Under the pieces are notes generated by a model that had not been told where the DNA came from, ran no database searches, and saw nothing but the letters and a program-made list of their open reading frames with translations. A stretch of 33,942 bases of DNA. It comes from Gammaproteobacteria bacterium (GTDB lineage: Bacteria > Pseudomonadota > Gammaproteobacteria > Enterobacterales > Alteromonadaceae). Each line of letters opens with the position of its first letter. Position 1 is the stretch's first letter. The stretch is from contig JABXID010000156.1 of NCBI GenBank assembly GCA_013373245.1, positions 1-33,942 on the forward strand. The letters are read 5' to 3'. This document shows, piece by piece, positions 1-33,942 of this stretch. Made by a program: the position numbers and the translations under genes.

Positions 1-2
1 AT

Positions 3-1244
3 AACTGGAGCTTTTGGATTTTACCATTCGCGTTTTTAATTCTACTTCTTTCGTTATTCATGGAAGGTGGCGGTCCTAATTTTGGATGGACTTTTTATGC
101 GCCTCTTTCGACGACTTACAGTAATGATAGTACTGCGCTGTTTGTATTTTCGATTCATATCATGGGTATTTCCTCGATCATGGGTGCCATTAATGTCATC
201 GTAACCATATTTAATATGCGGGCGCCGGGCATGACGATGATGAAAATGCCGCTGTTTGTATGGACTTGGTTAATTACCGCATTTTTACTTATCGCGGTTA
301 TGCCTGTATTAGCAGGTGCTGTGACTATGGTACTGACGGATAAGTACTTTGCTACATCGTTTTTTGATGCAGCGGGAGGGGGCGATCCTGTAATGTTCCA
401 GCATATATTCTGGTTCTTTGGTCACCCTGAAGTTTACATAATGATCTTGCCAGCGTTTGGCGTTATCTCTCAAATAGTCCCTACGTTTAGCCGCAAAAAG
501 TTATTTGGCTATGCTTCTATGGTGTATGCAACCGCATCGATTGCGTTGTTGTCCTTTGTCGTGTGGGCTCACCATATGTTCACAACCGGGATGCCGCTCT
601 TTGGTGAGTTGTTCTTTATGTACTGTACCATGCTGATATCAGTACCCACCGGGGTTAAGGTATTTAACTGGGTGGCGACTATGTGGCGAGGGGCGTTGAC
701 GTTTGAAGTACCTATGATGTTTGCCATTGCATTTATAGTGCTGTTTACCATAGGTGGTTTCTCCGGCTTGATGTTGGCAATTACGCCAGTCGACTTCCAG
801 TATCACGATACCTATTTTGTGGTTGCACATTTCCATTATGTTTTGGTTACCGGGGCTATCTTCTCAATTATGGCTGGAGCTTATTATTGGTTGCCTAAAT
901 GGACTGGACACATGTTTGATGAAGGTCTTGCTAAGCTACATTTTTGGTTATCCCTAATCTCAGTGAACGTCCTGTTTTTCCCAATGCACTTTGTTGGATT
1001 AGCTGGAATGCCAAGACGGATCCCAGACTATGCGACACAGTTTGCTGACTTTAACGCAATAATTAGTATTGGCGGCTTTGCCTTTGGTTTGTCGCAATTG
1101 CTGTTTGTTGCTGTTGTGTACAAGTGTATTAAAGGCGGCGAAAAAGCGACAGATCAAGTGTGGGAAGGCGCTGAAGGTTTAGAGTGGGAAGTTCCTTCAC
1201 CAGCTCCATATCATACATTTGATACGCCACCAAAAATCAAGTAA
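3..1244 (+). CDS. ctaD: Cytochrome c oxidase subunit I, aa3 type (5' partial)
   Basis: Catalytic subunit of the aa3 terminal oxidase in the inner membrane. It reduces O2 at the heme a3-CuB centre using electrons from cytochrome c. The frame is open from base 3 with no stop, so the N-terminal part (roughly 120 residues by family length) lies outside the window; the ATG at 60 is internal. Visible signatures are WFFGHPEVYIMILPAFG (CuB histidine and the His-Tyr crosslink region), the paired CuB histidines in VVWAHHMF, and HDTYFVVAHFHYV, which holds the heme a3 and heme a ligands. Multiple membrane helices run through the whole reading. It is the first gene of the oxidase cluster in this window and is followed after 46 bp by the copper chaperone gene ctaG. 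Family assignment is secure. Confidence 0.97.
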   Translation, partial: NWSFWILPFAFLILLLSLFMEGGGPNFGWTFYAPLSTTYSNDSTALFVFSIHIMGISSIMGAINVIVTIFNMRAPGMTMMKMPLFVWTWLITAFLLIAVMPVLAGAVTMVLTDKYFATSFFDAAGGGDPVMFQHIFWFFGHPEVYIMILPAFGVISQIVPTFSRKKLFGYASMVYATASIALLSFVVWAHHMFTTGMPLFGELFFMYCTMLISVPTGVKVFNWVATMWRGALTFEVPMMFAIAFIVLFTIGGFSGLMLAITPVDFQYHDTYFVVAHFHYVLVTGAIFSIMAGAYYWLPKWTGHMFDEGLAKLHFWLSLISVNVLFFPMHFVGLAGMPRRIPDYATQFADFNAIISIGGFAFGLSQLLFVAVVYKCIKGGEKATDQVWEGAEGLEWEVPSPAPYHTFDTPPKIK

Positions 1245-1290
1245 TTGAAATAAGAATAGTTGGCTATCTACTGCTTTAGGTAATTGAGTT

Positions 1291-1932
1291 ATGGCTGAAT
1301 CACACAACGATAACAATGACGCTGCACTAAGTGCTGAAACTCGAGAACAAGCATCCAAACGACTAGTGAAAAAGTTAGTACTGGCAACGTTTGGTATGTT
1401 TGGTTTTGGTTTTGCGTTAGTGCCACTTTACGACGTATTTTGCGAAATTACGGGTATCAATGGCAAAACCAGTACCGTAGCGGCGCAAATATCCGACTCA
1501 GTTGATGAGAGTCGGTTAGTCACCGTTGAGTTTATTGCTCGCACACAAGGCAATTTACCGTGGAAATTTCAGCCTGAAGTGAAAAGGATGAAAGTACACC
1601 CTGGTGAAATGCATCAAGTGAATTTTCAAGTCGCTAACTATTCTGCAAATAACATGGTAGTGCAAGCTGTGCCTTCGGTCAGTCCGGGAGTCGCAGCAAC
1701 CTACTTCAATAAAATAGAGTGTTTTTGTTTTAATCAGCAACCCTTAGTGCAAGGCCAACAAGCCGACTTAGGATTGCAGTTTTATATCGACAAAGAACTA
1801 CCTACAGAATATTCCACAGTAACCTTGTCTTATACTTTATTTGATATTGGTAACAGTATTAAACCTGAAGACTTCGACAAATTATTTGTGATGAATGAAA
1901 ACACTGCTCAAACGAGGGTAAGTTATGAGTGA
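1291..1932 (+). CDS. ctaG: Cytochrome c oxidase assembly protein CtaG/Cox11
   Basis: Copper chaperone that helps build the CuB centre of subunit I; anchored in the inner membrane with a periplasmic copper-binding domain. There is a hydrophilic N-terminus, one membrane segment near residues 27-48 (VLATFGMFGFGFALVPLYDV) and the family hallmark CFCFNQQ with two copper-binding cysteines. The length of 213 aa is close to the usual size of about 190-200. The start ATG at 1291 has a weak AGG upstream. The gene overlaps the next one, ctaE, by 8 bp, which points to translational coupling. Position between ctaD and ctaE is standard for this operon type. Confidence 0.96.
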   Translation: MAESHNDNNDAALSAETREQASKRLVKKLVLATFGMFGFGFALVPLYDVFCEITGINGKTSTVAAQISDSVDESRLVTVEFIARTQGNLPWKFQPEVKRMKVHPGEMHQVNFQVANYSANNMVVQAVPSVSPGVAATYFNKIECFCFNQQPLVQGQQADLGLQFYIDKELPTEYSTVTLSYTLFDIGNSIKPEDFDKLFVMNENTAQTRVSYE

Positions 1933-2806
1933 ACAATATCAAAAATATTATGTACCAGCTCAGAGTCCGTGGCCGATTGTAGGCGCAATTGGGTTGTTTC
2001 TCATCGCGTTTGGCGCGGGTAATTATGTTAATGATTTAAAAAATGAATCCAGCGGTTATGGCGGTTATTTATTACTGCTCGGCATTGCGGTGATCATCTA
2101 TATGTTGGTCGGCTGGTTCAAAAACGTGATTGATGAATCTATGGCTGGAAAATATAGCCCACAAATGGATAGATCATTTAGGCAAGGGATGAGCTGGTTT
2201 ATTTTCTCTGAAGTGATGTTCTTCTTTGCATTTTTTGGTGCTCTTTTTTATGCCAGAACGTTTTCGGTTCCTTGGTTAGGCGGTGCCAGCAATAATGCCA
2301 TGACCCATGAAATTCTTTGGCCGACATTTGAAGCCATTTGGCCACTAACGCAAACGCCGAGTGGCACTGTGACTGAAGCTATGGGATGGAATGGGTTACC
2401 GTTGATTAACACCGTTATTCTTCTGATTTCCTCTATTACTTGTCACTTTGCTCACACTGGCTTGGAGCAAAATAAACGCAAGCAATTAAAAGTCATGTTA
2501 ACCACCACTGTTGTATTGGGCGTTATCTTCTTGTTTTTACAAGTGGAAGAATATGTACATGCTTATCAAGAAATGGGACTAATGTTGTCGAGTGGTATTT
2601 ATGGTAATACCTTTTTCTTGCTTACGGGCTTTCACGGATTACACGTAACACTAGGTACCATCATGTTGTTTATTATGTTGTTACGGATTGTCATTAAGGA
2701 CCACTTTACACCAGAAAACCACTTCGGGTTTCAAGCGACAAGCTGGTATTGGCATTTTGTCGATGTGGTTTGGGTGATGTTATTTATCTTTGTTTACATC
2801 CTGTAA
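1925..2806 (+). CDS. ctaE: Cytochrome c oxidase subunit III
   Basis: Integral membrane subunit III of the aa3 oxidase, which stabilises the enzyme during turnover. At 293 aa it has the full seven-helix type layout of gammaproteobacterial CoxC. Recognisable stretches are RQGMSWFIFSEVMFFFAFFGALFYAR, quoted here by its first and last residues only as positions 80-105, then GFHGLHVTLGTIML and the C-terminal WYWHFVDVVWVMLFIFVYI. It starts inside the 3' end of ctaG (8-bp overlap). Downstream lies a gene on the other strand (DUF2909), after which the operon continues with SURF1. Confidence 0.96.
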   Translation: MSEQYQKYYVPAQSPWPIVGAIGLFLIAFGAGNYVNDLKNESSGYGGYLLLLGIAVIIYMLVGWFKNVIDESMAGKYSPQMDRSFRQGMSWFIFSEVMFFFAFFGALFYARTFSVPWLGGASNNAMTHEILWPTFEAIWPLTQTPSGTVTEAMGWNGLPLINTVILLISSITCHFAHTGLEQNKRKQLKVMLTTTVVLGVIFLFLQVEEYVHAYQEMGLMLSSGIYGNTFFLLTGFHGLHVTLGTIMLFIMLLRIVIKDHFTPENHFGFQATSWYWHFVDVVWVMLFIFVYIL

Positions 2807-2819
2807 AGAAAGGCAAGAA

Positions 2820-3035
2820 TCAGTAAGGGCTTGGGTTTGGTGTGATCACGCCAAACACCAAGCATAACAGTAACAATAAGACTAAAAATACGGAAAATTT
2901 TAATCGTTTTCCGATGAATTCAGACATAGAAGGTTGGTCAGGTTTCGGGTTTAACATACAGATCATCGCTTTAAATAAGTTAAAGACGATCATTAGCAAA
3001 ATACCGATAGCACAAATTTTAACGATGAGTTCCAT
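2820..3035 (-). CDS. Small twin-transmembrane protein, DUF2909-like
   Basis: A 71-residue protein with two membrane helices (about residues 2-24 and 46-67) separated by a short polar loop containing KPDQPSMSEFIGKRLKFS. I recognise the pattern of the DUF2909 family, which recurs in this place, antisense between coxC and SURF1, in gammaproteobacterial oxidase clusters. Function unknown. I chose ATG at 3035 (MELIVK...) because GGGAA lies a little over 8 bases upstream. A GTG at 3053 would add six residues but has no ribosome site. The gene converges on ctaE with 13 bp between stops and diverges from SURF1 by 32 bp. Confidence 0.75.
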   Translation of the reverse strand: MELIVKICAIGILLMIVFNLFKAMICMLNPKPDQPSMSEFIGKRLKFSVFLVLLLLLCLVFGVITPNPSPY

Positions 3036-3067
3036 AATTGTGATTCCCAACACATATTAAGTAGTAG

Positions 3068-3814
3068 GTGGCAAATATTCGTAGTTTTTCATTTAAGTTG
3101 ATCCCAACCATTATTACTTTGCTCGCTTTTTTAGTTATGTGCAAGTTGGGGTTTTGGCAGTTAGACCGCGCTGAACAAAAAGAAATGGAACTGAAAGCGT
3201 TTAGTGAATTATCAGTGTTAACGTCTCAACAATTGCTGCAAGAATTACAGACTAGGCCTGAATCCTTGCATGGTCGCAGAGCTCACTTAAGCGGTGATAT
3301 AGATCTTAATCAAGTGTGGTTGGTAGACAACAAAACACACAATGGCAGAGTTGGATATAGTGTGGTGGTTAAATTGCGCATGTCAAAAGACGACGTGTCA
3401 AAACCAGATTTTTTGTTGGTTGACTTAGGTTGGATACCTGCCGGGCAGTATCGAGATAAGTTGCCGAATATCGAACTACCTGCAAACGTGGTTATTGAAG
3501 CTACGTTAAAAGCGAAAAACTTTGAGCAACTTTTGTTGGACGATGCAAAAGAGCAGTTAAGCCCTCAACGAGTGCAAACATATCGACAAATTTTTTTACA
3601 AGACGTGCCTCCGCTGGTGGCGTTTGCGGATTCTGACAGTATTAATGGTATGCCTCAATTGTATCAACCCGTTGTAATGCCACCGGAGAAACATGTGGCC
3701 TATGCCGTTCAATGGTTTTTATTAGCCATTGCTAGTTTGGTTGTATTCTCGTTTGCGAGTTATAAAAAAACAAATCGTATTGAAGTTGAGAAGGAAAGTA
3801 ATAATGCGAGCTAA
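3068..3814 (+). CDS. SURF1 family cytochrome oxidase biogenesis protein
   Basis: SURF1/Shy1-type inner membrane protein, thought to help insert heme a into subunit I. At 248 aa it shows the typical two-helix layout: an N-terminal helix (about 10-29) directly followed by LGFWQLDRAEQKE, the family signature G-F-W-Q-L-x-R, then a large periplasmic domain and a C-terminal helix beginning AYAVQWFLLAIASLVVF. The start is GTG at 3068; no in-frame ATG comes before the first helix, and no strong ribosome site is visible. The 3' end overlaps the start of the next gene by 11 bp. Confidence 0.92.
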   Translation: MANIRSFSFKLIPTIITLLAFLVMCKLGFWQLDRAEQKEMELKAFSELSVLTSQQLLQELQTRPESLHGRRAHLSGDIDLNQVWLVDNKTHNGRVGYSVVVKLRMSKDDVSKPDFLLVDLGWIPAGQYRDKLPNIELPANVVIEATLKAKNFEQLLLDDAKEQLSPQRVQTYRQIFLQDVPPLVAFADSDSINGMPQLYQPVVMPPEKHVAYAVQWFLLAIASLVVFSFASYKKTNRIEVEKESNNAS

Positions 3815-4337
3815 GTCTTTTTTTGGCATCTTTTTGGCGATGGCCATTGTTCCCCTAGTTTTAGCTTACCTGGTGTTGCAGTTAGGGTGGTTTACTCCCG
3901 GTGCAACGGCTAAAGGCGAGTTTTTAAAACAAGAAATATCAATTCCCCACTTTACCGGCGTACCTTCAGAGCAAAGTCAGTCACACGAACGGCCACAATG
4001 GCGTATTGTCTATCAGCCAAGTATGAATTGTGAGCAATTGTGCAAAGAGCAGCTTTATGGTTTGAATCAAACACACAGTGCTTTGGGTAAGCTGCAAAAG
4101 CGTGTAAAAGCGACCGTACTATCTGAGCAACCAATTGATCTTAGTGAATATAATCATATTGACTTAGAAGCTGTCAGCAACAGCAAATTGAGTGTTGATT
4201 ATTTGTACGTGGTAGACCCGTTTGGCAAAGTTATTTTAAGGTATAAAGGCAGTTTAGATCGTGAACAAACGATTCAAACTAGCAAATTTATATTGGCTGA
4301 TTTGAAGAAGTTACTTAATTACGCTCGAGTAGGATAG
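3804..4337 (+). CDS. Membrane-anchored Sco-like protein of the cox cluster
   Basis: A 177-residue protein with one N-terminal membrane anchor (about residues 6-28) and a periplasmic domain. It carries C76-x3-C80 (NCEQLC), the same cysteine spacing as copper-binding SCO1 proteins, and near its end a VVDPFGKVILRYKG stretch like the SCO thioredoxin-fold beta-hairpin. The distal copper-ligand histidine of SCO proteins is not evident. The ATG at 3804 is preceded by AAGGAAAG at a good distance; the longer open frame from 3729 only overlaps SURF1. The gene sits between SURF1 and ctaA with a 6-bp gap to ctaA. A role in copper or thiol chemistry during oxidase assembly is inferred, not known. Confidence 0.85.
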   Translation: MRAKSFFGIFLAMAIVPLVLAYLVLQLGWFTPGATAKGEFLKQEISIPHFTGVPSEQSQSHERPQWRIVYQPSMNCEQLCKEQLYGLNQTHSALGKLQKRVKATVLSEQPIDLSEYNHIDLEAVSNSKLSVDYLYVVDPFGKVILRYKGSLDREQTIQTSKFILADLKKLLNYARVG

Positions 4338-4343
4338 ACACGG

Positions 4344-5372
4344 ATGAAATTTTTATATCGATTAAATATTTTTGCTATTTTACTGGCTGCGTTTGTGGTG
4401 ATTTTAGGTGCATATACACGATTAACGGACGCCGGGTTAGGCTGCCCAGACTGGCCGGGCTGTTATGGTTTTCTAACGGTACCTACACATCATGAAGATA
4501 TAAAAGTGGCCACTGAAGCGTTTCCAGAACGCCCGGTTGAAATTAGCAAAGCGTGGAATGAAATGATCCATCGCTATTTAGCGGGGGCGCTTGGGTTAGT
4601 CATTGCGGCCATGTTTTTTATCACTCTTAAAGTCAAACAAAGCCGAGTGCTGGCGTCGGTATTGTTGGTAACTGTTTGTTTTCAGGCCGTTCTTGGCATG
4701 TGGACAGTGACCATGAATTTAATGCCTCTGGTGGTAATGGGACATTTACTGGGTGGCTTTACCACATTTTGTTTGTTGGTGGTGATGGCGCTGTCGACAA
4801 GGCGCCACTTAAGTTTGAGTAATATACAGTCGTCACCTTCGCTTAATTGCCATAAATATTATCAAGTAGCAAAAATTGCGTTATTAGTACTTATGCTGCA
4901 AATAGCACTAGGGGGCTGGACCGCAGCAAATTACGCAGCCGTTGCCTGTACCGAGTTGCCGATTTGTGAGGGGCAGTGGCAATCACGGTTAGACTTTGAA
5001 CAAGCGTTTTCTATTCCAGATGATGTTACCACTTATGAATATGGGGCATTGCCATACGAAGCGCGAATGACGATTCATATTCTGCATCGAATTGGCGCTG
5101 TGTTTGTGTTCGGTGTGATGGTTTGGTTGTGTGTGATTTTGTTGCAATCAAGAAGCACACGTTTAAAAAATATTAGTTTGTTACTAGCTGGTCTAGTGAC
5201 AACACAGTTTGCCTTAGGTGTGGCGAACGTAGTTTTTCAATTACCTTTATTAGTCGCTGTTGCACATAATTTTATTGCCTTGTGTTTATTGGCAAGTTTA
5301 ATTAGTTTGTTATACATGATGCGACATCAAAATATTCAGCAATCCAGTTTTAATACTTGGGTGAAGGAGTAA
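4344..5372 (+). CDS. ctaA: Heme A synthase
   Basis: Cox15/CtaA-type inner membrane enzyme that oxidises the C8 methyl of heme O to give heme A for the aa3 oxidase. The 342 residues form two four-helix halves. The conserved histidines are visible: EMIHRYLAG and MGHLLGG in the first half, and IHILHRIGA and VAHNF in the second. The N-terminal signature is YTRLTDAGLGCPDWPGCYG. A cysteine pair in the second half (CTELPIC) matches the periplasmic loop of the family. It is followed immediately by ctaB, so the two heme A pathway enzymes are translated together. Confidence 0.96.
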   Translation: MKFLYRLNIFAILLAAFVVILGAYTRLTDAGLGCPDWPGCYGFLTVPTHHEDIKVATEAFPERPVEISKAWNEMIHRYLAGALGLVIAAMFFITLKVKQSRVLASVLLVTVCFQAVLGMWTVTMNLMPLVVMGHLLGGFTTFCLLVVMALSTRRHLSLSNIQSSPSLNCHKYYQVAKIALLVLMLQIALGGWTAANYAAVACTELPICEGQWQSRLDFEQAFSIPDDVTTYEYGALPYEARMTIHILHRIGAVFVFGVMVWLCVILLQSRSTRLKNISLLLAGLVTTQFALGVANVVFQLPLLVAVAHNFIALCLLASLISLLYMMRHQNIQQSSFNTWVKE

Positions 5373-5374
5373 TT

Positions 5375-6283
5375 ATGGGCCTTAGTAAATCAATGACTTA
5401 TCAAGAGTCACATTTCAAAACTCAAATTATCAAAGATTTATATCAAATCACAAAACCCAAGGTGGTGATGATGTTAGTCATAACTGCGATTGTTGGTATG
5501 GTTCTGTCACAACCTGAGCTGCCGAATTTATACAGAGTCGTTATTGCAAGTTTAGGGATTGGTTTGTTATCAGCCGCGGCGGCTGCAATCAACCATATTG
5601 TCGATCAGGGTATTGATGCCAAAATGGCACGGACTCATAATCGCCCTTTGGCAAAACAACGCTTATCAAATCAAACAGCAGTGGTATTTGCGTTAATACT
5701 AGCTGTTTTGGGTTTTGTACTGTTATACGCAGAAATTAATCCACTTACTGCTTGGCTTACACTTGCTAGCCTTTTTGGTTATGCCGTAGTTTATACGCTG
5801 GTTTTAAAACGCCTGACACCACAAAACATCGTTATTGGTGGATTGGCCGGAGCAATGCCGCCTTTGTTAGGTTGGACGTCAATGACTGGCGAGTTACACG
5901 CACACGCATACTTTCTTGTGATGATTATTTTTACTTGGACACCGCCACATTTTTGGGCGTTAGCGATTCACAGAAGGCATGACTACGCTAGAGCAAATAT
6001 TCCTATGCTGCCGGTGACACATGGGGTCGAATTCACTAAGTCGGCGATCGTATTATATACATTTTTGTTATTTGTAGTTTGTCTACTACCTTACCTCGTT
6101 GGTATGACTGGCGTGATTTATTTGATCATCAGTTCAGTACTTAACTTGATGTTTCTTAAGTACGTACTTCAATTGAAATTTACAGAGCAAAAAAATATAG
6201 CGTTTGATACCTTTAAATTCTCAATTTGGCATTTATTGTGGATTTTTATGGCACTATTACTAGACCACTTTATTAAGCTTTAA
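5375..6283 (+). CDS. ctaB: Protoheme IX farnesyltransferase (heme O synthase)
   Basis: CtaB/CyoE-type UbiA-family prenyltransferase that adds a farnesyl group to protoheme to make heme O. It has two Asp-rich substrate motifs: NHIVDQGIDAKMARTHNRPL, and a second around HFWALAIHRRHDYARANIPM. About nine membrane helices are predicted by eye. I placed the start at ATG 5375 because GGAG lies 5 bases upstream; the frame is open from a TTG at 5357 within ctaA but that adds only six residues. Length is 302 aa, normal for the family. The -2 frame relationship with the end of ctaA (2 bp between stop and start) indicates coupling. Confidence 0.95.
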   Translation: MGLSKSMTYQESHFKTQIIKDLYQITKPKVVMMLVITAIVGMVLSQPELPNLYRVVIASLGIGLLSAAAAAINHIVDQGIDAKMARTHNRPLAKQRLSNQTAVVFALILAVLGFVLLYAEINPLTAWLTLASLFGYAVVYTLVLKRLTPQNIVIGGLAGAMPPLLGWTSMTGELHAHAYFLVMIIFTWTPPHFWALAIHRRHDYARANIPMLPVTHGVEFTKSAIVLYTFLLFVVCLLPYLVGMTGVIYLIISSVLNLMFLKYVLQLKFTEQKNIAFDTFKFSIWHLLWIFMALLLDHFIKL

Positions 6284-6303
6284 CAGGTTTTACTTATCAC
6301 ATT

Positions 6304-6933
6304 ATGAAGATTGCCGAAAAACTAATACTTGCCGTTACCGCTATATTTGCCTTGATTGGCGGTGTTTATTTTTATCAAATAAACAGCGATGTGAATTACT
6401 CAAATTTAGTACAAGTTTACGAGCAAGAGCGGGAGATCAAACCATTTACATTAATTGATGAGACTGACCAGCCGTTTACTAATGAAGAATTAAAAGACAA
6501 ATGGAGCTTAGTCTTTTTAGGATACCTTTCGTGCCCGGATATTTGTCCAATGACGATGGCGAAATTAAGCGGGCTCTTACCTAAGTTAAATGAGGTGAGC
6601 GAACAGCCAGTTCAAGTGCTGTTAGTCTCGGTTGATCCGCAAAGAGACACAGTCGAAAAACGAGCGCAATATGTGAATTATTTCCACAAAGATATCAAAG
6701 GCCTCGGCGCTCAGCACAAAGATTTGTATCCATTTGTAACCAATCTAGGACTCATGTATTCAATACCAAGTAGTGACCAAGAAAATTACTATGTTGATCA
6801 CAGTGCCTCAGTTGTTTTAATAAATCCTCATGGCCGCATAAGTGCCATTTTTAAACCTGAGATTTCGGTCGGCAAAGTCCCAACTATCGACACCCAACTT
6901 CTACTTTCTGATTTTTCTTCGCTAATTTATTGA
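6304..6933 (+). CDS. SCO1/SenC family copper chaperone
   Basis: Thioredoxin-fold, membrane-anchored periplasmic protein that delivers copper to the CuA site of subunit II or acts as a thiol reductant there. After an N-terminal helix (about 7-26) comes the copper motif C77-PDI-C81-P and, later, H166 in VDHSASVVL, the third copper ligand. LVSVDPQRDTVEK is a typical SCO stretch. The length of 209 aa is normal. It is the last gene of the oxidase cluster. No Rho-independent terminator is visible in the 94 bp before the chemosensory operon. Confidence 0.94.
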   Translation: MKIAEKLILAVTAIFALIGGVYFYQINSDVNYSNLVQVYEQEREIKPFTLIDETDQPFTNEELKDKWSLVFLGYLSCPDICPMTMAKLSGLLPKLNEVSEQPVQVLLVSVDPQRDTVEKRAQYVNYFHKDIKGLGAQHKDLYPFVTNLGLMYSIPSSDQENYYVDHSASVVLINPHGRISAIFKPEISVGKVPTIDTQLLLSDFSSLIY

Positions 6934-7027
6934 TCTAATTAGCACAAATGATGATTTAAAGTCTGGAAATATCAAAAATCCCAACTAATCTATTTAGTAA
7001 GTTACTGTTTAACGTTTAGGACGATAG

Positions 7028-7291
7028 ATGAAACTATCGACAAAACTACATATCAGTGAAGTTGAGGCATTGTGCTCTCAACTTACTGAGTTACTCGATT
7101 CAGCACAGCCCGTCTACATAGATGTCTCCGAGGTAGAGGCGATCGATACAGCGTCAGTGCAAGCGCTTTGCTCATTGCAAAAGTCGTTATCAATGACGGG
7201 AAATGCAATTAATTGGGTTGGCAACAGTCAAGTATTAGTTAACGCAACAGAAAAGCTTGGTGTCGCTCAGTTCCTAAACGTTACGGAATAA
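7028..7291 (+). CDS. STAS-domain protein leading the chemosensory operon
   Basis: An 87-residue stand-alone STAS domain (anti-sigma factor antagonist/MlaB-like fold). The segment VEAIDTASVQAL contains the D-T-A-S motif where STAS proteins are phosphorylated on serine or threonine. AGGA is 7 bases before the ATG. It lies first in the che operon, 39 bp ahead of the cheY gene. Small STAS proteins occur at this place in related chemosensory clusters, but their contribution to signalling is not established; a phosphorylation-dependent adaptor role is an inference. Confidence 0.88.
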   Translation: MKLSTKLHISEVEALCSQLTELLDSAQPVYIDVSEVEAIDTASVQALCSLQKSLSMTGNAINWVGNSQVLVNATEKLGVAQFLNVTE

Positions 7292-7330
7292 TTCAGTAAA
7301 CAAGTTTTTGATAAATAAGGACGAAACTAC

Positions 7331-7693
7331 ATGAAAAGAATTTTAGCTGTTGACGACTCTGCATCAATGCGTCAAATGGTGAGCTTTACTCTAAAAAAAT
7401 CTGGGTACGACGTCACCGAAGCTAAAGATGGTCAAGAGGCGCTCAACATTGCGCAATCAGCCCAATTCGACGTCATAATTTCTGACGTAAACATGCCAGT
7501 AATGGACGGAATAACGCTTGTAAAAAACCTAAGAGCGTTACCACAGTTTAAATTTACTCCTATTCTTATGTTAACAACCGAATCTGGCACGGATAAAAAG
7601 TCGGAAGGTAAGGCTGCTGGCGCCACAGGTTGGATTGTTAAACCATTTAATCCTGAGCAACTATTGGCCGTTATTAAAAAAGTTGCTCGTTAA
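7331..7693 (+). CDS. cheY: CheY-like single-domain response regulator
   Basis: A 120-residue receiver domain and nothing else. The acidic pair D8-D9, the phospho-acceptor D52 (ISDVNMP), T82/T83 in LMLTTES and K104 in IVKPF are all in place, so it should be a competent phosphoryl acceptor from the CheA two genes downstream. AAGGA is about 9 bases before the ATG. The cluster has no cheZ, so dephosphorylation must be intrinsic or supplied elsewhere. Whether it acts on the flagellar switch or another target cannot be told from sequence. Confidence 0.95.
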   Translation: MKRILAVDDSASMRQMVSFTLKKSGYDVTEAKDGQEALNIAQSAQFDVIISDVNMPVMDGITLVKNLRALPQFKFTPILMLTTESGTDKKSEGKAAGATGWIVKPFNPEQLLAVIKKVAR

Positions 7694-7725
7694 TTGACGA
7701 TATTTGAGCTTTAAAGGAAAAAAGT

Positions 7726-9903
7726 ATGAGTATTGATCTGTCCCAATTCTATGAAGTTTTTATTGAAGAAAGCTTTGAAGGCTTGGATGCTATGGAGGCT
7801 GAATTATTAAATTTAGAGCCTGGCGACGTCGACAGTGAGATTATCAATACTATCTTCAGAGCTGCACACTCGATTAAAGGAGGTAGTGGAACCTTTGGTT
7901 TTATGGCCATCGCTGACTTTACTCATGTGCTCGAAACTTTATTAGATCAAATACGCAATGGACAGCGTGAATTAGAAAGTCAACATGTGGACTTGTTACT
8001 CAAGTCCGTCGATTGTTTAAGAGCTATGTTGGTGGCGATTCAAAATGATGAACCACAGGAGTCTGAGCTTGCGGTAGAGCTAAAAACTCAATTTCAAGCC
8101 ATTTTAGATGGCGAGCAACCAACGTCTCCAAGAATTGAAGAGTCAACAGAAATCAATGATTCTTCAGATACACAATCGAGCTCTGAGTCACAAAGTGTCA
8201 TTACAATTTGGCAAATTTTATTTTCTCCAGAGCCTCACTTATTTAAAACTGGTAATGAGCCACTGTTTCTGTTTGAAGACTTAGAAGATGTTGGTGACAT
8301 TACGGTTCGAGCAAACTTAGAAAAATTACCCGACTTAACTCACCTGTCTCCTGAAGACAGCTTTATTCAGTGGACGATTACCTTGGAGACTGAGGGAGAT
8401 GTTTCTGAGGATAAGATCAAAGAAGTTTTCGAATGGGTTGAAGATGATGCAATCATAGAGATTTCAAAAAAAGCGCAAATTGAGGGGCTAGGCGACGGTA
8501 TTGAAGAGGAAGCTGAGCCATCGACTCAGCAGCAAACACAGTTACCAACTGAATCACCCGTTGAGCCTGAAACTCTAGATACCGCTATTATAAAAGACAA
8601 GCCTGCAGGTGAAGCCGTTAAAACGACACAAGTTAAATCTGCTGACAAAGCCGAAAAGCCAGCTTCTACCAAGTCAGAGTCGGGCTCAATTCGAGTTGGT
8701 ACCGATAAAGTCGACTCGCTTATTAATATGGTTGGTGAGTTAGTTATTACACAAGCCATGCTCAATGAACTTGGCGAGTCTGATGAGTTAGATGCAAATA
8801 AGTTGGCAGCGTTGCGCGAAGGCTTAGCGCAACTTTCTCACAACACCCGAGATTTACAAGAAAGCGTTATGCGCATTCGCATGATGCCCATCAGCTTTGT
8901 ATTTTCGAGGTTTCCTCGTTTAGTAAGAGACATTTCGCAAAAACTGGATAAACAAGTCGAGTTAAAGTTATTAGGAGAACAAACCGAGCTCGATAAAACC
9001 GTGATGGAAAAAATTTCAGATCCTATGGTGCACTTGGTTCGAAATTCACTGGATCATGGTTTGGAAACTCCCGATGAGAGAGCAGCGGCTGGTAAAGGAA
9101 AAACCGGTACGGTGACACTTAATGCCTACCACCAAGGAGGCAATATCGTCATCGAAATTATTGATGATGGCAGAGGGCTAAACACCGAAAAAATTAAACA
9201 AAAAGCGATTGCAAACGGCTTGATAGCCGAAACTGACGATTTGTCGGATGATGAAATTAACGAATTAATTTTCCAGCCCGGCTTTTCAACTGCCGATGCC
9301 GTCAGCGACTTGTCTGGCCGTGGTGTTGGTATGGATGTAGTTAAGCGTAACATTAACGCGTTAAATGGTACTGTCGAAGTAACATCAGTACCAAATGTTG
9401 GCTCTACATTTACTATTCGTTTACCACTTACTTTAGCGATTCTCGATGGCCAGCTTATTACCGTCGGTAAGAATGTTTACATCATTCCGTTAGTTTCCAT
9501 TGTGGAGTCATTACAAATAGATACCCGTAAAGTAAACACCGTGGGTGGCGGATTAGAGGTTTTAAGGCTGCGCGATGAGTATATTCCTATCATGCGATTG
9601 TACGATTTATTTAATCATCATGACGCGCAAACTGAGTTAGAGAATGGCTTGCTGGTGGTTGTTGAAAGTGACAACGAAAAAGTTGGCTTGTTGGTTGATG
9701 AGTTATTGGCGCAACAGCAATTTGTTATTAAAAGTTTAGAAGCGAATTACAAAAAAGTTGATGGCATCTCCGGGGCGACTATTTTAGGCGATGGCAGTGT
9801 TTCCCTAATTGTAGACATATCAGGCTTGATAAAGCTGGCTGGGCTAAAAAAAGCGGGCAAACAAGGTTTAGATTTTGATAAGCCATTGTCGGAGGCAGTG
9901 TAA
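7726..9903 (+). CDS. cheA: Chemotaxis histidine kinase CheA
   Basis: A full-length 725-residue CheA. P1 (Hpt) carries the phosphorylated H48 in AAHSIKGGSGTFGF. A linker region follows, then a P2-like domain (about 160-255, starting at ITIWQILFSPEPHLF) for CheY/CheB binding, and an acidic Gln/Glu-rich linker. P3 dimerisation starts near SIRVGTDKVDSLINMVGELV. P4 is the ATPase, with the N-box HLVRNSLDHGLE and the G-boxes around FSTADAVSDLSGRGVGMD. P5 is the CheW-like regulatory domain at the C-terminus. AAAGGAAA precedes the ATG at 7726. The stop overlaps the start of cheW by one base, so the kinase and coupling protein are translationally linked. Confidence 0.97.
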   Translation: MSIDLSQFYEVFIEESFEGLDAMEAELLNLEPGDVDSEIINTIFRAAHSIKGGSGTFGFMAIADFTHVLETLLDQIRNGQRELESQHVDLLLKSVDCLRAMLVAIQNDEPQESELAVELKTQFQAILDGEQPTSPRIEESTEINDSSDTQSSSESQSVITIWQILFSPEPHLFKTGNEPLFLFEDLEDVGDITVRANLEKLPDLTHLSPEDSFIQWTITLETEGDVSEDKIKEVFEWVEDDAIIEISKKAQIEGLGDGIEEEAEPSTQQQTQLPTESPVEPETLDTAIIKDKPAGEAVKTTQVKSADKAEKPASTKSESGSIRVGTDKVDSLINMVGELVITQAMLNELGESDELDANKLAALREGLAQLSHNTRDLQESVMRIRMMPISFVFSRFPRLVRDISQKLDKQVELKLLGEQTELDKTVMEKISDPMVHLVRNSLDHGLETPDERAAAGKGKTGTVTLNAYHQGGNIVIEIIDDGRGLNTEKIKQKAIANGLIAETDDLSDDEINELIFQPGFSTADAVSDLSGRGVGMDVVKRNINALNGTVEVTSVPNVGSTFTIRLPLTLAILDGQLITVGKNVYIIPLVSIVESLQIDTRKVNTVGGGLEVLRLRDEYIPIMRLYDLFNHHDAQTELENGLLVVVESDNEKVGLLVDELLAQQQFVIKSLEANYKKVDGISGATILGDGSVSLIVDISGLIKLAGLKKAGKQGLDFDKPLSEAV

Positions 9904-10394
9904 TGAGTTTAGGTAATGCGCCAAATTTAGATCTTATTGACAACGTTGAAGATGCTGACGCAGAACTTGTGCAATATCTAACCTTTATGATGGCGGAAGA
10001 AGAGTACGGTATTGAAATTCTATCGGTGCAAGAAATTCGAGGTTGGGAACCGATGACGCAAATTCCGAATACGCCAGAGTATGTAAAAGGGGTCATTAAT
10101 TTACGTGGTACCGTAGTTCCGGTGATTGATTTACGTTTGAGGTTCCAACTTCCGAAAATTGATTACTCTGACATTACGGTTGTGGTGATTGTAAAAGTGC
10201 GTATAGCGGGCAGTGAAAAAATCATGGGTATTGTTGTTGATGCTGTATCTGATGTGTACAGCTTAGAACAACAAGCAGTGAGCGGCGCTCCACATATTGG
10301 TGATGTCGAAAATAAAGAGTTCATTGAAGGTTTAATAAACGTCAATGACAAAATGGTTGTATTACTAGATTTAAAAAAAGTATTGGATATTTAA
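9903..10394 (+). CDS. cheW: Chemotaxis coupling protein CheW
   Basis: A 163-residue CheW adaptor that links the receptor to the P5 domain of CheA in the signalling array. One CheW/SH3-like domain spans nearly the whole protein: YLTFMMAEEEYGIEI, the conserved IPNTPEYVKGVINLRGTVVPVIDLR stretch (quoted in part, residues about 56-80), and the closing INVNDKMVVLLDLKKVL. The ATG overlaps the last base of cheA. The receptor gene follows after 34 bp. Confidence 0.96.
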   Translation: MSLGNAPNLDLIDNVEDADAELVQYLTFMMAEEEYGIEILSVQEIRGWEPMTQIPNTPEYVKGVINLRGTVVPVIDLRLRFQLPKIDYSDITVVVIVKVRIAGSEKIMGIVVDAVSDVYSLEQQAVSGAPHIGDVENKEFIEGLINVNDKMVVLLDLKKVLDI

Positions 10395-10428
10395 CAAGCA
10401 GTTTTAACACGTATAGGTGGTGACAAGC

Positions 10429-13155
10429 ATGGGATGGTTAAGCAATTTATCAAAATCTGCAACAAGCGAAAGTGATTTAGTGCTCAATGCACTTAATAAA
10501 TCTTTAGCTGTCATTGAGTTTGAGCCGGATGGCACGATCATAACGGCCAATCAGAATTTTTTGGCTGCGATGGGCTATCAACTCGCAGAAGTTCAAGGCA
10601 ACCACCATAGTTTGTTTGTTGATATGGAATACGCCGGCAGTGCGGAATATAAAGAGTTTTGGCAAAAATTGGCCCTGGGTGAGGCGTTTGTTGACGAGTT
10701 TTTGCGTTACGGAAAAGGTGGCAAAAAAATATGGATTAGCGCCAGTTATAACCCTGTACTCGACCGAAACAACAAAGTTTTTAAAGTTGTCAAATTTGCT
10801 ACCGACATTACCGCACAAAAAGAAGCAGAAGTTAAAGCACGAGAAACAGCAAACTTTGCCAATATACTAATCGACTGCCAGGCTAATGTGATGGTGGCTG
10901 ATAACGACTTAAATATTGTATTTGTAAACAAACAAGTCGAAAAAATGCTGCAAGCGCGCGAAGATACCATTCGACAAGCATTACCCAATTTTTCAGTGGC
11001 CAATTTAATTGGCACTTGTGTTGACGATTTCCATAAAGAACCCTCACATCAGCGAAAAATGTTAAAAGCGTTAAGCAGCCCTTATGAGACAAAACTGAAA
11101 TTAGCCGGCTTAACCTTTGAACTGATTGCGACACCTTGGCTTGGCACTCAGGGAGAGCGCCTTGGTACGTTAGTAGAATGGCAAGATGTCACTGATGAAT
11201 TGGCGGCGGATGAAGCCAAACGAGAGATCGCGGCAGAAAACTCCAGAATTCGCCAAGCCTTAGATAACGTATCGACCTCAGCTATGGTAGCGGACGCCAA
11301 CAACGTCATCATTTATATGAATGAAGCTGCTGAGCAAATGATGCTGAACGCTGAGTCAGATTTGAAAGCAGATCTGCCTAACTTTGACGCGAAAAGTATT
11401 GTCGGCAATAGCGTCGATGTATTTCATAAAAACCCAGCGCATCAACAAGCGATGCTAGATAAGCTTACGAGTACCTATAAAACGCAAATAACTGTAGGGG
11501 GAAGAACGTTTGATTTAATTGCTAATCCAATTGTTGATGACAAAGATGGTTCTCGTATTGGAACCGTTGTTGAGTGGCAAGACGTGACAGAAGAGCTTGA
11601 ACGTCTGCGGAAAGAAAAAATTCTAGCAGCTACCAACGCTCGGGTTAAACAAGCGTTAGATAATGTAGCTACTTGTACCATGGTTGCCGATGAAAATAAT
11701 GACATAATTTACATGAACGAATCAGTTCATAACATGTTAAAAATTGCTGAGTCTGATTTGCGAAAAGACCTTCCGAATTTTAACGCGGAGCAAATTCTTG
11801 GCAAAAACATCGATGTTTTCCACAAAAATCCAGCACATCAACGCGCCATGCTAGAACGCTTAACGACAACCTATAAAACAGAAATTATTGTTGGTGGTAG
11901 AACATTCTCGTTAACTGCAAACCCTATTATCGATGATGATGGAAAACGTTTAGGGACAGTAGTTGAGTGGTTGGACAGAACGGTGGAAGTATCTATCGAG
12001 AGAGAAGTAGAAGCATTGATTGAAGCTGCGGGGAACGGTGATTTAACAGCTCGGGTGACAGAAGATGATAAAGAAGGGTTCTTTAAGCAATTATCTGCAG
12101 GACTTAATCAAATTGTCAGCATAGCTGAAGGTGTTATTACGGATACCGTTAATATTCTTGATGCATTGGCGCATGGTGATTTAACTAAACGTATAGAAAA
12201 AGATTACGGTGGTACCTTCGATAAACTAAAACGAGATGCAAACGCTACAGCGGATAAATTAACTGAAGTGATTGGTCGTATTGAGGAAGCTGCAAATACG
12301 GTTGCGACTGGGGCTGAAGAAATTGCACAGGGCAATACAGATCTAAGTCAACGTACCGAAGAGCAAGCGTCTAGCCTAGAAGAAACGGCTTCAAGTATGG
12401 AAGAGATGACTTCGACCGTTCGTCAAAATGCTGATAACGCCAGTATGGCTAACGATATGGCTCAAGAAGCTGTATCCAAGGCTTCTTCTGGTGGTGAAAT
12501 CGTCAGTAAAGCGGTTTCAAGTATGGCTGAAATTAATGAATCGAGTAAAAAGATCTCTGACATTATCGGTGTCATTGATGAAATCGCTTTCCAAACAAAT
12601 CTATTAGCACTAAATGCTGCGGTTGAAGCTGCACGTGCTGGTGAGCAAGGTAGAGGATTTGCCGTTGTTGCAGGCGAGGTTAGAAATCTAGCGCAGCGCT
12701 CTGCTGCTGCTGCAAAAGAGATCAAAGATTTAATAAGAGATTCAGTGACTAAAGTTGAGGACGGTACATCACTTGTTAATCAATCTGGTGAGATGCTGAA
12801 CGAAATTGTAGAGTCTGTGCGCAAAGTGAATCAAACCATCGCCGACATCAGCGTTGCGTCGGAAGAACAATCGTCTGGTATTGAACAAGTCAATAAAGCT
12901 GTAGCGCAAATGGATGAAATGACACAACAAAATGCTGCTCTTGTTGAGGAGGCTTCGGCCGCAGGTGAGTCCATGTCAGAACAAGCACGCGCTATGAAAC
13001 AGTTGTTAAGTTTCTTCCAACTGGATGTCAACGCACAAGCGACATTAGCTCCACCTAGAGCAGAGCGTGCGAGTTTAGCCAGCCCAACCAATAAATCGGC
13101 AAAAGCGGTACATACACCGGTTCAAACGGATGATGAAGAGTGGGAAGAGTTCTAG
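10429..13155 (+). CDS. Soluble methyl-accepting chemoreceptor with four PAS modules and CheR-docking tail
   Basis: A 908-residue receptor without any membrane segment, so presumably cytoplasmic. Domains in order: PAS 1 (about 20-130, ending [12 protein letters not shown]), three related PAS-like repeats (about 145-265, 275-395 and 400-515), tandem HAMP units (about 520-620, with GNGDLTARV and HGDLTKRI), then the MCP signalling hairpin with tip [20 protein letters not shown]. The C-terminus is EWEEF, the x-W-x-x-F pentapeptide that tethers CheR. Start is ATG 10429, with AGGTGG seven to eight bases upstream; an in-frame GTG at 10417 lies inside that site. P. aeruginosa Aer2/McpB is the closest described design (PAS, poly-HAMP, GWEEF tail). 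No heme-binding claim is made from sequence. Confidence 0.94.
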
Positions 13156-13158
13156 ACA

Positions 13159-13195
13159 AAAAGAGTAGGTTATTTTTATAGCCTACTCTTTTGTA
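13159..13195 (+). terminator. Rho-independent terminator after the receptor gene
   Basis: An 11-bp perfect stem, AAAAGAGTAGG (13159-13169) with CCTACTCTTTT (13182-13192), a 12-base loop and a short T-rich end. It lies 4 bp after the receptor stop and 70 bp before cheR, so it separates cheA-cheW-mcp from cheR-cheD-cheB. It could lower expression of the adaptation enzymes relative to the signalling core. Confidence 0.75.
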
Positions 13196-13266
13196 TCTCA
13201 AAGTTTTTAGCAAGTTAAAACGGATGAACCTCGGACTCTCGTGTTTTACGCGACTGAGAATAGCTA

Positions 13267-14088
13267 ATGCATGCAAATAAAGAATTTAAGATGACGGATG
13301 CCGATTACAGTTTTATTAGTAAAACTGTATACGATGAGTGCGGCATTGTGCTTAGTCATCAAAAAAAGGACATGGTTTACTCTCGACTAGCCCGGCGTAT
13401 CAGAGCACTTAACCTAAGCGACTTTGCGACGTATTTGGTGTACCTGCAAGACAACAAAGACCAAGAGTTTGCTGATTTTATTAACGCTATCACAACTAAC
13501 TTGACCTACTTCTTCCGTGAGCCACATCACTTTGACTTTTTAAAAAATACGATTGTGCCTCAGATGAAGCAAAATCATCGGCTCGACAAGAGGGTTCGCA
13601 TTTGGTCTGCCGGCTGCTCCACTGGCATGGAGCCTTATTCAATAGCTATGAGCACTATTAAGTCTTTTCCTAAAGATTGGGATTTTAAAATTTTGGCAAC
13701 TGATTTAGACACTAATGTGTTGTCGACTGCAAAAGCGGGTATTTATCAAGGAGACAGTGTGGCAGGTATCGATAATGAGCTGCTACAGACGTACTTTTTG
13801 CATGACGCGCAAGGCGAGCGTTATAAAGCAAAAGATAATTTAAAGAAATTAATAACTTTTAAGCAATTGAATTTGTTAGAACCCTGGCCAATGAAAGGGC
13901 CTTTTGACGTAATCTTTTGTCGAAATGTGGTTATCTACTTCGATTTGGTTACGAAAAACAAACTGTTTGAGCGTTATGCGCAAATGTTACGACCTGATGG
14001 GTATTTGATTCTTGGTCATTCAGAAACATTAAGCCGAGATGTTAGTGCATTTAAAGCGCTCGGCGGCACCATATATCAGAAGGTATAA
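13267..14088 (+). CDS. cheR: Chemoreceptor glutamate methyltransferase CheR
   Basis: SAM-dependent methyltransferase that methylates receptor glutamates for adaptation. At 273 aa it has the N-terminal helical domain, then NLTYFFREPHHFDFL, the SAM-binding RIWSAGCSTGMEPYSIAM, and FDVIFCRNVVIYFD followed by the C-terminal GYLILGHSETL. The beta-subdomain that binds the receptor pentapeptide is expected in this length class and fits the EWEEF tail of the adjacent receptor. Start choice is uncertain: ATG 13267 and the in-frame ATG 13291 both lack a clear ribosome site. The gene follows a terminator and is 3 bp upstream of cheD. Confidence 0.95.
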   Translation: MHANKEFKMTDADYSFISKTVYDECGIVLSHQKKDMVYSRLARRIRALNLSDFATYLVYLQDNKDQEFADFINAITTNLTYFFREPHHFDFLKNTIVPQMKQNHRLDKRVRIWSAGCSTGMEPYSIAMSTIKSFPKDWDFKILATDLDTNVLSTAKAGIYQGDSVAGIDNELLQTYFLHDAQGERYKAKDNLKKLITFKQLNLLEPWPMKGPFDVIFCRNVVIYFDLVTKNKLFERYAQMLRPDGYLILGHSETLSRDVSAFKALGGTIYQKV

Positions 14089-14091
14089 CAA

Positions 14092-14730
14092 TTGAATTTA
14101 GAGTTTAAGCCGGCTTTTCCAGAGTTCAGTCACATTAAGCGTTACGTTGATAAGCAACGGAATATTATAGTGGCTAAAATCTTACCCGGTGAGTTTTATG
14201 TAACTAAACAGGATGAGGCTATTTCGACTGTATTAGGGTCCTGTATTTCTGCATGTATTTGGGATGAAAAAATGGGCATAGGTGGCATGAATCATTTTAT
14301 GTTGCCTATTAAAGGCGACTCGTTTGGTGTAGAGGATTGGCAACATGATAACAGCTACACATGTCGTTATGGGCTGTGGGCTATGGAATATCTTATTAAC
14401 GAAATATTAAAATACGGTGGCTATCGGCAAAATTTAAAAGTTAAGTTATTTGGTGGTGGAAAAGTATTAGCAAATATGACTTCGGACGTGGGTGACAAAA
14501 ACATTGTATTTGCGCAAGAATATATCGAAAATGAAGGCCTCGAGATTGTTAGCTCAGACGTTGGCGGAACTTGGCCTCGTAAAGTGCTGTTTTATCCGAC
14601 AACGGGAAGGGCGTTGGTGAAGAAGCTGCATACTACGCATAACGACACAATTCAGCGCCGTGAGTCTCAATATTTAGATAAATTAGAGCAGCCATCTGCT
14701 GAAGTTAGCCAAGATATAGAATTGTTTTAG
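14092..14730 (+). CDS. cheD: Chemoreceptor glutamine deamidase CheD
   Basis: Converts receptor glutamines to glutamates, acting with CheR and CheB in adaptation. The 212-residue protein shows the CheD core: ISTVLGSCISACIWD with the catalytic cysteine, GGMNHFMLP with the histidine, and KLFGGGKVLANM. The start is TTG at 14092, supported by AGAAGG (14078-14083) 8 bases upstream. A CheD in the cluster is typical of Che2/F7-type systems and absent from E. coli. Six bases separate it from cheB. Confidence 0.94.
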   Translation: MNLEFKPAFPEFSHIKRYVDKQRNIIVAKILPGEFYVTKQDEAISTVLGSCISACIWDEKMGIGGMNHFMLPIKGDSFGVEDWQHDNSYTCRYGLWAMEYLINEILKYGGYRQNLKVKLFGGGKVLANMTSDVGDKNIVFAQEYIENEGLEIVSSDVGGTWPRKVLFYPTTGRALVKKLHTTHNDTIQRRESQYLDKLEQPSAEVSQDIELF

Positions 14731-14735
14731 GTTTC

Positions 14736-15791
14736 ATGATGATAAAAGTATTAATCGTAGATGACTCAAAGCTGGTGCAAAGCTTGATTGCTGAAATCGT
14801 GAATTCGGTGCCGGATATGACGGTCGTTGGCACCGCTGATGATCCGTACGATGCACGAGAAAAAATCAAAGCATTGAATCCTGATGTATTAACGCTTGAT
14901 GTTGAAATGCCGAAAATGGATGGGGTGACTTTTTTAAAGAACTTAATGCGGTTAAGACCTATGCCTGTGATCATGTTGTCAACGTTAACTGCTGAAGGTG
15001 CGCCTATAACTCTGCAGGCCCTAGAAATCGGAGCCGTCGACTTTTTGGAAAAACCTAAAGCCAATCTCGCACAAGCGCTACCAAGGTATACTGCGTTATT
15101 GCAAGACAAAATTCGGGCAGCATCAGTGGCTCGCGTTCGACCGTTTAGTGAAAAAAAACAAGAACCTTCAGAACGTTTATCTTCGCTAGCCAAAAACTGG
15201 CAACATCTTAGCTTTAAAGCGAATCACTTGGTGGCCATTGGCGCCTCTACAGGCGGTACAGAAGCAATCAAAGAAGTGGTAACAAAACTACCAGCGCATT
15301 TTCCACCAGTGGTGATCACTCAGCACATTCCACCAGTATTCAGCACTACATTTGCTAACCGTTTAGACTTGCTCTCTGCGATGAAAGTTTATGAAGCCGA
15401 AGATGGACAAAAAATTGAACATGGCTGTATTTATTTGGCGCCTGGTGATGAACATTTAAAAGTCGTCGCTAAAGGCTCAAGCTTGTATTGCAAGTTAGAA
15501 CACTCGGAACCTGTGAATCGTCACCGCCCATCTGTCGACGTTATGTTCGACTCTCTTCCCGATAATATTGTGAAAAACTGTACTGCCGTAATTTTAACTG
15601 GCATGGGTGCCGATGGTGCCGCTGGTTTAAAACGCCTGAAAGACATGGGCGCATTGACTTTAACTCAAAGCGAGTCGACCTGTGTGGTATATGGTATGCC
15701 GAAGGCTGCCGACGATATGGGCGCTTCAACTAAAAGTGTCGCACTAGATAAAATGACTCAAGCGCTGGTGCAAGCGGCTGTGAAAAAATAG
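14736..15791 (+). CDS. cheB: Chemotaxis response regulator protein-glutamate methylesterase CheB
   Basis: A 351-residue two-domain enzyme that removes receptor methyl groups when phosphorylated by CheA. The receiver domain has D9-D10 and phospho-acceptor D55 (LTLDVEMPKMDG). The methylesterase domain has the serine of IGASTGG, the histidine of TQHIPP and the aspartate of GMGADGA, which form the catalytic triad. Two ATG codons stand in tandem at 14736 and 14739. It is the last gene of the chemosensory operon and is followed by a clear terminator. Confidence 0.96.
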   Translation: MMIKVLIVDDSKLVQSLIAEIVNSVPDMTVVGTADDPYDAREKIKALNPDVLTLDVEMPKMDGVTFLKNLMRLRPMPVIMLSTLTAEGAPITLQALEIGAVDFLEKPKANLAQALPRYTALLQDKIRAASVARVRPFSEKKQEPSERLSSLAKNWQHLSFKANHLVAIGASTGGTEAIKEVVTKLPAHFPPVVITQHIPPVFSTTFANRLDLLSAMKVYEAEDGQKIEHGCIYLAPGDEHLKVVAKGSSLYCKLEHSEPVNRHRPSVDVMFDSLPDNIVKNCTAVILTGMGADGAAGLKRLKDMGALTLTQSESTCVVYGMPKAADDMGASTKSVALDKMTQALVQAAVKK

Positions 15792-15818
15792 ACTTTTTTT
15801 GATGTAGGATTGGTTTAC

Positions 15819-15847
15819 AAGCCAGAGTTTTTGCTCTGGCTTTTTTG
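15819..15847 (+). terminator. Rho-independent terminator of the chemosensory operon
   Basis: Stem AAGCCAGAG (15819-15827) with CTCTGGCTT (15834-15842), a 6-base loop and a run of Ts. It lies 28 bp after the cheB stop and 20 bp before the convergent deacetylase gene. AT content on both sides means it could work in both directions. Confidence 0.85.
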
Positions 15848-15866
15848 TGTGAATTGAACAGTGGCG

Positions 15867-16874
15867 TTATGGATTGATCCATAACTTTGACATCCAATAA
15901 AAACGCCCCGAATGTTTTATAGATGGCGCTGTGCAGTTGTATTTCACTCGACCTTTAGGAATTTCATGTTCCGCGCTGATGGTGAACTCTAGTTTAGATC
16001 TCCACTCAGGTTTTTGCGGCTTTGAAGAGCCAGAGATGAAACATGCCAGCTGACTTTGATAAAAATCCTTGCTGTTCAGTTTTACTGTCAATTGTGGATG
16101 TAAGGAGTCTGGTTTGGTATCGACAGGCAGAACTGATGCAAGATCGAATGGCAAACTATTAATCTTGTTTTTTAATGTTTTTGGGTTGGCATAAATACCA
16201 TTGGCTGGGAATCGTAACAATGCGGTGATATTGCTTGTTTCATTAATTGCGCCAGAGTGTTGTGCCAAACCGACAAATCCGTGTTTTGATAATATTTGCT
16301 CGATCTGTTCGTTATATTCACCGAATGGGTAGACGAAGATTTTATGGTTTTGGTTAAGTCGTTGCTTAATGATTTCTTCAGCTTCTAAAATGGTGTCTGT
16401 AATTTGTTCCAGCGTTAGGCCATCTTGCACTAAGTTTTCGTGTTTCATTGTGTGGTTAGCGATGATCACGCCTTGGTCAGATAGCTCCTCCAATTGCTGC
16501 CAATCCATATACAGTTTACTGGGTTTAACCATCGCAGGGTTTATATAGACGGAAAACGGATAGTTCTTTTCTTTTAATAAAGGCCAAGCGGTATCGTAGA
16601 CACTGCTGTATCCATCATCAAACGTGATCGCAATCCAATTATGCTCAACAGGTTTACCGGCTTTTATCGCATCGGTTATGGTTGTTATCGGTACAACTTG
16701 CAAACCTAACTCTTCAATAAGCTCAAGGTGCTTTTTAAAGTTTTCCACAGAAACACTAGTGGAAGGTGGAGTTTCTGAGCTGACATGATGATAAGCTAAC
16801 ACCGTAGCAGCAAAACCTTTTAGGCAAACAGCATAAAGCGCTAATCCAACAACTATTTTTTTTACTAAATTCAT
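15867..16874 (-). CDS. Secreted polysaccharide deacetylase (NodB domain)
   Basis: A 335-residue exported carbohydrate esterase 4 family protein. It has a signal peptide (residues 1-22, ending GFAA), then LAYHHVS, the metal-binding ITFDDGY motif, NHTMKH (H-x3-H zinc site) and VYPFGEYNE, which together define the NodB fold. The roughly 110-residue C-terminal part is not recognised and may form a beta domain. The closest named group is the PgaB-type N-acetylglucosamine deacetylases, though there is no pga operon here, so the substrate is unknown. It diverges from the MATE transporter gene with only 18 bp between start codons. Confidence 0.88.
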   Translation of the reverse strand: MNLVKKIVVGLALYAVCLKGFAATVLAYHHVSSETPPSTSVSVENFKKHLELIEELGLQVVPITTITDAIKAGKPVEHNWIAITFDDGYSSVYDTAWPLLKEKNYPFSVYINPAMVKPSKLYMDWQQLEELSDQGVIIANHTMKHENLVQDGLTLEQITDTILEAEEIIKQRLNQNHKIFVYPFGEYNEQIEQILSKHGFVGLAQHSGAINETSNITALLRFPANGIYANPKTLKNKINSLPFDLASVLPVDTKPDSLHPQLTVKLNSKDFYQSQLACFISGSSKPQKPEWRSKLEFTISAEHEIPKGRVKYNCTAPSIKHSGRFYWMSKLWINP

Positions 16875-16892
16875 AAATGATCCCTAACTACG

Positions 16893-18206
16893 ATGACGAT
16901 TTTAAACACCATCTTTTTGAAAACACCAAGCAGCCAAAACCTGTGGCGATTAACTTGGCCCATGATATTAGCAAACATCAGTGTGCCATTGTTAGGTTTT
17001 GTTGATACGGCGGTTGTCGGGCACTTGGCTCACCCTGGTTTTTTGGCCGGTACCGCGCTTGGCAGTTTATTGGTTACTGTCATGTTCTGGTTGTTAGGGT
17101 TTCTCAGAATGTCGACTACGGGATTGGTGGCACAAGCCAGTGATGATGAAGGGCAGCAGGCTTATGTTATAGGACAAGGGTTATTATGGTCATGTTTGTT
17201 AGCGGTATTGATTTTAACTTTTCAATCGTCATTGTTTTCAGGTTTATTATTGTTGGTAGACCAAAGTAACTTAGACACAGCTTTGGTGAGCGCTGAACAG
17301 TATTTTTCCATTCGGGTTTGGATTGCACCACTGGCATTAATGAATATCGTGTTTGCTGGTTTTTATATCGGACGCGGATTAACGAAGTTTGTATTGTATG
17401 GGGTGTTGTTGAGCAATAGCATTAATCTGGTATTGGATATATTGTTTGTGCCCGTCTGGGGGTTAGGAGTGTCGGGGGTAGCATATGCAACTGTTGCGGC
17501 TGAAGTCGGCTTGTTTGTCTATTATGGGTTAGGGATTTCTCGCTTTTTAAATATCAAACAGTGTGTTGCCCGTTTTTCATTTATGCCTGATTTACAAATG
17601 GTGAAGCTCAATACTAGTTTGTTTTTTCGATCGTTTTTATTGCAGTTATGTATCTCCTTTTTAACTATTTATGCCACACGATTCGGCGAGGTGAGCGTCG
17701 CAATCAATGCGATCTTGATGCAATTTTTTCTATTCATTTCATTTAGCTTAGACGGTGTCGCTTTTGCACTGGAGTCGCTGGTAGGTAAAGCAAAGGGTCG
17801 AAATAATATTAACAAGTTACGATTGTATATTCGCACTGGAGTCATAATGGCGTCAGGTTTTGCCGTGTTTTATATAGTGTTTTACTGGCTGCTTAACGCG
17901 CAAATAGTGGCTTTGTTAACAGATTTAGAGCAGATCAAGTCGCAAATGGATGATTACGTTATTTGGATTATTTTGTTTCCATTGGTCAGTTATATCAGTT
18001 TTGTTATGGATGGCATTTTTGTTGGGTTAGCATGGAGCCGCCAAATGCTCACCAGTATGTTTATTGCTGCATGCGTATTTTTTATGGTGTTTATGCTGTC
18101 GAAAGGGTTGTTGAACCACGGTTTATGGTTAGCGTTCAGTTGTTTTATGTTCGCTCGAGGGATAAGCCAAACTTATATTCTAGTCAGACAGTATCAACGT
18201 TTGTGA
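16893..18206 (+). CDS. MATE family efflux transporter, DinF type
   Basis: A 437-residue, 12-helix membrane protein. The N-terminal stretch WRLTWPMILANISVPLLGFV and DTAVVGHL, and the GFLRMSTTGLVAQA segment, are characteristic of the DinF subfamily of MATE exporters, which use Na+ or H+ gradients to expel cationic compounds. Substrate unknown. No ribosome site is visible before ATG 16893, but the frame closes just upstream (TAA at 16884) and later ATGs would cut the first helix. It diverges from the deacetylase gene. Confidence 0.9.
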   Translation: MTILNTIFLKTPSSQNLWRLTWPMILANISVPLLGFVDTAVVGHLAHPGFLAGTALGSLLVTVMFWLLGFLRMSTTGLVAQASDDEGQQAYVIGQGLLWSCLLAVLILTFQSSLFSGLLLLVDQSNLDTALVSAEQYFSIRVWIAPLALMNIVFAGFYIGRGLTKFVLYGVLLSNSINLVLDILFVPVWGLGVSGVAYATVAAEVGLFVYYGLGISRFLNIKQCVARFSFMPDLQMVKLNTSLFFRSFLLQLCISFLTIYATRFGEVSVAINAILMQFFLFISFSLDGVAFALESLVGKAKGRNNINKLRLYIRTGVIMASGFAVFYIVFYWLLNAQIVALLTDLEQIKSQMDDYVIWIILFPLVSYISFVMDGIFVGLAWSRQMLTSMFIAACVFFMVFMLSKGLLNHGLWLAFSCFMFARGISQTYILVRQYQRL

Positions 18207-18219
18207 GTTAGCTAAGACG

Positions 18220-18501
18220 TTATTTTATGTTTTTAAAACGCTGTTTATTTTTAAACGCTTGATGGCGAAAAAATGCAATGCGATTGGATACAATGCCAAT
18301 ATAGCCGCCAGCAGCAACTAATAACGCGATGGAAATTAATGTAAGACCAACAATCTGCACTGAATAATGCATATCAATGCCTAAGTACAATAAACCTGTT
18401 CCAATCACAAACAACACCAAACCGATAATAAATTGTTTGACGCTGCGCTGAGGATTAGCACCTTGTTTAAGTAAAAACTGTTGCAGTTTATCGTGGGCCA
18501 T
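18220..18501 (-). CDS. Small two-helix membrane protein, unknown function
   Basis: A 93-residue protein with a polar N-terminus, two hydrophobic helices (about residues 24-42 and 46-69) and a strongly basic C-terminal tail (FFRHQAFKNKQRFKNIK). I do not recognise a family. It starts 67 bp after nfuA on the same strand, so it may be co-transcribed with it; a stable hairpin lies between the two. Confidence 0.7.
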   Translation of the reverse strand: MAHDKLQQFLLKQGANPQRSVKQFIIGLVLFVIGTGLLYLGIDMHYSVQIVGLTLISIALLVAAGGYIGIVSNRIAFFRHQAFKNKQRFKNIK

Positions 18502-18526
18502 TTTCGCACTTATATTTCATTAAGTT

Positions 18527-18557
18527 ACCGTGGTAGTGGCTTAAGCAATACCACGGT
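18527..18557. other. Intercistronic stem-loop downstream of nfuA
   Basis: Perfect 9-bp inverted repeat ACCGTGGTA (18527-18535) and TACCACGGT (18549-18557), with a 13-base loop that itself holds the palindrome GCTTAAGC. There is no T-run on either side, so it is unlikely to be a simple terminator. It may stabilise the 3' end of the nfuA message or set the level of the small membrane protein gene. Confidence 0.55.
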
Positions 18558-18568
18558 TAATGCAGGAT

Positions 18569-19147
18569 TTAGTAATAAGAATGCTCGCCAGACTGGTGTT
18601 CAGTAACGTCTTTCACGCCTTTGATTTCACCATCAAACTGCTCAAGCATTTGTTTTTCAATGCCTTCCTTAAGCGTTACATCGACCATTGAACAACCATT
18701 ACAGCCGCCGCCAAATTGCAGAACAACAATACCGTCGTTGGTAATTTCAACGATTTGGACGTTACCGCCGTGGCTAGCAAGCCCCGGGTTTACTTCTGAT
18801 TCAATAAAGTATTGAACGCGGTCTCTTAATGGAGCGTCATCATCAACCTTTCTTGCTTTGGCATTTGGTGCTTTTAAGGTGAGCTGAGAGCCCATTTGAT
18901 CCGTTACAAAGTCAATTTCTGCTTCTTCAAGGAAAGGCTTGCTCTCGGCGTCAACTACCGCGTCAAAACCTGTAAATGGTAAAATGATATCTTCCGCTTC
19001 AACAGAATCTTCTGGACAATATGATACGCCACATTCTGCAGAACGAGTGCCAGGGTTTACAACAAATACGCGAATACGGGTATTGGGCGCTTGAGAGTCA
19101 AGCAGTTTAACAAAGTGCTGTTGTGCTGCTTCAGAGATTGTAATCAT
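18569..19147 (-). CDS. nfuA: Fe-S biogenesis protein NfuA
   Basis: Carrier protein that receives Fe-S clusters from the ISC/SUF machinery and passes them to apo-enzymes, especially under stress. It is 192 aa, the family's normal size: an N-terminal degenerate A-type domain ([14 protein letters not shown], no cluster cysteines at the usual places), then the Nfu domain with C149-x2-C152 ([14 protein letters not shown]), the same numbering as E. coli NfuA. A sigma70-like promoter can be drawn upstream. Confidence 0.96.
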
Positions 19148-19179
19148 ATAAAAACCGACTAATTTACTAGGGTATTGCT

Positions 19180-19208
19180 ATGATACTTTGATTCGTCGCA
19201 TCAGCCAA
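19180..19208 (-). promoter_or_regulatory. Candidate sigma70 promoter for nfuA
   Basis: On the minus strand TTGGCT (19208-19203) and TATCAT (19185-19180) are separated by 17 bases, about 33 bp before the nfuA start codon. It matches 4/6 and 5/6 consensus positions. No IscR or OxyR site was recognised. Confidence 0.4.
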
Positions 19209-19296
19209 CCCACTGAACTATTTATTTGACGATAAATTTGCGATGGATTGTTGATAATTGGTAGGGTTCATCAGTTAAACCAATTTAGTTACTGAG

Positions 19297-21855
19297 ATGA
19301 TTATGAAATTGATATCACGTTTATTTGTTTTTGGCTTAGTTGTGTTGTCTACATGGACGCAAGCCGCACCTAAAGCGTTGAGTTTCTATTTGCCTGATGA
19401 GCAATATAACCCAGACATTCCAACGCCAGAATCAATTCTTGGCTATCAAGTTGGGGAATGGCATGTACGCCCTGACCAAATTCTCAACTATTTTCACGCG
19501 CTTGATGCAGCAAGTGACAGAGTGTCAATTAATGTCATTGGACAATCACATCAACGTCGCGACTTATTGCAAGTTGTCATTACGTCAGAGCAAAATCATA
19601 AAAAATTATCTGATATCCAGACTGCGCACATAAAACGCTTAAGTGCAGCGGATAAACCGAATCATGATAAACATCCACTGGTTGTTAATTTGAACTACAG
19701 CGTACACGGTGATGAGCCGTCGGGCAGTAATGCGTCCTTGCTGGTGGCTTATTACTTAGCCGCATCAAATAGCTCAGAAGTGACTGCTTATTTGGATAAT
19801 ATGGTAATTTTACTGGATCCTAGTTTGAATCCGGACGGTCTTGCTCGGTTTGCACAATGGGCTAATCAACATAAAGGCATGAACTTAAACTCTGATCCTG
19901 AGCACCGAGAGCATGTACAAGATTGGATCCGTGGTCGAGTGAATCATTATTGGTTCGACTTGAACCGTGACTGGCTGTTGTTGCAACACCCTGAGTCTCG
20001 TGCACGTATCACGCAATACCATCAGTGGCGTCCAAACGTATTGACGGACAACCATGAAATGGGCACCAACAGTACGTTTTTCTTTCAGCCGGGTATTCCG
20101 AGCCGCAAAAACCCATACACACCAGAGAAAAATGTTGAGTTAACAGGAGTGCTTGCGCAATATCACGCCGATGCGTTCGATAAAGAAAATAAGCTGTATT
20201 TTACTGAAGAATCGTTTGACGATTTTTACGCTGGTAAAGGTTCAACCTACCCTGATTTACACGGAACCATTGGTATATTGTTTGAACAAGCATCGAGTCG
20301 CGGTCATTTGCAGGATTCGATTAATGGCCAGCTAGACTTTCCAACTACAATTAAAAATCAGGTGACAGTTTCGCTATCTACTCTGCAAGGCAGTTTGTCG
20401 AATAAAAATACGCTGCTCGATTATCAGTGGCGTTTTGCCCAAAGTTATAAATCGTTGGCTAAAGATGCTGACCATGTTGGTTATGTGTTGACTGAGAAAA
20501 ACGATAAGTCACGATTTCATGCATTACTTTCTTTATTAAAAGCACACGATATTCAGAGCTACCCGTTAAGCCGAGATGCTGAAGTCGAAGAAGTTGTTTT
20601 TGCCAAAGAAAACTCGGTATTTGTGCCTTTGGCGCAGCCTCAAATTCGTTTAATACAGTCTATTTTCTCAGAGCAAACCAGCTTCTTTGATAACACGTTT
20701 TATGATGTATCAACGTGGAATTTGGCGATGGCGTTTAATGTTGAATACGCGGTGGTTGAGTCATCACGCAGTGTAAGAGCCGAAAAAACACCATGGCAGA
20801 AACCACAAACTGATCTAAACGAGTTGACACCTGACGCATACAGCTACGCCATCAACTGGGCGGATTACAATGCGCCAGCACTTATCTATGAGTTATTGAA
20901 AAACGATATTCAAGTTCGTTCAGCATTAAAAGAATTTGCAGTGCAAACACATGGTGATATGCAAAGGTTTAATCCTGGCACTATGCTGGTTCATGCCGGT
21001 TTGCAAACAGGAAACTGGTTCAAACGATTTAAAAAAATTGCAGCGAAATACGACATCGAAGTTTCACCGATATTTTCCGGTTTAACAGCAAACGGCATCG
21101 ATTTGGGCAGCCGAAATATGATGCCAGTGACGTTACCGAAAGTGCTACTGATTGGTGGATTTGGCACAAACCCTTATGAAGCCGGTGAGACTTGGTACTT
21201 ACTTGATAGAGCCGTTGGTTTTTCTCCGACTATTATTGAAAAAGATCGAGTACGTAAAACTGATTTGAGTAAATACAGCCACATTCTATTAGTGGATGGT
21301 AATTATGGAAAAGATGACAAAGCGCTGCTTGAGCAATTACAAGGTTGGGTAAAAGACGGTGGCGTTTTATGGTCGCAAAAATCCGCGGCATTATGGTTGG
21401 CTGAAAATGAGTTGATAAAAGGCTCTGTCATTGACGCCCAAACCATGAAACGTAATTTTGAAACGGAAGGACTTAGTTACGCAGATAGAGAATCTTTGTC
21501 AGGTAAACAACGAATTGCAGGTGCATTTTTTGAAACTGATTTGGATTTAAGTCACCCGCTAGCGTTTGGTTTTTCTAACGCTAAGTTGCCAGTGTTTAAA
21601 AATAATATTGGATTATTAGCGGATGTTGATAAGCCATTTATTCAAGTGGCACGCTACTCTAAAGAACCGTTAATAGCTGGTTACGCCGATGAAAACAATG
21701 TCGAACAAGTCGCTGAGCAATCGGCGGTGTTAGCGCATCGTCACGGTAAAGGCGTTGTAATTGGTATGACGGATAATCCTAACTTTCGTGCCATCACTTA
21801 CGGTACAAACCGCTTGTTATTTAATGCGTTGTTCTTGGCAAACGGTATTCGTTAA
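19297..21855 (+). CDS. Secreted M14-family zinc metallopeptidase
   Basis: An 852-residue exported carboxypeptidase-like enzyme. It has a signal peptide (about 1-25, ending TQAAP), then the M14 zinc motif H-x2-E in NYSVHGDEPSGSNA, LLDPSLNPDGLARF, the FDLNRDW substrate-binding region and TDNHEMG with the third zinc histidine. The C-terminal ~400 residues contain a region like a type 1 glutamine amidotransferase fold (KVLLIGGFGTNPYEAG, ILLVDGNYG). This large architecture is common in marine Alteromonadales. ATG 19303 is an equally good start. Its stop codon overlaps that of the convergent comF gene by 3-4 bp, leaving no room for a terminator. Confidence 0.87.
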   Translation: MIMKLISRLFVFGLVVLSTWTQAAPKALSFYLPDEQYNPDIPTPESILGYQVGEWHVRPDQILNYFHALDAASDRVSINVIGQSHQRRDLLQVVITSEQNHKKLSDIQTAHIKRLSAADKPNHDKHPLVVNLNYSVHGDEPSGSNASLLVAYYLAASNSSEVTAYLDNMVILLDPSLNPDGLARFAQWANQHKGMNLNSDPEHREHVQDWIRGRVNHYWFDLNRDWLLLQHPESRARITQYHQWRPNVLTDNHEMGTNSTFFFQPGIPSRKNPYTPEKNVELTGVLAQYHADAFDKENKLYFTEESFDDFYAGKGSTYPDLHGTIGILFEQASSRGHLQDSINGQLDFPTTIKNQVTVSLSTLQGSLSNKNTLLDYQWRFAQSYKSLAKDADHVGYVLTEKNDKSRFHALLSLLKAHDIQSYPLSRDAEVEEVVFAKENSVFVPLAQPQIRLIQSIFSEQTSFFDNTFYDVSTWNLAMAFNVEYAVVESSRSVRAEKTPWQKPQTDLNELTPDAYSYAINWADYNAPALIYELLKNDIQVRSALKEFAVQTHGDMQRFNPGTMLVHAGLQTGNWFKRFKKIAAKYDIEVSPIFSGLTANGIDLGSRNMMPVTLPKVLLIGGFGTNPYEAGETWYLLDRAVGFSPTIIEKDRVRKTDLSKYSHILLVDGNYGKDDKALLEQLQGWVKDGGVLWSQKSAALWLAENELIKGSVIDAQTMKRNFETEGLSYADRESLSGKQRIAGAFFETDLDLSHPLAFGFSNAKLPVFKNNIGLLADVDKPFIQVARYSKEPLIAGYADENNVEQVAEQSAVLAHRHGKGVVIGMTDNPNFRAITYGTNRLLFNALFLANGIR

Positions 21856-22568
21856 GTTTTAAGCCGAATCGCAACAGCCGCGACAAAGACGGCTGTTGCA
21901 CCTTGCCTTTTTAATTCTTTCGCCGCTTCATTGACGGTTGTTCCAGTCGTAATCACATCATCAATCAATACAATGCTTTTGCCAGTTAAATCATGCGGGC
22001 AATAAAATGCGTTTTTTAAATTATTAAGCCGGTCGCGGCGGGTTAAGCGTGTTTGCGCTTGGGTCGACTTACGTCGGATTAATAGGTGTTTAATGGGTTG
22101 GGTTACTGATAAAAATCGACACAACAGCTCTGCTTGATTAAACCCTCGACTTGCCAGTCGTTCGCGATGCAACGGAACGGGACAAATGCAGTCGATATTG
22201 CGCCAAGCGAGGTGCTCTAACTGCTCTGATAAAAGCTGGCCGAGCCATTTAGCGTGTTGAATTGATTGGTGAAACTTAAGTTGAGGTAGTGCGGTGGAAA
22301 ATGGCCTCTGATAGGTCGCAACCAATGTAATGCCGTCGATGTTTTCGTGACTGATGTCGGCGCTTGCTTTGGGGTTGTCGAATAACAAATCGTAGCCTAA
22401 TGGAAAATTATCTAGGTCTTGTAAGCAAGTTTGACAAATCAATTGTTGAGACGAAGTGGAATAGTGGCATAACAAACAGTCGTTAAAAAATGGTAACCAG
22501 TGATGATATTCGCTCAATAGCTTTTGTGTCTTGTGGGCCAGTCGCGTAAAATTGCGCAATATACACAC
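21852..22568 (-). CDS. ComF family phosphoribosyltransferase-like protein
   Basis: A ComF/GntX-type protein of 238 aa. The N-terminal part has a four-cysteine zinc-finger pattern (CLLC ... CQTC), and the C-terminal PRTase domain has IVLIDDVITTGTTVNEAA, the PRPP-binding loop. The family is tied to DNA uptake or processing in competent bacteria, but the reaction is unproven. The frame opens at GTG 22568; GGAG (22573-22570 region) sits almost on top of it, and TTG at 22559, eight bases after that GGAG, is a better-spaced start. It diverges from bioH by about 20 bp, the same arrangement as gntX/bioH in E. coli. Confidence 0.88.
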   Translation of the reverse strand: MCILRNFTRLAHKTQKLLSEYHHWLPFFNDCLLCHYSTSSQQLICQTCLQDLDNFPLGYDLLFDNPKASADISHENIDGITLVATYQRPFSTALPQLKFHQSIQHAKWLGQLLSEQLEHLAWRNIDCICPVPLHRERLASRGFNQAELLCRFLSVTQPIKHLLIRRKSTQAQTRLTRRDRLNNLKNAFYCPHDLTGKSIVLIDDVITTGTTVNEAAKELKRQGATAVFVAAVAIRLKT

Positions 22569-22588
22569 TCCATTTTATTAGTTCTTCC

Positions 22589-23371
22589 ATGAGTACCGAT
22601 TCTAGTTATAAATCAGATACAGTAACTTTGCCAAATTCCCCAGTTGTTTTATTACACGGTTGGGGAATGAATAAAAATATATGGCGACCATTTATCGAAC
22701 GTCTGCCTTTAGACATCCAATCGCGCATTGTTACTCTGGATTTACCTGGATTTGGCGACAATGATTGGATCCCTGCACAGTATGATTTACCGTCGCTAAC
22801 GTCATGGTTGGATAAGCAAATATCAGAGCCTTGTATTTTATTAGGTTGGTCTCTAGGTGGTTTGGTGGCTCAGCATTACGCAATTAATCATCCAGATAAA
22901 GTTGCGAGATTAGGTTTGATTGCTTCAAGCCCTAAATTTATGGCAGAAGGTGATTGGCATGGTATTAAACCAGAAACTCTGACCATGTTTTCTGAGCAGT
23001 TAATGTTAAATCACGAGCAAACTATCGAACGCTTTTTAGCAATTCAAGCGATGGGTGCAAAATCTGCGCGGCAGGATATCAAAAATATTCGAGACTTAGT
23101 TTTACAAGCGCCTGTGCCAAACCTAATTGCTTTAGAGCAAGGGTTGCAGTTATTACAATTGGTTGACTTAAGAACTCAGTTTCAATATTTAAGCGTTCCG
23201 GTTGTTGGATTGTTTGGTCGTCTCGATGCGTTAGTGCCTGTTGGTGCCGTTGAGGCCATGCAGCAGTTAAATCCCAATGCCGGGTTAACAGTGTTAAATA
23301 AAGCGTCACATGCCCCTTTTATCTCACATGTCGACGAGTTTTTAACTTGGTTCAATAAAACTGTGAACTAA
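22589..23371 (+). CDS. bioH: Pimeloyl-ACP methyl ester esterase BioH
   Basis: Alpha/beta-hydrolase that releases the methyl group from pimeloyl-ACP methyl ester, the last step in making the biotin precursor chain. It is 260 aa, normal for BioH. HGWGMNKNIW is the oxyanion region, GWSLGG holds the nucleophile S88, GLFGRLDALVP the acid and SHAPFISH the catalytic histidine. A BioH-like lid region with MGAKSARQDI is present. The divergent comF neighbour supports the assignment. Confidence 0.93.
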   Translation: MSTDSSYKSDTVTLPNSPVVLLHGWGMNKNIWRPFIERLPLDIQSRIVTLDLPGFGDNDWIPAQYDLPSLTSWLDKQISEPCILLGWSLGGLVAQHYAINHPDKVARLGLIASSPKFMAEGDWHGIKPETLTMFSEQLMLNHEQTIERFLAIQAMGAKSARQDIKNIRDLVLQAPVPNLIALEQGLQLLQLVDLRTQFQYLSVPVVGLFGRLDALVPVGAVEAMQQLNPNAGLTVLNKASHAPFISHVDEFLTWFNKTVN

Positions 23372-23441
23372 AGCTTTAAAAATCTGTCAAATTGGTTAAT
23401 AATTGTACATGGGTGTAGTTATATTAAGGTAGGGTAGTTTT

Positions 23442-23744
23442 ATGCAAATAGGATCTGTTCCTTCCGCTTTCCAATCTGGGTTGAGTGGTATTCAAAAAGC
23501 CGAGCAAGGTGTTGCTGAAGCTGCTGTGCAAATTAATCGTTTGAACACAGAGCAAGAGCGTGTGGCCGAGGTTCAGGCTGAACCGCAACAAAATACCAAT
23601 GAGGCACCAGAACAACAAGCTCGTCCATCGCTTGAGACTGAAGCTGTTAATTTAATCGTTAATGAAAAGCTGGCAAAAGCCAACAGTAAAGTTATTAAAA
23701 CCGCCGATGAAATGATAGGCACGTTAATCGATACCAAAGTGTAA
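23442..23744 (+). CDS. Minimal flagellar axial-like protein (rod/hook terminal regions only)
   Basis: A 100-residue protein. The N-terminal segment SAFQSGLSGIQKAEQGVAEA resembles the N-terminal D0 helix of rod and hook proteins. The C-terminal segment EAVNLIVNEKLAKANSKVIK, followed by TADEMIGTLIDTKV, resembles the C-terminal D0 helix of FlgE/FlgF/FlgG. Between them is only about 35 residues of Gln/Glu-rich linker instead of the usual surface domains. GGTAGGG is close upstream of ATG 23442. It is 5 bp ahead of the metalloprotease gene, suggesting an operon. No other flagellar gene is near. Function is unknown; incorporation into an axial filament is speculation. Confidence 0.75.
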   Translation: MQIGSVPSAFQSGLSGIQKAEQGVAEAAVQINRLNTEQERVAEVQAEPQQNTNEAPEQQARPSLETEAVNLIVNEKLAKANSKVIKTADEMIGTLIDTKV

Positions 23745-23749
23745 TTAAT

Positions 23750-24688
23750 ATGTCGTTAAATATTTCACCTCACATACCACAGGTTGTCGTTAATTCTTCG
23801 ATACCTAGTACTGAAGCGCTGCAAAAGTCCAATGCGCTGAAAGAGGTGATCCCCCCCGTTATAAAAACAGAAGCTAGCGTACCGCAAAAGTCTCGTGAGC
23901 AAGACACACGCTCGCCTTCTGAAAATGTTACGTACGATAATATTCAATCTAAACCTGACGATAACGTAATACCGGAAGACGATACCCAAACTGGTGACGA
24001 TAGCTCACAGCAAGAACAAGCAAGCTCGCAAGATAATCAAGAAGATAACGAAAGAGAGTCATCAGAACGCTCTGAACAGCAAGAACAAGCGGAGCAAGCT
24101 GAAGTTCGACAAGAAGCCGCCGAACAGAAAGTCATTGATCAATTGGAAGATCGAGACAGAGAAGTTAAAACCCACGAACAAGCCCATGCGGCGGTTGGGG
24201 GGGCGTTAGCTGGAGCTCCGAGCTATCAATATCAAACTGGCCCAGATGGTAAGCGATATGCTGTAGGAGGAGAGGTTTCTATCGATGTCTCGGTAGAAAA
24301 CGATCCAGAAGAAACTATTCGAAAAATGCAGACGGTACAAGCTGCCGCGTTGGCGCCAGCAGAGCCTTCAGCTCAAGATAGAAAAGTCGCCGCACAAGCT
24401 AGCAGAAATATCGCTGAAGCTAGAGCAGAATTAGTGGCTGAATCATCGGCATTGGCAAATGCTGAACAAAAATCTGAACCGGTACAGCCGCAGGTTAATT
24501 TAGCGTCTGACGATTCTCAAGACGAAAATAATGGCGACTCGCAAACGTCACAAGCAAGTAATACAGAATCGGGATTAGCACAGACGTTTATTTCACCTAA
24601 TAACACCAACGCAACAGCTCAAGTGGTTTCTAAAAAGTACGCGTCTTCGTTTCAAACTAAAGAAATCTACTTTAACGCGGTAGCCTAA
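23750..24688 (+). CDS. Putative metalloprotease, SprA-related/CJM1_0395-like family
   Basis: A 312-residue protein of low complexity at both ends: a Ser/Gln/Glu/Asp-rich N-terminal half (about 35-130) and a Gln/Asn/Ser-rich tail. The conserved core (about 130-230) holds VKTHEQAHAAVGGALAG, where H-E-Q-A-H is a zinc HExxH motif, followed by YQTGPDGKRYAVGGEVSIDV and the EETIRKMQTVQAAALAPAEPS block, both typical of this family. No signal peptide is visible. It follows the axial-like gene after 5 bp. Substrate unknown. Confidence 0.82.
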   Translation: MSLNISPHIPQVVVNSSIPSTEALQKSNALKEVIPPVIKTEASVPQKSREQDTRSPSENVTYDNIQSKPDDNVIPEDDTQTGDDSSQQEQASSQDNQEDNERESSERSEQQEQAEQAEVRQEAAEQKVIDQLEDRDREVKTHEQAHAAVGGALAGAPSYQYQTGPDGKRYAVGGEVSIDVSVENDPEETIRKMQTVQAAALAPAEPSAQDRKVAAQASRNIAEARAELVAESSALANAEQKSEPVQPQVNLASDDSQDENNGDSQTSQASNTESGLAQTFISPNNTNATAQVVSKKYASSFQTKEIYFNAVA

Positions 24689-24731
24689 GCTTCAACTCAC
24701 CTTGTAAAGCCTTCCCATTAATGAACCACTT

Positions 24732-25520
24732 CTAGTTCAACTGCAGATAATGACTGTGTTGTTTAAGCCATTGTTTGCTGTTTTTGCAATGATCACAGAA
24801 CTGTTCATTGAGCTGCCAAAACGCTTTGGAATGATCCATATGCACCAAGTGGCTCAATTCGTGGGTGAGTACACAATCCACAACCCATTTAGGAGCGCCC
24901 ATTATTAATGGGTTTATGCGGATCAGTCCTGAGCTATAACAACAGCCCCAGCGCCTTTTATAGACTTTAAACTCAACTCTTTGGCACTTAAGCTTCATCC
25001 GCTTTTCTATTTCATGTGTGCGTTGAAGTACATAGCTTTGAGCTAATTCAGTATATAGCTCAATCAGTTTGCGTTTTATATACGCCTGTTGATTTGTAAC
25101 TCTTGTCGGTAAGAGGATTAATAGTTGTTTATTCTCGTGATCAAATTGCCACTTGAATGCTCGGTCTTGTTGAATTGTTAATTCATAAAATTGACCGTCA
25201 AAAAGCAGTTTAGTGCCGTTTTCGTATTGATGTGGTAATGGTGATACTTTCGTTTGTAAAGCGAGTTTGTTTAACAACCAGCGTTCTTTTGATTGCACAA
25301 ACTGCTCTATATCGCTATGTGTTAACCAGTAGGGGCTGCGAACCGTTATATTGCCTTGTTTTAATTCTAAACTGATGCTTTTTCGTTTAAGACTGACAAT
25401 TAAGTTGAAGGTTATTTGTGTAGTAGACTGAGGTAAGTCGAGCTTAAACTCACCACTTTCCACGAGTTCTTTTCTGCGTGATAAGGGTGAGTTTAATAAT
25501 GATGAAAATGAAGGCAGCAA
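24732..25520 (-). CDS. YgjP/DUF45-type metal-dependent hydrolase
   Basis: A 262-residue protein with the family's zinc site near the C-terminus: LTHELSHLVHMDHSKAFW, i.e. H-E-x2-H followed by H-x3-F-W. WGCCYSSGLIRINP is the other conserved block. Named relatives are E. coli YgjP and the M48-like DUF45 proteins; the cellular substrate is unclear. The frame starts at TTG 25520, immediately after the dsbA stop, with AAAGAAAAT upstream and no ATG near the N-terminus. It is the last gene of a minus-strand run ccoG-srkA-dsbA-ygjP. Confidence 0.85.
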   Translation of the reverse strand: MLPSFSSLLNSPLSRRKELVESGEFKLDLPQSTTQITFNLIVSLKRKSISLELKQGNITVRSPYWLTHSDIEQFVQSKERWLLNKLALQTKVSPLPHQYENGTKLLFDGQFYELTIQQDRAFKWQFDHENKQLLILLPTRVTNQQAYIKRKLIELYTELAQSYVLQRTHEIEKRMKLKCQRVEFKVYKRRWGCCYSSGLIRINPLIMGAPKWVVDCVLTHELSHLVHMDHSKAFWQLNEQFCDHCKNSKQWLKQHSHYLQLN

Positions 25521-26168
25521 TTATTTTCTTTGGCTAAGTTTTACTGCAGCAGCTTCTAATTTGTTAAATAGTTCATCGTATGTTTTAGCTTCAAAACCAC
25601 TATTTAAAATTTTATATTTGTTATTGACGATGAACGTTGGAACGCCTGTTAACACGCGCTTTTTGCTTAACTCATCTTGGTCTTTTTTCATTTTCTTAGC
25701 ACCCGCGGTAACGGCGAAGCTGTTAAAAACTTTATCGAATTTTTCGCCATCCACACCGTTTAATACAAATAAATTGCGAATATCTTTTTCTTTGGTGATG
25801 GCCGCTCTTTGTCTGTGAATGTAGTTAAAAATGGCTTTTGACGCCGCTGGAACATTTAAAGTTTCAGCGGTAACTAACGCTTTGGTTAACATAAATTGGA
25901 TTTCTGGGCCGGCAGCACGTAAAAAATCAACATGGCTTTTTACGAATTTGTAATTGCCTTTTTTCTGTCCTGCTTCAAGTCGCTCTGCAAGCGGTTCAAA
26001 TGACAAACAGTGTGGGCAATAATAAGAAAAGAACTCTTTGATTTCAGGTTTGCCAGTGCTTGGTGATGTTTTATCAAACACTTCGTAATGCACACCTTCT
26101 TTTAATTCAACTGCAAACAATGAGGCTGAGAAGAATAGGGCGGCCATGACACATAATAGACGTTTCAT
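25521..26168 (-). CDS. dsbA: Thiol:disulfide interchange protein DsbA
   Basis: Periplasmic oxidase that introduces disulfide bonds into exported proteins. It has a signal peptide (1-19, ending SLFA), the active site C51-P-H-C54 as in E. coli DsbA, and the cis-proline loop TGVPTFIV. The length of 215 aa is normal. It lies downstream of srkA on the same strand, as in E. coli, where the kinase and dsbA share a transcript. Confidence 0.95.
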   Translation of the reverse strand: MKRLLCVMAALFFSASLFAVELKEGVHYEVFDKTSPSTGKPEIKEFFSYYCPHCLSFEPLAERLEAGQKKGNYKFVKSHVDFLRAAGPEIQFMLTKALVTAETLNVPAASKAIFNYIHRQRAAITKEKDIRNLFVLNGVDGEKFDKVFNSFAVTAGAKKMKKDQDELSKKRVLTGVPTFIVNNKYKILNSGFEAKTYDELFNKLEAAAVKLSQRK

Positions 26169-26249
26169 TACATTTCCTTGATGTTGGACTTAATTTCAAT
26201 TGGCGATAAAGCGCTGATTATTACTGTTGTATTTTGACTTTACAATATA

Positions 26250-27239
26250 TCAGGGCAGTAATTTTAAACTAGGCTCACTAAGCGCCGATATTTGTTCTTT
26301 CATCGCTAATACTTGTTGTTCCCAGTATTTGTCTGTTGCAAACCAAGAAAAGTTCCTTGGGAATGCAGGGTCTTGCCAACGTTTTGCAATCCATGCCATG
26401 TAATTCACCATGCGACGCGCACGCAACGGTTCAATTAGGACCAGCTCATTATGGTTGAATTCATGAAACTCTTCGTAGGCACAAACCATAGTATCGAGCT
26501 GCAACAACTGGTTTTGTCGGTCGCCACTGAGCATCATCCAAAGGTCTTGGATTGCCGGGCCGTTTATACAGTCATCTAAATCGACCAGCACCGCGTCACT
26601 CGCTAAATCATCGCGCTGCAACAATATGTTGCCTGCGTGACAATCACCGTGCAGCCGAATGATTTGATGTGACTGGGTGAGCTTTTCTAAACACAAATCT
26701 GTCATCATAGACAGGTCGTGAAAAAACGTTGATTTTAAATAATCGGGCAGTAATTCTAAGCCTTTTAAAGTACTTACCGAGTCGTTAAATTCTTGCTCGA
26801 AGTTAATGGTTTGACGATAAGAAAATTGACGGCTTTGAGACACTTTATGCATGCGGCCAAGCAACCTACCTAACCACTCTAATTGATCTAAATTATCGAG
26901 TTCAAACATACGGCCACCCAAGCTTTGATATAGACAAAAGCGATGGCCATTGTGGTGAAATAGTGACTGCTCGTTGAATTTTAGCGGCGGAACAACAGGG
27001 ATATCTTGTTGCTGTAGTTCAAATGCAAAGTCATGTTCTTCTTGAATTTGCTCATCGCTCCAACGGTTTGGGCGATAAAACTTAACTACATATTTCCGCC
27101 TATCATCTGCAGTAAATTGATAAACGCGATTTTCGTAACTGTTTAAAGCGAGTAGGCCAGATTCTGGATAAATACCAATAGACTCAATGGCATCTAATAT
27201 TTGATCTGGCCCTAAATTGCTGAAATCAAACGTCGACAT
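26250..27239 (-). CDS. srkA: Stress response serine/threonine kinase SrkA (YihE/RdoA)
   Basis: APH-fold kinase that in E. coli protects against stress-induced death and is controlled by Cpx. In its 329 aa, YQFTADDRRKYVVKFYRP holds the ATP-contacting lysine, RLHGDCHAGNIL the catalytic Asp and VLVDLDDCINGP the metal-binding Asp. Its ATG overlaps the ccoG stop (TAATG), showing coupling. dsbA follows after 81 bp. Confidence 0.93.
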   Translation of the reverse strand: MSTFDFSNLGPDQILDAIESIGIYPESGLLALNSYENRVYQFTADDRRKYVVKFYRPNRWSDEQIQEEHDFAFELQQQDIPVVPPLKFNEQSLFHHNGHRFCLYQSLGGRMFELDNLDQLEWLGRLLGRMHKVSQSRQFSYRQTINFEQEFNDSVSTLKGLELLPDYLKSTFFHDLSMMTDLCLEKLTQSHQIIRLHGDCHAGNILLQRDDLASDAVLVDLDDCINGPAIQDLWMMLSGDRQNQLLQLDTMVCAYEEFHEFNHNELVLIEPLRARRMVNYMAWIAKRWQDPAFPRNFSWFATDKYWEQQVLAMKEQISALSEPSLKLLP

Positions 27240-28657
27240 TATCGACCTTTGAAGAAACGAGTTTCTTCATATACGGTAGATTCTCCATCTTTAGTTGTCA
27301 CGGTAATAATGATGGTGGTCACTGGTTTATCCAATTCATATGGGTCAACGGCAATGCTAATCGGTGTTTTGTAAACTTCACCAGCGTTTACTTTTACTTC
27401 TTGTAAGCCGATGTATTGATAGTCATTCAGCCCTTCAATGCCAATAACATATTCTTCGCTACTTTGACTTTTATTGAGAATTTGTAAGGTAAAGGTATTT
27501 TCTATAAAACCTTCATTGTTTTCACGGTAAAGGGCATTTCGGTCACGTTCAATATTCAACTCAAGAGGAACGCGAGAAGAAACTTGCCAAACAAACGCGA
27601 CACACATAATAAACATTACCAGCAAGTAACCGAATAATTTACCTCGGAAGATATGGGTTTTCTTACCTTCCAAACTGTGTTCTGTGGTGTAAGAAATAAG
27701 GCCACGTTCATAACCCATTTTATCCATGGTTTCATCACATGCATCAATACAAGCGCCGCAGTTAATGCATTCGTATTGCAATCCATTTCTAATATCAATA
27801 CCTGTCGGGCACACCTGTACACACAAGTTACAGTCGATACAGTCACCAAGGCCAAGTTCTTTTGGATCTTTTTTACGTGAACGAGGGCCGCGTTGTTCAC
27901 CACGCTTGAAATCGTAGGTTACGGTGAACGTGTCTTTATCGAACATGGACGATTGAAAACGCGAATACGGGCACATGTGTAAACACATTACTTCACGCAT
28001 CCAGCCTGCATTCATATAGGTTGCAAAGGCAAAAAATAACGTCCAAGCAACCACACTGAACGATGATCCTAGGGTGAAGAAGTCGATGAATAACTCTCTG
28101 GCAGGCACAAAATAGGCAATAAAGGTTAACGACGTCAGGAGTGCAACTATCGCCCATGAGGTGTGTTTAAGCCCCTTTTTCCATACCTTGTTAAAACTGA
28201 TGGGCATAGAGTCCAACTTTTTACGTTGGTTGGCCGTGCCTTCAATTTTTTCTTCAAACCAAATGAAAATAAACGTCCAAACGGTTTGTGGACACATGTA
28301 CCCACACCAAACGCGACCATAAAACGTAGTGACAAAAAACAATGCGTAGGCAGAAATTATTAATATGGTAGCGAATAAGGTGAGATCTTGCGGCCATAAC
28401 GTTAAACCAAAAATATTAAATTTTTGATTGGCGATATCGAATAGTACGGCTTGATGACCGTCGTAGTTTATCCAAGGGATCAGCGCAAATAGAGTTAAAA
28501 ATACAAAGCCCATGCGTTGTCGTAAAACTTGGTGCAGTCCCTTTACCGCTCTTACATAAATTCGACTGCGAAGGTTGTAATCGAGAACATCGGAAGGCTG
28601 AGGCTTGTGGACTTTAACCTCAGTAGGAATGTTTTTTATATCTATCTTGTCGCTCAT
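27239..28657 (-). CDS. ccoG: Cytochrome c oxidase accessory protein CcoG (RdxA/FixG)
   Basis: Membrane Fe-S protein that helps assemble cbb3-type oxidases, reported to act in copper reduction. Its 472 aa contain several N-terminal helices with the YGRVWCGYMCPQTVWTF motif and two 4Fe-4S ferredoxin clusters (CIDCNLCVQVCP and CINCGACIDACD), then another helix (about 338-358) and an Ig-like periplasmic domain. It opens the minus-strand run and is coupled to srkA. No ccoNOQP genes are in the window, so the cbb3 oxidase it serves would be elsewhere. Confidence 0.95.
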   Translation of the reverse strand: MSDKIDIKNIPTEVKVHKPQPSDVLDYNLRSRIYVRAVKGLHQVLRQRMGFVFLTLFALIPWINYDGHQAVLFDIANQKFNIFGLTLWPQDLTLFATILIISAYALFFVTTFYGRVWCGYMCPQTVWTFIFIWFEEKIEGTANQRKKLDSMPISFNKVWKKGLKHTSWAIVALLTSLTFIAYFVPARELFIDFFTLGSSFSVVAWTLFFAFATYMNAGWMREVMCLHMCPYSRFQSSMFDKDTFTVTYDFKRGEQRGPRSRKKDPKELGLGDCIDCNLCVQVCPTGIDIRNGLQYECINCGACIDACDETMDKMGYERGLISYTTEHSLEGKKTHIFRGKLFGYLLVMFIMCVAFVWQVSSRVPLELNIERDRNALYRENNEGFIENTFTLQILNKSQSSEEYVIGIEGLNDYQYIGLQEVKVNAGEVYKTPISIAVDPYELDKPVTTIIITVTTKDGESTVYEETRFFKGR

Positions 28658-28782
28658 CTAACAGGCCTATAATTCACAAAAATGCGGTGTGGTCAGAAAG
28701 GATTATAACCGTTTAAAATCCATTTTAATGTGAAATTACAATTAATTGTTTGATCTAGCTCTAAAACTTATATTAGATTTTT

Positions 28783-29268
28783 CTAAAAATCATCGTATGG
28801 CGCCACTTTAATACCTTGCATCGTATAACCGACTTGAGCTAGTTCACCGCTCCAAGATTTGGTACTTAGTGTCCCGATAACCCAAATAGGGTCGTACATT
28901 GCTTCAGCTGGAGCTCCTTCTGGAATCGTTACATAAACAATCTGATTTGACGGTGGCGGTGGTACGTGAACGCATGCGCCAAAGTAAGGAACCAATAAAA
29001 ATTCCGTGACTTTTTCATCGTCACCTTCCAGTGGCACTACAAAGCCAGGAATTTTAACTAATTTACCGTTGAGTTCGTCTACTACAGGTGCGTTAATTGT
29101 TTGTGGGCCTGCTAACGCTTGACCTATGTGTTCAATATCCGGCGTATCAATCGCGTAATCTTTTGGCACCAAGTCAGCCCACTCTAACTCTTTGGCGTTT
29201 TCATTTGCGTGCAGAAAAACCGATTGAAAGGCAAAAAATACTAAACAGGTTTGCAAAAACGCTTTCAT
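28783..29268 (-). CDS. Exported DUF3299-family protein
   Basis: A 161-residue protein with a signal peptide (about 1-21, ending LHAN) and a conserved domain: LNGKLVKIPGFVVPLEGDD, FLLVPYFGACVHVPPPPSNQ, and the closing SWSGELAQVGYTMQG. This matches DUF3299 proteins, which often sit near ABC export or metal-related genes; function is not known. The single cysteine and histidine in GACVH are invariant-looking and could bind metal. I chose ATG 29268, with GAGGA about 8 bases upstream; the frame is open to 29325 but lacks a ribosome site there. Confidence 0.83.
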   Translation of the reverse strand: MKAFLQTCLVFFAFQSVFLHANENAKELEWADLVPKDYAIDTPDIEHIGQALAGPQTINAPVVDELNGKLVKIPGFVVPLEGDDEKVTEFLLVPYFGACVHVPPPPSNQIVYVTIPEGAPAEAMYDPIWVIGTLSTKSWSGELAQVGYTMQGIKVAPYDDF

Positions 29269-29342
29269 GATACTGATCCTCATTGAATGGGCGAGCAGAA
29301 TAGCTTGCCTATAACTAAATACCAAGTGGTAACCGACAGATG

Positions 29343-29424
29343 ACCTTAATCTAAGGTTGTGTAAATTTTACAGTATCGTAAAATTTTGTCGATTATCTGT
29401 TAGAGCACAGCCGAACTGTGCTCT
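29343..29424. other. Three consecutive inverted repeats ahead of the elaA-like gene
   Basis: Three perfect dyads lie in 82 bp: ACCTTA-atc-TAAGGT (29343-29357), AAATTTTAC-6-GTAAAATTT (29363-29386) and AGAGCACAG-ccgaa-CTGTGCTCT (29402-29424). They lie between divergent genes. The last is an RNA-type hairpin ending 20 bp before the acetyltransferase start. The first two look more like protein-binding dyads. Confidence 0.45.
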
Positions 29425-29444
29425 ATTTAAATTTAAGGCAAACG

Positions 29445-29912
29445 ATGCTTAACTGGAAAATTAAAACGTTTGATCAGCTGACGACGAATGAACTTTATGA
29501 CTTATTAAAACTACGAATTGACGTCTTTGTTGTAGAACAAACCTGTTATTACCCAGATTTGGATAATTTGGATCGTGACTCACAAACGCTGCATGTGTTC
29601 GTTTATGGGGAAGCTGATCAGCAAAACGACATGTTGGCGTATTGCCGAGTGTTGGCACCAAAAGTAGTTTATCCAGATGAATCTGCCATTGGCCGAGTTA
29701 TCGTTGCGGAACAAGCTCGAGGTCAAAAGCTGGGACAACAGCTTATGCTAACAGCGATTGAACACGTTGAAAAAAATTGGCCAAAGTACGATTGTCATAT
29801 TTCAGCGCAACAGCATTTGTCTAAGTTTTATCAAGAGTTGGGGTTTGAACCGATAACGGATATGTACTTGGAGGATGGTATACCGCACATAGGGATGCTT
29901 AGGCGAAAATAA
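29445..29912 (+). CDS. GNAT acetyltransferase, ElaA family
   Basis: A 155-residue Gcn5-related N-acetyltransferase. The N-terminal block LLKLRIDVFVVEQTCYYPDLDNLDRDSQT is typical of ElaA (only its ends, residues about 20-48, are meant here). IGRVIVAEQARGQKLGQQLM is the acetyl-CoA binding motif A, and LGFEPITDMYLEDGIPHIGM closes the domain. Substrate unknown. I chose ATG 29445, with AAGG 8 bases before it, over the frame start at 29418. Confidence 0.88.
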   Translation: MLNWKIKTFDQLTTNELYDLLKLRIDVFVVEQTCYYPDLDNLDRDSQTLHVFVYGEADQQNDMLAYCRVLAPKVVYPDESAIGRVIVAEQARGQKLGQQLMLTAIEHVEKNWPKYDCHISAQQHLSKFYQELGFEPITDMYLEDGIPHIGMLRRK

Positions 29913-29929
29913 ACTCTAAGTTTAAAAAC

Positions 29930-29968
29930 AAAAAAGCTAAGTTCTGTACATTAGAGCTCAGCTTTTTT
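29930..29968. terminator. Bidirectional terminator between elaA-like and HTH genes
   Basis: Stem AAAAAGCTaAG (from 29931) with CTcAGCTTTTTT (29957-29968), one mismatch, with an A-run on one side and a T-run on the other. It serves both converging genes. Confidence 0.75.
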
Positions 29969-29977
29969 GCTATTTTT

Positions 29978-30160
29978 TTAAATACCGCCTAAACGTTCAG
30001 CAATTTCTTTATACTTTTCGACATCGTCTTTACTGAACAGAGGGTTGCCTTCAGCGTCGTTTTCGACTGAATTTAATAGGTGTTCTCTTTCCAAACGAAT
30101 GACACGAACATCTTTAACACCTAAAAACTCCGCCACTTGATCTACCGTCATTAACGACAT
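29978..30160 (-). CDS. Small helix-turn-helix (MerR/excisionase-like) protein
   Basis: A 60-residue protein: MTVDQVAEFLGVKDVRVIRLEREHLL looks like a winged-HTH DNA-binding motif (residues about 4-29, key residues V-D-Q-V-A-E-F-L-G-V), followed by LFSKDDVEKYKEIAERLGG. I chose ATG 30160 because GGAGAAG lies 6 bases upstream; the frame is open to 30190. Target genes unknown. No phage or mobile genes are next to it, so it is not evidently an excisionase. Confidence 0.75.
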   Translation of the reverse strand: MSLMTVDQVAEFLGVKDVRVIRLEREHLLNSVENDAEGNPLFSKDDVEKYKEIAERLGGI

Positions 30161-30364
30161 ATATCTTCTCCACAAATATAGATTATCCAATTAAAGCGAT
30201 AAAATAGTGAAAAATCTAGTAAAAGAGTTGAGATTTTCTCAATATCAGTAAAGTTTATCTAAATTCCCACTCAGAATTGATTGATAAATAAGCGGTTCGT
30301 GTGCGTTGGCTAGCTATTACAGATGAATAGCAGTATGATTCTTTCGTTTTCTATACACCTATTT

Positions 30365-30441
30365 CCGCCTTTAGCTCAGCTGGATAGAGCGCGGCCCTCC
30401 GGAGGCCGAGGTCAGAGGTTCGAATCCTCTAAGGCGGGCCA
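30365..30441 (+). tRNA. tRNA-Arg(CCG)
   Basis: A complete 77-base cloverleaf: acceptor CCGCCTT/AAGGCGG (30365-30371 and 30431-30437), D stem GCTC/GAGC, anticodon stem CGGCC/GGCCG with loop CTCCGGA, and T stem AGAGG/CCTCT with TTCGAAT. Anticodon CCG reads the arginine codon CGG. The 3' CCA is encoded (30439-30441). It is followed directly by the convergent DUF523 gene, with no integrase next to it. Confidence 0.97.
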
Positions 30442-30473
30442 TCTAGCGCTGTTATTATGCGCTTGAAACAGCC

Positions 30474-30938
30474 TTATTGGTTCAACATAAGTTCATTTTT
30501 CAACGCATTTACTTCTAACTCTGAAAATACTTTGATGCCATGTTCGCTAAGTAGCTGAGCTGTTATGCCTTGCCCTACGGCTAGTGTTCCGGAATATGAG
30601 CCATCATATATTTGCCTGTTGCCGCAACTTGGACTGTTTGCTTTTAACAATGCAAACTTTATGTTTTCTTTTTGGCACACGGTCAAGGCACTTTCTGCGC
30701 CTTTTTTGAACGCTCCTGTAACGTCTAAGCCCGTTGTTGTGATCACTCGTTCTCGCTGAATTTCAGCTGCGGGTCGTGGCACGGGTAAACCGCCTGAAAC
30801 TTCTGGGCATATCGGATACAACAAGCCTTTTTCTTGTAACGAGACCAGCCATTCAATATCTGGAATGGCTTTACTTTTGCCATCGTAGCGAACGGCTTGT
30901 CCAAGCAAACATGATGATATGAGTAATTTATTGGGCAT
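30474..30938 (-). CDS. DUF523 family protein
   Basis: A 154-residue cytosolic protein with conserved cysteine blocks: LLISSCLLGQAVRYDG, YPICPEVSGGLPVPRP and LKANSPSCGNRQIYDGSYSG. These cysteines suggest a metal or cluster site, and the family is unstudied. I chose ATG 30938; a TTG at 30944 is two codons upstream. It diverges from glmU. Confidence 0.88.
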   Translation of the reverse strand: MPNKLLISSCLLGQAVRYDGKSKAIPDIEWLVSLQEKGLLYPICPEVSGGLPVPRPAAEIQRERVITTTGLDVTGAFKKGAESALTVCQKENIKFALLKANSPSCGNRQIYDGSYSGTLAVGQGITAQLLSEHGIKVFSELEVNALKNELMLNQ

Positions 30939-30974
30939 TGGCAAATTTAGGGCTGAATGTCGTGAAATTAATCC

Positions 30975-30980
30975 CTATAA
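30975..30980 (+). promoter_or_regulatory. Candidate -10 element for glmU
   Basis: A perfect TATAAT stands 86 bp before the glmU start, in the divergent region. The matching -35 at 17 bp (CTGAAT) is poor, so the call rests on the -10 alone. It would give a leader of about 80 bases. Confidence 0.35.
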
Positions 30981-31066
30981 TAACACGCAGCGTGCTGATC
31001 TGTGCTGTCGAAAAACAGCCAAAATATACGCACTATTTTCAACAAGGATTATGAGTACCCAACCAC

Positions 31067-32425
31067 ATGAGTTTATCAGTAGTCATTCTCGCGGCCGGTA
31101 AAGGCACGCGAATGAAATCAAGTTTACCTAAAGTTTTACATCCTGTAGCCCATAAACCTATGGTGCAGCACGTGATTGATGCGGCCAATGAATTGAACGC
31201 CAAACAAGTCAGTTTAGTTTACGGTCACGGTGGTGAGCAATTGCAACAGGCTTTGTCACATAACGAAGTAAATTGGGTATTACAAGCTGAGCAGCTGGGT
31301 ACAGGGCACGCGGTTAAAGTGGCCGAGCAACATATGCCAGACGAAGACACCATCTTAATTTTATACGGTGATGTGCCACTCATTCAAAGTTCAACCTTAG
31401 ATCGTTTGTTAGCGGTTAAACCCGAAAATGGTATTGCCTTGTTAACCGTCGCGTTAGATAACCCAACGGGTTACGGCCGAATAATTCGAGACAATGGTTC
31501 AGTGGTTGGCATTGTTGAGCAAAAAGATGCAAACGATGAACAGCTTGCAATTCAAGAAGTGAATACAGGCATCATGGCAGTTAACGGAAAGCTGCTAAAA
31601 CAATGGCTTTCGAACTTATCTAGTGATAACGCCCAAGGTGAATATTATCTAACCGATATTATCGCTATGGCGCACCAAGATGGTTATGCAATTGAAGCGG
31701 CACATCCGGATAATGAAATGGAAACCGAAGGTGCGAATAATCGCGTTCAATTAGCGGCTTTGGAGCGTGAGTACCAAAAGCGAGAAACTGAAAAGTTAAT
31801 GTTAGCGGGTGCTTCAATGCGTGACCCAGCGCGCGTTGATGTTCGAGGTGATGTGACGGTTGGACACGATGTTGAGTTGGACGTAAACGTTATTTTCGAA
31901 GGCAAAGTAACTTTAGGCAATAACGTTAAAGTTGGCGCGAATTGTATTTTAAAAGATTGTTCAATCGGCGATGGTACTGTCATCGAAGCAAACACGTTAA
32001 TTGATCAAGCAGACGTTGCAGAAAAAGCACAACTAGGACCATATGCCCGATTACGTCCAGGTTCGATTGTGAAAAACGGTGCCAAAGTCGGCAACTTCGT
32101 TGAAATGAAAAAATCAATATTGGGTGAAGGTTCTAAAGCCAATCACTTCTCATATCTTGGCGATACCACCGTTGGTGCCGGAGTCAATATCGGCGCGGGT
32201 GTGATCACAGCCAACTACGATGGCGTGAATAAGTTTAAAACAGAAATCCATGACAATGCTTTCATTGGCACAAACTCAACCTTGGTCGCTCCTGTGGTTA
32301 TTGAAGAAAACGGATTTGTAGCCGCCGGCTCAACTGTGACTAAACCCGTTGCAAAAGATGGCTTAGCGATTGCCCGTGGTAAACAACGCAATATTGATTC
32401 GTGGAATCGCCCAACCAAAGGCTAG
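31067..32425 (+). CDS. glmU: Bifunctional UDP-N-acetylglucosamine pyrophosphorylase / glucosamine-1-phosphate N-acetyltransferase
   Basis: Makes UDP-GlcNAc for peptidoglycan and LPS in two steps. In the N-terminal uridyltransferase domain, [12 protein letters not shown] is the nucleotide loop, followed by YGDVPLI and [10 protein letters not shown]. The C-terminal left-handed beta-helix (from about residue 250) has hexapeptide repeats, [10 protein letters not shown] and the catalytic-histidine region [19 protein letters not shown]. At 452 aa it is full length. No ribosome site is correctly spaced for ATG 31067; AAGGA lies 18 bases upstream, directly before a different-frame ATG at 31051. A terminator follows. 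Confidence 0.97.
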
Positions 32426-32460
32426 AGTGAATCAATATTGCGATATATGAAGACAGTTTG

Positions 32461-32487
32461 AAGGGCTTAGGAGACTAAGCCTTTTTT
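32461..32487 (+). terminator. Rho-independent terminator of glmU
   Basis: AGGGCTTAG pairs with CTAAGCCT (one bulged G), followed by a run of six Ts. It begins 35 bp after the glmU stop. Confidence 0.8.
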
Positions 32488-32517
32488 GTTCGGTTCAATG
32501 CATTTTCGGACAATACC

Positions 32518-32701
32518 GTTAAAGAGTTAAACGTCATTCCAGAATCGCCCCAGCGATATTAGGAACCTCTTACTAATGACTGTAAATTTCGATGCTAGTT
32601 GAGCTTTCGTTACCCTTCGGGGACCATACCTGTTTTCAACAACTAAAAAAGTAGGCACTCTTTACCAATAAATGAATAGCCGCCCCTAATAACTCTTTAA
32701 C
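32518..32701. repeat. Glm-proximal noncoding stretch with inverted repeats
   Basis: No gene is visible from 32488 to 32880. The stretch holds a perfect 12-bp inverted repeat (GTTAAAGAGTTA at 32518-32529, TAACTCTTTAAC at 32690-32701) and, inside it, a hairpin element (TTCC ... ATCGC-CCCA-GCGAT ... GGAA, 32537-32564) that looks like a dispersed extragenic repeat of marine gammaproteobacteria. Neither is tied to a function. Confidence 0.4.
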
Positions 32702-32876
32702 TTCCAATGAAAATTAAGTTTTATCGAAAAGAGGGGGGTAATTTTCGTTCATGAAACAATCCCTTACTCGACTTCCTGTCTCGTACTTTTGAAAACTTAT
32801 TTTATTTTTCAGAAGTATTAGATGGGGAAAGTAAAAGCACGTGTCTTGGAAATTGGATTAGGGAAAAGACAAGTTT

Positions 32877-32979
32877 CGAACGCCCGCCTAACAGGCGGAA
32901 AAGGCTTGGCTAAAATTAGGAACGAAGTGACGCAAGCCAAGCTTTTTACGGCCTTTGTTGAGGCGCTTGTTAGCTTTAC
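32877..32979 (-). repeat. attC-like recombination site (VCR-type)
   Basis: On the minus strand: R'' AGCTAACA, spacer, L'' CGCCT, then an imperfect stem including GCTTGGC/GCCAAGC (mirrored at 32904-32910 and 32935-32941), then L' AGGCG and the R' side GGCGTT. CGCCT/AGGCG and AAC/GTT pair with unequal spacers, as in attC hairpins. The edges AACAAGCGCCTCAA and TTAGGCGGGCGTT closely resemble Vibrio cholerae repeats (AACAAACGCCTCAA and TTAGGCGGGCGTT). The site starts right at the toxin stop codon, the usual position in a gene cassette. Confidence 0.78.
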
Positions 32980-33446
32980 AGTAAGCCCAGTTCGGCATGA
33001 TAATTACAAAGAGTTGAAAAACGATAGTTCGCACTACTTAAAATATTGGCGTCGTTTTTTTTAACTGCATCAATATATTTTTCGACATATTTCTCAAACT
33101 TTTTAGTAATGTAATGCTCTTTGTTTGCCAGTTTCTGGTGCTCTGCGGATGATATTTTGAAAGGTAAATTCGATATATACTTTTGTTCGGCGATTAAAAG
33201 TGCTTTAGTGAAATCCAATCCTTTACCTTCAATATGACCTTGGTTAGATTTGACGGTGATATATGAAGCCTTATGCTTTATATTTGTTCGGAGTGGGATT
33301 GCAAAAGATAAGTTGTTAATTGTAATAAGTACGATCCCATAACCTCGAACCTTACCTTGAGTCCAATTTCCATTATGGTTATCTAATGCCTCTTTTAAAT
33401 GAGAGTTTTCAGTATAAAAAGAATTATCTAATTTTTTAAGTTGCAC
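32976..33446 (-). CDS. Type III toxin-antitoxin toxin, ToxN/AbiQ superfamily, TenpN-like endoribonuclease
   Basis: A 156-residue basic protein without signal or membrane segments. VRGYGIVLITINNLSFAIPL, then RTNIKHKASYITVKS and KGLDFTKALLI, match the beta-barrel core I associate with type III toxins, best with the TenpIN family. Family knowledge: such toxins cut A-rich RNA and are held inactive by repeats of a small RNA. Start GTG 33446 has AGGGAAG (33460-33454) 7 bases upstream. Between it and the promoter lie two identical repeats and a terminator, the standard type III layout. The stop TAA (32978-32976) abuts the attC. The recognition is from memory of sequence pattern and gene architecture, not a search; an unrelated cassette protein remains possible. 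Confidence 0.8.
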   Translation of the reverse strand: MQLKKLDNSFYTENSHLKEALDNHNGNWTQGKVRGYGIVLITINNLSFAIPLRTNIKHKASYITVKSNQGHIEGKGLDFTKALLIAEQKYISNLPFKISSAEHQKLANKEHYITKKFEKYVEKYIDAVKKNDANILSSANYRFSTLCNYHAELGLL

Positions 33447-33466
33447 AAATATACTTCCCTAAAACG

Positions 33467-33490
33467 AAAAAACCTCCTTACGGAGGCTTT
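33467..33490 (-). terminator. Rho-independent terminator between antitoxin RNA and toxin gene
   Basis: On the minus strand GCCTCC-GTAA-GGAGG is followed by six Ts (33472-33467). It lies after the repeats and 20 bp before the toxin start. In type III systems such a leaky terminator gives many RNA repeats per toxin message. Confidence 0.88.
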
Positions 33491-33499
33491 CGGTAGTCA

Positions 33500-33600
33500 A
33501 TTCTGTTTGGATGCTTCAGTTTTTTACGTGGGGTGCTCCTACCGCCACAACATTCTGTTTGGATGCTTCAGTTTTTTACGTGGGGTGCTCCTACCGCCAC
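33500..33600. repeat. Tandem direct repeat, two identical 49-bp units
   Basis: Unit 1 is 33500-33548 and unit 2 is 33552-33600, separated by 3 bp (period 52) with no mismatch. Each starts ATTCTGTTTGGATG and ends CTCCTACCGCCAC on the plus strand. GTAGTCA (33493-33499) and TGACTAC (33601-33607) flank the pair as an inverted repeat. Confidence 0.97.
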
Positions 33601-33613
33601 TGACTACAAACAA

Positions 33614-33642
33614 ATTATGGATCGACTAGAAACGAATGTCAA
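33614..33642 (-). promoter_or_regulatory. Sigma70 promoter of the antitoxin RNA
   Basis: On the minus strand a perfect TTGACA (33642-33637), a 17-base spacer and CATAAT (33619-33614). The expected start, 6-7 bases downstream, is at or next to 33607, the first base of the stem that closes the repeat RNA. The strength fits an antitoxin that must be made in excess. Confidence 0.85.
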
Positions 33643-33672
33643 AACAAATTGTGTACTCCGAGTAAAGCTAAC

Positions 33673-33942
33673 AGCTTATTAGTGAGCGATTGGGTCGTTT
33701 TTCTACCAGCAACCGTCTCATTATTCTGATACACATACTAATAGCAAATTAAGTAACCTATTGCTAGCAATGAAAAAAATTAATGATTTGTAAAGTGGTC
33801 TAAGGACAAAAACGACCCTAAAGGTCATTTTCCTGAATATGGGAGAAAGTCTGTTCAACATTCTGTAATTAAGAAAAATAAATATGAGGTTTTAAACTGA
33901 GAGCCTCAGCTTTATCTTTCTATCGAAACTCGAAACTCGAAA
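33673..33942. other. Noncoding stretch upstream of the cassette
   Basis: No gene or attC is visible here. It holds a perfect 11-bp inverted repeat, GGGTCGTTTTT (33692-33702) and AAAAACGACCC (33808-33818). Next to the second arm is a small GACC/GGTC hairpin that would act as a weak terminator on the minus strand (about 33808-33826). At the very edge the motif CGAAACT is repeated (33923-33942). Confidence 0.4.

What the first reader, a model, noticed from the sequence alone, without database searches (positions are those of the whole stretch)
23442..24688. D0-only flagellar axial-like protein paired with a HExxH protease
A 100-residue protein keeps both terminal helices of rod/hook proteins but no middle domain, and sits 5 bp ahead of a HEQAH metalloprotease with long acidic/Gln-rich arms. 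Neither has a known role. The pairing suggests a processing or assembly partnership.
Basis: partly seen in the sequence, partly recalled or inferred. Interest (0 to 1): 0.5.

Follow-up and report, generated by a model that had tools for sequence, protein, structure and literature searches.

The report
Flagellum-linked mini-rod protein with metalloprotease
A tiny protein that resembles the ends of flagellar rod and hook proteins is encoded next to a zinc metalloprotease, and in the genomes sampled both occur only where flagellar genes are present, suggesting that both leave the cell through the flagellar export channel.

Summary
Window 23442-23744 encodes a 100-aa protein whose C-terminus passes Pfam's Flg_bbr_C cut-off (24.4 vs 23 bits). 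Its N-terminal helix matches rod/hook N-termini only weakly. Five bases downstream, 23750-24688 encodes a HEQAH protein of the known SprA-related family PF12118 (141 bits). Pairing is not chance: 75 of the best 80 named PF12118 loci have the small gene directly upstream. In the host's family, 128 of 136 FliD-positive and 0 of 11 FliD-negative genomes carry the protease. In a 348-genome phylum sample, every genome matching either profile has rod genes. 'No known role' is not quite right: the C. jejuni PF12118 protein CJM1_0395 needs a flagellum to reach the supernatant (PMC5223770). The partnership is not obligatory: 12 regions read from genomes without PF12118 hold the small gene, and 18 of 46 protease-positive genomes in the phylum sample lack it alongside. 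Best reading: an accessory operon of flagellar type III export substrates, namely a D0-only axial-like subunit and a soluble zinc protease. Export, insertion into the axial structure and the protease's substrate are inferred.

The parts
23374..23409 (+). Conserved promoter-like element: CTTTAA (23374-23379) followed by the dyad-like box TTGGTTAATAATTGTACA (23392-23409)
   Evidence: Motif above score 8 upstream of the small gene in 77 of 107 loci against a mean of 1.15 in composition-shuffled controls; the matrix was trained on the same sequences and many loci are related. Only exact copy in the held genome. Promoter role inferred.
23442..23744 (+). Small D0-only axial-like protein, 100 aa
   Evidence: ORF; PF06429 24.4 bits, cut-off 23; family profile A3 matches solved FlgE chains at E 6.9e-5; AF2 model of two helices 5-44 and 64-99, mean pLDDT 67.8
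23750..24688 (+). SprA-related (PF12118) predicted zinc metalloprotease, 312 aa
   Evidence: ORF; PF12118 141 bits, cut-off 27.3; HEQAH at residues 142-146
24077..24484 (+). Conserved protease core (residues 110-245)
   Evidence: AF2 model mean pLDDT 95.6: long helix carrying HExxH, beta hairpin, two helices; 108-row alignment A4
24173..24187 (+). HEQAH motif (residues 142-146), presumed zinc-binding
   Evidence: H142, E143, H146 identical in 108 of 108 rows; candidate third ligands E175 (107 of 108) and D210 (108 of 108)

Best explanation
The two genes form an accessory operon of the flagellum, placed beside bioH rather than in a flagellar cluster. Both products lack a Sec-type signal and are probably carried out by the flagellar type III export apparatus. 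The small protein keeps little more than the D0 coiled-coil ends of rod/hook proteins, and most likely joins or caps part of the axial structure or rides with exported axial proteins. The HExxH protein is a soluble zincin whose probably disordered acidic arms would suit export through the narrow channel; once outside it would cleave an envelope or extracellular target. Shown here: the sequence features, the pairing, and the distribution tied to flagellar genes. Reported for one homologue (C. jejuni CJM1_0395): flagellum-dependent presence in the supernatant. Inferred: export of both proteins here, the site of the small protein, protease activity and its target.
For: Pairing: 20 of 20 loci (the window's own and 19 relatives; the best 20 of 30 matches) and 75 of 80 named loci (the best 80 of 539), gap median 9 bases. 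Flagellar link: family sample 128 of 136 FliD+ against 0 of 11 FliD- genomes (Fisher p 6e-12, not corrected for kinship); 40 relatives, 30 of 34 rod-positive against 0 of 6 rod-negative; phylum sample, all 46 protease-positive genomes and all 150 with a small-protein profile match are among the 291 with PF00460, though many of the 150 are merely ends of FlgE/FlgG/FlgK. In genus g7 the one FliD+ genome (G405) has the protease and four FliD- genomes do not. Axial resemblance: (PF06429 in 44 of 105 homologues at E<=0.01). No Sec-type N-terminus: 0 of 144 protease ORFs and 2 of 155 small-protein ORFs exceed a hydropathy of 2.0 that DsbA and the M14 protein of the window exceed; 143 of 144 protease ORFs and 143 of 155 small-protein ORFs have no cysteine, against 3 of 87 BioH-like. 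Literature: PMC5223770 (outline and passages).
Against: The genes are not in a flagellar cluster, and no sigma-28 promoter is evident: the conserved element looks sigma-70-like. Small protein and protease occur without each other. The C. jejuni mutant was normally motile, so it is not needed for motility there. Eight FliD+ genomes of the family lack the protease. Three loci with the protease (L140, L154, L156; alphaproteobacteria by name) lie in genomes with no A3 match at all; their flagellar status was not tested. PF00460 does not hit the window's small protein. Its structure model is weak (pLDDT 67.8) and its fold matches are no better than unrelated helical hairpins.
Confidence: 0.6

Rival explanations
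1. The small protein stays inside the cell as a mimic of an axial D0 region: a co-chaperone or inhibitor that keeps the protease unfolded or inactive until export, much as a propeptide acting in trans.
For: Tight operon with the protease, median gap 9 bases; two-helix hairpin model. A precedent for a co-chaperone beside FliS is the H. pylori HP1076 work (PMC7248283; title and start of abstract in a search listing only; its flagellin-like fold is recalled).
Against: Genomes keep the small protein without any PF12118 match, so it must do something else there. PA0505, which I equate with it by recalled synteny only, was captured at the P. aeruginosa cell surface (PMC3511353), though the same table lists ribosomal proteins.
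Confidence: 0.2
2. The pair is a flagellum-delivered effector system aimed outwards (at host, prey or competitor proteins); the small protein serves as a piece that docks or plugs the channel.
For: C. jejuni homologue found in supernatant only with a flagellum, and its mutant adheres and invades somewhat less.
Against: Many carriers are free-living marine genera by name, which argues against a dedicated host effector. No target is known.
Confidence: 0.15
3. Linkage to flagella is indirect: both are general accessory genes of larger, motile marine genomes and are lost together with flagella during genome reduction.
For: All 11 FliD-negative genomes of the family sample fall in four genera (g7, g13, g238, g255); the FliD-positive members of g238 and g255 in the sample also lack the protease, and the g7 and g238 genomes are small.
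Against: FliD-negative g255 genomes of 3.3-4.3 Mb also lack the gene; in g7 the single flagellated genome has it; the small protein's sequence itself matches axial proteins.
Confidence: 0.1

Closest known systems
SprA-related family PF12118 / C. jejuni CJM1_0395
   Same: Same family (CJM1_0395 is called SprA-related in PMC5223770); HExxH signature; the C. jejuni protein was seen in supernatant of wild type but not of flgG mutants
   Different: The window protein has its own long arms and an adjacent D0-only gene; whether Campylobacter has such a neighbour was not tested
Flagellar rod and hook proteins FlgB/C/F/G/E and FlgK
   Same: C-terminal helix profile PF06429; weak N-terminal resemblance; predicted helical hairpin
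   Different: Only about 100 aa, no middle domain; PF00460 not hit in the window protein; gene outside a flagellar cluster
FliE / YscI-type small D0-only rod subunits (recalled)
   Same: About 100 aa, two helices, no middle domain
   Different: No FliE family hit in the Pfam scans; one of 105 homologues hits T3SS_basalb_I, at E 0.0086 only; FliE itself was not compared
Flagellinolysin (flagellin carrying an inserted HExxH domain; recalled)
   Same: A zinc metallopeptidase associated with the flagellum
   Different: There the protease is part of flagellin; here no flagellin domain is found and it is a separate gene

Membership tests
SprA-related PF12118 | Profile match above curated cut-off | tested here: met
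   141 bits vs 27.3; 108 of 108 core homologues match at E<=0.01
SprA-related PF12118 | Conserved HExxH | tested here: met
   108 of 108 rows
SprA-related PF12118 | Zincin-type fold | tested here: inconclusive
   Confident model (pLDDT 95.6) but no PDB match at E<=0.001; best VIA rows, Z 6.7 with 54 aligned (rmsd 1.5) and 63 aligned (rmsd 2.4), cover only the C-terminal part. The zincin prediction in print is PMC3650047 (passages)
SprA-related PF12118 | Proteolytic activity | not testable with these tools
   -
Flagellar axial (rod/hook) proteins | C-terminal Flg_bbr_C profile | tested here: met
   24.4 bits vs 23 for the window protein; 44 of 105 homologues at E<=0.01
Flagellar axial (rod/hook) proteins | N-terminal rod motif PF00460 | tested here: not met
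   No hit in the window protein and not among the families matched by the 105 homologues at E<=0.01; one further relative (L165) passes at 21.6 vs 20.7 bits. It is therefore described as axial-like, not filed as a rod or hook protein
Flagellar axial (rod/hook) proteins | D0 hairpin of terminal helices | tested here: inconclusive
   Two-helix model, pLDDT 67.8; Salmonella rod chain 7cg0_i Z 9.0, 82 aligned, rmsd 4.1, tied with unrelated hairpins
Flagellar axial (rod/hook) proteins | Exported and built into the flagellum | not testable with these tools
   -
Flagellar type III secreted non-structural proteins | No Sec signal | tested here: met
   0 of 144 protease ORFs above hydropathy 2.0 in the first 40 residues; a crude measure, not a signal-peptide predictor
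Flagellar type III secreted non-structural proteins | Flagellum-dependent secretion | not testable with these tools
   Reported for one homologue only (PMC5223770)
Flagellinolysin | HExxH domain inserted in a flagellin | tested here: not met
   Only PF12118 found in the protease

The most novel reading that the evidence does not exclude
A D0-only axial subunit acts as a docking or gating piece at the tip or a junction of the flagellum that carries and releases a dedicated zinc protease, so that the flagellum of many gammaproteobacteria doubles as a protease-delivery device with its own adapter.
Probability: 0.2. Interest if true: 0.75.

Novelty: new variant of a known kind. Interest (0 to 1): 0.5.

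Why it matters
If right, an apparently unstudied and widespread small protein is an extra flagellar axial-type subunit, and a flagellum-dependent protease that I found in print only for C. jejuni becomes a general feature of many motile gammaproteobacteria. That would widen what the flagellar export gate is known to carry, and could be tested in ordinary marine or soil laboratory strains.

Tried and rejected
Sigma-28 promoter: the recalled consensus GCCGATAA matched 8 of 8 in 3 of 107 upstream regions and 7 of 8 in 8, against 0.2 and 4.8 expected in shuffles; a slight excess carried by few loci. Seven flagellin ORF rows gave best matches of 6 to 8 of 8 at varying distances, no usable comparison. 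The strong conserved element is different; with one mismatch allowed the own genome has 2 places, as many as the reversed control pattern.

Fusion of the two proteins: several PF12118 matches run through a stop codon into the upstream ORF (e.g. G485, G467, G445; L015). Where I looked (L015, L228) there are two ORFs, and PF12118 is not among the families matched by the 105 small proteins at E<=0.01, so I do not read this as a fusion.

Structure: Foldseek gave no match at E<=0.001 for the protease core in the PDB or viral library, nor for the small protein in the PDB. VIA rows for the protease core include RasP (9a6w, Z 5.1, 90 aligned, rmsd 3.2) and an RseP orthologue (7w6y, Z 5.2, 112 aligned, rmsd 11.3), site-2 proteases by recall, within the range of unrelated rows; a lead only.

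Other library hits to the small protein: a portal-protein PHROG (E 0.0037) and a bacterial Ig-like Pfam family (E 0.04), both taken as chance.

Literature: CJM1_0395, SprA-related, PA0505, PF12118, Cj0416/Cj0417 and the phrase 'rod C-terminal domain-containing protein' found no paper on the pair or the small protein's function. Searches (six terms; recalled locus tags) led nowhere; two searches were seen as listings only, and PMC7284324 by one passage that names a C. jejuni protein SprA-related. Cj0416 is listed among 42 genes whose N-termini direct secretion by a Yersinia flagellar reporter (PMC2764114, one passage and section 7). That it neighbours the C. jejuni protease gene is recalled gene numbering, not tested.

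A count of BioH neighbours was faulty (it summed to 53 of 75 loci) and is replaced. Rows left out: L168 from A3 (105 of 106 non-redundant rows used) and L105 and L136 from A4 (108 of 110); in both, the window copy stands in for L023.

Full report
What is there. The window holds two + strand ORFs five bases apart: 23442-23744 (100 aa) and 23750-24688 (312 aa), between an alpha/beta-hydrolase gene read as bioH (22589-23371) and a YgjP-like metallopeptidase gene on the other strand (24732-25520). The window lies on one contig of a 285-contig genome with six PF00460 rod/hook N-terminal matches, so its host has flagellar genes. The closest named loci are Psychrosphaera (L078, L079).

The small protein. 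Its C-terminal 33 matched residues reach Flg_bbr_C at 24.4 bits (cut-off 23), and the ends of FlgK, FlgE and FlgG models weakly. Of 105 homologues, 44 hit PF06429 at E<=0.01. The family profile finds four solved FlgE sequences at E 6.9e-5 to 2.8e-4; in the two printed alignments both ends align, the N-terminal part not significantly on its own. The N-terminal helix alone is a weak match: among ORFs over 130 aa in a set of 4,831 ORFs, a FlgK-like protein and FlgE rank second and third at their residues 2-31, E 0.19 and 0.12; the first-ranked hit is internal to a long frame that ends in a small-protein match. Part of that set had been fetched by the same profile, so it is a biased background; the FlgE of L001 was fetched by PF00460. 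One relative (L165) passes the PF00460 cut-off. The AlphaFold model is two helices, 5-44 and 64-99, mean pLDDT 67.8. Flagellar rod chains are among its best VIA matches (7cg0_i Z 9.0, 82 aligned, rmsd 4.1) but tied with unrelated hairpins. I therefore call it axial-like, not a rod protein.

The protease. It is a clear PF12118 member. The core is predicted with high confidence (pLDDT 95.6) as a long helix carrying HExxH, a hairpin and two helices. H142, E143, H146 and D210 are identical in 108 of 108 rows; E175 is E in 107 and H in one, which would suit a metal ligand (inference). No solved relative was found. The zincin assignment is published (PMC3650047, passages). The arms are Ser/Glu/Gln-rich and acidic.

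Pairing. The 20 loci first examined (the window's own and 19 relatives, the best 20 of 30 matches) all carry the small gene immediately upstream, as do 75 of 80 named loci, which are the best 80 of 539 confirmed matches and so lean towards close relatives. The gap has median 9 bases, range -38 to 98, 61 of 75 at most 30. The exceptions are L126 (no ORF matched either profile), L129, and L140, L154 and L156, alphaproteobacteria by name. Of the 75, 62 have a BioH-like and 2 a BioD-like ORF nearby by a simple motif; several of the 11 'others' also show a BioD-like start that the motif missed. In the 348-genome phylum sample I count 28 of 46 protease-positive genomes with an adjacent small gene, comparing by eye. 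Of the other 18, G037, G305 and G374 have a small gene elsewhere, and G259 has a 145-aa protein with a matching end 0.9 kb downstream. I read the protease region locally in 13 of those 18; for G292, G371, G334, G338 and G374 the absence alongside rests.

Not obligatory. Twelve regions from genomes without a PF12118 match were read; all hold a small-protein hit (ten tagged; L162 and L167, hidden there behind overlapping ORFs, are listed). L161, L162, L167 and L168 have it between a BioD-like and an acyl-CoA dehydrogenase gene (families checked for L168 only), and L163/L164 beside an HMG-CoA reductase gene (checked for L163). In all, 15 phylum-sample genomes with such small-ORF matches lack PF12118 and all 15 have rod genes. 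By recalled gene order this is PA0505 of P. aeruginosa, captured at the cell surface in PMC3511353 together with, among others, ribosomal proteins (passages). Two flagellated genomes of the family, G431 and G473, keep the small protein without PF12118.

Tie to flagella. Family sample (147 genomes): PF12118 in 128, FliD in 136; all 11 FliD-negative genomes lack PF12118 and 8 FliD-positive ones lack it too (Fisher p 6e-12). Relatives (40): PF12118 in 30 of 34 rod-positive and 0 of 6 rod-negative genomes (p 5e-5). Phylum (348): all 46 PF12118-positive genomes are among the 291 with PF00460 (p 2e-4), and so are all 150 with a small-profile match, many of which are only FlgE/FlgG/FlgK ends. These samples overlap and the genomes are related, so the p values overstate independence. 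The best single contrast is genus g7, where the one FliD-positive genome (G405) has the protease and the four FliD-negative ones do not; but G405 has no recognisable small gene beside it. In g238 and g255 the sampled flagellated members lack the protease as well. The small-protein profile found nothing in 15 of 15 genomes scored negative for FliD or rod. That is a weak test, since these also lack PF12118: of 13 flagellated genomes tested alongside, mostly chosen for lacking PF12118, only 3 (G431, G473, G408) have a small-ORF hit, 8 show only ends of longer flagellar-type ORFs, and 2 show nothing.

Export. No N-terminus of 144 protease ORFs reaches the hydropathy of the window's DsbA and M14 protein, and cysteine is almost absent (143 of 144 have none, against 3 of 87 BioH-like). 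In C. jejuni, tagged CJM1_0395 was seen in supernatant of wild type but not of flgG mutants, in two strains; its M1 mutant grew and swam like wild type but adhered and invaded less (PMC5223770, outline and passages). This makes flagellar export of the family credible; it has not been shown for the window's host.

Regulation. A conserved element, CTTTAC/A followed by TTGGTTAATAATTAACCA, lies upstream of the small gene in 77 of 107 loci against about 1 in shuffles; training on the same loci and kinship inflate this. Its spacing suggests a sigma-70-type promoter (inference), so control by the flagellar sigma factor is not supported.

Judgement. One half belongs to a described family with a reported flagellar connection. 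The parts I found in no paper are the paired D0-only protein, its wide conservation, and the absence of both from genomes without flagellar genes in these samples. Mechanism beyond that is inference.

Noticed in passing
window 7331-15791: A chemotaxis cluster (CheY, CheA, CheW, MCP, CheR, CheD, CheB by sequence reading) ends about 7.6 kb upstream; its conservation near the pair was not tested.
   Followed up: no
window 23374-23409: Strongly conserved promoter-like element with a dyad (TGGTTAATAATTAACCA in consensus) upstream of the small gene; the only exact copy in the held genome.
   Followed up: partly
L165:4098-4394 (-): A 99-aa D0-only protein that passes the PF00460 rod cut-off (21.6 vs 20.7 bits) and weakly hits PF06429, a possible link between canonical rod proteins and the small family.
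   Followed up: partly
L219:5699-6136: A 145-aa protein with a strong PF06429 match (E 1.2e-11) about 0.9 kb downstream of a PF12118 gene, on the same strand.
   Followed up: no
G485, G467, G445 and others: The PF12118 match runs through one in-frame stop into the upstream ORF in several genomes; cause not established.
   Followed up: partly
L232 (G492:C448:11862-12158): The genome of exception L126 holds a weak small-protein match in a 110-aa frame on another contig (E 9.9e-5).
   Followed up: no
window 24077-24484: The protease core weakly resembles RasP and RseP (site-2 proteases by recall) in VIA rows 49 and 45, within the background range; a possible soluble relative.
   Followed up: no
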